Shown here: positions 1 through 64,000 of the stretch, one piece after another
Position numbering within the stretch: position 1 is the stretch's first letter
Layout of the letters: each line of letters opens with the position of its first letter
Source: Sinorhizobium meliloti 4H41
GTDB taxonomy: Bacteria > Pseudomonadota > Alphaproteobacteria > Rhizobiales > Rhizobiaceae
NCBI RefSeq assembly: GCF_000375585.1
Contig: NZ_AQWP01000001.1
Span: 186,001-250,000, forward strand
DNA: 64,000 nt
Direction: 5' to 3'
Notes under the pieces: model-generated
What the model was told of the DNA's origin: nothing
What the model saw: the letters and a program-made list of their open reading frames with translations, nothing else
Databases searched by the model: none
Program-made: the position numbers and the translations under genes

Positions 1-290
1 GCGGCCGTGCCCTTGAATTCGTCCATGATCTCTTCGCCCTCGGCGACGATGCCCTCGATCGCCTCGCAGGTCTTGCCCTGCGGGCGCTTGCCGATCATTT
101 CGAATACCTGCTGCAGCCGCTCCACATGGGTCTCGGTCTGCTCCTTGTGCTTCTCGAACGCGGCCTTCAGCTCAGGGGCCTGGGCTGCGCGTGCCATCTT
201 CGGCAAAGCCTTCAGGATTTTCCGCTCGGCATAATAGATGTCCTTGAGCGTATCGTGGAACAGGTCGTCCAGCGTTTTTTCTTTGGCCAT
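1..290 (-). CDS. DUF892 ferritin-like protein (YciE/YciF family), 3' end cut by window
   Basis: The 96 visible N-terminal residues begin MAKEKTLDDLFHDTLKDIYY and continue as amphipathic helices rich in Glu/Lys (AERKILKALPKMARAA, then a HKEQTETHVERL stretch), the pattern of the YciE/YciF (DUF892) ferritin-like four-helix proteins. The E-x-x-H-type residues in helices 1 and 2 suit a di-iron site, but the second half is outside the window. These proteins are generally linked to stress responses and their biochemical role is poorly defined. The ATG lies at 290-288 with a purine-rich leader upstream. The gene is divergent from the SDR gene that follows. Confidence 0.85.
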   Translation of the reverse strand, partial: MAKEKTLDDLFHDTLKDIYYAERKILKALPKMARAAQAPELKAAFEKHKEQTETHVERLQQVFEMIGKRPQGKTCEAIEGIVAEGEEIMDEFKGTA

Positions 291-448
291 TTCGGGTTTC
301 CTTCCTCGTCTGCTTCGTGTTGCCTTCGACCCGCAATCAACAGCAAAGGGCGAAGATTTGTTCCTCGCGACTGCAAAAAGCGCGTGAGACGCGGGTCAAA
401 TTCGTCGCTTTCGCGAAGGGTGTCCGTTTCACTTCAGGCGGAAATCGG

Positions 449-1282
449 GTGGTTGCAGCGTGGCGCATCGGCAATGGTCCCGCCGTCAACGCAGTCGGAT
501 GGAGAAGAATCATCTCGAGACTGGAAGGTAAGATCGCGATCGTCACCGGCGCAAGCTCGGGTATCGGCCGCGCCGCCGCGCTGCTCTTTGCGCGCGAGGC
601 GGCAAAGGTCGTCGTCACCGCCCGCAACGAGAATGCGCTTGCGGAGCTTACCGACGAGATCACCCGAGAGGGCGGCGAGGCGGCAGCGCTTGCCGGCGAC
701 GTGCGCGACGAGGCCCTGCATGAGGCGCTGGTCGAACTGGCGGTGCGCCGCTTCGGCGGGCTCGATACGGCCTTCAACAATGCGGGGGCGCTCGGTGCGA
801 TGGGAGAGATTTCGTCGCTCAGCGTCGAAGGCTGGCGCGAGACGCTCGATACCAATTTGACGAGCGCCTTCCTGGCGGTGAAGTATCAGGTTCCGGCAAT
901 CGCGGCGCGGGGCGGCGGTTCGCTCACCTTCACTTCGAGCTTCGTCGGCCACACGGCCGGCTTTGCCGGTGTCGCCCCCTATGCGGCGAGCAAGGCGGGA
1001 CTGATCGGGCTGGTGCAGGCGCTGGCCGTCGAGCTTGGCGCGCGCGGCATCCGCGTGAACGCGCTGCTGCCCGGCGGCACCGACACGCCCGCCAATTTCG
1101 CGAACCTGCCGGGGGCGGCGCCCGAGACGCGCGGTTTCGTGGAAGGGCTGCACGCATTGAAGCGCATTGCGCGACCCGAGGAAATCGCCGAAGCGGCGCT
1201 TTATCTCGCCTCGGACGGTGCCAGCTTCGTAACCGGCGCGGCGCTGCTGGCCGACGGCGGCGCTTCGGTGGCGAAGGCGTGA
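449..1282 (+). CDS. SDR family oxidoreductase
   Basis: Classical short-chain dehydrogenase/reductase that would use NAD(P)H on an unidentified alcohol or ketone. Counting from the GTG at 449, the TGASSGIG dinucleotide-binding turn is at residues 33-40, NNAG at 110-113, the catalytic Ser near 163 and the Y-x-x-x-K pair at Tyr178/Lys182 (YAASK). The end (LASDGASFVTGAALLADGG) is typical of the family. The start is uncertain: family alignments would place it just before SRLEGKIAIVTG at about position 512, where the codon is ATC, and no ATG, GTG or TTG is in frame between 449 and the fold. GTG 449 adds about 21 unusual residues. The substrate cannot be told from sequence. Confidence 0.85.
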   Translation: MVAAWRIGNGPAVNAVGWRRIISRLEGKIAIVTGASSGIGRAAALLFAREAAKVVVTARNENALAELTDEITREGGEAAALAGDVRDEALHEALVELAVRRFGGLDTAFNNAGALGAMGEISSLSVEGWRETLDTNLTSAFLAVKYQVPAIAARGGGSLTFTSSFVGHTAGFAGVAPYAASKAGLIGLVQALAVELGARGIRVNALLPGGTDTPANFANLPGAAPETRGFVEGLHALKRIARPEEIAEAALYLASDGASFVTGAALLADGGASVAKA

Positions 1283-1320
1283 GCGCAGAGCGTGAGCACA
1301 GCAACTGAAAGCGGGGAAAC

Positions 1321-1953
1321 ATGAAGAAACCTGGGTCGATGAAATCGCTTGAAGACCTCGGGCGCGTACGCCTCTCGAAGAACTTTTTCCTGCGCGATTT
1401 CCTTCACTCCGAAATCGCGGAGTTCTACCGGATTCCGAATATCCCCGACGATCCGGAACTGGCGATCGAGGCCGGACGGAAACTGTGCGGCGACCTTCTG
1501 GAACCGCTCGAGGCGACCTTCGGTCGGCTGCACATCCGCTCGGGCTACCGAAACCGTGCCGTGAACGCCTTCGGCAACGCCAACAGGCTCAACTGCTCGA
1601 CGAATGCGGCAACGGCCGCCGACCATATCTGGGACATGCGCGATGCGGAGGGCTGCATGGGGGCCACCGCCTGCATCGCCATTCCCTGGGTCTGGGACCG
1701 GGAACGTCACGAAGGCGGCTGGCAGAGCCTGGCCTGGTGGATTCACGACCACCTTCCCTACGCCTCGCTCTGCTTTTTTCCCAAGCTTTGGGCCTTCAAC
1801 ATCCAGTGGCACGAGAGGCCGCGCCGCAGGATCAGCAGCTACGCCGAGCCGCGCGGGCTGCTGACCAGGCCCGGCATGGCCAACCACGAGGGCAGCCATG
1901 CGCATTTTTACCCAGGGTTTCCGAAGCTTGCGGCCGGAGGCGGGTCTTCCTGA
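1321..1953 (+). CDS. Divergent peptidase M15-like protein
   Basis: 210-residue protein without a signal peptide. The stretch LHIRSGYRNRAVNAFG resembles the S-G-Y-R segment of the M15 D-Ala-D-Ala carboxypeptidase / peptidoglycan peptidase fold. A later DHIWDMRD and a C-terminal FNIQWHE could supply His/Asp/His zinc ligands, but spacing differs from the textbook H-x(6)-D motif. A role in peptidoglycan modification is therefore inference, and the protein may be catalytically altered. It follows the SDR gene by 38 bases with a good GGGGAA ribosome-binding site and may be cotranscribed with it. Confidence 0.7.
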   Translation: MKKPGSMKSLEDLGRVRLSKNFFLRDFLHSEIAEFYRIPNIPDDPELAIEAGRKLCGDLLEPLEATFGRLHIRSGYRNRAVNAFGNANRLNCSTNAATAADHIWDMRDAEGCMGATACIAIPWVWDRERHEGGWQSLAWWIHDHLPYASLCFFPKLWAFNIQWHERPRRRISSYAEPRGLLTRPGMANHEGSHAHFYPGFPKLAAGGGSS

Positions 1954-1968
1954 CGAGGCAAATCCCCT

Positions 1969-2919
1969 CTATTCGCTCACTTCGTTCAGCCGTCTTATCG
2001 CCTCTTCCGGCAACGTCAATTCCGCCGATCTCACCAGACTTGCCAGCTGGTCGGCATTGGTGGCGCTGGCGATCGGTGCGGTGACGCCATCGCGGGCGAT
2101 GATCCAGGCCAGCGCGATCTCCGCCTGTTTCGCGCCGGTCTCCTCGGCGATTTCATCCAAGACGCCGAGAATCCGCATGCCGCGTCCGTCGAGATATTTT
2201 TCGACGCCGCCGCCGCGAGCGGAGCCTTCCAGATCCTTGTGTGAGCGGTACTTGCCGGAAAGAAAGCCTCTCGCAAGGCTGAAATAGGTGATGACGCCGA
2301 TCTCCTCGGCGATGCAGAGATTGCGCAGCGGACCGTCATAGGAAGCGCGGTCGTAGAGATTGTATTCGGGCTGCAGCACATCGTAGCGGGGCAGGCCGTT
2401 CGCCGCCGCGACGTCGAGAGCGTCGCGCATCTGCTGCGCATCGAGATTCGATGCGCCGATCGCCCGCAGCTTGCCCTGGGAGAGAAGCGTATCGTAGGCG
2501 GCAAGCGTCTCTTCATAGGGTGTGCCGGGGTCCGGCCAGTGGGAGAGATAGAGGTCGATATAGTCGGTCTGCAGGCGTTTCAGCGATTCCTCGACTGCCT
2601 GCATGATCCAGCGCCGCGAGAGGCCCTTGCGGTCGGGTCCGAGCTCCGAACCGACCTTGGTGACGATGACGGCGCTGTCGCGCGAGCGTCCGGATTGCTT
2701 CAGCCATTTGCCGATGATCGTTTCCGACTCGCCGCCTCTGTTGCCCGGCGCCCAGGAGGAATAGACGTCGGCGGTGTCGACGGCGTTGAAACCTGCATCG
2801 AAAAAGGCATCGAGAAGCGAGAACGACGTTTTCTCATCCGCGGTCCAGCCGAAGACGTTGCCGCCGAAGACGAGCGGGGCAATCGAGAGGCCGGTACGGC
2901 CAAGTCTGCGCATTTTCAT
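1969..2919 (-). CDS. Aldo/keto reductase
   Basis: 316 residues beginning MKMRRLGRTGLSIAPL, with the complete AKR signature: DTADVYSS carries the catalytic Asp and Tyr, VTKVG the Lys, and DLYLSHWPDPGTPYEE the active-site His. The C-terminal region (LAWIIARDGVTAPIASATN) holds the NADPH phosphate-binding segment. It should reduce aldehydes or ketones with NADPH in the cytosol; the substrate is unknown. ATG at 2919 is preferred over the upstream in-frame ATG because homologues start there. It converges on the M15-like gene and is divergent from the Gfo/Idh/MocA gene at 3137. Confidence 0.93.
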   Translation of the reverse strand: MKMRRLGRTGLSIAPLVFGGNVFGWTADEKTSFSLLDAFFDAGFNAVDTADVYSSWAPGNRGGESETIIGKWLKQSGRSRDSAVIVTKVGSELGPDRKGLSRRWIMQAVEESLKRLQTDYIDLYLSHWPDPGTPYEETLAAYDTLLSQGKLRAIGASNLDAQQMRDALDVAAANGLPRYDVLQPEYNLYDRASYDGPLRNLCIAEEIGVITYFSLARGFLSGKYRSHKDLEGSARGGGVEKYLDGRGMRILGVLDEIAEETGAKQAEIALAWIIARDGVTAPIASATNADQLASLVRSAELTLPEEAIRRLNEVSE

Positions 2920-3136
2920 GGTTTCGCTCCATGTGGTTGGATGAAAACAAGCTGCGATGGGGAGGATTGCGGCAAAAACATAGGCCAGCTCGCCATCGAA
3001 TGACACCGGCATTCGTGGTTTTTCTGACCTCGCCACGGCTTGCTAGGTACGTACCTCGGGGATAGTCTCGGCGCAGCTTTTGACCCAGGGGAATGTCGCG
3101 CGTCCTTTGCGGCGCGCACGAAAAGGAGTCTGCCTC

Positions 3137-4123
3137 ATGCTGCGTTTCGGAATTTTGTCGACGGCCAAGATCGGCCGCGAGCTCGTCGTACCCGCCATCC
3201 AGGACGCCGAGAACTGCGTCGTCACGGCGATCGCGAGCCGCGATCTCGCCAAGGCGAGGACCATGGCCGACCGTTTCTCCGTGCCGCATGCCTTCGGCTC
3301 CTATGAAGAGATGCTCGCCTCCGACACGATCGACGCCGTCTATATCCCGCTGCCGACGTCGCAACATGTCGAATGGGCGATCAAGGCGGCGGATGCCGGC
3401 AAGCATGTGCTTTGCGAGAAGCCGCTGGCGCTCAAGGCCGAAGAGATCGACGCCGTGATCGCGGCGCGCGAGCGCAACAGGGTGCTGATCTCGGAAGCCT
3501 ATATGGTGACCTACAGCCCCGTCTGGCGGAAGGTGCGCTCGCTCATCTCGGAAGGTGCCATCGGGCGCCTCAGGCATGTCCAGGGCGCCTTCACCTATTA
3601 CAACCGCGATCCCGGCAACATGCGCAACGTCCCCTCGCTCGGCGGCGGCGGTCTGCCGGATATCGGCGTCTATCCGGCAATCACGACCCGGTTTTCGACC
3701 GGCAGGGAGCCGCTGCGCGTCCAGGCCAGTACCGAGCGCGATCCGGAATTCGGCACCGACATCTATTCGAGCGTTCGTGCCGACTTCGGCGATTTCGAGC
3801 TGAGCTTCTATATCTCGACACAGCTCGCCGCCCGCCAGGTCATGGTCTTCCACGGCGACAAGGGCTACATCGAGGTGAAATCGCCCTTCAATGCCGATCG
3901 CTACGGTCGGGAAGAGGTGGAATTGACCAACCAGAACCACGGCCAGTCGCAGCTCTTCCGCTTCCAGGATGCGCGTCAGTACAAGCTCGAGGCCGAGGCC
4001 TTCGCACGTGCTGCGAAAGGTGAAGCGGAGGACGTGGTGACGCTGGAAAACTCGCGCCTGAACCAGATGTTCATCGACGCGATCTACCGCGCCAGCGAAA
4101 AAGACGGCTGGGAGCCCGTCTGA
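3137..4123 (+). CDS. Gfo/Idh/MocA family oxidoreductase
   Basis: 328-residue NAD(P)-dependent sugar or polyol dehydrogenase. The N-terminal Rossmann fold starts [20 protein letters not shown], and the family's CEKPLALK motif, whose Lys is catalytic, sits near residue 96. The C-terminal alpha/beta domain contains [12 protein letters not shown], where the family commonly has an Asp/His substrate-binding region. ATG 3137 is supported by AAAAGGAG nine bases upstream. Likely oxidises or reduces a cyclic sugar or related carbohydrate; nothing nearby identifies it. Confidence 0.93.
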
Positions 4124-4130
4124 AGCTAAA

Positions 4131-4165
4131 GGATCGGCCCGACGCACATTGCGCCGGGCCGGTCC
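4131..4165. terminator. Hairpin between convergent genes
   Basis: A 15-bp stem (arms 4131-4145 and 4151-4165, two G-U type mismatches, five-base loop) fills the gap between the converging oxidoreductase and membrane-protein genes. No clear T-run follows on either strand, so termination by this hairpin is inferred from position and stability. Confidence 0.6.
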
Positions 4166-4167
4166 AT

Positions 4168-4578
4168 TCATGCCGCCTGGAGCAGCCGCGCCTGAGACGC
4201 GCCCCGCATCTTGAAGAAGAGAAAGTCGGCGACGCCCACCATGGCCACGACGATCAGCGCCATTCCTGCGATCGTCAAGGCCGAATAGGCAGACGCAAGA
4301 ATGGCCAGGCTTCCGACCTGCCAGAGTATGTCGCCGGCGATGCTGATCCGCGTTGCGAGGGCGCTCGGCCCTTCTTTTCTGGCGGCGGCAAGGTGGAAGG
4401 CGCCCCAGACGAGGAGCCCAGCGCCAAGCGCCATGATCACCGCAGGCGACAGGGCGGGACTGACGACCGCCGCAAGCGGTGGCGCTGCCGTGAGGAGAGC
4501 CGAGCCGGCGATCAGCGAAAAGATGCCGTCGGCGAGAAATGTCTTGTTGAGAAGAGAGCGGGTGGAAAGGTCGAACAT
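4168..4578 (-). CDS. Four-helix integral membrane protein, function unknown
   Basis: 136 residues with four hydrophobic segments at roughly 18-37, 42-64, 77-97 and 101-122. No catalytic motif is visible. ATG 4578 is preceded by GGAGA at a good distance; an in-frame ATG twelve bases upstream is less well placed. It is divergent from an MmyB-like XRE regulator, and the perfect inverted repeat at 4636-4652 lies between them, so it is probably that regulator's target. I do not recognise a named family. Confidence 0.75.
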   Translation of the reverse strand: MFDLSTRSLLNKTFLADGIFSLIAGSALLTAAPPLAAVVSPALSPAVIMALGAGLLVWGAFHLAAARKEGPSALATRISIAGDILWQVGSLAILASAYSALTIAGMALIVVAMVGVADFLFFKMRGASQARLLQAA

Positions 4579-4635
4579 ATCTGTCTCCATCGGTTGTCGA
4601 TGGGCAGATGCTGGACCAGAGCGGTCATTAAACCA

Positions 4636-4652
4636 ATTACCTCCGAGGTAAT
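4636..4652. promoter_or_regulatory. Candidate operator of the MmyB-like regulator
   Basis: ATTACCT-CCG-AGGTAAT is a perfect inverted repeat with 7-base arms and a 3-base centre, lying between the divergent membrane-protein gene (start 4578) and the XRE regulator (start 4705). Position and symmetry fit an autoregulatory site that also controls the membrane protein. Binding is inference. Confidence 0.65.
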
Positions 4653-4704
4653 GGATTTTGTGCCGCGTTCGGGCGACGCTGCCCCCGCAACAGGGAAGAT
4701 AAAG

Positions 4705-5496
4705 ATGGAATTCGGCAGCCGCCTGAAGGAATGGCGAGGACATCGCCGCATGAGCCAACTCGATCTCGCAATGGCGGCGGGCATTTCCGCGCGCCATCTC
4801 TCGTTTCTGGAGACGGGCCGCTCCAAGCCGTCCGAGGGAATGATCCTGCGGCTCGCCTCGGTTCTCGACGTCCCCGCGCGTGAACAGGGCACGCTCTTCA
4901 CCGCGGCGGGCTACCGGCCGCGCGTTGCGGCGCGGCCCGCGACGGGTCTCGATGCAATGCCTCCGGCTGTCGCGCATGCCATCCGGCTGATGCTCGACCG
5001 GCACGATCCCTATCCGGGCCTCGTTTTCGACCATCAGTATACGGTGCTGCTGACCAATCCGGCTTTCGAGGCGCTTGTCGGTGCCACGGGCGTTCCGTTC
5101 AAGCCGGGGGAGAACTTCCTCGACGGCTTTCTCGGTGCGGAGAAGGTCCGCGGTCTCGTGGTCAATTGGGAAGCCGCCGCAGCCGATCTCGTTCAGCGGG
5201 TGCGCATGGAGGCGTGGCTGCAGGGTCCGCGCAGCCCATTGCAGCGAAGGCTGGACAGGCTGGTTGCCGACCCGGCGGTGGCAATGGCGATCGACAACTT
5301 CCCGGCGACGGACCGCTTGCCGGTGCTGCCCATCGAACTGCGCATCGGCGAAGCGTCGCTCAGCTTCATCACGACGCTTTCGACCTTCGGCTCGACTCAG
5401 GACGCGCTCGTTGAGGGCGTTCTGATCGAATCCTTCTTTCCGGCCGACGACGCGACCCGGCGCTTCTTCGGGCAGGTCGGGCGCGACGTCCAGTAG
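4705..5496 (+). CDS. XRE family transcriptional regulator with MmyB-like ligand-binding domain
   Basis: 263 residues. The N-terminal helix-turn-helix (about 5-60, with MSQLDLAMAAGISARHLSFLE) is followed by a C-terminal domain of the MmyB/MLTR type (DPYPGLVFDHQYTVLLTNPAF, later LSFITTLSTFGSTQD). In this family the C-terminal domain is a PAS-like fold thought to bind small hydrophobic ligands. Start 4705 has GGGAAGATAAAG upstream; an in-frame ATG at 4651 lies in the palindrome and is less likely. It probably controls itself and the divergent membrane protein. Confidence 0.92.
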   Translation: MEFGSRLKEWRGHRRMSQLDLAMAAGISARHLSFLETGRSKPSEGMILRLASVLDVPAREQGTLFTAAGYRPRVAARPATGLDAMPPAVAHAIRLMLDRHDPYPGLVFDHQYTVLLTNPAFEALVGATGVPFKPGENFLDGFLGAEKVRGLVVNWEAAAADLVQRVRMEAWLQGPRSPLQRRLDRLVADPAVAMAIDNFPATDRLPVLPIELRIGEASLSFITTLSTFGSTQDALVEGVLIESFFPADDATRRFFGQVGRDVQ

Positions 5497-5631
5497 AGCA
5501 CTACCGGGAGAGCCGCACACTCTCCCTGAATTGTTCCAGATCGTTTTCACCATTCCACACGGGACGGGAAACGATGTAGAAAAACGCGCCTTGCTGCTGA
5601 TCTTCGCCGCGCTGTCGGCTACAAGTGACGC

Positions 5632-7212
5632 ATGACTTCGTTCTTTGATTCCGAATCTCCCTCCAACGTCGCCGAATATTCGGTGTCGGAACTGTCCGGC
5701 TCGATCAAGCGCACGATCGAGCAGACCTTCGAGCATGTCCGGGTGCGGGGCGAGATTTCCGGCTATCGCGGTCCGCATTCGTCGGGCCATGCGTATTTTG
5801 CCTTGAAGGACGATCGCGCCCGCATCGACGCGGTCGTCTGGAAGGGTACCTTCGCGCGGCTGAAGTTCCGGCCGGAGGAGGGGATGGAGGTCATCGCGAC
5901 CGGCCGGGTCACGACTTTCCCCGGCTCGTCCAAGTACCAGATCGTCATCGACTCGCTGGAGCCCGCGGGTGCAGGTGCGCTGATGGCGCTGATCGAGGAA
6001 CGCAAGCGTAAGCTTGCCGCGGAAGGGCTTTTCGATGCGGGCCGCAAGCGGCCGCTGCCTTTCATGCCGAGGGTCATCGGCGTCGTGACCTCGCCGACCG
6101 GGGCTGTGATCCGCGACATCCTGCACCGCATTGCCGACCGTTTCCCGGTCCATGTCACCGTCTGGCCGGTGCGCGTGCAGGGCGACGGCGCCTGCGAGGA
6201 GATCGTGGCAGCGATCGAAGGTTTCAATGCGCTGCAGCCGGGCGGCGCCATTCCTCGGCCCGACGTGCTGATCGTCGCGCGCGGCGGCGGCAGCCTCGAG
6301 GATCTCTGGTGCTTCAACGACGAGGCCATGGTGCGCGCCGCGGCGGCTTCCGCCATCCCTCTGATCTCGGCCGTCGGCCACGAGACGGACTGGACCCTGA
6401 TCGACCATGCGGCCGACCAGCGGGCGCCGACGCCGACCGGTGCGGCCGAGATGGCGGTACCGGTGAAGGCCGATCTCGAGGCCCAGCTCGCCGGTCTCGC
6501 AGCCCGGCTCAAGGGCGCCGCGGCGCGGCAGATGGACAATCGCCGCCAGACGCTGCGTTCGCTTGCACGGGCGCTGCCCTCGCTCGACCAATTGCTCGCC
6601 CTGCCGCGGCGTCGCTTCGACGAAGCGGCCGCCGGACTCGGCCGTGGCCTGCAGATGAACACGGCCAACAAGCGGCGAAGCTTCGAGCGCAATGCGGCCC
6701 ATCTCCGGCCGGAGCTCCTGATGGCAAGGATCGTCGATCGGCGCCAGCGCGTCTTAGATGCCGTAAACCGGGCCGAGCGCATCGTCGAGCGTAAGCTTCA
6801 ACGTGGCGCTCAGCGCATTTCGTCCGCCGATGCCTCGCTCCGTGTTCTGCCGTCACGGCTGATCGGCCAGATTCATCGCGCATCGGATCGCGTCTCCAGC
6901 CTGAGCAGGCGTGGGGATGCGGCAATCGCCGCCGATCTGCGCAGGATGAAAAGCGCGCTTTCGGCGCAGGATCGCGTGCTGCAGTCGCTCTCCTATCACA
7001 GCGTTCTGCAGCGCGGCTTCGCGCTGGTGCGCGATGCCGCGGGCGAGCCGGTGAAACAGGCGGCTGCCGTGCATCCCGGGATGGCGCTTTCGCTGGAATT
7101 CGCCGATGGCCGCGTGGCGGCAGTCGCCGGCGAGGACGGCACTCCGCCGCAGTCGCCGAAGAAGCGGCCTGCGCGCTCCGGCGAGCCGACGAAGCAGGGC
7201 AGCCTCTTCTGA
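5632..7212 (+). CDS. xseA: Exodeoxyribonuclease VII large subunit
   Basis: 526 residues, full length (longer than the 456 of E. coli, as usual in rhizobia). The N-terminal OB-fold ([20 protein letters not shown] region) binds single-stranded DNA. The central catalytic domain carries [30 protein letters not shown] and [12 protein letters not shown], followed by a long coiled-coil region that binds the small subunit XseB. The enzyme degrades single-stranded DNA to oligonucleotides in repair. The stop overlaps the next start (TGATG), suggesting translational coupling. xseB is not adjacent. Confidence 0.97.
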
Positions 7213-7802
7213 TGCATATCCTGATGGTGCTCGCCCATCCGCTCGAAGAGAGCTTCGCTGCGAGTGTCGCGCGCGTGGCCAGGGAGACGCTCGAGGCCAA
7301 AGGCCATACGGTCGATCTGCTCGACCTTTATCGCGAAGGATTCGATCCGCGGCTGACCGTGGCCGAGCGGGGCAGCTATTTCGATAAAGGTTACGACGCC
7401 TCCGGGGTCTCCCGCTGGGTCGAGCGGCTGCGGGCTGCGGACGGACTCGTACTCGTCTTTCCGCAATGGTGGTTCAATTTCCCGGCGATCCTCAAAGGTT
7501 TCTTCGATCGCGTCTTTGCGCCCGGGGTCGCTTTCGACCATGATGCGGCGGGCGGCCGTATCATTCCTCGCCTCGGCAACATCAAGCTGTTCTGGGCGCT
7601 GACCAGTACCGGGTCCCCCTGGTGGGTCGTGCATCTCTACATGGGAAATCCGGTGCGGCGGCTGCTGAAGCGCGGCATCGCCGCCTTCTGCGGCAAGGGG
7701 CTGGACTTCCGCATGCTCACTCTGCACGACATGGATCGGGCGACGGAGGCGAAGCGGAAGCGCCATCTCGAGCGTGTGAGGGCTCTGGTGAGCCGGATCT
7801 GA
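7212..7802 (+). CDS. Flavodoxin-like NAD(P)H dehydrogenase (quinone) family protein
   Basis: 196 residues of the MdaB/NQO-like flavodoxin-fold family. [20 protein letters not shown] is the FMN/FAD phosphate-binding start and PQWWFNFPAILKGFFDRVF the conserved W-W/P-x-x-L-K-G-F-x-D-R-V segment. The enzyme should catalyse two-electron reduction of quinones with NAD(P)H, protecting against redox cycling. It overlaps the xseA stop by one base. It converges on the MarR gene at 7811 with an eight-base gap. Confidence 0.9.
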   Translation: MHILMVLAHPLEESFAASVARVARETLEAKGHTVDLLDLYREGFDPRLTVAERGSYFDKGYDASGVSRWVERLRAADGLVLVFPQWWFNFPAILKGFFDRVFAPGVAFDHDAAGGRIIPRLGNIKLFWALTSTGSPWWVVHLYMGNPVRRLLKRGIAAFCGKGLDFRMLTLHDMDRATEAKRKRHLERVRALVSRI

Positions 7803-7810
7803 CCGGCAAC

Positions 7811-8305
7811 CTATTCGAAGACCGCGAGGAATTTCCTGAGCAGCGCGTCCAGAGCCTCCCGTTCGTCGGGTTCGAGGCCTGCAACGAGGCGCTGCTGGTT
7901 GGCGACATGGTCAGTGACTGCGGCGTCCACGCGCTTGAGGCCCTGCGGCGTCAGGGCGATGAGGACGCCGCGCCGGTCTTCCGGATTGTCCAGGCGCTCG
8001 ACAAGCCCGGCTTTCTCGAGCTGGTCGATGCGGTTGGTCATCGTGCCGGAGGTGACCATCGTCGTTCCCAACAGATCCCCCGGCGAGAGCCGGAAGGGCG
8101 GGCCGGAGCGCCGCAGCGTTGCGAGCACGTCGAAACTCGCCGAGTTCAGGCCGTGTTCGGCAAGGGTGCTTTCCACCTCGCGAGCGAGATGGGCCCGGAG
8201 CCGCGATAGTCGGCCGAGCAGACCCATGGCCGTCACATCGAGCTCCGGCCGCTCTCTGCGCCACTGCGCCAGGATTTTGTCTACGTGATCCATATCCGTC
8301 TGCAT
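7811..8305 (-). CDS. MarR family transcriptional regulator
   Basis: 164 residues with the MarR winged helix. The recognition segment is around SPGDLLGTTMVTSGTMTNRID and the beta-wing contains RLDNPEDRRGVLIALTPQG. The terminal helices should mediate dimerisation. It is divergent from an EamA exporter across 176 bases holding a perfect 18-base palindrome (8418-8435) and a second copy of its left half, so it very likely represses the exporter and itself until a small molecule releases it. The ligand is unknown. Confidence 0.93.
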   Translation of the reverse strand: MQTDMDHVDKILAQWRRERPELDVTAMGLLGRLSRLRAHLAREVESTLAEHGLNSASFDVLATLRRSGPPFRLSPGDLLGTTMVTSGTMTNRIDQLEKAGLVERLDNPEDRRGVLIALTPQGLKRVDAAVTDHVANQQRLVAGLEPDEREALDALLRKFLAVFE

Positions 8306-8417
8306 TAGAGTACTTCCAGGAAAAGCGTGTAACGGTTTCCGTCCTTTCTATGAAACGTTGGAATGCTCCAGCGATCGGAGTGAACGCTTCATCCTTCCTG
8401 AAGTCGTAGCCACCATG

Positions 8418-8435
8418 TATCTTGACGTCAAGATA
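8418..8435. promoter_or_regulatory. MarR-type operator palindrome
   Basis: TATCTTGACGTCAAGATA is perfectly palindromic. It covers a possible -35 hexamer (TTGACG 8422-8427, with TAGAGT 16 bases further on at 8444-8449) of the exporter gene. The left half recurs at 8450-8460 (TATCTTGACGT), 32 bases or three helical turns away, at the expected transcription start. TCTTGACnTCAAGA is a common MarR-family operator shape. Confidence 0.75.
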
Positions 8436-8481
8436 AATTGGATTAGAGTTATCTTGACGTGGAGATTCTTGAGGTGAAGAT

Positions 8482-9363
8482 ATGGGTATCCGCAGCTCCG
8501 ATATTCTGCTCACGGCTATAGCGCCGGCCATATGGGGCAGTACCTATCTGGTCACAACGGAATTTCTGCCGGCGGGTTACCCGGTCACGGTCGCAATGCT
8601 CAGGGCGCTTCCGGCAGGGCTGCTGCTGCTTGTCGTCCGGCAAATGCCGACGGGTGTATGGCTGGCGCGCAGTTTCGTGCTCGGCGCGCTCAACTTCTCG
8701 TTCTTTCAGACGATGCTTTTCGTTTCCGCCTACCGGCTGCCCGGCGGTGTCGCCGCAACCGTCGGAGCCATTCAGCCGTTGATCGTGATCGTCCTGTCGC
8801 GCATCGTTCTCGGCTCGCCGGCCCGTGCCTTGAGCGTCGTTGCCGGCGTTGCCGGCATGGCGGGGGTCGCGCTCCTGGTGCTGACGCCGAAAGCGGCGCT
8901 GGATCCGGTGGGCGTCGCGGCTGGCTTGGCAGGCGCCATCTCCATGGCATTCGGCACGGTGCTGAGCCGACACTGGACGCCGCCGGTCTCGCCGCTCACC
9001 TTCACCGCCTGGCAATTGGCGGCCGGCGGACTGCTTCTGGTGCCGGTCGCCTTCCTGCTGGAACCCTCTTTGCCATCGCTCACTGAAGCGAATATTCTGG
9101 GTTTTATCTATCTCGGCCTGATCGGCACGGCCTTCACCTACCTGCTCTGGTTCCGCGGGTTATCGCGGCTCGAACCCTCCCAGGTTTCGCCGCTCGGCTT
9201 CTTGAGCCCGGTCGTCGCGATCCTCATCGGCTGGACCGTACTCGATCAGCAGCTGACGGCGGTGCAGGTGCTTGGGATCGCAACCGTCTTCGCAAGCGTG
9301 TGGATGAGCCAGTATGCACAGGCGACGCACCGCGCGGCATCCGCGCCCTCTCTTCGGGTTTAA
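8482..9363 (+). CDS. EamA (DMT superfamily) transporter, probable exporter
   Basis: 293 residues with ten predicted transmembrane helices formed by two EamA repeats (about 8-135 and 145-285). IWGSTYLVTTEFLPAGYPVT is the usual opening, and the second repeat has GTAFTYLLWFRGLSRLEPSQV. DMT proteins of this type export metabolites or amino-acid-like compounds by proton exchange. GAGGTGAAG precedes ATG 8482. The divergent MarR gene and palindromic operator indicate ligand-controlled expression. Substrate unknown. Confidence 0.92.
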   Translation: MGIRSSDILLTAIAPAIWGSTYLVTTEFLPAGYPVTVAMLRALPAGLLLLVVRQMPTGVWLARSFVLGALNFSFFQTMLFVSAYRLPGGVAATVGAIQPLIVIVLSRIVLGSPARALSVVAGVAGMAGVALLVLTPKAALDPVGVAAGLAGAISMAFGTVLSRHWTPPVSPLTFTAWQLAAGGLLLVPVAFLLEPSLPSLTEANILGFIYLGLIGTAFTYLLWFRGLSRLEPSQVSPLGFLSPVVAILIGWTVLDQQLTAVQVLGIATVFASVWMSQYAQATHRAASAPSLRV

Positions 9364-9370
9364 CCAGAGG

Positions 9371-9479
9371 ACCGACCTTCTCCCCGCAAGCGGAGAGAGC
9401 GGATGTCCGCGATGATACGCTGCCGCGAGTCTGCTTCGCCCCGTCCGCAGGAAGAAGGTGCGGCAGGCGGATGAGGGGC
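9371..9479. repeat. Rhizobial palindromic intergenic repeat, copy A
   Basis: Contains CTTCTCCCCGC...GCGGAGAGA followed after a spacer by GAAGAAGGTGCGGCAGG and CGGATGAGGGGC. Related blocks occur at 44527, 55622, 56656 and 61731. It sits between the convergent ends of the EamA exporter and the aminopeptidase. Such elements are short, GC-rich and hairpin-forming (RIME/REP-like); the family name is my inference. Confidence 0.6.
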
Positions 9480-9499
9480 ACCGCCATGCCGCAAAACGA

Positions 9500-10756
9500 T
9501 CAGGCCCACTCGCCCTTGCGCATGACGGGCACACGGCTGCCATCGAGGCGCACGCCGTCGATGTCCACTTTGCCGGAGCCGATCATCCAGTCGATGTGGA
9601 TCAGGCTCGAATTGCCGCCCTGGGCGCGGATCTGCTCCTGGCTGAGGCTTGCACCGTCGAGGAAGCACTTCGAATAGCACTGGCCGAGCGCGATGTGGCA
9701 GGAGGCGTTCTCGTCGAAGAGCGTGTTGTAGAAGAGGATGCCGCTGGCCGAAATCGGCGAGGAATGAGGCACCAGCGCCACTTCGCCGAGCCGCCGGGCG
9801 CCCTCGTCGGTATCGAGCACCTTGTTCAGCACCTCTTCGCCCCGCGAAGCCTTGGCCTCGACGATCCGGCCGGCTTCGAAACGCACCTGAATATTGTCGA
9901 TCAGCGTGCCTTGGTGGGAGAGCGGTTTGGTGCTCGAAACATGGCCTTCGACGCGCAGCGCGTGCGGCGTCGTAAACACCTCCTCGGTCGGGATGTTCGG
10001 ATTGCAGGTGATGCCGTTCTTGGCGACCGAGGCGCCGCCGTGCCACTCATGCCCATCGGCGAGTCCGACGGTGAGGTCGGTGCCGGGCCCGGTGAAATGC
10101 AGGGCGGCGAAGCGCTCTCCGTTCAGCCAGGCCGAGCGCCGGTGCAGCTCGGCATTATGGTCCTTCCATGCGGCGATCGGATCGTCGACGTCGACCCGCG
10201 ACGCTGCGAAGATGGCGTTTGCGAGTTTTTCGACGGCGGCCGCTTCCGGATCGTCCGGGAACATCTGCTTCGCCCAGGAGGGGTTCGGATAGGAGACGAT
10301 GTTCCAGTTGATGTCGAAATTGGAGATCTTCTCGAGCGCCGGCTTGTAGGCGATCGAGTTCGCCTTGTTGGCGCGGGCGACCTTCGCCGGGTCCTGAGCC
10401 GAAAGCAGCATCGGGTTGTCGCCGGCGATGGCCAGGCGCGCAGCTCCTCCGGCATAGGCTTTGGCCATGCCTTCATAGAGCCAGTCGCTGGCGCGGTCGA
10501 AGCTCTCGTCGGGCGCATGGGCATAGCGGGCAAGCGTCGCTTCCTCGTCGGCGTAGAAGGTCGTCACCAGTCCGGCGCCTGCCATATAGGCGTGCTTGGT
10601 GATGAGACGCACGAGCGGCAGCGCCGCAATCGGCGCGGTCATCACCAGGTCCTGACCCTTCTGCAATTGCAGACCGATCTTGATGGCGACCTCGGCGAGC
10701 TTTTCGAGCTTGACGGGATCGATTGGATTCCTCGTGGATTGGAGGGGGGCGTTCAT
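9500..10756 (-). CDS. Aminopeptidase, M29 family (AmpS/PepS-like)
   Basis: 418 residues covering the whole M29 thermophilic-type metallo-aminopeptidase fold. Metal-ligand and active-site regions are visible as NPNIPTEEVFTTP (Glu), EVALVPHSSPIS, FYNTLFDENASCHIALG and SLIHIDWMIGS (His and Asp). It should release N-terminal residues from peptides in the cytosol using a co-catalytic metal pair. No signal peptide. It stands alone, with a repeat downstream and a GST gene upstream on the same strand 71 bases away. Confidence 0.93.
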   Translation of the reverse strand: MNAPLQSTRNPIDPVKLEKLAEVAIKIGLQLQKGQDLVMTAPIAALPLVRLITKHAYMAGAGLVTTFYADEEATLARYAHAPDESFDRASDWLYEGMAKAYAGGAARLAIAGDNPMLLSAQDPAKVARANKANSIAYKPALEKISNFDINWNIVSYPNPSWAKQMFPDDPEAAAVEKLANAIFAASRVDVDDPIAAWKDHNAELHRRSAWLNGERFAALHFTGPGTDLTVGLADGHEWHGGASVAKNGITCNPNIPTEEVFTTPHALRVEGHVSSTKPLSHQGTLIDNIQVRFEAGRIVEAKASRGEEVLNKVLDTDEGARRLGEVALVPHSSPISASGILFYNTLFDENASCHIALGQCYSKCFLDGASLSQEQIRAQGGNSSLIHIDWMIGSGKVDIDGVRLDGSRVPVMRKGEWA

Positions 10757-10827
10757 GGCGGCTCCTGCTCGTCTTCTTGCGGATGTCAGCGGTTTTAGAC
10801 CGGTTCCGCGGAAAACAGAAGGGTTCT

Positions 10828-11514
10828 TCAGGCCGCCACTCTTCCGGTGTCGAGCAACGCCGCTTGGTGCTGCTCGAGGAACGCCATCAGCCGTTGCGGA
10901 TAGTCCTCGCCCACTGCGGCTTTCACGCTCGGCCTCCGGGCCAGCGCCTCGCGCCAGGCGATGACGCGCGGCAGGTCCTTGAAGATGCCGCGGTCGGAGA
11001 TCTGATCGAACACGTCGAAATAGCGGAAGATCGGCGCAAAGACCGCATCTACGAGGCTGAAGCGGCCGCCTGCAAAATACGGACCCTCGGCAAGCTCCGC
11101 CTCCATGGTCGCGAATTTCGCCTGGAGGACCTTGCGCTTGGCCTCCAGTGCCGCGGGGTCCTGGGTCGTTTCGTAGACCCAGAGATCGGCAAGGATGGAA
11201 GAGCCGAACTCCATCCAGCCGCGATGGCGCGCGCGCAGCAACGGATCGGCGGGATGAAGCTTCGGTCCGGTCTGCGTCTCCTCCAGATACTCGCAGATGA
11301 CGCTGCTCTCGAAGAGGATCGCTTCGCTCCCGCTTTGCGGAATGCGCAGCAGCGGCACCTTGCCGAGCGGTGAAATCCTCAGGAACCAGTCCGGCTTGTC
11401 GGCGAGATCGATATTGACGCGTTGGAAGGGCACGCCCTTTTCCGCAAGCGCGATCGCGGCGCGTTGCACATAGGGGCAGAGATGGTGGCTGATCAGGGTG
11501 AGTTGCGCGGTCAT
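10828..11514 (-). CDS. Glutathione S-transferase family protein
   Basis: 228 residues. The N-terminal thioredoxin-like domain has HHLCPYVQRAAIAL, with C-P-Y in the redox or catalytic position, and the cis-Pro/ESSVICEYLEE glutathione-binding segment. The C-terminal all-helical domain (about 90-215) completes an omega- or beta-like GST. The Cys in C-P-Y-V suggests thiol-transferase or dehydroascorbate-reductase chemistry rather than classical Ser/Tyr conjugation. It is divergent from a MarR gene, and the intergenic inverted repeats suggest direct control. Confidence 0.92.
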   Translation of the reverse strand: MTAQLTLISHHLCPYVQRAAIALAEKGVPFQRVNIDLADKPDWFLRISPLGKVPLLRIPQSGSEAILFESSVICEYLEETQTGPKLHPADPLLRARHRGWMEFGSSILADLWVYETTQDPAALEAKRKVLQAKFATMEAELAEGPYFAGGRFSLVDAVFAPIFRYFDVFDQISDRGIFKDLPRVIAWREALARRPSVKAAVGEDYPQRLMAFLEQHQAALLDTGRVAA

Positions 11515-11535
11515 CGGTCGCTCCCGGTTCGATTT

Positions 11536-11596
11536 AGATGCATCTGCATATAACTTGTCTTGCCAAATGGGTCAAGATAGATGTAACTGCATCTAT
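11536..11596. promoter_or_regulatory. Paired inverted repeats between GST and MarR genes
   Basis: AGATGCATCT (11536-11545) is a perfect 10-base palindrome. ATAGATG (11577-11583) and CATCTAT (11590-11596) form a second inverted repeat with a 6-base spacer that overlaps the start codon of the MarR gene. Both share the AGATG/CATCT half-site, as expected for a MarR dimer controlling itself and the divergent GST. Confidence 0.6.
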
Positions 11597-12047
11597 GAGC
11601 ATGAAGAAGACGGAACGCAGCGAGCCGACCGAGGCCGCTACCCTTGCATGGATCGGTCTGATGCGGGCACAGCAGCGCCTGCTATCCGCCATCGAAAAGG
11701 ATTTCAAGGAGGCGGCCCTGCCGCCGCTGGCGTGGTACGACGTGCTGTGGGAACTGGTGAAGGCGGATGGCGGGAGACTGCGGCCCTTCGAGATCGAGGC
11801 GCGCACGCTGCTTGCCCAGTACAATCTTTCGCGCCTGATCGACCGGCTGGAGAGGGAAGGGCTCGTGCAGCGGAAGGCCTTCGACGAGGACGCGCGCGGC
11901 TGCTGGGTCGTGGTGACCGAGAAGGGGCGGGACACCCGGAAGCGCATGTGGCAAACCTATGCGCCTTCGATCGCGCGCCATGTCGGCGCGAAACTGAGCG
12001 AAGGAGAGGCACGCGAGCTCGCGACGCTGCTTTCGAGACTCGGCTGA
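11595..12047 (+). CDS. MarR family transcriptional regulator
   Basis: 150 residues from ATG 11595 (MSMKKTERSEPTEA). The winged-helix core includes LAWYDVLWELVKADGGRLRPFEIEARTLLAQYNLSRLIDRL, and the wing has RKAFDEDARGCWVVVTEKG. Longer in-frame starts at 11538 lie inside the putative operator and are unlikely. The divergent GST suggests a response to an electrophile or aromatic compound; the ligand is not known. Confidence 0.9.
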   Translation: MSMKKTERSEPTEAATLAWIGLMRAQQRLLSAIEKDFKEAALPPLAWYDVLWELVKADGGRLRPFEIEARTLLAQYNLSRLIDRLEREGLVQRKAFDEDARGCWVVVTEKGRDTRKRMWQTYAPSIARHVGAKLSEGEARELATLLSRLG

Positions 12048-12072
12048 CGCGCGCCCTTCTTCTGCGCAGAGA

Positions 12073-12546
12073 TCAGGCGATCAAAGGCGCGGCGACTGCC
12101 CGCAACACGGCCTGCGCGTCCTTCGGTGCAAGCCGTACCTGCAGACCTCTTTGCCCGCCATTGATGAACACCAGTTCTTCGGCAAGCGCCGCTTCCTCGA
12201 TTGCGGCCGGAACGGTCTTCCTTTGCCCGAAGGGGCTGATGCCGCCGACGTGATAGCCGGTGAGCCGCTCGGCGTCCGCCGGCTTCATCATGCTTGCCGA
12301 CTTGCCGCCGAAGGCTGCGGCGAGCTTCTTCATGCTCACCTCCCGGTCCGAGGGCACGATGCAGCAGACCGGCTTGCCGTCCACCTCGGCCATCAGCGTC
12401 TTCAGCACGCGGGAAGGGTCTTCGCCGAGCGCCTCCGCCGCCTGCAGTCCGACGCGTTCGGCACCGGGATCGTAGTCATAGCTGTGAACGGTGAAGATGA
12501 CGCCGGCCTTTGCGAGAGCCTGCGTCGCCCGGGTCGTCTTCGACAT
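12073..12546 (-). CDS. ybaK: Cys-tRNA(Pro)/Cys-tRNA(Cys) deacylase
   Basis: 157 residues with the YbaK/EbsC fold. KTLMAEVDGKPVCCIVPSDREVSMKKLAAAFG carries the conserved Lys and the substrate-loop residues, and GISPFGQRKTVP the conserved G-x-x-P-F-G. It hydrolyses mischarged cysteine from prolyl-tRNA in trans. The gene is separated by three bases from the upstream arsC-like gene on the same strand and is probably cotranscribed with it. Confidence 0.94.
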   Translation of the reverse strand: MSKTTRATQALAKAGVIFTVHSYDYDPGAERVGLQAAEALGEDPSRVLKTLMAEVDGKPVCCIVPSDREVSMKKLAAAFGGKSASMMKPADAERLTGYHVGGISPFGQRKTVPAAIEEAALAEELVFINGGQRGLQVRLAPKDAQAVLRAVAAPLIA

Positions 12547-12549
12547 GGT

Positions 12550-12900
12550 CTAAGCCCCGAACGCGGCTTCGTAGAGTTCCGGCTTGAAGCCGACGAGCAG
12601 CCTGCCCTGGGCCTCGAACACCGGGCGCTTGATCATCGACGGCTGCTCGAGCATCAGCGCGATCGCCTTGTCGGCCGTCAGGTCCCGCTTGTCGGCCTCA
12701 TCCAGCTTGCGGAAAGTGGTGCCCGAGCGGTTGAGCAGCGTCTCCCAACCGAGTTCGGCGCACCAGCGCTCGAGTCGCGCGCGATCGATGCCTTCCGCCT
12801 TGTAGTCGTGGAAATCGTAGGAAGTGCCGCGGCTGTCGAGCCAGTTCCGCGCCTTCTTCATCGTATCGCAGTTCTTGATGCCGTAGATCGTAACCGTCAT
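12550..12900 (-). CDS. ArsC/Spx-like reductase family protein (YffB type)
   Basis: 116 residues with a thioredoxin-like ArsC fold. It has one N-terminal cysteine in YGIKNCDTMKKARNWLD, the conserved SGTTFRKL loop and MLEQPSMIKRPVFEAQGRLLVGF with the conserved Arg. This is the YffB subgroup, whose members bind glutathione and are not proven arsenate reductases. No ars genes are nearby, so arsenic resistance is not implied. Confidence 0.88.
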   Translation of the reverse strand: MTVTIYGIKNCDTMKKARNWLDSRGTSYDFHDYKAEGIDRARLERWCAELGWETLLNRSGTTFRKLDEADKRDLTADKAIALMLEQPSMIKRPVFEAQGRLLVGFKPELYEAAFGA

Positions 12901-12984
12901 GCCGAATCTCTCCGTACTTCCAGATGCGGGAGGACATAGCCGGGCGCCGCGCGTCGGAAAAGGCCCGGAGCATAAGACAAGAGA

Positions 12985-14154
12985 TCAGAGACTGGTGAAC
13001 TTGCCGGCAACCTCGGCGGCTTCCGCCGTCTTGAGCCCGGCGATGTTGATGCGGCCGGATGCCGGCATATAGATGCCGTGCTCGGTCCTCAGCCGCATCA
13101 CTTCCGCTTCGGAAAGCGGCAGCATGGAAAACATGCCCTCCTGATCGGCGACCGCGCCGAGGCTCTGCCAGCGGGTGCGGAGTCCCTCGGAAAGCGATCG
13201 CCGCAGGCCGGTCATCCTGAGCCGCATCGACTCGAGCTCCTCCGCCCAGTCGCGCCTGAGGTCCGGGTCGTCAAGGATCGTCCGCACCACCGCTGCGCCG
13301 TGATCCGGCGGCATGGAATAGCTGGTGCGGGCGAGGCCCGCGAGGTTTGAGCGCACCCTGTCCGCCGACGCAGAAGAGCTGGTCCGCGCGAAGATCGCGC
13401 CCGTGCGCTCGCGATAAAGCCCGAAGGACTTCGAGCAGGAAACCGCGACGAGCGCTTCCGGGACGACGCCGAGAAGATGCCTGAGGCCCGCGACATCCTG
13501 GTCGAGCCCGCGGCCGAAGCCCTGATAGGCGAGGTCGACGAGCGGCAGCAGGCCGCGCTCGGCGACCAGGGCGGCGATTTCCATCCATTGCGCTTCGCTC
13601 AGGACGCCACCGGTCGGGTTGTGGCAGCTTGCATGCAGCAGCACGGCGTCGCCGGGTGCGGCACCTTCCAGAGCGCTCACGAGGTTATCGAAGATTACCG
13701 ACTGCGACGGAATGTCGAAGAAGTCGTAGGTGGCGATATCGAGCCCGGCCGCCTTGAAGATCGGCGCGTGGTTCGGCCAGCTCGGCAGCCCGAGCCAGAT
13801 GCCTCGGCCGCCCATGCGCGCAATGAGGTCAGCCGCCAGGCGGAGTGCGCCGGAGCCGCCGGGCGTCTGGACGCCCGCAACGTGGCTCCGCTCGATCGTG
13901 TCGCCGCCGACGAGTTCCCATAGCCGATCGAGGAAGACGAGGTCGCCTTCGGGGCCGATATAGGCCTTGCTGTCCTGTGTCTCGAGAAGCCGCTTTTCCG
14001 CCGCCTTGACGGCCCGGAAGATCGGCGTGCGTCCGGTCTCGTCGCGATAGACACCAACGCCGAGATCGACCTTTCCAGGGCGCTCATCCTTTCTGAACAG
14101 GCCGATCAGGGCCAGCAAGGGATCGTCGGCTTGGCGGGCGAGGGCGTCGAACAT
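12985..14154 (-). CDS. Aromatic amino acid / aspartate family aminotransferase
   Basis: 389 residues, class I fold type I PLP enzyme starting MFDALARQADDPLLALIGLF. The segment LHASCHNPTGG holds the conserved Asn-Pro, PLVDLAYQGFG the Asp/Tyr that contact PLP, and SCSKSFGLYRERTGA the Schiff-base Lys. The N-terminal VDLGVGVYRDE marks the TyrB/AspC branch. It transfers amino groups from aromatic (or acidic) amino acids to 2-oxoglutarate. S. meliloti has a TatA-type enzyme of this kind; the exact paralogue cannot be set from sequence alone. Confidence 0.92.
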   Translation of the reverse strand: MFDALARQADDPLLALIGLFRKDERPGKVDLGVGVYRDETGRTPIFRAVKAAEKRLLETQDSKAYIGPEGDLVFLDRLWELVGGDTIERSHVAGVQTPGGSGALRLAADLIARMGGRGIWLGLPSWPNHAPIFKAAGLDIATYDFFDIPSQSVIFDNLVSALEGAAPGDAVLLHASCHNPTGGVLSEAQWMEIAALVAERGLLPLVDLAYQGFGRGLDQDVAGLRHLLGVVPEALVAVSCSKSFGLYRERTGAIFARTSSSASADRVRSNLAGLARTSYSMPPDHGAAVVRTILDDPDLRRDWAEELESMRLRMTGLRRSLSEGLRTRWQSLGAVADQEGMFSMLPLSEAEVMRLRTEHGIYMPASGRINIAGLKTAEAAEVAGKFTSL

Positions 14155-14250
14155 CCGGTATTCCTTGTGGAGCAGTGGATCGAATCATAGTCGTTTCCCA
14201 CAGGCGGAAAGGCAAGCGGTTCCGCACCGCGACTGGTCGAAACGGCGGGT

Positions 14251-15312
14251 TCAGGCCTCCAGCGTCCCCGGCTTGCGCGCCGCACGCGAAGGCCCGGCGC
14301 AGGCGATCTTCATCAGGTCGGACCGGCGGCGGGCGAGACGGGTGGAGACGCGCGTGACGATGAGCCCATCCTGCGGCGCCCGAACCTCGACGGTGCCGCC
14401 CGGCACGCCGGGGCGGACCAGGATGGTCGCCAGCAGTTCTCCGGCCTCGACGCTGTCGCCGATATTGCGGTGGAAGAGGACCGCACCGGCCTCCGGTGCG
14501 CGGATCATCTCGATATTGTCGAGCGGCACGGCTTTGCCGGCAAAAGCCGGAAGGCCGACGCCGGTGCTCGCAACGACTCCGCGGCCGGCAAGAAAGCGAA
14601 ACATGCTTTCGGCGTCCTTTCGCGCAATTTCCGGATAGACGTCGCGCGTGCCGCGCAATTCCACGGTCACCGACAGGCGGCCGGGCAGGGCAGTCCTGCG
14701 CTCGCCTTCGCTCTCGTGCTTCCATGCATGGGCGACCGCCTCCTCGAAGGCCGAGCTTTGCCCGTCGGAAAGGAACACCGCCTCCATGTCGAGGGCCGCT
14801 GCAAGGTCGGCGGCCTCCGGCCAGAATGCCTCGTCGATATAGGCATATTGCAGCCCCTCGTCGTCGCAATGGAGGTCGAGCACCAGGTCCGCGCCGAGCG
14901 CCATATGAAGAAGGTGCCGCTTCAGCCGATCGACGGCCGAGTAACGGTCCGGCCCTTCAAGCAGACCGTCACGCTCGCCAAGGGAGATCAGGGGGAAATC
15001 CCGGTTGAAATTGGTGCGGGAGCCCAGATCGAAGCGGCCCTGCAGTTCGCCGAAATGCGACTGCGCCGCGCCGATCGGATTTGCCTGCGGAACGATGGTG
15101 ATATCCCCGAGAACGGCGCCGTCATTCTCCGCCTGGCGGAGCCGTTCGAGCAGGAAATGAAGAAGGGCCGTTCCCGGCAGCTCGTTGGCATGGAGCGCCG
15201 CCTGGATATAGGTCCGCGGCGCTGCGCCGTTTGCCCCCTTGAACCGGAACACCGGCAGCCGCCACTCGATGCCCGGCGTATCGCCGGCGAAGATGATTTC
15301 GGAAATGTCCAC
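14251..15312 (-). CDS. Succinylglutamate desuccinylase/aspartoacylase family zinc hydrolase
   Basis: 353 residues from a GTG at 15312, chosen because GAGGA lies about seven bases before it and homologues begin near VDISEIIFAGD. The M14-like zinc site is visible as AALHANELPG (His, Glu) and LVLDLHCDDEG (His), with NRDFPLISLGERDG further on. The C-terminal part (about 260-350) looks like a lipoyl/biotinyl-type beta domain (GAVLFHRNIGDSVEAGELLA), usual for this subfamily. Amide substrate unknown. Upstream of the aminotransferase by 96 bases on the same strand. Confidence 0.88.
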   Translation of the reverse strand: MDISEIIFAGDTPGIEWRLPVFRFKGANGAAPRTYIQAALHANELPGTALLHFLLERLRQAENDGAVLGDITIVPQANPIGAAQSHFGELQGRFDLGSRTNFNRDFPLISLGERDGLLEGPDRYSAVDRLKRHLLHMALGADLVLDLHCDDEGLQYAYIDEAFWPEAADLAAALDMEAVFLSDGQSSAFEEAVAHAWKHESEGERRTALPGRLSVTVELRGTRDVYPEIARKDAESMFRFLAGRGVVASTGVGLPAFAGKAVPLDNIEMIRAPEAGAVLFHRNIGDSVEAGELLATILVRPGVPGGTVEVRAPQDGLIVTRVSTRLARRRSDLMKIACAGPSRAARKPGTLEA

Positions 15313-15406
15313 TCGTTTCGTCCTCAAACTCGAAAACCGGTTATGAGACTTGGCATTGCCGTATTGCAAGCCCGACGACGGCTGTAGACCCTAGCTGCCG
15401 CCGATC

Positions 15407-15994
15407 TCAATCCTCATCGACCGTCGGAAGGTCAAGAGCCGAGCGCAGCACGCCGACGCCGCGCTTGTAGAGCATCGCATATCGCGCCGGCGCCAGCAGA
15501 TCGGCCCCGGGCGTGAACCCGGGAATGGTCTTGTTGAATGGAATCGCACCGCAACCGGGCGTAAGGCAATCGAGTTTGCCCTTGGGACACTCGTTGAAGC
15601 GGCAGAGGCGACCGAGATAGCGATCACTTCCCGGCTCGAACAGGAAGGTATCGACCTTGTTGCCCGGAACACTCATGCCGGCTCCGGATTCGAATGCCTC
15701 TCGCAAGGAGCGGGCGCATGCCTTGCTCAGTTCGGTGAGGCGCTCTTGCGTGTCGAGCCAGAGCGCCATGTCGAGATCACTGCATTCGTGCCAGACCTCG
15801 ATGCCGCTGCTGCGGAAACCCCTGAAGCGAGGGACCTCCTTCCAGAGCGGCTTTGCAACCGAGCCGATGACGGAGATCGCCTGAACTTCAGGGAACCCGG
15901 CCCAGGCGCGGGCGACGATGTCCGCCGCCAGGCGGTAATCATGCTGCAGTTTGAGCAGATAGCGGTTTTGACTGTCGATCTCCGAGCGGCGCAT
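15407..15994 (-). CDS. Pol-beta-type nucleotidyltransferase domain protein with a Cys cluster
   Basis: 195 residues. A minimal nucleotidyltransferase signature is visible: Gly44-Ser45 (VIGSVAKPLW), Asp73 and Asp75 (CSDLDMALWL) and a possible third carboxylate at Asp115 (KVDTFLF). A four-Cys set follows, C131-x4-C136-x6-C143-x4-C148, which could bind zinc. It therefore probably transfers a nucleotide to RNA, protein or a small molecule; no partner domain (HEPN, PAP/OAS1) is visible. It lies between core genes and the guaA-linked accessory segment. Target and biological role are unknown. Confidence 0.7.
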   Translation of the reverse strand: MRRSEIDSQNRYLLKLQHDYRLAADIVARAWAGFPEVQAISVIGSVAKPLWKEVPRFRGFRSSGIEVWHECSDLDMALWLDTQERLTELSKACARSLREAFESGAGMSVPGNKVDTFLFEPGSDRYLGRLCRFNECPKGKLDCLTPGCGAIPFNKTIPGFTPGADLLAPARYAMLYKRGVGVLRSALDLPTVDED

Positions 15995-16078
15995 GACATC
16001 CAGATTAAATTAAAGCCTCACGTGAACAAGGTGGAGGACGGTTTTGATTATTTTTCACATCGCCGGATGGGCAAAATG

Positions 16079-16091
16079 ACTCCCACTCGAT
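16079..16091. repeat. Putative attachment site, distal copy
   Basis: ACTCCCACTCGAT is identical to 17338-17350, the 3'-terminal bases of guaA. With flanks, T-x-ACTCCCACTCGAT-x-GT is shared. The pair brackets the vapBC/DUF5131 segment in direct orientation, as expected for attL/attR of an element integrated in guaA. Confidence 0.6.
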
Positions 16092-16324
16092 TGTTGATCT
16101 CTGACTTAAGTCATTGTTTTTCCCTTGAAAAATTATTTTTTCGCTCTCCGAAATACCGTCATGTGGACCGTCAAAAAACGGCGCTTTTGAAATCATTGGA
16201 TTTTGGGGCCATTTGCGAAAATCGTGCCTTCGCTTTCGCATAAAGTACCGTCAAACAAGGCGTATCACACGATTAGCGACGATACCACTGCGCCGCGACC
16301 AGACCGTCCACCGACCGCGCGACC

Positions 16325-16364
16325 TTGCTATACGCCCGAATTCTGGCTATATTACTGGAAATAT
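16325..16364 (+). promoter_or_regulatory. vapBC promoter with overlapping inverted repeat
   Basis: TTGCTA (16325-16330) and TATATT (16348-16353) are spaced by exactly 17 bases. An inverted repeat ATATT (16349-16353) / AATAT (16360-16364) with a 6-base spacer overlaps the -10 and is a plausible autoregulatory site for the VapBC complex. Inferred from sequence only. Confidence 0.55.
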
Positions 16365-16375
16365 CGGAGCGGATC

Positions 16376-16675
16376 ATGGGAAGTTCACAGAAGCGCGCCA
16401 TCCAGAATTATCGCTCTCGCCTTGGTGAGCGCGGCCTTGCACGCTTCGAAGTGCTCGGCCGGAACACTGATCGCGACCTCATCCGATCGCTAGCCAGACG
16501 CCTAGCCGAGGATACGCCTGAAGCTTCAGAGCTTCGCGCAACGGTTAGCAAATCGATCGCAGGCGATCCCCCGAAGCGTGGCGGCATCCTCGCGGCCCTG
16601 CGGCGTTCGCCACTGGTGGGTGGGGAACTCGATCTTTCCCGCCCCCGTGAAGAGGGACGTAAGGTCGATCTGTGA
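16376..16675 (+). CDS. VapB-like antitoxin
   Basis: 99 residues. The N-terminal region (KRAIQNYRSRLGERGLARFEVLGRNTDRDLI split across a predicted strand and two helices) fits a ribbon-helix-helix-like DNA-binding domain. The C-terminal tail (RSPLVGGELDLSRPREEGRKVDL region) would wrap and inhibit the toxin. The stop codon overlaps the toxin's GTG start by four bases (GTGA), the classic antitoxin-first arrangement. Identity as VapB is inferred mainly from this coupling to a PIN-domain gene. Confidence 0.82.
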   Translation: MGSSQKRAIQNYRSRLGERGLARFEVLGRNTDRDLIRSLARRLAEDTPEASELRATVSKSIAGDPPKRGGILAALRRSPLVGGELDLSRPREEGRKVDL

Positions 16676-17103
16676 CGCGCTATCTGCTGGACACCAACAT
16701 CATCAGCAATGTTGTTAGACCGCAGCCATCTGACTCGCTACTGGCGTGGATGTCGGCGCAACGCGATGAGAATCTCTTCATTGCGTCACTGACGGTGGCA
16801 GAAATTCGCCGCGGAATTTTGGAGAAGCCACAAGGCAAGAAGCGCGAGGTCCTCGATAAGTGGTTCTCTGGGCCTGAAGGGCCTCAGGCTCTGTTTGCTG
16901 GCCGCATCCTGTCGTTCGACGCCAAAGCAGGTCTGATCTGGGCGCAGCTAATGGCGGCGGGCAAAGCGGCCGGTAAGCCGCGCAGCGGGCTCGACATGAT
17001 CATCGCTGCTGTCGCCGGCGCAAACGACTGCGTGGTAGTAACAGATAATGAAAGGGATTTTGCCGGAGTTGAGATCCTCAATCCTATGCGCGGAGCGATC
17101 TAA
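16672..17103 (+). CDS. vapC: VapC-type PIN domain ribonuclease toxin
   Basis: 143 residues, starting at GTG. The PIN acidic set is complete: Asp7 (YLLDTNI), Glu44 (LTVAEIRRG), Asp108 (RSGLDMIIAA) and Asp125 (VVVTDNERDF). VapC toxins cleave initiator tRNA or rRNA with Mg2+ when the antitoxin is degraded. Four-base overlap with the antitoxin gene implies coupled translation. No frameshift or missing residue, so the module looks functional. It lies inside the segment bounded by the guaA-derived repeats. Confidence 0.9.
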   Translation: MTRYLLDTNIISNVVRPQPSDSLLAWMSAQRDENLFIASLTVAEIRRGILEKPQGKKREVLDKWFSGPEGPQALFAGRILSFDAKAGLIWAQLMAAGKAAGKPRSGLDMIIAAVAGANDCVVVTDNERDFAGVEILNPMRGAI

Positions 17104-17138
17104 TGCAGCGCCGGTCGGACGAATGCGTGGGGGATCTG

Positions 17139-17279
17139 ATGGCTGAAACTCAAATAGAGTGGACGGATTCCACTTGGAACCCTGTGGCAGGAAGTTCGAT
17201 CGTCACTGCCGGCTGCACGCACTGCTATGCAATCGAAATGGCCAAACGACCGAAACTTCATGATCAGCCGAACCTCTGA
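17139..17279 (+). pseudogene. Truncated DUF5131 (phage Gp37/Gp68-like) gene
   Basis: A 46-codon frame opens MAETQIEWTDSTWNP and continues VTAGCTHCYAIEMAKRP, the unmistakable start of DUF5131 proteins, whose full length is usually above 200 residues and whose C-x2-C-Y motif resembles a radical-SAM-like cluster site. Here it ends at TGA after about 46 codons, and no continuation is seen before guaA at 17336. It is a 5' remnant, probably left when an element was deleted to its attachment site. Confidence 0.8.
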
Positions 17280-17335
17280 TTTTCCCGCCTTTTCTACGAT
17301 ATTCTACGCTGTAGCCGCCGATCGCCGCCGTTTCC

Positions 17336-18898
<1,563 letters not shown>

Positions 18899-19003
18899 AG
18901 CGGGCCTTCAAGCAAGCTTGATCATGGCGAGCCTTTAATGAAAGCCCGCCTTTGGCGCAACGATAACATTGCACCCGGACAATCAGGCGCCTGGGCGGAA
19001 GGC

Positions 19004-19642
19004 TCAGAGCCGGATTTCGCCCCCCTCCAGCGCCGCCTCGAGCCGGTCGATGGTGGCTGCGAGCTTCTCGTCTATCACGTTCAGGTATTCCGTCCAGTCG
19101 CCGACATGCTTCAGCTCCGCCTTCCCGTCCGAAATGCCGCGCAGCCCGATGAGCGGCACGCCATACGACTGGCAGGCGCGCAGGATCGCAAAGGTCTCCA
19201 TCTCGACCATGTCGGCGTCGATCTCGTCATAGGTCCTGCCGGAGACGATGTTGGCGCCGGTCGAGAGCCGCGCCTTCTTCACGCCGGGAATGCTGAGCGG
19301 CAGTTTAACGACGGCTGGCAGATCCAGGAAGGGCGTCGCGCCCTTCTCGAAGCCGAGGGGCGAGGCGTCCATGTCGCGGTAGGCGACCGAGACCGCCTGG
19401 TAGATTTCGGTCTGTTCGAGCGTCGCGGACCCGGCCGAGCCGAGCGAGACGACGAGGTCCGGCAGGCTGCCTCCGGCGTGGAGCTCCGCAAGCGCCCTGG
19501 TCAGGCTGACGGCCGCCTCGACCGGACCGACGCCCGTCATCAGCGGTGCGATCCTGGCACGGAGGGAGGGACCGTACTCGGCGTCCACAGCCATGACATA
19601 GAGAATAGTGCGCCCCGCTACCGGCTTGAGTTCGAAGCTCAT
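19004..19642 (-). CDS. Nucleosidase of the MTA/SAH nucleosidase (MtnN) family
   Basis: 212 residues with the nucleoside phosphorylase fold: VVSLGSAGS (substrate loop), MVEMETFAILRAC with the ribose-binding Met-Glu pair, and LRGISDGKAE with the catalytic Asp. MtnN enzymes hydrolyse 5'-methylthioadenosine or S-adenosylhomocysteine to adenine. The N-terminal part differs from E. coli MtnN, so a different purine nucleoside substrate is possible. Its ATG overlaps the stop of the thioesterase gene (ATGA), implying a two-gene operon. Confidence 0.87.
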   Translation of the reverse strand: MSFELKPVAGRTILYVMAVDAEYGPSLRARIAPLMTGVGPVEAAVSLTRALAELHAGGSLPDLVVSLGSAGSATLEQTEIYQAVSVAYRDMDASPLGFEKGATPFLDLPAVVKLPLSIPGVKKARLSTGANIVSGRTYDEIDADMVEMETFAILRACQSYGVPLIGLRGISDGKAELKHVGDWTEYLNVIDEKLAATIDRLEAALEGGEIRL

Positions 19643-20091
19643 CCTTCGATCCCCTCGCGTCCGCGCACCACCATCATCGTGCCTGTCATCGAGGCGATGA
19701 GCTTGGCCGGTCCGTCGGACCTGACCGCATAGGCCCGCCCGTCCGAGACGATGATCGTCGTGCCGGGCTTCGTCACCTCGCCGCGAAAGAGGAAGCGCTC
19801 GCCCCGTCCGGGCGAAAGCAGATTGACCTTGAACTCGATCGTCAGCAGCGATGCGTCGGGGTCGATCACCGAATAGCCGGCATAGGTACCCGCCGCATCG
19901 AGCGCGGCGGAAATTACGCCGGCATGCAGAAGGCCGTGCTGCTGAGTCAGCTTGGGATCGAAGGAAAGCTCGATCTCGACGGTCCCCGGTTCGACGCGCG
20001 TGAGTTCGGCTCCGATCGTGCGCATCGCGGCCTGCCGTCTGAAGCTTTCCCGGATGCGCTTCCTGAAGTCGTGAGGATCGCTTTCGTCCAT
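19639..20091 (-). CDS. PaaI-family hotdog thioesterase
   Basis: 150 residues starting MDESDPHDFRKRIRES. The hotdog-fold signature QQHGLLHAGVISAALDAAG contains the H-G-G-like loop and the catalytic acidic residue, and SMTGTMMVVRG closes the last strand. It likely hydrolyses acyl- or aryl-CoA thioesters. ATG 20091 fits the family length; the larger open frame upstream overlaps tspO and is spurious. It is translated just ahead of the nucleosidase with a 4-base overlap. Confidence 0.88.
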   Translation of the reverse strand: MDESDPHDFRKRIRESFRRQAAMRTIGAELTRVEPGTVEIELSFDPKLTQQHGLLHAGVISAALDAAGTYAGYSVIDPDASLLTIEFKVNLLSPGRGERFLFRGEVTKPGTTIIVSDGRAYAVRSDGPAKLIASMTGTMMVVRGREGIEG

Positions 20092-20171
20092 GTGTCGGTT
20101 TGCCTTGATTCCCCGGACAACGCCGCCCGGATTTTCCCGGAGACTGGCACGCCGGCTGCGGCCCGGCAAGC

Positions 20172-20627
20172 TCAATTCATGAGGAAAATCGAACCGTTGA
20201 GCAGGGTCGCGAAGGCCACCCATGCAAGGTAGGGCACAAACAGCAGAGCCGAAATCCGGTCCTTGCGCAGGCTTGCGAGGATGAATGCCACGATGGACGC
20301 GAACAGGGCGAAGATGACGACCAGCGCGGCAGCGATCTGGTGCAGCCCGAAAAACAGCGGCGACCAGAGAAAGTTCAGGATCATCTGGGTGAGCCACAGC
20401 GGCCACAGGACGGAGTGGCCGCGATGATCGAGAAAGCTGCGGGCACCGGCAATTCCGATCATCACGTAAAGGATCGACCAGGCCGGAGCGAAGACCCAGT
20501 TCGGCGGCGTGAAGCTCGGCTTTGCCAGCGACCGATACCATGCGTCGGGGATGTTGATGTAGCCGATGGCGAGGCCGAGGCCGAGAACGGCAACGACGAA
20601 AAGGACATGCGCGAGGGTTCTGTTCAT
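20172..20627 (-). CDS. tspO: TspO/MBR family tryptophan-rich sensory protein
   Basis: 151 residues with five transmembrane helices. Conserved features are KPSFTPPNWVFAPAWSILY in loop 1/helix 2, NFLWSPLFFGLHQ in helix 3 and LLFVPYLAWVAFATLLNGSI in helix 5. TspO binds porphyrins and acts in rhizobia and Rhodobacter as a membrane modulator of stress- or oxygen-responsive genes. It is followed on the same strand by the thioesterase and nucleosidase genes (80-base gap) and is divergent from a GNAT gene. Confidence 0.95.
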   Translation of the reverse strand: MNRTLAHVLFVVAVLGLGLAIGYINIPDAWYRSLAKPSFTPPNWVFAPAWSILYVMIGIAGARSFLDHRGHSVLWPLWLTQMILNFLWSPLFFGLHQIAAALVVIFALFASIVAFILASLRKDRISALLFVPYLAWVAFATLLNGSIFLMN

Positions 20628-20708
20628 GCGTGCTAAATGGAGCCGGGGGCGGCGATTTCCAGTCGCTGCACCGTTTGGCGGCGAAGCGGCGCCACCTATA
20701 TGTGGTCT

Positions 20709-21263
20709 ATGAAAAGCTTCCGGCGCATCGAAATCCGCCCGGCCGTGCCCGACGACCTCATGACGATCGCGTCGGTCCTGGTCAGGACCTGGCGCGCGAC
20801 GTTTCGCGGCATCATATCCGACGCCTATCTCGATGCCATGACCGTCGAGGACCAGGCGATACGGCATGCGCGGCGCATGCGTCTTCCGGGCAGCTTCATC
20901 ATGGTCGCGGCCGACATGACCGACGACCGGGTGATCGGCTTTGCAAATTGCGGCAAGGCAAGGGGAATGCCGCCAGCATTCGACCGGGAGCTCTACGAAC
21001 TCTATCTTCTGCCGGAGTTCCATGGCGCAGGCCTCGGCTCCGCGCTGGTGCGCAGCGTCGCCGGCCATTGCCGCGATACAGGAGGATCGTCGCTTTTTGC
21101 CTGGGTGCTGAAGGGTAACCCCAACCGGGTATTCTATGAGCGGCTCGGTGCCCGCGCCGTCGGCGAGGGCCGGGTCAGCGTCGGCAGAGAAAGCCTGGAT
21201 CAGGTGGCCTATCGCTGGGACGATCTCACGGCGCTCTCCGACTTCGGAGACGCGTCTATCTGA
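20709..21263 (+). CDS. GNAT family N-acetyltransferase
   Basis: 184 residues from ATG 20709 (MKSFRRIEIRPAVPDDLMTI). The acetyl-CoA pyrophosphate-binding motif is LLPEFHGAGLGSALV, matching R/Q/H-x-x-G-x-G/A, and GNPNRVFYERLGARAVGE is the usual C-terminal N-x-x-x-x-x-F-Y-x-x-x-G-F/A pattern. Substrate unknown. The 3' end overlaps the convergent DUF1513 gene by 55 bases. Confidence 0.9.
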   Translation: MKSFRRIEIRPAVPDDLMTIASVLVRTWRATFRGIISDAYLDAMTVEDQAIRHARRMRLPGSFIMVAADMTDDRVIGFANCGKARGMPPAFDRELYELYLLPEFHGAGLGSALVRSVAGHCRDTGGSSLFAWVLKGNPNRVFYERLGARAVGEGRVSVGRESLDQVAYRWDDLTALSDFGDASI

Positions 21264-22348
21264 TCCGCGGTCAGCCGGACTATGTGCTGATCCCAGGCAA
21301 CGGGGCTTCCCCGCTCCTCGAATAGGCCGCGGTAGGAGGAGACGGCGAAACCGTGCTTCGCGGCGGCAATGCCCGCTGCGTCCGCAACCGGTTCCTCCTT
21401 GAGGACGGCACCGGTTTTGGCGTTGAGGGTCACCGCGACGTTGCCCTTGGGAGAGGTGAGGCCGACGAGCCCTTCCTGGCGGTTGACCGCGATAGCGCCG
21501 ACGTAATTGGCGAGCGCCGCGGTCGTTCGTTCCGGCAGGTCTACGAAGGTCAGGTCCTCGCCCTTGGCGAAGTGCCCGACCAGCGGCGGAAGGTCGTTGC
21601 GCGCACCTTCGTACTGGCAGGCGAACCAGACACGTCCGTCGGCGCCGATGTCGACATGTCGGGTCGAAAGGCGATTGAGATGAGGCGGCAGCACATGCTT
21701 CTCGATGAGCGCCCCCGTCGCGGCGTCCACGAGTGCGAGGCTCGGCTCCATGCGGTCGAGATTGAGCTTGGTGCGGCCGAAATCGGGGTGGGTCTCGATG
21801 CCGCCATTGGCTATTGCGAGCGTGCGTCCGTCGGCGGCAAGCGTCATGTCGTGCGGGCCGATGCCGTAAGTCGGAAACTCGCCGATCCGGGTAAAATCCC
21901 GGCGGCCGTCATAGATGCCGACCATGCCGCGATTGGCGGAGAAGTCGTTTTCGGTCGCATAGAGCAGCCGGCCGTCGGCCGAGAAGCAGCCATGGCCGAA
22001 GAAGTGGCGGCCCTCGGCGGAGGTGATGACGACCGGCTTGGCGGTGCCGTCCGGCGCAAAGATCATGGCATAGGTGCCCGGCCGCCGGGCAAAGGCGACC
22101 GCGCGCCGGCTTACCGGGGAGAAGGTCATGCCGTGCGCGCGCGCCGGCAGCAGCCTGCGCTCCACGATCTCGCCCGTTTCCGTGAGCGTCGCGACACCGT
22201 AGCTGCCGTCCTGCGCCATGAAGGCCGAGGCGAAGACGGCATCGGCCCTTTCGAGTGCGAAGGCGCCCCGGGGGGCAAGGGCGGCCACCCACGCGGCACC
22301 CGCCATTTTGACGAAGCTGCGGCGGTCGATGAGGGTATTGGTCTTCAT
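21209..22348 (-). CDS. DUF1513 periplasmic protein with Tat signal
   Basis: 379 residues. The N-terminus IDRRSFVKMAGAAWVAALAP is a twin-arginine signal. The mature part shows repeated blades (HGMTFSPVSRRAVAFARRPG, GIGPHDMTLAADGRTLAIAN, RHVDIGADGRVWFACQYEG), suggesting a beta-propeller. DUF1513 (COG3490) is the usual fourth member of a cluster with two imelysin-like proteins and a di-haem cytochrome-type protein, found here at 23608-27614, and is thought to take part in periplasmic iron handling. In this genome corA lies between it and the other three. Confidence 0.9.
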   Translation of the reverse strand: MKTNTLIDRRSFVKMAGAAWVAALAPRGAFALERADAVFASAFMAQDGSYGVATLTETGEIVERRLLPARAHGMTFSPVSRRAVAFARRPGTYAMIFAPDGTAKPVVITSAEGRHFFGHGCFSADGRLLYATENDFSANRGMVGIYDGRRDFTRIGEFPTYGIGPHDMTLAADGRTLAIANGGIETHPDFGRTKLNLDRMEPSLALVDAATGALIEKHVLPPHLNRLSTRHVDIGADGRVWFACQYEGARNDLPPLVGHFAKGEDLTFVDLPERTTAALANYVGAIAVNRQEGLVGLTSPKGNVAVTLNAKTGAVLKEEPVADAAGIAAAKHGFAVSSYRGLFEERGSPVAWDQHIVRLTADQIDASPKSESAVRSSQR

Positions 22349-22399
22349 GCGATTTCCTGCAACGGTCGAATTCCTGCAACGAGCGAGGTCACTCCGCTA

Positions 22400-23389
22400 T
22401 CACAGCCAACCTCGCCGTTTGAAATAGACATACGGCAACAGGGCCGAGGCGACCATCAGCATCAGCGCATAGGGATAGCCGAAACGCCAGGTGAGTTCCG
22501 GCATCACCTCGAAGTTCATCCCGTAAATCGAGGCGACCAGGGTCGGCGGCAGAAACACGACGGCGGCGACCGAGAAGATCTTGATGATCTGGTTCTGTTC
22601 GAGGTTGATGAGCCCCAGCGTCGCGTCGAGCAGGAAATTGATCTTGTTCGACAGGAACAGCGCGTGGTCTCCGAGGGATGCCGCGTCGCGCTGAACGAGC
22701 TTTATCCGCTGCCGGCTCTCCTTGGCCCCCTTGCGGTGCGTGGACCCCTCAATGGCGACGTGATAGGCGACGAGCCTGCCAATGCTGACGAGGCTTTCGC
22801 GGATGACGGTCAGCAGGTCGCCCTTCTGGCCGATCTGCTCGATCAGCGACTGCAGGTCGCGCGTCTTCTTGGTGGCGCTGGCGTTCGACTTGCGGAAGAC
22901 CTCCCGTGAGATCTGATCGACGTCGTTGCCTGCGCGCTCCAGAGCATCCGCCGTACGGTCGATCATCGCCTCGAGCAGGCCGAGCATCACGAGCTCTCCC
23001 GTCTCGCACGCCGCGCCGTTCGGCTTCATGATGCGGTTGGCATAGACCTGGAACGGCTTCGGCTCCGCATGGCGGACCGTCACGAGGGTCGCGCCTTTGA
23101 GGATGAAGGTGACGGGCACCTTGGCCGGGTAATCGCTGTCGAGTTTGGCGGTCGCCGTCATCGTCATGAACTCGGCGCCGTCCTCCTGGTAAAGCCGGTC
23201 GGAAAGCTCGATTTCCTGCATCTCGTCACGGGTCGGAATGGCAATGCCGAGGCGCTCCTCGACAAGGCGCGTTTCTTCGCTCGACGGATTGAAGAGATCG
23301 AACCAGATCACCGGTTCCTGGCATGCCAGGCCGTCGAGGAGGTCGACGTGCACAAGTCGGCTGTTCTGGCTTTTGTAGATGCGCAGCAT
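22400..23389 (-). CDS. corA: CorA family magnesium/divalent cation transporter
   Basis: 329 residues. A long cytosolic N-terminal domain is followed by two C-terminal transmembrane helices, with the selectivity motif Y-G-M-N at the end of helix 1 (IYGMNFEVMPELTW). ATG 23389 is preferred to 23401 because GGAG lies six bases before it. It forms a pentameric Mg2+ (or Co2+/Ni2+) channel. It has the same orientation as the iron-related cluster that surrounds it, but 206 bases separate it from the imelysin gene upstream, so a separate promoter is likely. Confidence 0.95.
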   Translation of the reverse strand: MLRIYKSQNSRLVHVDLLDGLACQEPVIWFDLFNPSSEETRLVEERLGIAIPTRDEMQEIELSDRLYQEDGAEFMTMTATAKLDSDYPAKVPVTFILKGATLVTVRHAEPKPFQVYANRIMKPNGAACETGELVMLGLLEAMIDRTADALERAGNDVDQISREVFRKSNASATKKTRDLQSLIEQIGQKGDLLTVIRESLVSIGRLVAYHVAIEGSTHRKGAKESRQRIKLVQRDAASLGDHALFLSNKINFLLDATLGLINLEQNQIIKIFSVAAVVFLPPTLVASIYGMNFEVMPELTWRFGYPYALMLMVASALLPYVYFKRRGWL

Positions 23390-23607
23390 TTCAGGCTCCA
23401 TGGGGCCGAGTCATCCGACCGGCGGAGCCCTGATCAAATCAGGTCCGGACGGCCGTGAGCATGAAGGCTCGACTTCGACTGTCGGGGTTCATCTTGAGTT
23501 GATCCTTGTTGGTGAGACATGTCCGCGCAGGCGGCCATGGATGCGCTTTGCTCCGAAATGCCCTGCTTGTCAACCATCGGGTTCCGCAGCGTTTTCACGT
23601 TCCCGTG

Positions 23608-24735
23608 TCAGTCGCCGTCGGCGAAGGAGAATCCGGCGCCGAGGCCGATCGAACCGCCGAATTCGCGATTGAGCCGGTCGAGCAGATCGGCCGTGTTGAG
23701 CGCGATGAAATCCAGCTTGGCGCGCTGCTTCTCGTCGGCAAGCGCGTCCTCGATCGGCCCTTCGATACCGTCCGTAGCGGCGATCAGAGCCTTGAAGAGG
23801 AAATCGATGGAACCGGCGATCGAGCGGCTGTCGGCTGGCAGAAGGCTCTCCATGCCGGCCGTATCGAAGAGTCTCTGGAGACCACCGAGATTCGCCGAGA
23901 TCGCCGGCATCGTGTTGGCCGAGCGCCAGTAGATGGCAAGTTTCGGACGGCCCCTGTCGGGCGTCCCGTGGACCGTTCCGGCGTAGAAGGGCCGCAGCCG
24001 CTGGTCCTTTATCATCTCGACGCTGTGGACGAGCACGCCCAGAAGCTCGGTCGCGGCTTCCCTGTTGTCCCGGAAGAGCGGATTGCCCGGGCCTGGCTCC
24101 TTCCAGGCCGCCTGGATCCCGTCCGGCTTTTCCCATGCGGCAAGGAGCTCACCCGCGATGCTCCTCAAATTCTGCGAGACAGCAAGCCCATATCGGCAGC
24201 GAAAGTCCCCTTCCTTGCCGGAGAGAACCTCCGCGCCGGTACCGTAGAGCACGAATTCGAGTGCCCCGAGGCCCTGGACGGCGACGCTCTTCCCCTTGAG
24301 GGTCTCCGGGCTTGTGGCGCTCTCGTCTTTCTTGGCGAGAATTGCCTGGACCTGCTTCAAGCCCGTGCTTTTCCGGTCGGGATAGAAGAGGAAGCGTTCG
24401 AAACGGTTCTGTTCGAGGGCCGGACCGAGGCGGATGATCTCGATCGCGGACCATCTCTCGACGACGCTCGAAAAGGCCGACCGCGCCGCTTCGAGGGTCG
24501 TCTCGGAAGGTGACTTGCAGAGCCCGGCGCTCGCTTCGGAGAGGGCGTTCGTCGCCTCTGCGAGGTCTCGATAGCCGGGGATGATGAAGCCGTCCACGGC
24601 CTGCGCCATCACCCTCGGCACGGCCGCCTCTTCGACGACACGCGGGGAAAGCGCACCGCCTTCCTGCGCCGCCGCGGGGGCAGCGAGGAATATCAGGCTA
24701 AGGGCGAGAGGAAGGCTCGCGAACGGAAGGCGCAT
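23608..24735 (-). CDS. Imelysin-family periplasmic protein (COG3489 type)
   Basis: 375 residues with a Sec signal peptide (PFASLPLALSLIFLAAPAAAQ, cleavage after AAA). The imelysin/IrpA fold is indicated by VVERWSAIEIIRLGPALEQN and by VQGLGALEFVLYGTG, the latter aligned with the G-x-H-x-x-E motif of IrpA but with Gly in place of His. Members sit in periplasmic iron clusters. The start overlaps the stop of the upstream di-haem gene (TGATG), so the two are translationally coupled. Confidence 0.9.
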   Translation of the reverse strand: MRLPFASLPLALSLIFLAAPAAAQEGGALSPRVVEEAAVPRVMAQAVDGFIIPGYRDLAEATNALSEASAGLCKSPSETTLEAARSAFSSVVERWSAIEIIRLGPALEQNRFERFLFYPDRKSTGLKQVQAILAKKDESATSPETLKGKSVAVQGLGALEFVLYGTGAEVLSGKEGDFRCRYGLAVSQNLRSIAGELLAAWEKPDGIQAAWKEPGPGNPLFRDNREAATELLGVLVHSVEMIKDQRLRPFYAGTVHGTPDRGRPKLAIYWRSANTMPAISANLGGLQRLFDTAGMESLLPADSRSIAGSIDFLFKALIAATDGIEGPIEDALADEKQRAKLDFIALNTADLLDRLNREFGGSIGLGAGFSFADGD

Positions 24736-26285
24736 CAGAGGGACTCCAGGAATGTGATCAGGGCTTTGCGGTCGTCCTTCGGCATGGCGGCGAAGGCATT
24801 GCGTGCCTTCGCCGCTTCGCCGCCGTGCCAGAGAATGGCTTCGGCCAGGTTTCGGGCGCGTCCGTCATGGAGAAGGAAGCTGTGCCCACTCACGGTCTCG
24901 GTCAAGCCTATGCCCCAAAGCGGGGGCGTGCGCCATTCGCGGCCACTGGCCTCGCCGACCTGCTGGCCGTCGGCGAGGCCTTCGCCCATGTCGTGCAGGA
25001 GGAAGTCGGAATAGGGCCAGATGAGCTGAAACGCCTGCGCCTTGTGCGTGGCGTCCCGGCGGGTCACGAATTTCGGTGCATGGCAGGCGGCGCAGCCGGC
25101 TTCATGGAAGAGCCGTTTGCCCCTCAGGGTTTCCGGAAAGCTCGCCTTGCGGCGAGCAGGCACGGCAAGATTGGAGGAATAGAACGTCACGAGGTCGAGC
25201 ACCGGGTCGGGGGCTTCGACCGCTCCGAGCCGCGGCTGCACGCCGTCCGGAAGATCGAGGCAGCCCGTCTGGGCAGCGGTGCAATCGCCATGACTGCGGT
25301 CGAGATCGGAGGTGGAGATGCCGATATCGACGGCAAAGGCATCGGCGACCTGCTGGCGCACGGACGGGTTCTGCGCTTTCCAGCCGAAGCGGCCGAGAGT
25401 GACGCGGCCGGTCCGGCGCTCGCGCACGAGGGCCGGACGTCCGCTGATGCCGTCGCCGTCGCGATCCTCCGGATCGGCACGCGCCAGAATGTCGGCCTCG
25501 TGGATGGCCTCGATGAGACCGATGCCGATCATCGGCGAGGCGACGCGCGGTGACAGCGTCGTCGCCGCAGCGAGCGGTCCGTAACCGGGATCGGCGATCG
25601 CGTAATGCGGCTTGCGGAGCGGGACCGTATCGCCGCCGGCAAGCGCTACCAGTTCTTCCGTATAGGTGATGTCGAGGCGGCCCTCGGCAGCAAGCCCCGG
25701 CACGGCGCTGTCCTGAAGCTGAGCACCATAGACCGGGTCGGGAAAGTTGAGCCGTGCATGGGAGGCGATCTCCGCGCGCTCGGCATCGTCGCGCGGGGCA
25801 CGGGCGAGCCGAAGGAGCATCGACGTCGCGTCGGCGGCCCCCTCGGGCGGACGGCCGCGTCCGTCGCGGACATGACAGCTCTCGCAGGCCCTCGCATTGT
25901 AGAGCGGTCCCAGCCCGTCCGAGGCCTGCGTTGAAGAGGGTGAGGAGACCCAGAGCTTTTCGAAGAGCGCCTTGCCGAGGTGGAAATCCTGTTCGTCCTC
26001 GAAGGGGAGGTTATCCGATGCCTGGGAGAAGATCATCCGATCCGCCCGTGCAATCGTCGTCGCAGCACCGGCCGGCATTGCTTCGAAGGGCTCAGGCCTG
26101 GAAAAATCGGTGGTTGGGCGCGTGACCGACAGAACGCGCTCGAGGTCATCGGCGGAAAGGTCGCCGCGAACAGGCGCGCACCCGACATCCGCCTTTTCCG
26201 CGATACCGCCATCGCGCGACGCCGCGGGGGCGACGCAAATGAGAGCGGCAACGGTTAGCGCGAAAAAGCGGGCGAAGACATTCAT
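24735..26285 (-). CDS. Di-haem oxidoreductase family protein (DUF1111/COG3488)
   Basis: 516 residues from MNVFARFF. A Sec signal peptide ends near residue 23. Two c-type haem motifs are present: CESCH at 134-138 and CAACH near residue 410, the second within LFHEAGCAACHAPKFVTR. The fold resembles MauG/CcP-type peroxidases. It is exported to the periplasm, probably for electron transfer coupled to iron (Fe2+/Fe3+) handling by the neighbouring imelysins. An internal haem-adjacent GDTVPLRKPHY strand is typical of COG3488. Confidence 0.93.
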   Translation of the reverse strand: MNVFARFFALTVAALICVAPAASRDGGIAEKADVGCAPVRGDLSADDLERVLSVTRPTTDFSRPEPFEAMPAGAATTIARADRMIFSQASDNLPFEDEQDFHLGKALFEKLWVSSPSSTQASDGLGPLYNARACESCHVRDGRGRPPEGAADATSMLLRLARAPRDDAERAEIASHARLNFPDPVYGAQLQDSAVPGLAAEGRLDITYTEELVALAGGDTVPLRKPHYAIADPGYGPLAAATTLSPRVASPMIGIGLIEAIHEADILARADPEDRDGDGISGRPALVRERRTGRVTLGRFGWKAQNPSVRQQVADAFAVDIGISTSDLDRSHGDCTAAQTGCLDLPDGVQPRLGAVEAPDPVLDLVTFYSSNLAVPARRKASFPETLRGKRLFHEAGCAACHAPKFVTRRDATHKAQAFQLIWPYSDFLLHDMGEGLADGQQVGEASGREWRTPPLWGIGLTETVSGHSFLLHDGRARNLAEAILWHGGEAAKARNAFAAMPKDDRKALITFLESL

Positions 26286-26333
26286 CGAGGGAGGCCGGGC
26301 CGCCACCTGTCCGTCGCGGCCCGCCTTTTCAGC

Positions 26334-27614
26334 TTATTGGAAGACGGCGCCAGGATTATCCAGGCTGTCGGAACCTTCAAGTTCCACCGTGCCGAGATCG
26401 AGTGCGGCGATGACGCGCTCGACGGTCTTCGCCTGGGCGATCAGCCCGTCGATCGCCGCCTGAACCGTCGCATTGCCCTCCGCATTGCCCTCGCCGATCA
26501 TCTGGTCATAGGCCTCGCCCGCTTCTGCGCGCTTGGCCATCGCCTGCATCTTCTCGACCGTGGTGGCGAGACCATCCTTCATTTCCTTGTCGAGGGCCGC
26601 ATCCTTGGCCGCGACGAGCTCGGAAAGCGAAGGGCCGGTGAGCTTGCTGCCGTCTACGCGGGTATACTCGCCGCTATAGGCGGACTGGATGCCGATCGCG
26701 TCGTGCAGGTGCGAGTTGTGGGTGTTGTCGGAGAAGCAGTCGTGCTCCTCTTCCGGGTCGTGGAGTAGCAGGCCGAGCTTCATGCGCTCGCCCGCAAGTT
26801 CGCCGTAGGAGAGCGAGCCCATGCCGGTAAGGATCGCCACGAGGCCGGCCTTCGGGTCCGCCTCGACCGTCTTGGTCGCAGCGCCGTCCGGCGTCCAGTT
26901 TGCGACCATCTCCTTGAGGTCGGAGACGAGCAGGCTCGTCGCTGCCTTCAGATAGGCGGCGCGGCGATCGCAATTGCCGTTGGTGCAGGCCTTGGTGTCG
27001 AAATCCGTGTAGGGCCGGTTGCCGGCACCCGGGCCCGTTCCGTTCAGATCCTGTCCCCACAACAGGAATTCGATCGCGTGATAGCCGGTCGCGACATTCG
27101 CCTCGATGCCGCCTGCCTCCTGCAGCGTGCCGGAAAGGAGCTCCGGCGTGATCTCGGTGGCATCGACGTCCTGCCCGTCGATCTTGATCGCCTTGTTGGC
27201 GATGACATTGGCGGTGAAAAGGGCGTTCTCGTCGCTCTCGCTGCCGTAGCTTGCGTCAACATAGTCGATCAGGCCCTCGTCCAGCGGCCAGGCATTCACC
27301 TTGCCTTCCCATTCGTCGACGATCGTGTTGCCGAAGCGATAGACTTCCGTTTCCTGATAGGGGTTGCGCGCCTTCAGCCAGGCCTCCCGCGCGGCCTTCA
27401 AAGTCTCCTCGCTCGGGCTTGCAATCAGCGCATCCACGGCCTTTTCCAGCGCTTCTGCCGTGGCCAGGGCATCTTCGTATTTGGCGTGCGCAACGGCCGC
27501 GTAATGCTTGACGACCGCGGCTGCGTCCGTCGCCGCATTCGCCGGCTGCAACGCCAGCGCAGATGTCGCCGTCATGAGCGCCAGCGCCGCGGCGCGGATG
27601 AAATTCTTGGTCAT
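26334..27614 (-). CDS. Imelysin-family iron-regulated protein (IrpA type)
   Basis: 426 residues with a signal peptide ending ALQPANA-A. The characteristic G-x-H-x-x-E motif is at 177-182 (TGYHAIEFLLWGQD). C-terminal segments EHDCFSDNTHNSHLHDAIGIQ and YDQMIGEGN are conserved in IrpA/imelysin proteins. IrpA-like proteins bind iron in the periplasm or at the outer face. It is first in the cluster, 48 bases ahead of the di-haem gene. The 154-base leader holds TTGACA on the minus strand at 27699-27704, but no clear -10 or iron box could be confirmed. Confidence 0.93.
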   Translation of the reverse strand: MTKNFIRAAALALMTATSALALQPANAATDAAAVVKHYAAVAHAKYEDALATAEALEKAVDALIASPSEETLKAAREAWLKARNPYQETEVYRFGNTIVDEWEGKVNAWPLDEGLIDYVDASYGSESDENALFTANVIANKAIKIDGQDVDATEITPELLSGTLQEAGGIEANVATGYHAIEFLLWGQDLNGTGPGAGNRPYTDFDTKACTNGNCDRRAAYLKAATSLLVSDLKEMVANWTPDGAATKTVEADPKAGLVAILTGMGSLSYGELAGERMKLGLLLHDPEEEHDCFSDNTHNSHLHDAIGIQSAYSGEYTRVDGSKLTGPSLSELVAAKDAALDKEMKDGLATTVEKMQAMAKRAEAGEAYDQMIGEGNAEGNATVQAAIDGLIAQAKTVERVIAALDLGTVELEGSDSLDNPGAVFQ

Positions 27615-27768
27615 GACCCTCTCCTTGTTGCTCGTCGATAGAGCGTACAGCTCCAACCCCGTGAAAAGCGCAAGAGTCATGGACCAAAAGCAAACTGGTG
27701 TCAAAGTGTATAGTTTAGAACGGCTTGAAGGTGCAGCCCCGCCTGGATGGCGGAAAATCCGCGCCGGC

Positions 27769-29058
27769 CTAACTCTTCCTGCCCATGAGACAGAAGAAGA
27801 ATCCGTCGGTTCCGGTCGATGCCGGCGTCAGCGTCACGGTCTTCATATCGGCGGACCAGGGCTGCGCCTTGTCGGTGCCGAAGAGCGCCGCCCAGTTGTC
27901 GGCGGCCGAGAGGACCTCGAATTCCGGATTGTCCTCGCAGAAGCCGTATACCTGCGCCTCGTTCTCCTCCGGAAGGACGGAACAGGTGACGTATATCAGA
28001 TGTCCGCCGGGGCGCACGAACTGGGCGGCACCGGCAAGCGCCTCCTCCTGCTGGGCCAATCGCTCCTCGAGGTTCTTCTGCGTCAGGCGCCATTTCGTGT
28101 CGGGGCGCCGCCGCCAGGTTCCGGTCCCGGTGCATGGCGCATCGACAAGCACGCGATCGACCCGACCTATGAGCGATGCGAGCGACTCGGTCGACTCGTG
28201 CACCTGCACGTTGCGGGTGCCGGCACGCTTCAGACGCTCGATAATGGGCGCCAGCCGTTTGCGGTCGGCGTCGTAAGCGTGGACCTGGCCCTTATTGTTC
28301 ATCGCCGCCGACATGGCCAGCGTCTTGCCGCCGCCGCCGGCGCAATAATCGAGCACCTGCTCGCCCTCGCCGGGCAAGGCGAGGTCCGCGACAATCTGCG
28401 AGCCCTCGTCCTGCACCTCGAACCAACCCTTCTGGAACGAGATTTCCGCCGTTACGTTCGGCAGGCGCGAAGCGCCCTCGCCGGCGGGAATGCGCACGCC
28501 ATGCCGGGCAATCGCCGCGGGCTCGGCGCCGCTGCGCTCCAGCGCCTTCAGCACCTTTTCGCGCGTCGCCTTCAGCGTGTTGACGCGCAGATCGAGAGTC
28601 GGCCGGCCGGCAAGAGCCTTCGCCTCGGCGAGCCAGTCGTCGGAGAAATTCTCTTCGAACGAGGCCTGCGTCCATTCCGGAATATCGCCCTGCACATGCA
28701 GGGGCGCATCTTCGAGCCGTCGCTGAGCGAAGGCCTTCATCATCGCTTCCGAAGGCGCTTCGGGCGCGAACCGGTCGTCGGCAAGTTCCGCTGCAAGCGT
28801 GTCGGCGCGATAGCCCCATTGCCGATACATGACCGCATGGCCGAGGGCTACCGGGGTGTCGCTATCCATGAGGTAGGCGTGGGAGAGTTTCATCCGCAGG
28901 GCATCATAGACGATGTTGCCGATGGCGGCGCGATCGCCGGAGCCGGCGAAGCGGTGGGACAGGCCCCAATCCTTGAGGGCATCGGCGACGGGTCGCCTGC
29001 GCTTTTCGATATCGTCAAGAACCTCGATGGCTCCGGAGAGCCTTCCGCCTAATCGCAT
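27769..29058 (-). CDS. rsmB: 16S rRNA m5C967 methyltransferase-type RsmB protein
   Basis: 429 residues from MRLGGRLSGAIEVLDDI. The C-terminal Rossmann methyltransferase has the SAM loop LDYCAGGGGKTLAMSA, and both catalytic cysteines are present in VDAPCTGTGTWRRRPD and VTCSVLPEEN. The N-terminal NusB-like part is shortened and diverged, as in other rhizobial homologues. It methylates C967 of 16S rRNA or a neighbouring cytosine. An upstream in-frame extension is rejected because it lacks homology. Confidence 0.9.
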   Translation of the reverse strand: MRLGGRLSGAIEVLDDIEKRRRPVADALKDWGLSHRFAGSGDRAAIGNIVYDALRMKLSHAYLMDSDTPVALGHAVMYRQWGYRADTLAAELADDRFAPEAPSEAMMKAFAQRRLEDAPLHVQGDIPEWTQASFEENFSDDWLAEAKALAGRPTLDLRVNTLKATREKVLKALERSGAEPAAIARHGVRIPAGEGASRLPNVTAEISFQKGWFEVQDEGSQIVADLALPGEGEQVLDYCAGGGGKTLAMSAAMNNKGQVHAYDADRKRLAPIIERLKRAGTRNVQVHESTESLASLIGRVDRVLVDAPCTGTGTWRRRPDTKWRLTQKNLEERLAQQEEALAGAAQFVRPGGHLIYVTCSVLPEENEAQVYGFCEDNPEFEVLSAADNWAALFGTDKAQPWSADMKTVTLTPASTGTDGFFFCLMGRKS

Positions 29059-29194
29059 CTTCGATGAACTCCTTTTTCGCCGTGGTAGCGGCGATGTCAT
29101 CGAAGAGCAAGACGGCGGCCGCATTATGTAAGTGGCGCGACCGGCCCTTGCAGTCTGGCTCGCCCGAGATGAATCGAGCGAAACCTGCGCATCG

Positions 29195-29569
29195 TCAGGA
29201 GTTGACGACGGTGTAACAGATGCTGGCGGTACCGGAGCGGATCATGCCGATCTTGGAGGCAGCCGCCTTGGAAAGATCGATCACCCGGCCGCGAATGAAC
29301 GGACCGCGATCATTGATCCGGACGACCACGGACTTGCCGTTGCGCTTGTTGGTCACCTGGACCTTCGTGCCGAATTTCAGTTTGCGATGCGCGGCGGTCA
29401 GGTGCGCGGCATTCATTCTTTCGCCGGAGGCGGTTTTGGACGAAAGCGCGTACCAGGATGCTCCCCCGCAGCCAGCGCCTGCTGCCTGACTTTCCGATGC
29501 CGAGACCAAGCCCATCCCGACGGTGAATAGTGCTGCCGCGGCAGCAGTCTTGATTTTCGCTGGCGTCAA
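29195..29569 (-). CDS. RlpA-like double-psi beta-barrel secreted protein
   Basis: 124 residues, using a TTG start preceded by AAGGGGG. The signal peptide covers about residues 1-29 ([18 protein letters not shown]). The mature protein is one RlpA/DPBB domain: [17 protein letters not shown], then [20 protein letters not shown], then [19 protein letters not shown]. The Asp/His pair needed for lytic transglycosylase activity is only partly evident. No SPOR domain, so binding to denuded septal glycan is not predicted. Possible cell-wall role. Confidence 0.9.
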
Positions 29570-30030
29570 GCGATGCCCCCTTCGGTTTGAAAAATTCGTC
29601 AGTTCCCTTTGTTGATCGAGCTAATTGAGGTGAAACATGGCAAAAACGTGCTTCAACCGTTAAGTTTTCATTAGGAATGTTTGACGGCTGATCAATTTTA
29701 AAAATAACCAACAGATTGAATTAGTTTAGAATGGCGAGGGAAGTTCTTTGGAATCAGCCACTAAGCGCTGCTGGCGGCGCTCCGGGCCGCGCAGCCACGC
29801 CTCTCGGAAATAAAATCATTAAAAATTTCGCTTTGCATGAAAAGTCGGGAATCGCGACCGTTGAATTCATGCTACTAGCGCCAGGGTTGTGGAAAATGGC
29901 GAAGTATAGACCGAATAATGACAGCATAATCGTGTCAAGGCGATTCGCGTGAAATCAATACTTTCAAAACTGCATCCGACTTGCTTGTGTTCGCGCGCGA
30001 TATTCTGATCGGCCTTGGCGAAATAGGTGC
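29570..30030. other. 461-base gene-poor stretch with a CtrA-like site and a TadE-like remnant
   Basis: AT-richer region between rlpA-like and epimerase genes. On the minus strand CTAA-N7-TTAAC at 29659-29674 is one base from the CtrA box TTAA-N7-TTAAC, 90 bases ahead of the RlpA-like start. A short open frame (29731-29952) holds a piece resembling a TadE/TadG N-terminus. No intact gene is supported here. Confidence 0.5.
29731..29952 (+). pseudogene. Possible TadE/TadG pilus-protein N-terminal remnant
   Basis: In a 73-codon frame the stretch KSGIATVEFMLLAPGL (about 29836-29883) matches the start of TadE/TadG pseudopilins (R-x-G-x-A-A-V-E-F-A-L-x-x-P). The following residues are charged and no transmembrane helix is completed, so it would be a fragment, not a working protein. 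The codons before it show no similarity to anything I recognise. Low confidence. Confidence 0.3.
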
Positions 30031-30906
30031 TTAATTCCGGTTCCAGGTTCCTGATGTCCACAGCTGTGCAAGCGAAACGCGATAGTTGGGGAACTCCGGA
30101 TCGAAGCCCGCCTGGCGCAGTCGCGCATTGGAGACGCGCTTGTTCTCGCCGTAGAAAGAACGGGCCATGGGGGACATATCTGCGGTTTCGAACGGGATCT
30201 CGGGCGGCGGTTCGACGCCCATCAGCCGGGCGGCTTCCTGGACCACGTCCTGTGGCGGCGCCGGCTCGTCGTCGGTCACGTTGAAGATGCCGCTCACGCC
30301 GCGCTTTGCGAGAAAGGCGCTCGCCGCGCCGATATCTTCGACGCGGATACGGTTGAAGACCTGGTTCGGCTTGATGACGCGGCGCGCCGTCCCCTCAGCG
30401 AGGTTGCGGAAGGCATTGCGGCCCGGGCCGTAGATGCCGGCGAGCCGCAGCACTGCCACCGGAATGTCGTGCTGTGCACCGTGCTCGAGCCAGGCGTTTT
30501 CGGCTTCCACACGCTCGAGCGAGCGCTGCGAGACCGGGTTGAGCGGCGTATCCTCGGTGACCCAGGCGCCGCCGTGATCGCCATAGACGCCGACCGTGGA
30601 GAGATAGCCCACCCACTCCAGCCGCGGCAGAAGGTCGGAAAGCGGCGGCGTTCCGGCGCGAAACATGGGGTCGCCATCGCGGCCCGGCGCAATCGACTGA
30701 ACGAGGTGGGTGGTCTCCCTCATCGCATCCTCGAGCTCGTCCGATATTTCCGTGCCGTCGAAGAGGATCGGGCGGATACCGGCAGCCTGCAGACGGGCGA
30801 GCTTTTCTGCGGACCGGGTGGTGCCGGTCACGGACGTCGCCAGGGGAGAGAGCGCGCTCGCGATCGCCGTGCCGGAATAGCCGGCACCAAGGATCAGGAC
30901 ATTCAT
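30031..30906 (-). CDS. NAD(P)-binding SDR/epimerase-like protein (YeeZ type)
   Basis: 291 residues starting [20 protein letters not shown], an atypical extended SDR with G-x-G-x-x-G-x-x. The segment [19 protein letters not shown] holds the Ser and Tyr region, and [12 protein letters not shown] the place of the usual Lys (here with Glu/Asn), so catalysis may be altered as in other YeeZ-like proteins. The ATG overlaps the queG stop (ATGA), indicating coupling in the GST-queG-epimerase operon. Confidence 0.87.
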
Positions 30907-32066
30907 CGGTTCACTCCCGCCATTTGCCATTCCGCAAGAACCTCGTCATCGGTTTCAGGCCCGCATTGCCGGGCGAAGACCGCCAGATCGGCGGATGAAA
31001 TCAGTCGCGAAAGCGCCCAGACCGCCATCCCCCTGACCGTGGGCGACGCATCGGCGGCCAGCGCCTTGCAGACCTCTGTCAGGCTCTTCTCACCGGAATT
31101 TCCGGCGGCGATCAAGGCATTTCGGACGAAACGATCACGCCCGATGCGCTTTACCGGCGATCCGGAAAAGAAGGCCCGGAAACCTGTGTCGTCGAGCGTC
31201 AGCAGGAAGGAGAGCTCCGGTTCCTTGAGATCATCTCGCGCCTGGAGCTTCATTTCCGATGCCGAGCGCGCGAACTTGTTCCAGGGACAGGCGGCGAGAC
31301 AGTCGTCGCAGCCATAGATGCGGTTACCGATCAGCGGCCGCAATTCAGGCGCAATCGATCCCTTGTGCTCGATCGTGAGATAGGAGATGCAGCGTCGCGC
31401 GTCGATGCGATAGGGCGCCGGAAAGGCATCGGTCGGACAGGCGTCGAGGCAGGCCCGGCAAGAGCCGCAATGGTCGCGCTCCGGCTCGTCCAGTTCCAGT
31501 TCGGCTGTCGTGAAGAGGCTGCCGAGAAAGAGCCAGGAGCCGAATTCGCGGCTGACCAGATTGGTGTGTTTGCCCTGCCAGCCGATGCCGGCCTTTTCCG
31601 CAAGCGGCTTCTCCATGACGGGGGCGGTGTCGACGAAGACCTTCACGTCCTCGCCCGCCCGCGCGGCAAAGCGCGTGGCGATCTCCTTCAGCCGGCCCTT
31701 GACCACGTCGTGATAGTCTCGATTGCGGGCATAGACGGAGATCGCGCCGCGATCGCGTCTGGCGAGGACGTCGCGCGGGTCGTCCTCGGGAGCGTAATTC
31801 ATGCCGAAGAGGACGATCGAGCGCACTTCGCTCCAGAGGACGCGCGGATCGGATCGGCGCTCGGCTGTCTCGGCGAGCCAGTTCATCGTACCATGAGCGC
31901 CGGCAGCCAGGAACTGCCTCAGCCGCTCGGGCGCGTGGGGTATGGCGTCCGGATGGGTGATGCGACAGATGTCGAATCCCTTGGCCGCGGCTTCCTCTTT
32001 CAGGAAGGCGGTGAGGGTCCGTCGTTTCCTGCCCTGGTTCTCCGCTTTTGCAGCGTCGCCGGGCAT
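30903..32066 (-). CDS. queG: tRNA epoxyqueuosine(34) reductase
   Basis: 387 residues, start chosen at 32066 where AAGGA precedes the ATG at five bases. The N-terminal cobalamin-binding domain is followed by two [4Fe-4S] motifs, [16 protein letters not shown] and [11 protein letters not shown], then a C-terminal HEAT-like repeat ([16 protein letters not shown]...[12 protein letters not shown]). It catalyses the last step of queuosine synthesis using B12. It lies 10 bases after the GST gene and overlaps the next start. Confidence 0.96.
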
Positions 32067-32076
32067 GATCTGGTCC

Positions 32077-32769
32077 TTAAAAGTCGAGATCCGCATAATG
32101 TGAGACCGGGGTCACGCCGCGCACCCGCTCGGCGAGCAGAGGCCGGAAGGACGGGCGCGACTTCAGCCGCTGGTACCATTCCTTGGCGCTCGGCGCATCG
32201 GACCAGTCGATCTCTCCGAGATAGTCGAGCACGGAAATCGCCGCGGCCGCGGCGAGATCCCCATAGGAGATGCGATCGCCGGCAAGCCAGGGGCGCGATC
32301 CGGCGAGCCACGAGAGATACTTCATATGCTGGCGGATATTGCTGCGCGAGGTGCGGAGAATTTTCGAATCCGGCGCACCGCCGCCCTGGTCCGGGGTCAT
32401 CTGCAGCTTGAAGATGCGCTCGCGCACGAGCGGGCGCGTCACGTCGGCTTCCATCTTCTGCAGGAACCATTCGGTGAGGCGGCGGATTTCGGCGCGCTGA
32501 AACGGGTCCTCGGCAAGAAGGCGGCGGTCGCGCTTCATGATGCCGCTGGTCTCGTCGAGATATTCGGAGATGATCGTGGCGCCGCAGAGCGCGCGCATGC
32601 TGTCATCGACATAGACCGGCAGAGTGCCGGCAGGATTCAGCGTCAGGAAGTCGCGCCGGTTCTCCCATGGCTGCTCTTCGCTCAGTTCCGTCTGATAGCC
32701 ATATTCTGAGAGAATAAGGCGTACGAACCGCGAAGCTGGGGACATGGGGTGATGATACAGTGTCGGCAT
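32077..32769 (-). CDS. Glutathione S-transferase family protein
   Basis: 230 residues. The thioredoxin-like N-terminal domain starts [20 protein letters not shown], with Ser at the catalytic loop and a [11 protein letters not shown] cis-Pro region. [20 protein letters not shown] in the helical domain is the conserved N-capping/hydrophobic staple motif. Substrate unknown. First gene of the operon with queG and the epimerase-like gene, and divergent from uppP. Confidence 0.92.
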
Positions 32770-32925
32770 CGATGATCAGATTGCAGCTGTTTTCGGGGAT
32801 ATCGGCGTCGCGGCATATGCAACTGGCCACGGCTCGTTACAACGAGCTATAGGTAGTTGCGGTGGCAAACACAAGAGAATCGACTTTCTCCTCCCACATC
32901 CAATTATATCAGGAATAGCTTTTAC

Positions 32926-33732
32926 ATGGCGGATCAATCGATCATAAGCGCGCTCGTCCTCGGCCTCATCGAAGGGCTGACGGAGTTCATCCCGGTCTCG
33001 TCGACGGCGCATGTGCTGCTTGCCGGACACTTCCTCGGGTTCAAATCGCCGGGAAACACCTTTGCCGTTCTGATCCAGCTCGGCGCCATATTGGCGATCC
33101 TGCTCGTTTACTTCCAGAAGCTGCTGGCGATCGCGCTCGCCCTTCCGACGAGCGTCAAGGCTCGCCGTTTCGTCTTCTCGGTTCTCCTCGCCTTCCTGCC
33201 GGCGGCGCTTATCGGTGCTGCCGCGCATGGATTCATCAAGTCGGTGCTTTTCGAGACGCCGATGCTCATCTGCGTCGTGCTGATCGTCGGCGGCGTCATT
33301 CTTTATGCGATCGACCGGCTCCCTTTGACGCCTCGCTACACCGACGTGTTCGACTATCCGCCTTCGCTCGCGCTGAAGATCGGCCTCTTCCAGTGTCTCG
33401 CCATGATCCCGGGAACGTCGCGTTCCGGCGCGACCATTGCCGGGGCCCTGCTGATGGGGACCGACAAGCGCTCCGCGGCTGAATTTTCCTTTTTCCTGGC
33501 CATGCCGACCATGGTCGGAGCTTTTGCGCTCGATCTCTACAAGAACCGCGATGCGCTCTCCTTTAACGATGTCGGCATGATCGCGGCCGGTTTCATCGCT
33601 GCATTCATCGCCGGAATTTTCGTGGTGCGTTCGCTGCTCGACTTCGTCTCGCGTCGCGGCTTCACGCCCTTTGCGATCTGGCGCATCCTCGTGGGGACCG
33701 CCGGGCTGGTCGGCCTGTGGCTGCTCGGATAA
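32926..33732 (+). CDS. uppP: Undecaprenyl-diphosphatase
   Basis: 268 residues of polytopic BacA/UppP. Both catalytic motifs are intact: [14 protein letters not shown] (Glu-rich motif I) near residue 15 and [16 protein letters not shown] (P-G-x-S-R-S-G) near residue 161. It dephosphorylates undecaprenyl pyrophosphate to recycle the lipid carrier for cell wall and polysaccharides, and also gives bacitracin resistance. ATG 32926 with upstream AGGAA is preferred to an upstream frame opening. Confidence 0.97.
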
Positions 33733-33750
33733 CAACGTCCGGAAACATAA

Positions 33751-33784
33751 AGCCGGATGCGTCTCTTTCGAAACGCACCCGGCT
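33751..33784. terminator. Hairpin between uppP and the small secreted-protein gene
   Basis: Arms 33751-33762 and 33773-33784 pair over 12 bases with one mismatch and enclose a 10-base loop. It lies 18 bases after the uppP stop in the convergent gap. There is no T-run, so the terminator role is inferred from position. Confidence 0.5.
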
Positions 33785-33842
33785 CCTGGCCCCCGCCAAA
33801 ACTCAACATGCCCGGCTCGAAGCCGAGGCGAAAATGTCCGGC

Positions 33843-34004
33843 TTACTCGCCGGCAAACCCGATCGACGCCGTCGCGCACGGGTTGACACCGTAGGCCGGC
33901 GTGCAGCCCTTGTCGCTGCTAGCCCCGGTGCCGGGTGCCATGAACGAGCCAGCCAGAATGATCAGTGCCGCAGACGCAAAAAAGATTGCGATCGACTTGC
34001 CCAT
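33843..34004 (-). CDS. Small secreted protein, 53 aa, function unknown
   Basis: ATG at 34004 opens 53 codons ending TAA at 33843. Residues 1-24 (GKSIAIFFASAALIILAGSF) form a convincing signal peptide or N-terminal membrane anchor. The mature part, about 30 residues, has two cysteines (KGCTPAYG and VNPCATAS) that could form one disulphide. Gly/Ala/Ser-rich. I cannot name a family; a similar small periplasmic protein would be expected in related rhizobia. Converges on uppP. Confidence 0.55.
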   Translation of the reverse strand: MGKSIAIFFASAALIILAGSFMAPGTGASSDKGCTPAYGVNPCATASIGFAGE

Positions 34005-34195
34005 GGGACGTTATGCCTTTCGAGTGAGATGTCTGCGCCGGCGCCGCTCGCCGAGCGGTCAGTGCGAGCGGTGTTTATTCTGCGACCATGTCATGATCAA
34101 TATCAGTGCGAGCTGAATCTGCGGTAAACGAGATTCGGATTTTCGACTGCGGCAGAACTGCAACGCTGTTGCCGGATGGGCACAGCGGGGGCCGC

Positions 34196-34221
34196 AAAAA
34201 AACCGCCGGCGAAGCCGGCGG
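34196..34221 (-). terminator. Rho-independent terminator of the NDUFA9-like gene
   Basis: Read on the minus strand, CCGCCGGC-TTC-GCCGGCGG is followed directly by seven T residues. The stem is eight perfect GC-rich pairs, placed 31 bases after the stop of the gene at 34252-35232. Confidence 0.88.
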
Positions 34222-34251
34222 CTTGAATGTGTCCGGTAGTGATGCGACCGC

Positions 34252-35232
34252 TCAGGCGGCGCGGCCGCTGCGGGTGTATTGCCCATGCGGGCGATAGCGT
34301 ACGAGATAAGTCGGCAGGATCGACTCGAGCATTGTCGGCTCGATGCCGATACCGGCAAGCGTGCGGCCTTCCGCTTCGGCCTTTGCCGAGACGACATTGT
34401 CCGATTTCAGCAACACCACCTGGTCGGCGGTGAGCGGCGGCGTGATGAAGGGCACGAGCGAGGCGACGCTGCCCATCAGCGAGGCGATGCCGAAGGGCAG
34501 CGACACGAAAGAGCGCTTGCGGTCGATCGTCTTCAGCATGATATCGAGACATTCGCGGAAGGAGAGCACCTGCGGCCCGCCGAGTTCGTAGATCGTCCCG
34601 CCGGTCAGCTTGCCGTCGACGGAGCGGGCCACGGCCTCGGCAACGTCGGTGACGTAAACCGGCTGAAACCTGGTATTGCCGCCGCCGATGAGCGGCAGGA
34701 CCGGCGAGAATCGGGCCATTTCGGCGAACTTGTTGAAAAATCCGTCTTCAGGCCCGAAGATGATCGACGGGCGGAGGATCACCGCGGCCGGAAGCGTTTC
34801 GAGGATCGCAGCCTCGGCACGCCCCTTTGTCCGGGCATAGCTCGATTGGGAGCTCGCGTCGGCGCCGATCGCCGAGATATGGGTGAGCGTGGCGCCCGTC
34901 GCCCGAGCCGCTTCGGCGACCGCGCGCGCGCCGAAATCCTGGACCGCCTCGAAGGTGTTGCGGCCGCTTTCGAAGAGCACGCCGACGCAGTTGATCACAT
35001 GGTCGGCGCCGTCGACAGCGCGATCGACCGACTTGCGGTAGCGCAGATTGGCCTGAACGAAGGAGATTTGCCCGACATTGCCGAGCGGTTGCAGGTGGCC
35101 GGCGAGATCCGGACGGCGAACAGCGACGCGAATGCGGTAGCCGCGTTTGGCGAGCGCGCGCACCACATGACGGCCGACAAATCCGGATCCGCCGAAAATC
35201 GTCACCAGCGGCGGAAGGTTGGACAAGGTCAT
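34252..35232 (-). CDS. Complex I NDUFA9 subunit-like NAD(P)-binding protein
   Basis: 326 residues starting MTLSNLPPLVTIFGGSGFVGRH, an atypical extended SDR with G-G-S-G-F-V-G. The conserved sections GADHVINCVGVLFE, LTHISAIGADASSQSSYARTKGRAE and RPSIIFGPEDGFFNKFA identify the NDUFA9/39-kDa-like family. In bacteria these proteins are associated with quinone biosynthesis (UbiI-type partners) or complex I stability, but this has not been settled. Start 35232 is supported by homologue length. A strong terminator follows. Confidence 0.9.
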   Translation of the reverse strand: MTLSNLPPLVTIFGGSGFVGRHVVRALAKRGYRIRVAVRRPDLAGHLQPLGNVGQISFVQANLRYRKSVDRAVDGADHVINCVGVLFESGRNTFEAVQDFGARAVAEAARATGATLTHISAIGADASSQSSYARTKGRAEAAILETLPAAVILRPSIIFGPEDGFFNKFAEMARFSPVLPLIGGGNTRFQPVYVTDVAEAVARSVDGKLTGGTIYELGGPQVLSFRECLDIMLKTIDRKRSFVSLPFGIASLMGSVASLVPFITPPLTADQVVLLKSDNVVSAKAEAEGRTLAGIGIEPTMLESILPTYLVRYRPHGQYTRSGRAA

Positions 35233-35352
35233 GAGAAACGCACTCCTGATGTCAATGGTGGAATTGCTTGCTACATAGCCCAAGCGTCGAGCGAGGTGAA
35301 GGCCAATCCGCGCGCTTCGGAGGCGTGCCCCGATGCGCCGCGGGACTTCGCC

Positions 35353-35640
35353 TCAAACGCCTTCAACGACCACCATTTCGGCATCGGCGACTTCCTGGCG
35401 GATGGCCGCGGCAATCTGGTATTCGGGCGAATTGTAACAGTCGACGGCCGCCTGCAGCGAGGGGAATTCGATGACGACGTTGCGGGTGCGAGCGGCACCT
35501 TCGAGCCGATGGAACTGCCCGCCGCGCGCAAGGAAGGTCGCGCCGTATTTTTCGAAGGCGGGCTTCGCCGCCGCCACGTAATCCTTATAGCGTTCGGGGT
35601 CCCTTATATCGACCCGAGCGATCCAGTATCCTTTGGCCAT
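35353..35640 (-). CDS. DUF1330 domain protein
   Basis: 95 residues starting MAKGYWIARVDIRDPERY, with the dimeric alpha-beta-barrel motifs YGATFLARGGQFHRLEG and VVIEFPSLQAAVDCYNSPEYQ. DUF1330 proteins resemble ABM-type monooxygenases/isomerases without known substrate. It is the last gene on the strand after pyrF, separated by 93 bases. Confidence 0.92.
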   Translation of the reverse strand: MAKGYWIARVDIRDPERYKDYVAAAKPAFEKYGATFLARGGQFHRLEGAARTRNVVIEFPSLQAAVDCYNSPEYQIAAAIRQEVADAEMVVVEGV

Positions 35641-35733
35641 GATGAACTCCTCGTCTTTCACGACATGCAGACGGGATGGTTACTTCCGGCAAAATGAGCC
35701 TCAGGTCAAGCAGGCCCGAACGGCGCGGGAGCG

Positions 35734-36450
35734 CTATACGGCGGATCGACGGGAGAGGGCGCTCTCCATTTCGGCCAGGATCGCGCGGCTTGCTGCGAGA
35801 GGCTCGGGCGCGGCAACGATCGGCCGCCCGACGACGAGGTGGCTCGAGCCGGCGCGAAGCGCGTCGGCCGGCGTCATCACCCGCTTCTGGTCGCCTTTTT
35901 CCGCCCCGGCCGGGCGGATGCCCGGCGTCACCAGCGCCATGTCTCCGCCGATGATCTTGCGCACGGCGGCGGCCTCCTCCGCCGAGCAGACGATGCCCCC
36001 CATGCCGGCGGCGCGGGCCTGTTCGGCTCGGCGCAGGACCAGGCTGTGCGGATCGTATTCATAACCGGCATCGATGACGTCCTGTTCGTCCATCGAGGTG
36101 AGCACCGTTACGCCAAGCAGGCAGAGGTTCGAGCCTCGTGCCGCTTCGACGGCCGATTTCATCGCCTTCGGATAGGCGTGCAGCGTCAGCATCGACACGC
36201 CCATCTTGACGATGTTCTCCACGCCCTTGGCCACCGTGTTGTCGATGTCGAGCAGCTTCATGTCGAGGAAGACCTGCTTGCCGCCTGCAGCGAGGTCGCG
36301 CGCGAAGTCGAGGCCGCCGGCGAAGGCCAGTTGATAGCCGATCTTATAGAAGAGGACTTCCTCGCCGAGCGTCGAGACGATTTTCTCGGCCTCGGTCACC
36401 GTTGGAAGATCAAGGCCGACGATCAGCCGGTCGCGCGCGCTTGTGCTCAT
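35734..36450 (-). CDS. pyrF: Orotidine 5'-phosphate decarboxylase
   Basis: 238 residues. The TIM-barrel signature [17 protein letters not shown] contains the catalytic Lys/Asp network (D-x-K-x-x-D-I), and VTPGIRPAG and [12 protein letters not shown] bind the phosphate. It converts OMP to UMP in pyrimidine synthesis. It lies eight bases after the phosphatase-like gene and probably belongs to the pmtA-phosphatase-pyrF transcript. Confidence 0.97.
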
Positions 36451-36457
36451 ATCGAGA

Positions 36458-37078
36458 TCACCCCTGCCAGAACTCCATCGGCGTCCAGTCGCATGTGACG
36501 GCGCGATCCGCAAGACGGAAGGCGAAGAGATTGCCGCCGCCCGGCGGTTGATCGGCGCTGCGGGCGATCGCCGTGCCCGTCATCCGGCATTTGAGCAGCG
36601 TACCGACACCGCCATGGCCGATGAAGGCGATGGGTACCGCCGGATCGTGCCGGTCGAGGGCCTGGAAGACGGCCCTTGAGATTCGCGCCTGGGCGTCGAC
36701 GGCACGCTCCCAGCCCTTGAAGCTCTCTTCGGGTCGGGCAAAGAACCGATCGGCCGCCTTCTCGAACTCCTCCGGCGGCAGGAAGCCGGTCGCGGAACGA
36801 TCGTTCTCGCCCATCTCCTCGTCAGTTTCGACCGGGATGCCGCCAGCGTCGGCCAGGAACCGCGCCGTTTCGATCGCCTTCTTCTCGCTACTGGCGACGA
36901 TGCGTCCGAGCGAACGGACCCATGGCTGTTTCGCCGTGGCGCGCATGCGTTCTTCGCCGAGTTCGGACAGACCCCATTGTGGCACGGAGACGGCGGGATC
37001 GATTCTGACCTGCGGATGGGTGAGATAGATGCCGAACACCGGAGGTGGCGCCGTCAGTGCGTCTTGCGGTAGATCCAT
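36458..37078 (-). CDS. Histidine phosphatase superfamily protein with altered R-H-G motif
   Basis: 206 residues of the phosphoglycerate-mutase-like fold. The N-terminal catalytic site, normally R-H-G, reads [10 protein letters not shown] with His21 kept and Arg/Gly replaced. The later residues are intact: [20 protein letters not shown] and [12 protein letters not shown] with the second His. The Arg change suggests altered substrate handling or reduced activity. Overlaps pmtA's 3' end by 25 bases on the same strand. Confidence 0.85.
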
Positions 37079-37656
37079 AGCTGCGCCGGCGGAATGTTGC
37101 GCACGACGAAGTCGAAATGCTGGATTCGGTAGCGGTCCGGCATGGCGACGACCGGCGACATCGGACCGTAGGAGATCTGAACGACCGGGCGGCCGAAGGG
37201 AATGCGCGAGAGCAGGTCTTCGATGAGTTCGACGCGGCGATGCATCGGGAAATTCAACAGCGGCACGGCGGAAATCACGCTGTCGAACTGCTGATCCTTG
37301 AAGGCCCCAAGCGTCCGGGAAAGATCGAAGGCGTCGCCGTTGATGAAATGCACGCCGTCGAAATGCGCCTTGAGCTGATTGTAGAACTCGGTGGAGTATT
37401 CGATGGAAACCAGCTTTTCAGGCTCTATGCCGCGCTCGAGGATCGCCTTGGTGATCACCCCGGTGCCGGGGCCAAGCTCGAGGACCGGCAGACCGGATTC
37501 CGGTTCGACTACGCTGGCCATGCGGCGTGCGGTGATGGCGGATGTCGGGAGGATCGCGCCGACCGCGCGAGAATTGCTCATCCAGCCCTTGAAGAAGCGG
37601 ATCTCTTCGTCGAATTTCCGACCGAATTTTTCCTTCACCCTCAAGCGCAAGCTCAT
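37054..37656 (-). CDS. pmtA: Phosphatidylethanolamine N-methyltransferase (rhizobial PmtA type)
   Basis: 200 residues. SAM motif I is VLELGPGTGVITKAIL, motif II FDSVISAVPLLNFP, and the N-terminal FFKGWMSNSRAVGAILPTS is characteristic of Sinorhizobium-type PmtA as opposed to the Rhodobacter type. It methylates phosphatidylethanolamine three times to make phosphatidylcholine at the inner membrane, needed for full symbiotic fitness. It precedes a phosphatase-like gene and pyrF. Confidence 0.95.
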   Translation of the reverse strand: MSLRLRVKEKFGRKFDEEIRFFKGWMSNSRAVGAILPTSAITARRMASVVEPESGLPVLELGPGTGVITKAILERGIEPEKLVSIEYSTEFYNQLKAHFDGVHFINGDAFDLSRTLGAFKDQQFDSVISAVPLLNFPMHRRVELIEDLLSRIPFGRPVVQISYGPMSPVVAMPDRYRIQHFDFVVRNIPPAQLWIYRKTH

Positions 37657-37886
37657 CGAATCCCCTCATAGTATGATTTGCAGTTGCGCTCTTATCGTGA
37701 TTCGTGTGGCTACGTTAGCGCTTATTCATAATGTGCTTCCATCTGCGGCAAAAACAAGTCCGACTGCGTCTAGAAACGACAGATCATGAACGATGCGCGA
37801 CGGTTGAACTCGAAATCCGATACGGTCTGAAAGCTTGAATTAGTTGAACTAGAAGTAGCGTCCATTTTTTCAGCAAAACGACACAT

Positions 37887-37915
37887 TTGCTTCTTATACG
37901 GGATTCCCGTATAGT
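37887..37915 (+). promoter_or_regulatory. brnT/antitoxin promoter with embedded palindromic operator
   Basis: TTGCTT (37887-37892) and TATAGT (37910-37915) are spaced by 17 bases. The spacer and -10 are covered by the inverted repeat TATACGGGA-T-TCCCGTATA (37895-37913), 9-base arms. The predicted start site falls at or next to the A of the brnT ATG (37922), so the transcript may be leaderless. Confidence 0.7.
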
Positions 37916-37921
37916 GCCAAC

Positions 37922-38195
37922 ATGGAAGACCGGTTCGATCCTGCGAAAGACGCCGCCAATCGCGAGAAACATAAACTATCGTTGGCCTTTGGCCTGCGTA
38001 TTTTCGACGACGGGGATCCACTTGATCATCCCCTCCATTCGCGAGATCGACGGCGAGGAACGGTTCAAGGTGGTCGGGGTCGTCGGCGAGAGGCTGTTCA
38101 CCGGCGTGTTCGTTTGGCGGGATAATTTACCCCGGTTCATATCTGTGAGAAGGAGCAACAAGGGTGAAGAACGAGCATATTACGTCCCCTGCTGA
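37922..38195 (+). pseudogene. brnT: Frameshifted BrnT-family toxin gene
   Basis: The first frame reads MEDRFDPAKDAANREKHKLS, the BrnT start (F-D-P-x-K-x-x-x-N-x-x-K-H), through to the residues FDDG. The remainder, HLIIPSIREIDGEERFKVVG onward to PRFISVRRSNKGEERAYY, lies one frame over. The break coincides with the GGGG run at 38012-38015, where removing one G restores a complete 90-residue BrnT ribonuclease. It could be a genuine inactivating insertion, a phase-variable run or a sequencing error. The stop at 38195 overlaps the antitoxin gene. Confidence 0.8.
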
Positions 38196-38442
38196 TCCGG
38201 CCGATGCGGAAGATTTCGACGTGACGGCCGAAGCAATGAATCGCGGCCAGCGGGCTCGCCTGATTCGCAAGACAAGGACCGCGCTTGGTTTGTCGCAATC
38301 GGAGTTCGCAAATCGCTTTCGCGTTCCCGTTGGTACGCTGCGGGACTGGGAGCAAGCACGCGCCACTGCTCCGGATTTTGCCGTTGCTTATGTGCGCGTG
38401 ATCGCGCAGCACCCCGATTTGGTTGCGCAGGCCGTCGCGTGA
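38164..38442 (+). CDS. HTH antitoxin partner of BrnT (XRE-like)
   Basis: 92 residues from GTG 38164, preceded by AAGGAG at eight bases. The C-terminal half is a helix-turn-helix (RLIRKTRTALGLSQSEFANR, then VPVGTLRDWEQAR), the usual form of antitoxin that partners BrnT proteins of this type. It should bind the palindrome at 37895-37913 and repress the operon, even though the toxin frame is broken. Intact reading frame. Confidence 0.87.
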   Translation: MKNEHITSPADPADAEDFDVTAEAMNRGQRARLIRKTRTALGLSQSEFANRFRVPVGTLRDWEQARATAPDFAVAYVRVIAQHPDLVAQAVA

Positions 38443-38878
38443 GCGCGCCTCGGAATTCGATTAAGCGCGGTGCTGCGGCCTATTTGATTTCCTCATCCCT
38501 GTGCGCGTCATAGGGATCCAGCCAGACCAAGTCCTTGGGCTGAAAGAACATTTCCCCGCGCCGCCGACGCGGCGCTGCTCTCATCTGTGTGACAAGCACA
38601 GAGACGAGAGCAGAGGAGAGAGTGCAGTCCTCCGATACGATTCCTACAGCGCCGCGCGTCTTATCAGACGCGCAACGGTCGTTGTAGCACTTCGATCTGC
38701 TGCATGTTTTTGTCCTTGATCGGCAACGATCAAGGGAACCATGCAGTACGCCGCGCAGTCGGTACTCAAGGAATTCAAGCGCATCGAGCCATGCGTGCCG
38801 ACAAAACCGACCAGAGCTTCAACGCCATAATCCATCTCGCAGCGGCCGTCATAACCTCAAGATGAATCTCAACGCGCC
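38443..38878. other. 436-base gene-free stretch of stacked hairpins
   Basis: No gene is supported; short open frames here are GC-content noise. The stretch holds a hairpin at 38578-38610 (14-base arms, two mismatches, five-base loop) and the composite repeat at 38634-38760. It separates the antitoxin gene from the dnaN 3' end. Confidence 0.6.
38634..38760. repeat. Composite rhizobial intergenic repeat (RIME-like), two hairpins
   Basis: Hairpin 1 spans 38644-38687: outer arms CTACAGCG/CGTTGTAG enclose a perfect inner stem GCGCGTCT-TATC-AGACGCGC. Hairpin 2 spans 38700-38746: outer arms CTGCATG/CATGCAG, inner CTTGATCG-GCAA-CGATCAAG. The combination is a pattern I associate with mosaic elements scattered through Sinorhizobium chromosomes. 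Named by recognition, not by search. Confidence 0.65.
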
Positions 38879-39997
38879 TCAGACTCGCATCGGCATCAGC
38901 ACGTAGAGCGCATCCTCCGCGGCAAGATCGCGCACGAGCGTCGGCGAACCGGGATCGGCCAGCAGGAAGACCGCCTCGCTGCCGGTCAGTTGCCCGGTGA
39001 TGTCGAGCAGATATTTGGCGTTGAACCCGATCTCCAGCGGATCGCTTTCGTAGCCGACCGGCAGTTCTTCGGTGGCGCTGCCGGAATCCGGATTGTTCAC
39101 GGTCAGCGTCATCTGGCCGTCGGCAAGCGCAAGCTTCACGGCGCGGCCGCGTTCGGAAGAGATCGTGGAGACACGGTCGACGGCCTGCGAGAAGGACTGG
39201 CAATCGACGCGCAGTTCCTTGTCGTTGCTGGCGGGGATCACGCGCTGATAGTCTGGGAAGGTTCCGTCGATCAGCTTCGACGTCATGACGATGGAGCCGA
39301 TCGTCAGGCGGATCTTCGCGTCCGATACCTCGACCATCACCACCACGTCCGGATTGTCGAGCAGTTTCTGCAGCTCGCTGACGGTCTTGCGCGGAATAAT
39401 GATGCCGGGCATGCCCTCGGAGCCGGAGGGCGCTTCGACATCCGCACGGGCGAGCCGGTGGCCGTCGGTCGCGACGGCGCGCAGCTTCAGGTCGCCGTTG
39501 TTCTCGACCGTGTGCACGAAGATGCCGTTCAAATAGTAGCGTGTCTCTTCCGTCGAGATGGCGAACTGGGTGCGGTCGATCAGCATCTTGAGATCGGGCG
39601 CCTTCAGGCGGAAGGAGTGCGAGAACGTGCCGGCGGTCAGATCGGGAAAATCCGACTGCGGCAGGCACTGCAGCGAAAACTTGGAGCGGCCGGAGGCGAC
39701 CGTCATCGCCGTGCCTTCCGCATTGGTGACCAGCAGCACCTCCGAGCCGTCCGGCAGCTTGCGGACGATGTCGTAGAGCAGATGCGCCGGAACGGTGGTG
39801 GCGCCGGCCTGTTCCACCTGCGCAGGCGTCGCCTCGGTGATCTCCAGGTCGAGGTCGGTCGCCTTCATTTCGAGGCTGGCGCCGTCGGAGCGCAAAAGCA
39901 CGTTCGAAAGGATCGGGATGGTGTTTCGCCGTTCGACCACGCGGTGGACATGGTTCAGCGATTTCAAAAGGTTGGACCGCTCGAGAGTAATACGCAT
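38879..39997 (-). CDS. dnaN: DNA polymerase III beta sliding clamp
   Basis: 372 residues starting MRITLERSNLLKSLNHVHRVVERRNTIPIL split over the first clamp domain, with three DNA_pol3_beta domains (about 1-125, 130-245, 250-372) and the terminal VLMPMRV that forms part of the hydrophobic clamp-loader/polymerase pocket. RAVATDGHRLARADV is the conserved central motif. It encircles DNA and tethers Pol III. Not adjacent to dnaA or recF, as is usual in rhizobia. ATG 39997 chosen by homology. Confidence 0.98.
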   Translation of the reverse strand: MRITLERSNLLKSLNHVHRVVERRNTIPILSNVLLRSDGASLEMKATDLDLEITEATPAQVEQAGATTVPAHLLYDIVRKLPDGSEVLLVTNAEGTAMTVASGRSKFSLQCLPQSDFPDLTAGTFSHSFRLKAPDLKMLIDRTQFAISTEETRYYLNGIFVHTVENNGDLKLRAVATDGHRLARADVEAPSGSEGMPGIIIPRKTVSELQKLLDNPDVVVMVEVSDAKIRLTIGSIVMTSKLIDGTFPDYQRVIPASNDKELRVDCQSFSQAVDRVSTISSERGRAVKLALADGQMTLTVNNPDSGSATEELPVGYESDPLEIGFNAKYLLDITGQLTGSEAVFLLADPGSPTLVRDLAAEDALYVLMPMRV

Positions 39998-40239
39998 GGA
40001 TGCTACCGCTTTCAACCATTGCCGCGCGGGCGAGGGGACCGCCGCGGCGTCAACTGCGTGCCCGGCCGCTCGGCCGGAAGGATGTGGACCGGCAAAATGG
40101 CAGAAAGAGAGCCGCAAAAGCAAGGGGTTTTGAGGCCTCTTCCCCAAATGCGAGACTGCAGGCGCGCCCGCCCTTGCCCCGGGCTCCCCGCTCACTCATA
40201 AAGGGCGCGAACCCGGCTTGGCCGGAATGGTCGATCGGA

Positions 40240-41191
<952 letters not shown>

Positions 41192-41202
<11 letters not shown>

Positions 41203-41560
41203 GCGACCGGACACCCGCAAGCTGAAGGCGCTGAAGCGGGGCCACATCGCCGAATACCGCGCCGCACTCTGCCTGATGCTCAAGGGCTATCGCATCGTTG
41301 CCATGCGCTATCGCACCAGGCTCGGCGAGATCGACATCATCGCCCGGCGCGGCGACCTGGTCGCCTGCGTCGAAGTAAAGGCCCGGATGAGCCTGGACGA
41401 TGCGGTCTTCGCCGTGACCGACACGGCGCAACGGCGCATCCGGGCGGCAAGCGATCTCTGGCTGTCGCGTCAGGGCGATTTCCACCGCCTGTCGGTGCGA
41501 TACGACATTGTCGCCGTAGCGCCGTGGCGTTGGCCGCGACACCTGCCGGACGCCTTTTGA
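41192..41560 (+). CDS. yraN: YraN/UPF0102 family endonuclease-like protein
   Basis: 122 residues with the Holliday-junction-resolvase-like nuclease core: [20 protein letters not shown], then [26 protein letters not shown], supplying the Glu-Asp-Glu-x-Lys type residues. It may cut branched DNA, though function in bacteria is undetermined. Starts inside the rsmI 3' end and is followed 192 bases later by gshB. Confidence 0.93.
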
Positions 41561-41751
41561 TAGGCGGGAGCGGCAGGAGCCTTCTTGCCTAACCACGGTA
41601 CGCATTCTACATCTTGCGGGCTTTTCGGCGGTGCCGCCTCGTCGCGAATACGAGGGGCGGAGCATCGCGTCGAATTGCCGTATAATTCGATTTCTGACCG
41701 GCGCCGGTCGAAGGAACTATGCGCATCGTGGATCCAATCGGGAACGGGAAA

Positions 41752-42699
41752 ATGGCAGGAATCGTCAATGTCGGGGTCCAGATGGACCATGTTTCGGGCA
41801 TCACCATTGCGGGCGATTCGACCTTCGCGATGAGCCTGGAGGCGCAGGCCCGAGGCTACCGCCTGTTCCACTACACGCCCGAAAAGCTGTCGCTCCGGGA
41901 CGGCAGGGTCTATGCGACCGCGCAGCAGATGCGGTTGCGCGACGTCAAGGGCGACCACTTCACCCTCGGCGAAGAGGAGCGGATCGATCTTTCGACCATG
42001 GACGTCATCCTGCTTCGCCAGGATCCGCCATTCGACATGGCCTATATCACTTCGACGCATCTGCTCGAACGGCTGCACCCGAAGACGCTGGTCGTCAACG
42101 ATCCGGCCTGGGTCAGGAACTCGCCTGAGAAGATCTTCGTGACCGAGTTTCCGGATCTGATGCCCAAGACCCTGATCACTCGCGACCCGGACGAGATCGC
42201 CCGCTTCCGCCAGGAGATGGGCGACATCATCCTGAAACCACTCTACGGCAATGGCGGCGCCGGCGTGTTCCACTCCGCCCGTGACGACCGCAATTTCTCG
42301 TCGCTCCTCGAAATGTTCGCGCAGATGTTCCGCGAGCCCTATATCGCCCAGGAATATCTGCCGGCGGTGCGCAAGGGCGACAAGCGCATCCTGCTCGTCG
42401 ACGGCGAGCCGGTCGGCGCGATCAATCGCGTTCCGGCCGAGCACGATTCGCGCTCCAACATGCATGTGGGTGGGCGCGCGGAGGCAACCGACCTGACGGC
42501 GCGCGAGCGGGAGATCTGCAACCGCATCGGCCCGGCGCTGAAGGAACGCGGCTTCCTCTTCGTCGGCATCGACGTGATCGGCGATTACCTGACCGAGATC
42601 AACGTCACTTCGCCGACCGGCATCCGCGAGGTGAAGAAGTTCGGCGGTGCCGATGTCGCAAGCCTGCTCTGGGACGCGATCGAGAAGAAGCGCGCCTGA
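41752..42699 (+). CDS. gshB: Glutathione synthetase
   Basis: 315 residues starting [20 protein letters not shown], the usual length for rhizobial GshB. ATP-grasp motifs are present: [31 protein letters not shown] (ATP loop) and [18 protein letters not shown] at the C-terminus. It ligates glycine to gamma-glutamylcysteine. ATG 41752 with GGGAACGGGA just before it is preferred to the frame opening at 41719. It follows rsmI-yraN in the order usual for this genus. Confidence 0.97.
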
Positions 42700-42729
42700 T
42701 CTTTACGAGCCGCCACTCTCGCTCTTGAT

Positions 42730-42744
42730 GTTCTATTATTGTTC
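42730..42744 (+). promoter_or_regulatory. SOS (LexA) box upstream of comM
   Basis: GTTC (42730-42733), seven bases, GTTC (42741-42744): an exact match to the alphaproteobacterial LexA direct-repeat site GTTC-N7-GTTC, 138 bases before the comM/yifB start and outside coding DNA. comM has been described as a LexA target in this class. Binding here is inferred. Confidence 0.75.
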
Positions 42745-42882
42745 TTGTTTTCGAGCGTATTCCGTGCAAGATTTGCGGTTGCAACCGGTTTTGGTTGTGA
42801 CGGCGTGTGTGGGCCGCCGTGCTGGAGCGGGATTGCGGAAGGACGATGATCCTCCGCGCTCCGCTCGAAATCAGGGGGCAGT

Positions 42883-44415
42883 ATGGTCGCGCGCGTCAGC
42901 ACGATTGCGTTTCAGGGTATCGAGGGCGTTCCGGTCGACGTCCAGGTGATGGTTGCACCCGGCAAGGTCGGTATGCAGATCGTCGGACTGCCGGACAAGG
43001 CGGTGGCCGAAAGCCGCGAGCGCGTCCAGGCGGCGCTTCATGCATCGGGACTGGCGCTTCCCGCCAAGCGGGTGACCGTCAATCTGGCGCCGGCGGACCT
43101 ACCGAAAGAAGGAAGTCATTTCGATCTCGCCATCGCGCTCGGCCTGATGGCGGCGCTCGGCGCTGTGCCTGCGGACGCGCTGTCCGGCTATGTCGTTATC
43201 GGCGAACTCAATCTCGACGGTACCATCGCAGCCGTCGCCGGCGCGCTGCCGGCGGCGATCGGCGCGAATGCGCTCGGCAAGGGGCTGATCTGCCCGGCGG
43301 AAAGCGGGCCCGAGGCGGCCTGGGCCGGATCGGAGATCGATATTCTCGCCCCGCGCAGCCTGATCGCCATCGCCAATCATTTCCGCGGCACGCAGGTGCT
43401 CTCCCGTCCCGAGCCGGCGGTCCGGGCGGCCGCCGAGGGCCTTCCCGATCTTGCCGACATCAAGGGCCAGGAAAGCGCCAAGCGGGCGCTGGAGGTCGCA
43501 GCGGCGGGCAATCACAATCTGCTGATGGTCGGCCCGCCCGGGTCGGGCAAGTCGATGCTTGCGGCGCGGCTCCCCTCCATCCTGCCGCCGCTTTCGCCCG
43601 CCGAACTGCTCGAAGTCTCGATGATCCATTCGATCGCCGGGCAATTGCCGGGCGGCAAGCTTTCGGACCGCCGGCCCTTCCGCGCGCCGCACCATTCCGC
43701 CACCATGGCGGCGCTGATCGGCGGCGGCTTCCGCGCGAAGCCGGGAGAGGCGTCGCTCGCCCATAACGGCGTGCTCTTTCTCGACGAGCTTCCGGAATTT
43801 GCACCACAGACGCTCGACGCTCTGCGCCAGCCGCTCGAAACCGCCACCTGCATCATCGCGCGGGCCAATCATCGCGTCACCTATCCGGCGGCGATCCAGC
43901 TCATTGCCGCCATGAATCCCTGCCGCTGCGGCATGGCCGGCGAGCCGGGCCGGAGCTGCGCCCGCGGGCCGCGCTGCATGGCCGATTATCAGGCGCGGAT
44001 CTCCGGGCCGCTGATGGATCGCATCGATATCCGCGTCGACGTCCCGGCTGTCAGCGCCGCCGACTTGATCCGCCCCGGCACATCCGAGCCGAGCGCCGCC
44101 GTCGCCCGCCGCGTCGCCCGCGCCCGCGAGCTGCAGAGAGACCGCTTCGCCGGCCTCGGTCATCCCGAGCTGACGAGCAACGCCCGCTCATCGACGACGA
44201 TGATCGAAAAGATCGCCGAGCCCGACGCCGCCGGCCTGCAGCTTCTGCGCGACGCGGCGGAGAAGATGAAATTTTCGGCGCGCGGCTACCACCGGGTGCT
44301 GAAGGTCGCCCGCACCCTCGCCGACCTCGACGAGGCGCCGACGGTCGGCCGCATCCATCTCGCCGAAGCGATCTCCTACAGGGTGGCGGGAGAGAGACTA
44401 CCCGTCGCCGCGTAG
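42883..44415 (+). CDS. comM: YifB/ComM family Mg-chelatase-like AAA+ ATPase
   Basis: 510 residues. An N-terminal Lon-type substrate/S16-like domain (QGIEGVPVDVQVMVAPGKVG) is followed by the AAA+ module with Walker A MVGPPGSGKSMLAARL (about 216-231) and Walker B GVLFLDELPEF; MNPCRCGMAGEPGRSCARG is the family Cys cluster; the C-terminal Mg-chelatase lid has FSARGYHRVLKVARTLADL. ComM promotes branch migration during recombination in transforming bacteria. A putative SOS box lies upstream. Confidence 0.95.
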   Translation: MVARVSTIAFQGIEGVPVDVQVMVAPGKVGMQIVGLPDKAVAESRERVQAALHASGLALPAKRVTVNLAPADLPKEGSHFDLAIALGLMAALGAVPADALSGYVVIGELNLDGTIAAVAGALPAAIGANALGKGLICPAESGPEAAWAGSEIDILAPRSLIAIANHFRGTQVLSRPEPAVRAAAEGLPDLADIKGQESAKRALEVAAAGNHNLLMVGPPGSGKSMLAARLPSILPPLSPAELLEVSMIHSIAGQLPGGKLSDRRPFRAPHHSATMAALIGGGFRAKPGEASLAHNGVLFLDELPEFAPQTLDALRQPLETATCIIARANHRVTYPAAIQLIAAMNPCRCGMAGEPGRSCARGPRCMADYQARISGPLMDRIDIRVDVPAVSAADLIRPGTSEPSAAVARRVARARELQRDRFAGLGHPELTSNARSSTTMIEKIAEPDAAGLQLLRDAAEKMKFSARGYHRVLKVARTLADLDEAPTVGRIHLAEAISYRVAGERLPVAA

Positions 44416-44526
44416 GGGGCCGGCGTCGATGGAAAAAGCCGTCACCCTACGCGCGGGAGAGGCCGGGTCAGGGGCCGAAAGTTCGATTTGATTTCATTTC
44501 GACGGAGAAGAAGGGAGCTGCGGGTT

Positions 44527-44586
44527 TGCCGCGAGTCCCTTCGCCCCGCCTGCGGGGAGAAGGTGGCCGGCAGGCCGATCAGGGGC
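44527..44586. repeat. Palindromic intergenic repeat, copy B
   Basis: CCTTCGCCCCGCCTGCGGGGA-GAAGG forms the same hairpin core as at 9371, followed by GGCCGGCAGG and CAGGGGC. It lies between the end of comM and the end of cysK (convergent). Confidence 0.6.
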
Positions 44587-44606
44587 GCTCGCCGGCACCT
44601 CCGGCG

Positions 44607-45575
44607 CTACGCTCCCAATCCCTCGAACAGCACCGTCGAAAGATATCGTTCGGCAAAGGACGGTATGATCACGACGATATTCTTGCCGGCATTTTCCCCG
44701 CGCTGTCCCACCTCTATCGCCGCCTGGAGCGCGGCACCGGCGGAGATGCCGACCGGCACGCCTTCGAGTCTTGCGACGAGCCGCGCCGCCTCTATGGCCT
44801 CGCCGGCATTTACCGTGACGACTTCGTCATAGACGCTCGTGTCGAGGATCGCCGGTGCGAAACCGGCGCCGATACCCTGGATCTTGTGCGGACCCGGGGC
44901 GCCGCCGGAAAGGATAGGGGATTCTTCGGGCTCGACGGCGATCACCTTGACCGACGGCTTGCGGGCTTTAAGCACCTGGCCGGCACCGGTGATGGTGCCG
45001 CCGGTGCCGATGCCGGACACGAGGATGTCGACTGCGCCTTCCGTGTCGTTCCAGATCTCCTCGGCGGTGGTCGTGCGGTGGATTTCCGGATTGGCCGGGT
45101 TTTCGAACTGCTGCGGAATGATCGCGTCGGGCAGCGTCTCGGTGAGTTCCTGGGCCTTGGCGATTGCGCCCTTCATGCCCTTGGCGCCTTCCGTCAGCAC
45201 CAGTTCGGCGCCGAGAAGCGTCAGCATCTTGCGGCGCTCGACCGACATCGTCTCGGGCATGGTGAGGATCAGCCTGTAGCCCTTGGCGGCCGCGACGAAG
45301 GCGAGTGCTATGCCCGTATTGCCCGAAGTCGGCTCTACCAGCGTCGTGCGGCGGGGCGTGATCTTCCCTTGCGCCTCGAGCGATTCGATCATCGCGACGC
45401 CGATGCGGTCCTTGACGGAGCCAATCGGGTTGAAGAATTCGAGCTTGGCGAGCAGGTTCGCCTTCACGCCCTTTTCCTTGGCGAGCTTGTCCAGCCGCAC
45501 GATGGGAGTGTCGCCGATCGTCTCGGTGATCGAAGAAAAGACGCGGCCGCGGCCGGGCTTGCGCGCTTCAGGCAT
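44607..45575 (-). CDS. cysK: Cysteine synthase A (O-acetylserine sulfhydrylase)
   Basis: 322 residues from [23 protein letters not shown] Lys55 is in [11 protein letters not shown], the sulfate/substrate loop is [13 protein letters not shown] and the phosphate-binding loop [14 protein letters not shown]. It makes cysteine from O-acetylserine and sulfide. Start 45575 is placed by homologue length. Converges on comM, and a divergent LysE gene lies further upstream on the same strand. Confidence 0.95.
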
Positions 45576-45712
45576 AGGTTTCTCCCTTCGTTTTTTAAAT
45601 CGTCGCTGCGACAATAGGAGCTATGCGCGCTTGCTTCCAGAGCGGGAAAGCCCTGGATCGATGATGCTGAAGGAAAAAACCGTTGAGAAGCGGCCGGCGG
45701 GGGAATCTTTTT

Positions 45713-46330
45713 TCAGGTCGCGCGGGTCGCAATGTAGGCGGCCGTTCCGGCGAGAATGCCCGCCGCGGCCCGGTTCAGGACCTTCAGCGCCTGCGGCTCT
45801 TTCAGGAGCGAGCGGGCGCGGGCCGCAAGCAGCATATAGGGCAGCAGCACGGCAAGAAGCACGAGGAAAGTCGCGACGAGCAGCAGGCCGTAGTCGCGGA
45901 TCCCTATCGAGGCGAGGTCGATCAGCGTCGGAACGAGCGCCACGTAGAAAAGCATCGTCTTGGGATTGCCGAGCGTGACCGTCAGGCCCGAGATGAAGGA
46001 GAGCGCCGCACTCGTCGACTTCCGCGCCTCGATGTTCTGCGACAGGAGCCCGGCCGTCCAGAGCTTCCAGGCGATATAGCCGAGATAGAGCGCTCCGGCG
46101 ATCTTCACGACCAGAAACGCGGTCGTGAATGTCTGGGCGATGAAGGCGAGCCCGAGAACCACCGCCGTCAGATAGACCATGTCGCCGACGATGAGGCCGA
46201 GGCCCATGAAGAAGGTTTCCCGAAAGCCCGATCCCAGGGCTCGGGCAACGAGCGCCGTCACGCCCGGGCCGGGAATGATGCCGGCGATGAAGAGAGCGCC
46301 GCTATAGGCGAGAAGAGCCGCAAGTGTCAC
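45713..46330 (-). CDS. LysE family translocator (RhtB-like)
   Basis: 205 residues from a GTG at 46330 preceded by AGGA. Six transmembrane segments; the family opening GIIPGPGVTALVARALGSGFRETF and the internal LTVTLGNPKTMLFYVALVPT are clear. LysE/RhtB proteins export amino acids or derivatives. It is divergent from a second LysE gene at 46494 across 163 bases, and no dedicated regulator lies next to either. Substrate not known. Confidence 0.92.
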   Translation of the reverse strand: MTLAALLAYSGALFIAGIIPGPGVTALVARALGSGFRETFFMGLGLIVGDMVYLTAVVLGLAFIAQTFTTAFLVVKIAGALYLGYIAWKLWTAGLLSQNIEARKSTSAALSFISGLTVTLGNPKTMLFYVALVPTLIDLASIGIRDYGLLLVATFLVLLAVLLPYMLLAARARSLLKEPQALKVLNRAAAGILAGTAAYIATRAT

Positions 46331-46493
46331 GATCGTTCCTCCTGATAGGGGCGGGTGTACCGCAATCTGCCGCAAAGGAAAATCCGGGTGTCCCCCGCAT
46401 CTACGCGCGAAAATTGATCGGGTGACAAGAACGGCGTTGCCCTTGGCGGTAGAGCCGTACACTTTCCGGAAAAACATGGGAGACCGGCGCACC

Positions 46494-47126
46494 ATGCCCG
46501 AAATTCAGAACCTCCTGGGCTTCGCCCTGATCGCATTCGGCATGGTGCTGACGCCGGGGCCGAACATGATCTATCTGATCTCCCGCTCGATCTGCCAGGG
46601 ACCGGGGGCGGGACTGATCTCGCTCGGGGGCATAGCGCTCGGCTTCGTCTGTTACATGGTGTCTGCCGCGCTCGGCATTACCGCCCTGCTTCTGGCGGTT
46701 CCCTTTGCCTATGACGCCCTTCGTTTCGCAGGTGCGCTTTACCTGCTTTACCTTGCCTGGCAGGCCGTTCGTCCCGGCGGCCGCTCGATTTTTCAAGTGC
46801 GGGACCTCCCGAAGGATCGCCCGCGCAAGCTCTTCGCGATGGGCCTCTTCACCAGCCTGCTCAATCCGAAGGTAGCCATCCTTTACGTGTCGCTGCTGCC
46901 GCAATTCATCCGCCCCGAGGCCGGCAACGTGCTTGCGCAGTCGCTGATCTTCGGCAGCGTGCAGATCGCGATCAGCGTCAGCGTCAATGCGCTGATCGCG
47001 ATGACCGCCGGAGCGGTGGCCGCCTTCCTCTCCGGTCGGCCGTCCTTCGTGCTGGTGCAGCGTTGGCTCATGAGCACGGCGCTGGCGGGTCTTGCCATCA
47101 GCATGGCCTCGGAGGCCCGGCGTTAG
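46494..47126 (+). CDS. LysE family translocator
   Basis: 210 residues. FGMVLTPGPNMIYLISRSICQGPGAGLISL is the RhtB/LysE signature, with a second motif MGLFTSLLNPKVAILYVSLLPQFI. Six helices predicted. Not a duplicate of the neighbour: the two differ throughout apart from the family motifs. ATG 46494 is chosen from homologue starts. Its stop overlaps the convergent EamA gene by four bases. Confidence 0.92.
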   Translation: MPEIQNLLGFALIAFGMVLTPGPNMIYLISRSICQGPGAGLISLGGIALGFVCYMVSAALGITALLLAVPFAYDALRFAGALYLLYLAWQAVRPGGRSIFQVRDLPKDRPRKLFAMGLFTSLLNPKVAILYVSLLPQFIRPEAGNVLAQSLIFGSVQIAISVSVNALIAMTAGAVAAFLSGRPSFVLVQRWLMSTALAGLAISMASEARR

Positions 47127-48037
47127 AGGCTTTCCTCCGCCGGACGCTTGGCGGACGATGACGATGGCCAAAGGGTCCAGCCGAGATTGGTGCCCGCGGC
47201 AGCGATGAGGATCGCGACCGAGCCCGCGATCTGCACCGGCTGCAGAGCGTGTCCGAACGCGATGCGGTCAACCAGGATCGCGGCCACCGGATAGATGAAG
47301 GAAAGGGCGCCGGTCATGTGGGTCGGCAGCTTCTGTATGGCGCCGTAAAGCAGAATATACATGATGCCGGTATGAACCACGCCGACGGTCAGGAGCAGCG
47401 TCCACTGGAGCGTTCCCTGCGGCAGCGGCGCGGCGAGGGCGAAGGGGGCGAGCATGGCCGCTCCGGTGATGACCTGCACCAGCGCGATCAGATGCGGCGG
47501 CGTACCCTTGAGGAGCTTGGTAACGAGCGCCGCGATGGCGTAGAAGAAGGCGGCGCCGAGCGACAGTGCTATCCCGGTGAGATAGTCGCTGGGCTCATAA
47601 GTGCCCGCGGGCTTGGCGAGGACGATCGCGATCATGCCCGCGAAGGAGAGCGAGAGCCAGAGGAGTTTGCTGGCGGTGATCTTCTCTCCGATAAAGAGCG
47701 CACCGAGGCCGAGCAGCATGAAGGGCTGCGTGTTGTAGACCATGGTCGCGATGGAGATCGAGGCGCGGGGATAGGCGGCGAAGAGCAGGAGCCAGTTCAC
47801 GACGATCGCGACGCCGCCCAGAGCGGAAAGAATGATGACCTTCATCCGCAAATGTCTCAGGTCGATGAGGCCGAAGACCGCCGCAAGCGCGGCGAGCGTC
47901 GCAGCCCCGAACACGCAACGCCAGAAGACGACGCCCGCGACCGGCTGGCCCGACATCAGAACGAACCAGCCGATCGTTCCCGAAATCAGCATCGCCGCCG
48001 TCATTTCCGCGCTTCCGCGCCGTATGTCCTTATCCAT
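47123..48037 (-). CDS. EamA (DMT superfamily) transporter
   Basis: 304 residues with ten helices in two EamA repeats; GQPVAGVVFWRCVFGAATL and YPRASISIATMVYNTQPFML mark the first, LPTHMTGALSFIYPVAAILV the second. ATG 48037 is preceded by GGAG at nine bases; an in-frame ATG at 48052 is possible. Divergent from an AsnC/Lrp regulator, which probably controls its expression in response to an amino acid. Confidence 0.92.
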   Translation of the reverse strand: MDKDIRRGSAEMTAAMLISGTIGWFVLMSGQPVAGVVFWRCVFGAATLAALAAVFGLIDLRHLRMKVIILSALGGVAIVVNWLLLFAAYPRASISIATMVYNTQPFMLLGLGALFIGEKITASKLLWLSLSFAGMIAIVLAKPAGTYEPSDYLTGIALSLGAAFFYAIAALVTKLLKGTPPHLIALVQVITGAAMLAPFALAAPLPQGTLQWTLLLTVGVVHTGIMYILLYGAIQKLPTHMTGALSFIYPVAAILVDRIAFGHALQPVQIAGSVAILIAAAGTNLGWTLWPSSSSAKRPAEESL

Positions 48038-48172
48038 GGCCTTTTGCTCCATCCATTATGCTGCAAGAATAATGAGCCTGGTGGCGCAGGGATATGGATT
48101 TTGAGAGGAAATTATGGGAGGATACCTAACAGATTAAGGCGATAAGGCTAAATTGACTTACGAGGAAGTTGC

Positions 48173-48610
48173 ATGCTGGACGAGCTCGACCGCCGCATTC
48201 TCGAAATTCTGGCCGCCAATGCCCGGGTGTCGTTGAAGGAGCTGGCGCAGGAGGCCGGCCTTTCCTCGCCGAGCGCGGCGGAGCGGCTGCGCAAGCTCGA
48301 GGAGCGCGGCGTGCTCGATGGTTTCACCATCTCGGTCAATCCGGCGCGTCTCGGCTATCCGCTGCAGGCGATCGTCCGCATCCGGCCGATGCCGGGCATG
48401 CTGCATATCGTCGAAAGGCTGATCCAGGAAACGCCCGAATTCATCGAATGCGACAAGGTCACGGGGGACGACTGCTTCATCGCCAAGATGCTGGTGCGCG
48501 ACATGGCGGAACTCGACACGATCCTCGATCGCATCGCGGAAAAGGCGCAGACGAACACGTCGATCGTCAAATCCTCGCCGGTCAAGCGGCGCCTGCCGCC
48601 GCTTATTTAG
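48173..48610 (+). CDS. Lrp/AsnC family transcriptional regulator
   Basis: 145 residues. N-terminal winged helix ([20 protein letters not shown], then [17 protein letters not shown]), C-terminal RAM/ligand-binding domain ([38 protein letters not shown]). Regulators of this type sense amino acids through an octameric ring. The neighbouring divergent EamA exporter is the probable target. Stop overlaps dut by eight bases. Confidence 0.94.
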
Positions 48611-49085
48611 TTCCGGTCGAGCCGAAGCCGCCGGCCCCGCGCGCTGTCGTCGTCGCGCCATCTGCCTCGCGGATCGCCAGCTGGGTCACCGGGGCGATCA
48701 CGATCTGGGCGATACGCATGCCGCGCTCGACCGCGAAGTCCTCCGCACCGAGATTGACGAGCAGCACCTTCACCTCTCCGCGATAGTCGCTGTCGACGGT
48801 GCCCGGCGTGTTGAGGCAGGTGATGCCGTGCTTGAAGGCCAGCCCGGAGCGTGGCCGGATCTGTCCTTCATGACCGGCGGGGATCTCGAAGATAAAGCCC
48901 GTTGGGACCAATGCGCGGTCTCCCGGCCGGATCGTCATCGGGTCCTCGGCCGGCACGGCCGCGCGCAGGTCCATGCCGGCTGCACCCGCGGTCTCGTAGG
49001 CCGGCAGGTCGAGACCCTCGCCATGAGGCAGGCGGACCAGGGTGAGGCCGGGAGTCGGGGCAGGTCGATTTTCGGGCGTGTGCAT
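48603..49085 (-). CDS. dut: dUTP diphosphatase
   Basis: 160 residues with all five dUTPase motifs: [40 protein letters not shown] (catalytic Asp), [13 protein letters not shown] and the terminal [13 protein letters not shown] that closes over the nucleotide. It hydrolyses dUTP to dUMP, preventing uracil in DNA. Two ATG codons are possible (49085 and 49091); 49085 has GGA at a better spacing. Confidence 0.96.
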
Positions 49086-49183
49086 GGTCATTCCGTCATA
49101 AGCACGGCCGGGCTTGCCGCAGTCAATTGCATATTGGCCCCCGAGCCTGTAAAGGACGCCGCAACTCACAGGATACTCAGATC

Positions 49184-50767
49184 ATGGCCGAAAGCATTGC
49201 CGAGGCGGTCTCCCGCCGCCGCACATTTGCGATCATTTCGCACCCGGACGCCGGTAAGACGACGCTCACCGAGAAGCTTCTGCTCTTCGGCGGCGCGATC
49301 CAGCTCGCCGGCGAGGTCAAGGCCAAGAAGGACCGCATCCAGACCCGCTCGGACTGGATGAAGATCGAGCGCGAGCGCGGCATCTCCGTCGTCACCTCGG
49401 TGATGACCTTCGAATATAACGATACTGTTTTCAACCTGCTCGATACGCCCGGTCACGAGGACTTTGCCGACGACACCTACCGCACGCTGACGGCGGTCGA
49501 TGCGGCTGTCATGGTGATCGACGCGGCAAAGGGTATCGAGCCGCGCACGCTCAAGCTCTTCGAGGTCTGCCGCCTGCGCGATATCCCGATCATCACCTTC
49601 GTCAACAAGATGGACCGCGAAAGCCGCGACCCCTTCGAAATCCTCGACGAGGTCGAGCAGAAGCTGGCGCTCGACTGCGCGCCGGTCACCTGGCCGATCG
49701 GACGCTCCAAGACCTTCTGCGGCACCTATCATCTTGCCACCGACGAGGTGCGCGGCGCCGACACGCAGGAGCGGCTGACAAAGGTCAACGATCCGGAAAT
49801 GGCTTCGCACCGTCTGCCCGAGAACGAACGCGACACGTTCATCGAAGAAGCGTCGCTGGCGATCGAGGCCTGCAAGCCCTTCGACCGTAAGGCTTTCCTC
49901 GAAGGGCACCTCACGCCGGTGTACTTCGGCTCGGCGCTGCGGAACTTCGGCGTGCGCGACCTGATCAATGGGCTCGCCGACTTCGCGCCGCCGCCGCGGG
50001 CCCAGGTTGCCGACATCCGCACCGTCGAGGCGACGGACGACAGAATGACCGCCTTCGTCTTCAAGATCCAGGCGAACATGGACCCGAACCACCGCGACCG
50101 CATCGCCTTCGTCCGCGTCTGCTCGGGCAAGCTCGAGCGCGGCATGAAGGCGCGGCTTTCGCGCACCGGCAAGCAGATGGGGTTGACGGCGCCGCAGTTC
50201 TTCTTCGCCTCGCAGCGCCAGCTCGCCGATACGGCTTTCGCCGGCGACGTCGTCGGCATCCCGAACCACGGCACGCTCAGGATCGGCGATACGCTGACCG
50301 AGGGCGAGCCGCTCGTCTTCCAGGGCGTGCCGAACTTCGCACCGGAAATTCTCCGCCGCGTCCGGCTGGAAGATGCGATGAAGGCGAAGAAGCTGAAAGA
50401 GGCGCTGCAGCAGATGGCGGAAGAGGGCGTCGTGCAGCTCTTTTCTCCGGACGACGGCGCGCCTGCGATCGTCGGCGTCGTCGGCGCGCTCCAGCTTGAC
50501 GTTCTCAAGGAACGCCTGCAGGCGGAATACAGTCTGCCGGTCTCCTTCGAGATGTCCCGCTTCTCCATCTGCCGCTGGATCTCCGCCGAGAACCCGGCCG
50601 AACTCGAAAAGTTCATCGCGACCCACCGCGGCGACATTGCGCGGGACCTTGACGGGGACCCGGTGTACCTGGCGCAGGACGGGTTCTCGCTGCGCTACGA
50701 ATCGGAGCGCTATCCGGCGGTCAAGATGGTGGCGATCAAGGAGTATCACGTCGCCAAGGCGGCGTGA
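49184..50767 (+). CDS. prfC: Peptide chain release factor 3
   Basis: 527 residues. GTPase motifs: FAIISHPDAGKTTLTEKLLL (G1), RGISVVTSVMTF (G2), LLDTPGHEDFADDTYR (G3) and TFVNKMDRE (G4). RF3 domains II and III follow, ending with SFEMSRFSICRWI. It removes RF1/RF2 from the ribosome after termination. Divergent from dut; stands alone. Confidence 0.97.
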   Translation: MAESIAEAVSRRRTFAIISHPDAGKTTLTEKLLLFGGAIQLAGEVKAKKDRIQTRSDWMKIERERGISVVTSVMTFEYNDTVFNLLDTPGHEDFADDTYRTLTAVDAAVMVIDAAKGIEPRTLKLFEVCRLRDIPIITFVNKMDRESRDPFEILDEVEQKLALDCAPVTWPIGRSKTFCGTYHLATDEVRGADTQERLTKVNDPEMASHRLPENERDTFIEEASLAIEACKPFDRKAFLEGHLTPVYFGSALRNFGVRDLINGLADFAPPPRAQVADIRTVEATDDRMTAFVFKIQANMDPNHRDRIAFVRVCSGKLERGMKARLSRTGKQMGLTAPQFFFASQRQLADTAFAGDVVGIPNHGTLRIGDTLTEGEPLVFQGVPNFAPEILRRVRLEDAMKAKKLKEALQQMAEEGVVQLFSPDDGAPAIVGVVGALQLDVLKERLQAEYSLPVSFEMSRFSICRWISAENPAELEKFIATHRGDIARDLDGDPVYLAQDGFSLRYESERYPAVKMVAIKEYHVAKAA

Positions 50768-50788
50768 TCGCGCCTGCGCCGGATTCCC

Positions 50789-51679
50789 CTATCCGGCCCG
50801 CTCCGGACTGGCCCTGCGAAGACCGAGGCTCAGCACGGCGATCAGCACGCACGCCATGCCGATCATCTGATTGGCGGTGATCGTCTCGCCGAGAACGGCA
50901 GCGGCGAGGAGCAGCGCGGAAACCGGTGCCAAGGCGGTGAAGACCGAGGCCTCGGTGCCGCTCACCTTCTGAAGTCCCGCATACCAGAGCACGAAGCCCC
51001 CGACCGTCGGCACGAGCGCGTAATAGGCGACCGCCGCGAGCGCCGGCGCGCCTGTCGCACCCATCGAAGGAAGCTCTGCAAGCGCGAACGGGAGCGCAAT
51101 GGCACCACCGAAGCCCGTCATCAGCGCCGACAGGCCAAGCGGCGGAATCGCGACGCTGACGCGCTTGTTGAGCAGGATGAACAGGCCTTCGCAGATGACC
51201 GCGCCGAAGATCAGCGCGCTGCCGGCGAGCGAATGCGCGGCGTTTGCATCCGGCCGGAAGACGATCGCGAGAACGCCGGCCGCCGCCAGGCAAACGGCCG
51301 CGAACACGGAGCGATGCGGACGCTCGCCGAGAACCATGATGGCGATTGCGGCGGAGACGACGGGGAGCGTCCCGATGATGACGCCGGCATCGGCCGCAGA
51401 GGTGAGCTTCAGGCCGGAAATGAGCAGAGTCGTGTAGCCGACGCTGCCGGCGCCTGCCTGAAACAGGAGGATGAGCCAATCGCTCTTCGGCAGCTTGGGC
51501 CAGGACGCCCCGGTCGCGCGCATCAGGCCCAGGAAAAGAGGGAAGGCGATGGCAAAACGCAGCGCCGTTGCCGTGAACGGCGGCAGGCCGGCGGCGATGA
51601 TCTTGCTCGCGATCACGGTGCTGCCGACGAGCACCATGGCGAGCGACAAAAAGACATATCCCTGAACCTGCTTCGACAT
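50789..51679 (-). CDS. EamA (DMT superfamily) transporter
   Basis: 296 residues, ten helices in two repeats: MVLVGSTVIASKIIAAGLPPFTATALRFAI covers the first helix pair and LVPTVGGFVLWYAGLQKVSGTEASVFTALAPVSALLL the second repeat's core. Converges on prfC. It follows an AraC-type regulator gene on the same strand by 84 bases and is probably controlled by it. Substrate unknown. Confidence 0.92.
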   Translation of the reverse strand: MSKQVQGYVFLSLAMVLVGSTVIASKIIAAGLPPFTATALRFAIAFPLFLGLMRATGASWPKLPKSDWLILLFQAGAGSVGYTTLLISGLKLTSAADAGVIIGTLPVVSAAIAIMVLGERPHRSVFAAVCLAAAGVLAIVFRPDANAAHSLAGSALIFGAVICEGLFILLNKRVSVAIPPLGLSALMTGFGGAIALPFALAELPSMGATGAPALAAVAYYALVPTVGGFVLWYAGLQKVSGTEASVFTALAPVSALLLAAAVLGETITANQMIGMACVLIAVLSLGLRRASPERAG

Positions 51680-51763
51680 TCTGCCACCGTTCCCGATTGA
51701 TGATGGGGGCAGAAAGACCGATCGGCAGCGCGCGGTCTTGTACGAAATTGCAAGGCGGCGAAA

Positions 51764-52573
51764 TCAGTTCACCGCTTGCGCGTAGACACCGGGGGAGAAG
51801 CCGTATTTGCGCACGAACACGCGTGTCATGTGGCTCTGGTCCACGAAGCCGCCCGCAGCTGCCGCTTCCGCGAGCGGCGTGCCCCCGGCGATCAGCCGCC
51901 GGACGACGTCTATCCGGCGTTGGAGGAGATAGGCATGGGGCGTCAGTCCCGTCGCCTTGGAGAAACCGCGCACGAGCTGGAAGCGGCTCAGGCCGCTCTC
52001 GCGGGCGAGGTCCGCGAGCGTAAGCGATGCCAGCGGATCGTCCTCGATAAGGCTCACGGCCGAGGCGACCGACTTCGGCACGCCTGCCGGCGCATCCGGC
52101 GAGGCAAGCTGCATCGCCTCCGCGAACAGGGTGACGGCCAGTTCATCCCAGCGAAGCATCGTCTCGGTGCCGTCGGCGGCCGCGGCAGCCGCAAAGATCG
52201 CGCCGAAGCGGGCTGCCAGCCCGGTACTTCTGATCACCGGGTCCGAGAATTCGCAATCCGACCTCTTCCCATCGGTGACGTCATCGACGAGCGAGGCGAC
52301 CAGCGGCGGATCGAGATAGAGCATCCGCCAGGACCGGCCCGCGTCGCCGATCGGGGCTCCGTCGTGGACCTCACCGGGATTGACGGTGATCACGTCGCCC
52401 GCTTCCGCCTCGACGGTTCCGCGGCCGCTCAGCGACGTTTGCGCACCCGCATGGATCAGGCCGATGCCGAACTGCTCGTGCGTATGGCGCGCGAAACTGT
52501 GATTCGTCGTCGCTTCCACCACGTCGACGCCGGCGATGCGGCGCGGCAGCATTCTGAAATTCCCTTTCGCCAT
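51764..52573 (-). CDS. AraC family transcriptional regulator with N-terminal cupin
   Basis: 269 residues. The N-terminal cupin-like arm (HTHEQFGIGLIHAGAQTSLS, VITVNPGEVHDG) senses an effector and the C-terminal double HTH has LTLADLARESGLSRFQLVRGF and AAGGFVDQSHMTRVFVRKYGFSPGVY. Likely activator of the downstream exporter gene. Divergent from an XRE gene across 113 bases. Confidence 0.93.
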   Translation of the reverse strand: MAKGNFRMLPRRIAGVDVVEATTNHSFARHTHEQFGIGLIHAGAQTSLSGRGTVEAEAGDVITVNPGEVHDGAPIGDAGRSWRMLYLDPPLVASLVDDVTDGKRSDCEFSDPVIRSTGLAARFGAIFAAAAAADGTETMLRWDELAVTLFAEAMQLASPDAPAGVPKSVASAVSLIEDDPLASLTLADLARESGLSRFQLVRGFSKATGLTPHAYLLQRRIDVVRRLIAGGTPLAEAAAAGGFVDQSHMTRVFVRKYGFSPGVYAQAVN

Positions 52574-52686
52574 GTACCGTCCGCTGTCCCGTTCCTCGTT
52601 GAGCCCTTATGGTGGTATAGCGCTTCCATTCCCTGCCGCCTAGCGCAGGTGGCCCGATAGCTTCGCCGGATCAGGAGGAAACCGAG

Positions 52687-53211
52687 ATGCTCTACACGGC
52701 ACGGACGCTGAAGCGGCTGCGGCTCCTGAACGGCATGAAACAGAGCCATGTGGCGGAGCTCATGCGGGTGACGCAGGCGACGATATCGCGCTGGGAAGCG
52801 GGCGTCCTGACACCTTCCGAAAATCAGCAGCAGGCGCTGGAGCGCCTATTCGCCAGGGTGCCCTCAGCCGCCGATGCGGCTCTCAAGCGGCTGGTCGAAA
52901 GCTCGAGCGCGAGGGTTCACCTGATCTGCGACCACTCGCACCGGCTGCTGGCTGCTTCGCCCCGGCGGCGGGCGGAGTGGCGGCGGGAAATGGTCGGCGA
53001 GCCGATGTTCCGTTATGCCTCGCAGGAGATCCGGAAGGCGGAACGCGATCTCGCGGAGCTCGGCTGGCACGATGGCCGTTTGGCTTTCCTGACCGTCGAG
53101 ACCGGGCCCAACGGCCGCGACGACGTTCCCATCTCTGCCGGTCGCGTGCTTTGGGAGCGCATACCACTCGCCGACGGCGCGATGGGCCGGCTGGTCACCG
53201 CGATCTCGTGA
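52687..53211 (+). CDS. XRE family helix-turn-helix protein
   Basis: 174 residues. The N-terminal XRE domain (TLKRLRLLNGMKQSHVAELM, VTQATISRWEAG) is followed by about 100 residues containing ARVHLICDHSHRLLAASPRR and ISAGRVLWERIPLADG, suggesting a PAS-like sensor. No partner toxin gene is adjacent, so a regulator is more likely than an antitoxin. Followed 71 bases later by an epimerase gene on the same strand. Confidence 0.85.
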   Translation: MLYTARTLKRLRLLNGMKQSHVAELMRVTQATISRWEAGVLTPSENQQQALERLFARVPSAADAALKRLVESSSARVHLICDHSHRLLAASPRRRAEWRREMVGEPMFRYASQEIRKAERDLAELGWHDGRLAFLTVETGPNGRDDVPISAGRVLWERIPLADGAMGRLVTAIS

Positions 53212-53282
53212 GCGAACGCATAATTTATGCCTTGCCGGCTTCGCCGCGCTGCGCCTAGCCTCAAGGCAACAAGGAGCGACGC

Positions 53283-54266
53283 ATGACGACACTGGTGACG
53301 GGAAGCGCCGGCCATCTGGGTGAGGCATTGATAAGGGTACTGCGCGCGGCCGGCCGCGACGTTCGCGGCATCGACATCAAGAGCTCGCCATTCACCGATG
53401 CCGTCGGGTCGATCGCCGACCGCCGCTTCGTCCGTCACGCAATGAAGGACGTGCGCGCAGTCATCCATTCCGCGACCCTGCACAAGCCGCATGTGGCGAC
53501 GCACGGTTATCGCGAGTTCGTCGATACCAATGTCGCGGGCACGGTCAATCTGCTGGAAGAGGCAGCCGGGGCGGGCGTCGGCGCCTTTGTCTTCACCAGC
53601 ACCACGAGCGCCTTCGGTTCGGCCCTGACGCCGGCGCCCGGCGAGCCGGCAGCCTGGATCACGGAGGACGTCCAGCCGATCCCGCGCAACATCTATGGTG
53701 TGAGCAAAGTTGCGGCGGAGGGATTCTGCGAGCTTTTCGCGCGGCGGCACGGTCTGCCCGCCGTCATTCTCCGGACCTCGCGCTTCTTTCCCGAGCCCGA
53801 TGACGATGCGGAAATCCGCGGCCGCTTTGAAACGGCCAATGCGCAGGCGAATGAATTGCTCTACCGGCGCGCGGATATCGAGGATGTCGTGAGCGCCCAT
53901 CTATCGGCCCTCGACCGGGCGATGGAGATCGGCTTTGGCCGTTTCATCGTCTCGGCCCCGACGCCGTTCACGCGCGACGATCTCGCGTCTCTGCGGGAGG
54001 ATGCCCCATCCGTCGTCTTCAGCCGCTTTCCCGAATGCGAGGCGCTTTATGCGCAACGGGGGTGGCGGCTCTTTCCGACGATCGATCGGGTCTATGTGAG
54101 TGCCCGCACGACGGCTTGTCTCGGCTGGCGGCCGAAATACGATTTTGGCCATGTGTTGAAATGCCTGCGCCGCGGCGAGGATTTCCGCAGCCCGCTCGCA
54201 ATCGAGATCGGGTCCAAGGGCTACCACGACACGGTCTTTGCGGATGGCCCCTATCCGGTCGCCTGA
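53283..54266 (+). CDS. NAD-dependent epimerase/dehydratase
   Basis: 327 residues of the extended SDR type. TLVTGSAGHLGEALIRVL holds G-x-x-G-x-x-G, TSTTSAFGSAL the Ser/Thr, and NIYGVSKVAAEGFCEL the Y-x-x-x-K pair. The substrate, probably a nucleotide sugar or related compound, is unknown. It ends four bases from the convergent GFA gene. The upstream AAGGAGCG is a strong ribosome-binding site. Confidence 0.92.
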   Translation: MTTLVTGSAGHLGEALIRVLRAAGRDVRGIDIKSSPFTDAVGSIADRRFVRHAMKDVRAVIHSATLHKPHVATHGYREFVDTNVAGTVNLLEEAAGAGVGAFVFTSTTSAFGSALTPAPGEPAAWITEDVQPIPRNIYGVSKVAAEGFCELFARRHGLPAVILRTSRFFPEPDDDAEIRGRFETANAQANELLYRRADIEDVVSAHLSALDRAMEIGFGRFIVSAPTPFTRDDLASLREDAPSVVFSRFPECEALYAQRGWRLFPTIDRVYVSARTTACLGWRPKYDFGHVLKCLRRGEDFRSPLAIEIGSKGYHDTVFADGPYPVA

Positions 54267-54270
54267 ACCG

Positions 54271-54675
54271 TCAATCCCGTGGCAGCCCCGGCAGCTTGCC
54301 GATCTCGCCGGACCAGGGCAGGGCGGAGGAACACCAGATCTGCTTGCGGGGTGCAAGTTCGCGCCGCTGATTTATGGTGCCGACGCGGATGCCGATCTCC
54401 TCTGCGTCCTCGTCGGTGCCCGTCGTGTAGACCGGCGAGCCGCAATCGGGGCAGAAGAATTGCAGCCGCTTGCGTCCGTTTTCGCCGGTCTTGACGTAAA
54501 GCTTCGGCTCGCCGCCCGTCAGCCGGAACGATGATCGCGGCGTGCTGGTGCTGACGCGGTAGGCGGTGCCGGTCAGCCGTTGGCAATCGTTACAATGGCA
54601 GATCGTTACGTGCTCCGGATCGATCTCCGCCTCGTAGGTAACGAAGCCGCAATGGCACTGTCCGTCGATATGCAT
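54271..54675 (-). CDS. GFA family zinc-binding protein (Gfa-like)
   Basis: 134 residues. The seven-cysteine pattern of the glutathione-dependent formaldehyde-activating fold is intact: GQCHCGFVTYEAEI, TICHCNDCQRLTGTAY and FFCPDCGSPVYTTG. Members bind zinc; only a few catalyse S-hydroxymethylglutathione formation. No formaldehyde dehydrogenase nearby, so the role is not set. Start ATG 54675. Confidence 0.93.
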   Translation of the reverse strand: MHIDGQCHCGFVTYEAEIDPEHVTICHCNDCQRLTGTAYRVSTSTPRSSFRLTGGEPKLYVKTGENGRKRLQFFCPDCGSPVYTTGTDEDAEEIGIRVGTINQRRELAPRKQIWCSSALPWSGEIGKLPGLPRD

Positions 54676-54751
54676 GAAACGCTCCTCGTCGCTTGCTTCG
54701 GCAAGATACGATAGGGCGAAGACTCCATTCGTCCAGTGCGACGTCCGCCGG

Positions 54752-55552
54752 TCAGACGCCGGTGAACAGCCACTCGTGTTCCCTCGCATTGTGGAACTTC
54801 CAGATCCGCTTCGGCCCCGCCATGACGTTGAGATAATAGGAATCGTAGCCGTGGACCGCAGCCACCGGATGGTAGCCCCTCGGTACCAGCGTCACGTCCC
54901 CATCCTCCACCGCCATGGCCTCGTCCAGCGAACGGTCGTCGGTATAGACGCGTTGCATTGCAAAACCCTGCGGCGGGTTGAGGCGGTGGTAATAGGTCTC
55001 CTCGAGATAGCTTTCGGCCGGCAGGTTGTCCTGGTCGTGTTTGTGCGGCGGGTAGGAGGAGGTGTGGCCGCCCGGCGTGATCACCTCGACGACCAGCAGC
55101 GACTGCGCCGATTCGTCGTCTTCCGGCATGATATTGGTGACGTAGCGGGTATTGGTGCCCCGGCCGCGCGTCATCTGCGGGTGCGTGCCGGGGCGGATGA
55201 TTTTCGCCTCGAAGCCTTCCCCGCCCGGCGCGGAGCAGACGGCGAGGTCGAGATCCGTGGTCGCTTCGGCCTGCCAGCTGCTGCCCCTCGGCACATAGAC
55301 CGCATAGGGCTGGCCCTCGAAAGGCGTCATGCGCTCGCCGAGCTCGCCGAAGTCCTCGCCATCGACCGAAACCCTGGCTTTTCCGCTGACGAGTACCAGG
55401 CAGAGTTCCTTCTCGCCCGCTTCGCCGCCGGTCGTCTCGTTGGGCCGCAGCCGATGGAGGGCGAAACCGACATAGGTCCAGCCGGCACTTTCCGGCGTGA
55501 TCTCCTGCATCAGGCCGGATTGCGCTTTCGGTTTGATGAGCAGTTTGGACAT
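54752..55552 (-). CDS. iolB: 5-deoxy-glucuronate isomerase
   Basis: 266 residues, last gene of the iol run. Bicupin fold: GWTYVGFALHRLRPNETTGG opens the first barrel, and the second has HTSSYPPHKHDQDNLPAESYLEETYYHRLN, whose His/Glu residues bind the metal. YDSYYLNVMAGPKRIWKFHN is the conserved C-terminus. It converts 5-deoxyglucuronate to 5-dehydro-2-deoxygluconate in inositol catabolism. Separated from iolE by a palindromic repeat. Confidence 0.96.
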   Translation of the reverse strand: MSKLLIKPKAQSGLMQEITPESAGWTYVGFALHRLRPNETTGGEAGEKELCLVLVSGKARVSVDGEDFGELGERMTPFEGQPYAVYVPRGSSWQAEATTDLDLAVCSAPGGEGFEAKIIRPGTHPQMTRGRGTNTRYVTNIMPEDDESAQSLLVVEVITPGGHTSSYPPHKHDQDNLPAESYLEETYYHRLNPPQGFAMQRVYTDDRSLDEAMAVEDGDVTLVPRGYHPVAAVHGYDSYYLNVMAGPKRIWKFHNAREHEWLFTGV

Positions 55553-55621
55553 TCGGCGGTCTCCTGATCTCGCGTCTGTAGGTCTGCCCCTCTCCATAGC
55601 CCTCTGGAAGGGGTGGCATCT

Positions 55622-55670
55622 CCCTTCTCCCGGCTTGCGGGGAGAAGGTGGCGGCAGCCGGGTGAGGGGC
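55622..55670. repeat. Palindromic intergenic repeat, copy C, between iolE and iolB
   Basis: CCCTTCTCCCGGCTTGCGGGGAGAAGG is split by a short loop to form a hairpin, then GTGGCGGCAGCCGGGTGAGGGGC matches the tail of the other copies. It starts three bases after the iolE stop (on the minus strand) and lies within a presumed polycistronic message. Confidence 0.6.
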
Positions 55671-55672
55671 GT

Positions 55673-56572
55673 CTACGCGTCGAGCCCCGCTTCCTTCGCA
55701 AAGGCCTTCAGCGACTTCAGCCCGAGCGATTGGTACTCGAACGGATTGCGCACGGCCGAGTCCTGCTCGGCTTCGATGACCAGCCAGCCATCATAGCCGT
55801 GCTGGGCGGCGATCTTCAGAACCGGCAGGAAATCGACGCCCCCTTCCGCATCGCCCGGAACGGTAAAGACGCCGCGTCGCACACCCTCGAGGAAGGACAG
55901 GCCTTCGCTTTCGACCACCGCGCGGACCGCCGGGCGGACGTTCTTGCAATGAATGTGGCGGACGCGGTCCATATATCTCCGCGCCACGTCCGCCGGATCG
56001 GAACCACCGAACCAGGCATGGCCGGTGTCGAGCAGCAGTTTGGTCGCCGGGCCGGTGTTCCGCATCAGGAGGTCGATCTCCTCGCCGGTCTGGACGATTG
56101 TGCCCATGTGGTGGTGGTAGACCAGATCGATGCCCTGGCCGGCGCAATATTGGGCGATCGCCTCGAGGTCGGCGCCGAATTTCTCCCACTTGTCCGCCGG
56201 CAGAACCGGCTTGTCCTTCACGAGCGACTTGGAATCGTCGCCGTGAATGGCGTTCGAGGTTTCGCAGACGATCGCCACCCTGCAGCCATTATGCTTCAGA
56301 AGGTCGAGATGCGGCTGGATAGCCTTCTTCTCCGCTTCGACATCATGGGTGAGGAGGTTGGTCGAGTGCCAGCCCGAGACGAAGACGAGATCGTAACTTG
56401 AGAGCTTCTGCTTCAGCGCTTCGGGGTCGGACGGCATCTTGTGGCCCTTCTCGATGCCGTCGAAGCCGATCTTCTTGCAATCGGAGAGGCAGTCCTCGAG
56501 CGTCAGATGCGCGCCGATCGAATGGTCGTCGTCATTGCTCCAGGCGATCGGGTTGGTTCCGTAACGGATCAT
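55673..56572 (-). CDS. iolE: myo-Inosose-2 dehydratase
   Basis: 299 residues, TIM-barrel xylose-isomerase-like fold. [20 protein letters not shown] is the family start. Metal-ligand motifs include [28 protein letters not shown] (Asp, His) and [15 protein letters not shown] (Glu). It dehydrates 2-keto-myo-inositol to 3D-trihydroxycyclohexane-1,2-dione, the substrate of IolD encoded upstream in the same run. Confidence 0.96.
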
Positions 56573-56655
56573 GTGTTTTGCTTTCTGCTGCGTGGTCTGT
56601 TCGGGGCAGTCGGTTCGTAGTTTCGTTTTTGGTGCGCCGAGGATGCCGCAGTGTG

Positions 56656-56750
56656 GCCCCTCATCCGCCTGCGGCATCTTCTCCCCGCGTGCGGGGAGTA
56701 AGGGACAAGCCGCGCTGTCCCCGCCCTGCGGGGAGAGGGTTAGGGGCCGC
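56656..56750. repeat. Palindromic intergenic repeat, copy D, between iolD and iolE
   Basis: Two hairpin blocks in tandem: TCTTCTCCCCGCGTGCGGGGA with GCCCCTCATCCGCC before it, and CCCGCCCTGCGGGGA-GAGGG with TTAGGGGC after it. The arms mirror each other, so the element can fold as one long stem. It fills most of the 194-base gap inside the iol operon. Confidence 0.6.
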
Positions 56751-56766
56751 CGGCCGGACGCCAGTG

Positions 56767-58620
56767 TCAACCAAACCGCTGGGCCTGGAGGGCCTTCTCG
56801 TAGCCTTCGCGGGCGGCCTTCACCTGGTCTCGGTCCGAAACCTCCGGTACCGCGACGTCCCACCAGTGCCCGCCGGCCTCCGTTGTGATCAGCGGATCGG
56901 TATCGATGACGATGACGGTCGTGCGCGCCTCGTCGGCGGTCTCCGCGAGCGCAGTTTCGAGCTCGGGGATCGAGCCGACCTTGCGGGTCACGGCGCCCAT
57001 GGCGGCGGCGTGCGCGGCGAAGTCGATCCGAGGCAGCTCCACATGATGGGTGTCCTTCAACAGATTGTTGAAGTTGGCACCGCCCGTTCCCATCTGCAGC
57101 CGGTTGATGCAACCATAGCCGGCATTGTCGAGCAGCACGACGGTGAATTTGGCGCCGAGCATGACGGAGGAGGCGATCTCCGAGTTCAGCATCATGTAGC
57201 TGCCGTCGCCCACCATGACGATCACGTCGCTATCGGGCTTGGCAAGCTTTACGCCCAGACCGCCGGCGACTTCGTAGCCCATGGTCGAAAAGCCGTATTC
57301 CATGTGATAGCCGCCCGGCTCCTCCGCCTGCCACAGCTTGTGCAGCTCGCCCGGAAGCCCCCCGGCGGCGCAGACGAGCGTCGTTTGCCTGCCGCCGCGG
57401 GCGCGCTGGACGGCGCCGATGACCTGAGCGTCGGAGGGAAGCGCGGCATTGGTGGTGGCGGTCGCTCTCTCGGCTTCAGCAAGCCACTCGGCCTTGCCCG
57501 CTTTTGCCCTCTCGGTCCAGGCTGTATCGGCCTTGTGGCTGCCGAGACCGCCGGAAATGCGGTTGAGGCCGGCCCGCGCGTCGGCAATCAGCGGCTGTCC
57601 CTGGTGCTTGCCGGCGTCGAACGCCTGGACGTTGAGGCCGATGATCTTCAGCGCCTCGTTTTTGAAGAGCGCCCAGGAACCGGTGGTGAAATCCTGCAGC
57701 CGTGAGCCGACGGCGAGCACGACATCGGCCTCTTCCGCCAATGCGTTGGAGGCGGACGTGCCGGTGACGCCGATGGAACCCATGTTCAGCGGATGCGAAT
57801 GCGGCAGAGCGGACTTGCCGGCCTGGGTCTCCATGACCGGAATGCCGTGTTTCTCGGCGAACGCAGCGAGTTCGGCGCTCGCTTCCGAGTAGAGCACGCC
57901 GCCACCGGCGATGATGATCGGCTTCTTCGCGGATCTGAGCGCCTCGATTGCCGATGCCAGCTCGTCGAGATCAGGCTCGATGCGGCGCGGAACCCAGACC
58001 TTCTCGTCGAAGAAGGATTCCGGATAGTCGTAGGCTTCCGCCTGCACGTCCTGGCAGAGCGATAGCGTCACCGGCCCGCATTCGGCAGGATCGGTCAGGA
58101 CCTGCATGGCGCGGCGGAGCGCCGGGATGATCTGCTCGGGCCGGGTGATGCGATCGAAATACCGCGAGACGGGCTTGAAGCAGTCATTCGCCGAGATCGT
58201 GCCGTCCCCGAAACTCTCCACCTGCTGCAGCACCGGATCGGGCCTGCGGTTGGCGAAGACGTCGCCGGGAAGGAGGAGAACCGGCAGTCGATTGACATGC
58301 GCCAGCGCGGCCGAGGTCACCATGTTGAGCGCGCCCGGGCCGATCGAGGTGGTGCAGGCCATGAAGCGGCGGCGGAAGCTCGCCTTGGCGAAGGCGATCG
58401 CCGCATTCGCCATGCCCTGTTCGTTCTGGGCGCGGTAGGTCGGGAGCGTTTCGCGAACGCCGTAAAGCGCTTCGCCGACGCCGGCGACATTGCCATGGCC
58501 GAAGATGGCGAAGACGCCGCCGAAGATCGGCACCCGCTCGCCGTCGATGATCGTCATCTGCCGGGTCAGGAACCGCGCCACGGCCTGTGCCATGGTCAGA
58601 CGCACGGTTTTCTGGCTCAT
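56767..58620 (-). CDS. iolD: 3D-(3,5/4)-trihydroxycyclohexane-1,2-dione acylhydrolase
   Basis: 617 residues of a thiamine-diphosphate enzyme. The Pyr domain opens with [20 protein letters not shown] and holds the [15 protein letters not shown] catalytic Glu region; the central domain has [16 protein letters not shown]; the PP domain has the ThDP motif [12 protein letters not shown] through [12 protein letters not shown]. It opens the trione ring to 5-deoxyglucuronate. ATG 58620 begins the homologous stretch [12 protein letters not shown]. Confidence 0.96.
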
Positions 58621-58669
58621 TTGTTTCCTCCTCGCGGCCGCATCCTCGCGCCGCCTTTTTATTTGGCCG

Positions 58670-60622
58670 CTACGCCGCCTTGGTCTCACCCAATTGCAGC
58701 CAGAGATCGACGAGCGCCTTGAACTTCGCCGCCATGTCGGAGACTGCCTGCTCGTCGGTCATCCTGCCGGAGAGCCAGGCCTTGGCGGCGTCGGCGAAGA
58801 TCGTCCGGCCGACGGCAAATCCCTTGACCGTCTTCGACATTCTGGCGGCGGCGAAACCGCCTTTCAACACCTCATAGGGTGCTTCCAGGCCGAGGAGCAC
58901 CACGCCCCGGCAAAGCGGATCGCGCGCCTCGATCACGGCGTCGATCGCAGCCCAGGCGGCGCGGCTCGCTTGCGGCTCGAGCTTCCACCAGTCCGGCTTC
59001 AAGCCGGCATCATAGAGCTCCTCCAGCGCCCGCGGAATGGTCCGGTCGTCGAGTGTCCCGTGCTTGCCGGCGATGATCTCGATCAGGATCTCGCGCCCGA
59101 CCTTGCGCGCCGCCTCGAAGGCCGAACGCAACTTTGCGACCTGAGCGGCCTTGAGTTCGGCCGGATCGTCGGGATGGTAGAAGGAAAGCACCTTGATGCA
59201 GTGGTCGACCGGCCAGTCGACGAGGCGGCTGCCGAGGTCCTGGCTGAATTCGAAGGTAAGCGGCCGTGATCCTGGAAGCTCGATCGGCTTGCCGATCCAG
59301 AAGTCGCGATGGGCGCCGGCGGCATAGAGCGCATCGCGGCCGTATTTGTCGTCGATCAGCATGCCGAAGCCGGAGCGGCCTTGAGCCACCTCTGCCGCAG
59401 CCCTGACGGCAAGCACCTTGAAGGCCGGGATGCGCGAGAGCAGTTCCGGATTTCCCTCGGCAATGTCCTCGAGCTGACTGCGATGGTCGACGGCGAGCGC
59501 CATCAGGAGCGGGATGTCGCGCCGGCGCGTCGTCGCCCAGTGCACGTGGTTGATCGCCTCGTCCTTGCGCAGCGCCTTCTCCTTGCTGCCGTGCTCGAGG
59601 AAATATCGCAGTTCGGTCCAGGTCGGGATTTCCGGCGCGCAGAGCAGGCGCGAGACCGCGAAGGCGCCGCAGGCATTGGCCCAGGTAGCGGACGTCGCGT
59701 GCGGCTCGCCGGTGAGCCAGCCGCGCAGAAAGCCTGACATGAAAGCGTCGCCGGCGCCGAGAACGTTATAGACTTCGATTGGAAAACCCTTGCCGACGAT
59801 ACCGTCTTCGAGATCGTCCGAGATCGGTCCATCATAGACGATGCAGCCCATCGGTCCACGTTTGAGCACGATCGTGGCTTCGGAGAGGGAGCGGATGGTC
59901 TTGAGTGCCGCGAGGAGGTCGCTTTCGCCCGATGCGATCAGCACCTCTTCCTCGGTGCCGACAATCAGGTCGCAATCGCCGAGCACGGTCTTCAGATGCG
60001 CCGAAACGCGGTCCGAGGCGATGTAGCGGCTCTCGCCCGCATCGTGACCCGCAAGACCCCATAGATTAGGGCGGTAATCGATGTCGAAGACGATCCTGGC
60101 GCCGCTTTCCTTGGCGATCCTCATCGCCTTGCGCTGGGCGGCGTCCGCATTCGGTTTGGCAAAATGCGTGCCGGTGACGAGGACCGCGCGCGCGGAACCG
60201 ATGAAATCTTCCGAAATATCGTCCTCGCAAAGCGCGTTGTCGGCGCAATTGTCGCGATAGAAAAGGAGCGGGAAGGATTTGTCGTTCTCGACGGAGAGGA
60301 TCGCAAGTGCGGTCAGCCGCTCCGGGTCGGTGACGATGCCGCGCGTCTCCACGCCTTCGCGCTGAAGCTGCTCACGGATGAAGCGGCCCATCTGTTCGTC
60401 GCCGACGCGCGTCAGGAGCGCCGATTTCAGGCCGAGGCGCGCTGTGCCCACGGAAATGTTGCAGGGGCAGCCGCCGACGGATTTGGCGAAGCTCGCCACG
60501 TCTTCGAGCCGCGTGCCGATCTGCTGTCCGTAGAGGTCGACCGAAGCTCTGCCGATCGTGATGAGGTCGAGGGGCTTGGCACCCGCACCTGATGGAACTT
60601 GGGCCGACGAAATCTGGCTCAC
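58670..60622 (-). CDS. iolC: IolC: 5-dehydro-2-deoxygluconokinase fused to DUF2090 aldolase-like domain
   Basis: 650 residues. The N-terminal PfkB kinase (about 15-330) starts PLDLITIGRASVDLYGQQIG and has the anion hole/catalytic Asp in NVLGAGDAFMSGFLRGW. The C-terminal half (about 345-640) is the DUF2090 domain of Rhizobium-type IolC (LMALAVDHRSQLEDI, FGMLIDDKYGRDAL, ILIEIIAGKHGT), an aldolase-like TIM barrel that may do the IolJ step. The fusion is normal for this order and not a local rearrangement. First gene of iolC-D-E-B, with a putative IolR box upstream. Confidence 0.96.
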   Translation of the reverse strand: MSQISSAQVPSGAGAKPLDLITIGRASVDLYGQQIGTRLEDVASFAKSVGGCPCNISVGTARLGLKSALLTRVGDEQMGRFIREQLQREGVETRGIVTDPERLTALAILSVENDKSFPLLFYRDNCADNALCEDDISEDFIGSARAVLVTGTHFAKPNADAAQRKAMRIAKESGARIVFDIDYRPNLWGLAGHDAGESRYIASDRVSAHLKTVLGDCDLIVGTEEEVLIASGESDLLAALKTIRSLSEATIVLKRGPMGCIVYDGPISDDLEDGIVGKGFPIEVYNVLGAGDAFMSGFLRGWLTGEPHATSATWANACGAFAVSRLLCAPEIPTWTELRYFLEHGSKEKALRKDEAINHVHWATTRRRDIPLLMALAVDHRSQLEDIAEGNPELLSRIPAFKVLAVRAAAEVAQGRSGFGMLIDDKYGRDALYAAGAHRDFWIGKPIELPGSRPLTFEFSQDLGSRLVDWPVDHCIKVLSFYHPDDPAELKAAQVAKLRSAFEAARKVGREILIEIIAGKHGTLDDRTIPRALEELYDAGLKPDWWKLEPQASRAAWAAIDAVIEARDPLCRGVVLLGLEAPYEVLKGGFAAARMSKTVKGFAVGRTIFADAAKAWLSGRMTDEQAVSDMAAKFKALVDLWLQLGETKAA

Positions 60623-60719
60623 TGCTTCCTCCCTGCGGACGCCGGACCGGCGCCGACAACTATGTCTATGCCATGGGTGACGAGCATATGAAACATAAAT
60701 TCCGTTGTTTCGTCAATAT

Positions 60720-60733
60720 GGAATTTCCGTTCT
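60720..60733 (-). promoter_or_regulatory. Putative IolR box upstream of iolC
   Basis: GGAA (60720-60723), six bases, TTCT (60730-60733): one mismatch to GGAA-N6-TTCC. It lies about 100 bases before the iolC start. The preceding GTCAATATGGAAT also occurs before the oxidoreductase gene at 63068. Confidence 0.6.
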
Positions 60734-60741
60734 ATATTGCC

Positions 60742-61596
60742 TCACTCGCCCTCGGCGAGGCGGCGCCGTTTCTCGGCGATTGCGACGGTCAGCGCCATGG
60801 CGAAGGCCATGCTGGCGGAGAGCGAACGGAAGCCGGCATGATCGGCCTCGACCAGTTCGAACCAGACCCTGGAGGATTCGGCGAGCGGCGAGAAGGCGGA
60901 GTCGGTCAGCGAGACAACGGGTACCTTGCGGTTGGCGAGCAAGCGCGCCTGGCTGGCGCTTTCCGACGCGTAGGGCGAGAAGCTGACGGCAAAGGCGGCA
61001 TCCTCCTTCGTCGCCATGGCCAACATGTCCTCGTCGATCCCGGCGGCCGTTCCGACATGCTGATATTTCACCTTCAGCTTGCCGAACGCATAGGCCATGT
61101 AGCTGGAGATCGGATAGGAGCGCCGCTTGGCGATGAGATAGATCGTGTTCGCCTTGGCGAGAATGCCGACGGCGCGCTCGAATGCCTCGGGATCGACCGA
61201 GGTGGCGATGTTGTCGAGCGAGCGATGGGCGGCCGCAACGAAGCCGTTGAAGATCGATCCGCTTTCGAGCTTGCTGTGATCGTTCTGGCGCAGCGCCTTC
61301 AGTCGTTCCTCGTAGCCGGGCGTGCGCTCCCGCAGGCGTGCGCGAAAAATCTGCTGCAGGCTCGAAAAGCCTTCGAAGCCGAAGTGCTGGGCGAAGCGCA
61401 CGAGAGTCGAGGGCTGGACGTCGGCCGAAGTCGCAATACTCGCCGCCGTCCCGAAGGCGATCTCGTCCGGATTGTCGAGCGAGTAGGCCGCCACCTGTTT
61501 CAGCCGTTTCGGCAGCTGCGCCTTGCGCTCGAGGATAACCGCCTTCAGCGTTTCGAAATCCTGCGGGACATCGGCAATCGTTTCAGGCGTGGGCAT
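60742..61596 (-). CDS. iolR: RpiR/MurR family regulator of inositol catabolism
   Basis: 284 residues. The N-terminal RpiR HTH (IAFGTAASIATSADVQPSTLVRFAQHFGFEGFS spans recognition helix residues) is followed by a SIS sugar-phosphate isomerase domain (TIYLIAKRRSYPISSYMAYA, FAVSFSPYASESASQARLLANRKVPVVSLTDSAFSPLA holds the ligand loop). In S. meliloti an RpiR-type IolR represses inositol genes. Its gene is next to iolC in the same orientation and has a box-like site upstream. Confidence 0.94.
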   Translation of the reverse strand: MPTPETIADVPQDFETLKAVILERKAQLPKRLKQVAAYSLDNPDEIAFGTAASIATSADVQPSTLVRFAQHFGFEGFSSLQQIFRARLRERTPGYEERLKALRQNDHSKLESGSIFNGFVAAAHRSLDNIATSVDPEAFERAVGILAKANTIYLIAKRRSYPISSYMAYAFGKLKVKYQHVGTAAGIDEDMLAMATKEDAAFAVSFSPYASESASQARLLANRKVPVVSLTDSAFSPLAESSRVWFELVEADHAGFRSLSASMAFAMALTVAIAEKRRRLAEGE

Positions 61597-61660
61597 CGTT
61601 CGGGCCTCCGGCTCGCTCTCGTCGTTTGCCTCAGTTTAATCGACTATCCATTGCAGCGAT

Positions 61661-61674
61661 AGAATGGACGTTCC
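61661..61674 (-). promoter_or_regulatory. Putative IolR box upstream of iolR
   Basis: AGAA (61661-61664), six bases, TTCC (61671-61674): one mismatch to GGAA-N6-TTCC, 65 bases upstream of the iolR start. The overlapping AATGGA-CGT-TCCATT (61663-61677) is a perfect inverted repeat. Suggests autoregulation. Confidence 0.55.
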
Positions 61675-61730
61675 ATTTTGGTTCCTTATCCAGCGGGAAG
61701 TATGCATGCCCGCATCGCCTCAGGCTTGCC

Positions 61731-61845
61731 TCCCACAGGCGGGGCGAAGGAAACTCGCGGCGCTACCTTCGCCGACATGACCGCCGGCCAACCATCGGGC
61801 ACGTCCCCTCTCTCCGCGCGCGGGGAGAGGGTTAGGGTGAGGGGC
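61731..61845. repeat. Palindromic intergenic repeat, copy E
   Basis: Core CCCTCTCTCCGCGCGCGGGG-AGAGGG (61805-61830), with GTTAGGGTGAGGGGC after it and CCCACAGGCGGGGCGAAGG near the left edge. It lies between the iolR promoter and the end of the oxidoreductase gene. Confidence 0.55.
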
Positions 61846-61873
61846 AAGGACAACGGCGAGTCGGACGCCGAGA

Positions 61874-63004
61874 TCAGCCAATCTCCACCCAATCGTTCGT
61901 CCTTGCGGAGTGATAGGTTGCGGAAAGGACCTTCTGGACTTCGTAGCCCTCGCGGAAATCGGTCGAGGTCTTACCGCCCTTGGCGATCGCTTCCAGGAAC
62001 TCGTTGGCCTCGATCGCCTTCAGCTCGTTGAAGCCGATCTGGTGGCCCGGTGCCACGCAGAAGGCTCCGTAGGGCGGATGCTCCGGTCCCGCCCAGATCG
62101 TCCGGAAGCCGCGGCTCCTGATGTCGCCGCCGGCGGAGTAGACCCTGATCTCGTTCAGCCGCTCCTGGGTGAAGACGATGCTTCCCTTGGAGCCGTAAAT
62201 CTCGAAATCGTGCTGCATCTTGCGGCCGGTCGCGATCCAGCTCGCTTCGAAGCTTCCGCTCGCGCCGCTCTCGAAACGGACGAAGGCCCTCGTGACGTCG
62301 TCGACCTCGACCGTCCGGGTCTCTGTGGCGCCGCGCGTGACAGGGCGCTGCGGAACGTGGATGACGGTCTCTGCCAGTACGGACCGGATCGGCCCGACGA
62401 GATGGCGCATGCAGGCGATCATGTGGCTGCCGATGTCGGCGAGCGCACCGCCGCCGCTGCGCGGGTCCAGCCGCCAACCCCACGGAACGCTCTCATCAGC
62501 CATGAAATCTTCTGCATGAATGCCGCGAAACGACCGTATTTCGCCGATCTCGCCGCTTTCGATGATGTCCCTGGCGAGAAAAATGAGCGGGTTCTTGAGA
62601 TAGTTGAAGCCGACCTGAGTGACGACGCCGGCCTTTTGCGCGGCGGCGACCATTTCGGCGCAGTCGGCGACCGTCGGCGCCAGCGGCTTTTCGCAATAGA
62701 CGTGCTTGCCGTGGGCAATCGCAGCGAGCGCCATTTCCTTGTGCAGGAGGTTCGGCGTGGTGATGTCGATGATGTCGATCTCGGGATCGGTCAGAAGTTC
62801 GCGCCAGTCGGCCGTCGCCTTGCGGAAGCCGAGTTGCCCGCGGGCCGCCTCCGCTCCCTCCTGCGTCACGTCCGCGACGGATACGAGATCGAGCTCGAAG
62901 GGCAGGCCGAAGACTCGTGCCGCAATCGTGAACCCAAGGGCATGCGCCTTGCCCATGAAGCCCGTCCCGATCAGGCCAATGCCCAGCCTGCGCTTGCCGC
63001 TCAT
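61874..63004 (-). CDS. Gfo/Idh/MocA oxidoreductase, inositol-dehydrogenase-like
   Basis: 376 residues. Rossmann start LGIGLIGTGFMGKAHALGF, catalytic CEKPLAPTVADC, substrate-binding GGGALADIGSHMIACMRHL with Asp and His retained. An IolR-like box 72 bases upstream and the position next to iolR and iolC place it in the inositol regulon, so it probably oxidises an inositol isomer such as scyllo-inositol. A comparable S. meliloti gene has been called iolY1; I leave the symbol empty because I cannot confirm the orthologue. Confidence 0.92.
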   Translation of the reverse strand: MSGKRRLGIGLIGTGFMGKAHALGFTIAARVFGLPFELDLVSVADVTQEGAEAARGQLGFRKATADWRELLTDPEIDIIDITTPNLLHKEMALAAIAHGKHVYCEKPLAPTVADCAEMVAAAQKAGVVTQVGFNYLKNPLIFLARDIIESGEIGEIRSFRGIHAEDFMADESVPWGWRLDPRSGGGALADIGSHMIACMRHLVGPIRSVLAETVIHVPQRPVTRGATETRTVEVDDVTRAFVRFESGASGSFEASWIATGRKMQHDFEIYGSKGSIVFTQERLNEIRVYSAGGDIRSRGFRTIWAGPEHPPYGAFCVAPGHQIGFNELKAIEANEFLEAIAKGGKTSTDFREGYEVQKVLSATYHSARTNDWVEIG

Positions 63005-63075
63005 CTCGTTTCTCCCGGGCCAAGCCCTGTCTGTGCTCGGCGAAATGAAATGAAATGCGCGCGAATTGTCAATAT

Positions 63076-63089
63076 GGAATATTTGTTCG
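63076..63089 (-). promoter_or_regulatory. Putative IolR box upstream of the oxidoreductase gene
   Basis: GGAA (63076-63079), six bases, TTCG (63086-63089): one mismatch to GGAA-N6-TTCC, about 72 bases before the start at 63004. Shares GTCAATATGGAAT with the iolC upstream region. Confidence 0.6.
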
Positions 63090-63255
63090 AAAATCCGGTC
63101 CCGCGTGCCTGATGGAACAGGGCGTGTCCGCCCGGTCCGCTATGCTTGGGGCAGAATGTGTTAACGCATTTTTACCATGTTGCGTTGAAACATCACTGGT
63201 GACGGTGGTGGACGAATCGCTTTCATATGGCGGGGCGAAATCGGAGTGATCGAGC

Positions 63256-64000
63256 ATGTGCCGTTGGGCAGCCTATCGCGGAGAGCCGCTTTATCTCGAA
63301 GAACTCGTGACGTCGCCCAAGCATTCCCTGATCGAGCAATCCCATTGCGCCGTCAGGGCGAAAACGGCGACCAATGGCGACGGCTTCGGAATAGCGTGGT
63401 ACGGCGACCGTCCTGAGCCGGGCCGCTACCGGGACATCCTGCCCGCCTGGTCGGATTGCAATCTCAAGAGCATTGCGAGGCAGATTCGCTCGCCGCTGTT
63501 CCTCGCCCATGTTCGCGCGGCCACCGGCGGCGGCACGCGCCGCGACAATTGCCATCCCTTCGTCTTCGGCCGCTGGTCCTTCATGCATAATGGACAGATC
63601 GGCGATTTCGAGCATTTGCGGCGGCCGATGGAGACCATGCTCGACAACGAGCTCTATTCGGCGCGCAGCGGCACGACGGATTCGGAGCTGCTCTTCCTGC
63701 TTGCCCTGCAGTTCGGTCTCGACCGTGATCCCCTCGGTGCCGTTGCCGAGGCGCTCGCCTTCGTCGAGCGGCTTGCCGAACGCCTGGGACGCCCGGCACT
63801 CGTGCGCTTCACGGCGGCCTTCTCCGACGGCCGCGATCTTTATGCGGTCCGCTATGCCACGGATTGGAAAGCTCCCACGCTCTATGCAGGCCCGATGGGG
63901 TCGAGCGGCGGCTATTGCCTCGTCTCCGAGCCGCTCAATGACGATGACAGCGCCTGGGTGGAGGTTCCGGACGGATCCGCGATCATCGTCGGTGAAAACG
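63256..64000 (+). CDS. Class II glutamine amidotransferase (YafJ-like), 3' end cut by window
   Basis: 248 residues are visible, running off the end of the window. Cys2 follows the initiator Met (MCRWAAYRGEPLYLEELV), the N-terminal nucleophile of class II amidotransferases. The family signatures TNGDGFGIAWYGD, HVRAATGGGTRRDNCHPF and SFMHNGQIGDF follow. These Ntn-hydrolase proteins hydrolyse glutamine, but YafJ members have no defined acceptor domain. Divergent from the oxidoreductase gene across 251 bases. Confidence 0.93.
   Translation, partial: MCRWAAYRGEPLYLEELVTSPKHSLIEQSHCAVRAKTATNGDGFGIAWYGDRPEPGRYRDILPAWSDCNLKSIARQIRSPLFLAHVRAATGGGTRRDNCHPFVFGRWSFMHNGQIGDFEHLRRPMETMLDNELYSARSGTTDSELLFLLALQFGLDRDPLGAVAEALAFVERLAERLGRPALVRFTAAFSDGRDLYAVRYATDWKAPTLYAGPMGSSGGYCLVSEPLNDDDSAWVEVPDGSAIIVGEN

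Follow-up and report, generated by a model that had tools for sequence, protein, structure and literature searches.

Probable IolR operators of the known iolYRCDEB regulon in Sinorhizobium meliloti 4H41 and a candidate second site at a fixed spacing

The window analysed here, a 64,000-nucleotide stretch of contig NZ_AQWP01000001.1 of S. meliloti 4H41, contains genes in the order iolY-R-C-D-E-B, all on the minus strand, which is the arrangement of the iolYRCDEB operon. iolY (61874..63004) encodes a Gfo/Idh/MocA oxidoreductase, probably a scyllo-inositol dehydrogenase as judged from a structural relative, its domain and a comparison of residues. iolR (60742..61596), between iolY and iolC, encodes an RpiR-family regulator with HTH_6 and SIS domains. 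Downstream are iolC (58670..60622), for a 5-dehydro-2-deoxygluconokinase with a fused aldolase part, iolD (56767..58620), iolE (55673..56572) and iolB (54752..55552), each of which passed its NCBIfam cut-off. The IolR protein is 100% identical to its counterpart in Ensifer sp. USDA 6670. In comparisons with megaplasmid records, two segments of the assembly matched those of Sinorhizobium sp. C101/K101/M103 and one of S. meliloti at ~98%, and the other listed S. meliloti records at 92-94%. These matches indicate a genome closely related to S. meliloti.

Neither the oxidoreductase nor IolR passed a cut-off when compared with NCBIfam. The best matches of the oxidoreductase were levoglucosan dehydrogenase (341 bits, against a cut-off of 650) and the myo-inositol 2-dehydrogenase IolG (TIGR04380), for which its 123.5 bits fell below the curated cut-off of 355. 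The IolG/IdhA of this genome that does exceed the cut-off is on another contig (421.8 bits). Among solved structures the best match was 4fb5, a 'probable oxidoreductase' without a named function (E 9e-96), and the nearest relative with a named function was 5ya8, a scyllo-inositol/L-glucose dehydrogenase (E 2e-92). The lysine of the EKP motif and the D..H pair of the 5ya8 enzyme align with the oxidoreductase; we take this lysine, aspartate and histidine to be the catalytic or active-site residues of scyllo-inositol dehydrogenase. Based on these comparisons IolY is a probable scyllo-inositol dehydrogenase. Judged by its position, neighbours and similarity, the gene corresponds to S. meliloti iolY (SMc01163), the first gene of iolYRCDEB. 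SMc01163 is given as IolY, a scyllo-inositol oxidase, in the excerpts of PMC8343143. In work by Kohler and colleagues, smc01163 was reportedly needed for growth on scyllo-inositol.

We found boxes resembling the palindrome GGAA-N6-TTCC before iolC, iolR and iolY, exactly where they had been predicted and with the predicted sequences. Box 1, the iolC operator O1 (60720..60733, minus strand), is GGAATTTCCGTTCT, or AGAACGGAAATTCC on the coding strand, with arms CAATAT/ATATTG. Box 2, the iolR operator (61661..61674, minus strand), is AGAATGGACGTTCC, with GGAACGTCCATTCT on the coding strand. Box 3, the iolY operator O1 (63076..63089, minus strand), is GGAATATTTGTTCG, and its coding strand reads CGAACAAATATTCC. 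Each has 7/8 consensus core bases, the one-base departure that the original prediction had noted. Its description of the boxes as near-identical was overstated, as their N6 parts are not alike. The box before idhA, elsewhere in the genome, matches GGAA-N6-TTCC without a mismatch, whereas those at iolC, iolR and iolY each depart from it at one core base of eight.

Any one such box is weak by itself and not significant. The window contains 42 matches to GGAA-N6-TTCC with one mismatch, against 26 +/- 5 expected (0/100 shuffles reached 42). At least one such match occurred by shuffling in 5.7%, 13% and 15% of cases for upstream gaps of 119, 277 and 251 bp, respectively, and a match in all three gaps jointly was found in 6/5000 dinucleotide shuffles. 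A genome-wide search with the ten-base consensus and up to two mismatches gave 2708 matches against 1954 in the reversed control and was set aside as too loose for that reason. In a search with the long-arm pattern, the iolC site was the best match and 40-odd further places also matched.

We found that the boxes are conserved beside the same genes in relatives. The best 80 of 172 iolR loci found in named genomes were used. An iolY orthologue (>70% identity) lies directly upstream of iolR in 34 of these 80; the iolY counts omit homologues below 70% (divergently placed genes, Devosia and others) and loci without an iolY match, some of which are short contigs. All 34 loci (34/34) have the box 61-75 bp before iolY, with one mismatch to TGGAA-N6-TTCCA in 32 and two in the other 2. 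The gap between iolR and iolC contains a box with no more than 2 of 10 mismatches in 76/76 loci examined, a count that omits L059, L069 and L073 (no iolC match) and L046 (a partial match). A box with at most two mismatches also lies in the 170 bp before iolR in 72/80 loci, where its distance to the start of the gene ranges between 2 and 127 bp; by the criterion used there was none in these 170 bp in the other 8/80.

A further search of 199 genomes of the family yielded 19 with a strong IolY match, including the genome of the window itself. Among the 18 further matches, all of the orthologues with at least 83% identity (5/5) carry the box; one of these, L151, duplicates the DNA of L037 in the first set, which leaves 4 new ones. 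Among the iolY-like genes at 56-69% identity, a perfect box lies no more than 400 bp away in 4/13, a single genus contributing three of these, and no box with up to two mismatches was found at the other 9/13. Because these more distant homologues are a mixed set, we draw the link between box and gene only for close iolY orthologues.

An operator model, made from sequence only with 49 operators of relatives, also singled out the three boxes. Of 1742 first-look candidates, 150 were scored genome-wide. The three boxes took the first three places in the entire 6.79-Mb genome (E 0.02, 0.098 and 0.105, with iolC O1 first), the fourth match had an E of 0.42, and the three scored well above the other matches of the model in the window. 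Since the training alignment includes an iolC row and an iolY row that match sites of the window exactly, the ranking shows that the sites are unique and is not an independent prediction. The boxes before idhA, ibpA and a neighbouring TIM-barrel gene had local scores of 10.6, 8.6 and 11.0 bits, respectively, and were not recovered by the model genome-wide at E<=10.

These results bear on two other explanations of the boxes. The frequency of matches to so short a motif, both in the window and genome-wide, might indicate that the boxes arose by chance. We regard this as very improbable: the boxes are kept beside the same genes in relatives while the flanks decay, they rank at the top genome-wide, they are seldom matched jointly in shuffled sequence, and equivalent sites have already been published. 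Alternatively, the iolR box might act chiefly with other regulators, either a LacI-type protein at an adjoining CTAATCGATTAG palindrome or RpoE2, whose promoters have the pattern GGAAC-N16-17-CGTT. In 23 loci of the Sinorhizobium type, a block resembling CTAATCGATTAG is kept close to the iolR box, and ThuR and RpoE2 sites were proposed there by the authors of the work on E. aridi (available text of PMC8877191). However, the copy of the palindrome in the window is degraded (TAGTCGATTA), and the -10 positions expected for RpoE2 are not conserved. We therefore think it unlikely that other regulators are the main users of the box, and we rejected an RpoE2 -35 at this position, as conservation is lacking at its expected partner bases. 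The boxes are very probably IolR operators of the known iolYRCDEB regulon.

Gel shifts on the idhA, iolY, iolR and iolC regions were reportedly done by Kohler and colleagues, and inositol use is said, in Kohler 2010, to matter for nodule competition in S. meliloti. As summarized in the excerpts of PMC8877191, Kohler and colleagues proposed that S. meliloti IolR binds DNA and is released by a late inositol intermediate (KDGP), with sites before idhA, iolY, iolR and iolC even though iolYRCDEB is one transcript. The same source lists putative E. aridi sites before idhA, iolY, iolR, iolC and an inositol transporter. It also describes that iolC was not induced in an E. aridi iolR mutant, so a model of repression alone may not suffice for this gene. 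Regulation by IolR was suggested to lie behind the lower transcript levels of iolY, iolBCD and iatA that a mutant showed (parts of PMC8343143), and GGAA-N6-TTCC was defined in Caulobacter and also found in other alpha-proteobacteria (parts of PMC2597717). The original prediction was that the three boxes define the regulon and tie an otherwise unassigned oxidoreductase to inositol use. The link to inositol is well supported by conservation, by ranking, by the scyllo-inositol dehydrogenase relative and by the literature. The oxidoreductase was not unassigned, since it corresponds to S. meliloti IolY, whose upstream IolR site had already been reported; with the regulon and the role of the gene known from S. 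meliloti, it is not a new member of the regulon. Nor do three boxes define the regulon, as idhA and the ibpA transporter operon, elsewhere in the genome, also carry boxes and a further site lies in the promoter of iolC.

Boxes 1 and 3 were correctly predicted to share a 13-mer, GTCAATATGGAAT, at 60712 and 63068 on the plus strand; its coding-strand form is ATTCCATATTGAC, and GTCAATATGGAAT does not occur on the minus strand of the window. The 13-mer alone proves little because 296 different 13-mers are present twice or more on the plus strand of the window. Its equal placement relative to both boxes does count. Across 76 iolC loci each position of its TTGAC part is conserved at 97-99%, and across 34 iolY loci at 100%, with no conservation in the same loci at the positions that mirror it on the left of the box. 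We rejected the idea that the 13-mer is wholly a regulator site, as nothing that mirrors TTGAC is conserved. The simplest reading is that it is the right arm of the operator running into a -35-like hexamer.

The conservation points to TTGACG (60711..60716, minus strand) as the probable -35 for iolC, where it overlaps O1 in its outer arm, and to TTGACA (63067..63072, minus strand; 100% conserved in 34 loci) as the probable -35 of the iolY promoter. A conserved TTTCAT follows the TTGAC hexamer after 16 bp (iolY) or 17 bp (iolC). At iolC this sequence (60688..60693, minus strand) is a possible -10 that overlaps the second site described below; it is 87-99% conserved per position, but matches only 4/6 positions of TATAAT. 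A consensus promoter scan that demanded A at the second -10 position did not pick up any of the minus-strand promoters proposed here. It gave plus-strand matches over both boxes instead (60710-60738 and 63066-63094). The assignment of the -10 is tentative because the scan did not report these promoters.

We found a further match with one mismatch downstream of box 1, absent from the original prediction and within a block that is conserved among relatives. This site, iolC O2 (60690..60703, minus strand), is GAAACATAAATTCC, or GGAATTTATGTTTC on the coding strand; it has 7/8 core bases and is 30 bp downstream of O1. Its block in relatives, CGGAATTTATGTTTCAT, is 58-99% conserved per position at the same 30-bp distance. 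The model based on O1 sites gave O2 only 5.5 bits (E 3). At iolY, a weak second site with the half-site TTTC (63047..63060, minus strand) lies 29 bp downstream of O1 and has 4/8 core bases, within a block, TCATTTCAT, that is 97-100% conserved per position in the 34 loci. The regions upstream of idhA and ibpA in the genus typically contain TGGCC-N6-TTCCG or TGGTT-N6-TTCCG at a similar distance. In the genome of the window, a second ibpA-like gene carries a pair of imperfect boxes at a spacing of 29 bp.

The distance between the two sites is nearly constant. We scored the eight core bases at offsets of 16 to 60 bp on both sides of O1 (81-90 offsets per class). For idhA and ibpA, 34 and 32 places were found and 30 loci each were obtained, of which the scan used 28 and 30 (27 and 27 without duplicates). 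Offset 30 ranked first for iolC in Rhizobiaceae (6.89 of 8; n=50), for iolC in Devosia and others (6.04; n=26) and for ibpA (5.96; n=30). Offset 29 ranked first for iolY (4.91; n=34) and for idhA (5.74; n=28). The mean over offsets was ~2. The iolR box served as an internal control and had no partner at offsets 29-30 in Sinorhizobium-type loci (n=23; ranks 90 and 88 of 90) and no peak there in other loci (n=49; ranks 22 and 17 of 90). With the spacing taken from iolC, the chance that the three other promoters would all fall at 29 or 30 of ~90 offsets is ~(2/90)^3, or ~1e-5, which is a rough value in that neighbouring offsets are correlated, loci within a class are related and the pattern had been seen by eye before counting.

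The second block might be the -10 region of the promoter only, with no contact to IolR and a single operator at each promoter. At iolC and iolY it does contain TTTCAT 16-17 bp from the TTGAC hexamer, and O2 deviates from the operator consensus, most clearly at iolY in the window with its 4/8 core bases. However, the block at idhA and ibpA is unlike a -10 and yet occurs at the same offset of 29-30 bp, and iolC O2 in the window has 7/8 operator core bases. The fixed offset is seen in four promoter classes (iolC, iolY, idhA and ibpA) and the candidate -10 is weak. We consider a -10 region alone to be possible but somewhat doubtful. For the alternative, that IolR of Rhizobiales represses iolC, iolY, idhA and ibpA through a conserved double operator bridged by a tetramer, with a single site at iolR, we judge the chances to be about even.

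A double operator would work as follows. In cells without inositol, IolR would cover the strong palindrome O1, whose downstream arm would enter the -35 region. It would probably also contact the weaker O2, 29-30 bp downstream, both at iolC and iolY and, outside the window, at idhA and ibpA, and an IolR tetramer could bridge ~45-46 bp across O1 and O2. With both sites covered RNA polymerase would be unable to bind, giving the proposed steric repression. The single site at iolR would give autorepression, and KDGP, the late inositol intermediate, would release IolR. We infer the -35 and -10 assignments, the bridging and the steric repression from the arrangement of the sites. Bridging by one tetramer is our favoured reading, from the spacing and the protein family, because the sites span 45-46 bp, O1 is at the -35 and iolC O2 is on the possible -10.

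The regulon itself was already known. The conserved spacing of 29-30 bp suggests a double operator as a modest new detail beyond that regulon, with a grammar of a strong site, a fixed step of 29-30 bp and a weak site. Such a grammar would account for the 13-mer that boxes 1 and 3 share, as operator arm plus -35, and for the additional box found at iolC. In the literature that we searched, which did not extend to Kohler 2010/2011, no description of a double site for rhizobial IolR was found. The results also provide comparative evidence on bridging of two sites by RpiR-family tetramers, a hypothesis put forward for NanR in a 2025 preprint (excerpts of PMC12713135). If true, bridging at a fixed distance would, together with MurR and NanR, be a general mode of the RpiR family.

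The genes, their order, the motif and the positions of the boxes are the same as in the S. meliloti IolR regulon (iolYRCDEB and idhA) in the available portions of PMC8877191 and PMC8343143; what is added here to that published regulon is a second site, 29-30 bp away, together with the overlap with the -35. Caulobacter crescentus IolR has a like palindrome before idhA, iolC and ibpA, with two copies at iolC (portions of PMC2597717). Those copies are 104 and 45 bp upstream and thus 59 bp apart, unlike the 29-30 bp found here, and mutation of the second copy was without effect in complex medium (same portions). The Streptococcus pneumoniae NanR tetramer was proposed to contact a degenerate half palindrome ~23 bp downstream of its main site (as given in part of PMC12713135). 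The IolR counterpart would be the right half-site TTCC, which starts 24-25 bp past the 16-bp O1. NanR is an activator in that source, whereas IolR is described as a repressor. Escherichia coli MurR is a different regulator with a different motif, and its sites are separated by 17 bp compared to 13-14 bp here (part of PMC12713135). A MurR tetramer was likewise proposed, in the same part, to bridge two sites over the -35 and -10 across 47 bp, close to the 45-46 bp that IolR would span.

We found further putative IolR boxes on another contig of the strain's own genome (G000:C3). One of these, with a perfect eight-base core (G000:C3:384196; L144:4197-4212 in the stretch fetched around it), directly precedes the probable start codon region of a gene for a TIM-barrel protein, which is itself upstream of the ibpA-like transporter genes. 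This gene is probably SMb20711, described as a putative inosose isomerase (PMC3454389). A mismatch-free box at G000:C3:16814-16829 (L168:1502-1517) is flanked on one side by a gene for an ABC permease and on the other by one for a LacI-family regulator, and was the operator model's fourth match genome-wide (150 of 1742 first-look candidates scored). For E. aridi, an IolR site has likewise been noted in front of a LacI gene (PMC8877191). Two imperfect boxes, 29 bp apart (L170:1408-1452), are upstream of the gene at G000:C3:105453, which encodes a paralogue (60% identical) of the inositol-binding protein.

Outside the Sinorhizobium group (L032-L088), the scan of the eight core bases at offsets either side of the main box ranked offset -20 first for iolR boxes and tied second for iolC boxes (Devosia and others). 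These rankings hint at an additional half-site upstream of the main box in these loci.

The gap between iolY and iolR varied from 72 to 324 bp in the 34 iolY-bearing loci among L009-L074. It is 277 bp in the window (61597-61873), compared to 132 bp in the near relative L009. This variability suggests that intergenic elements have inserted within the iol operon, between iolY and iolR. The window's gap contains a GC-rich stretch near 61800-61850, which we take to resemble a Rhizobium intergenic mosaic element; a repeat search over this stretch, at the settings used, found no repeat.

A CTAATCGATTAG-like palindrome before iolR is kept in 23 Sinorhizobium-type loci (L009-L031 except L012, plus L055), approximately 28-40 bases beyond the start of the iolR box. 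The window's own copy is degraded. The palindrome matches the LacI-type pattern AANCGNTT, quoted for PckR in the E. aridi report (PMC8877191).
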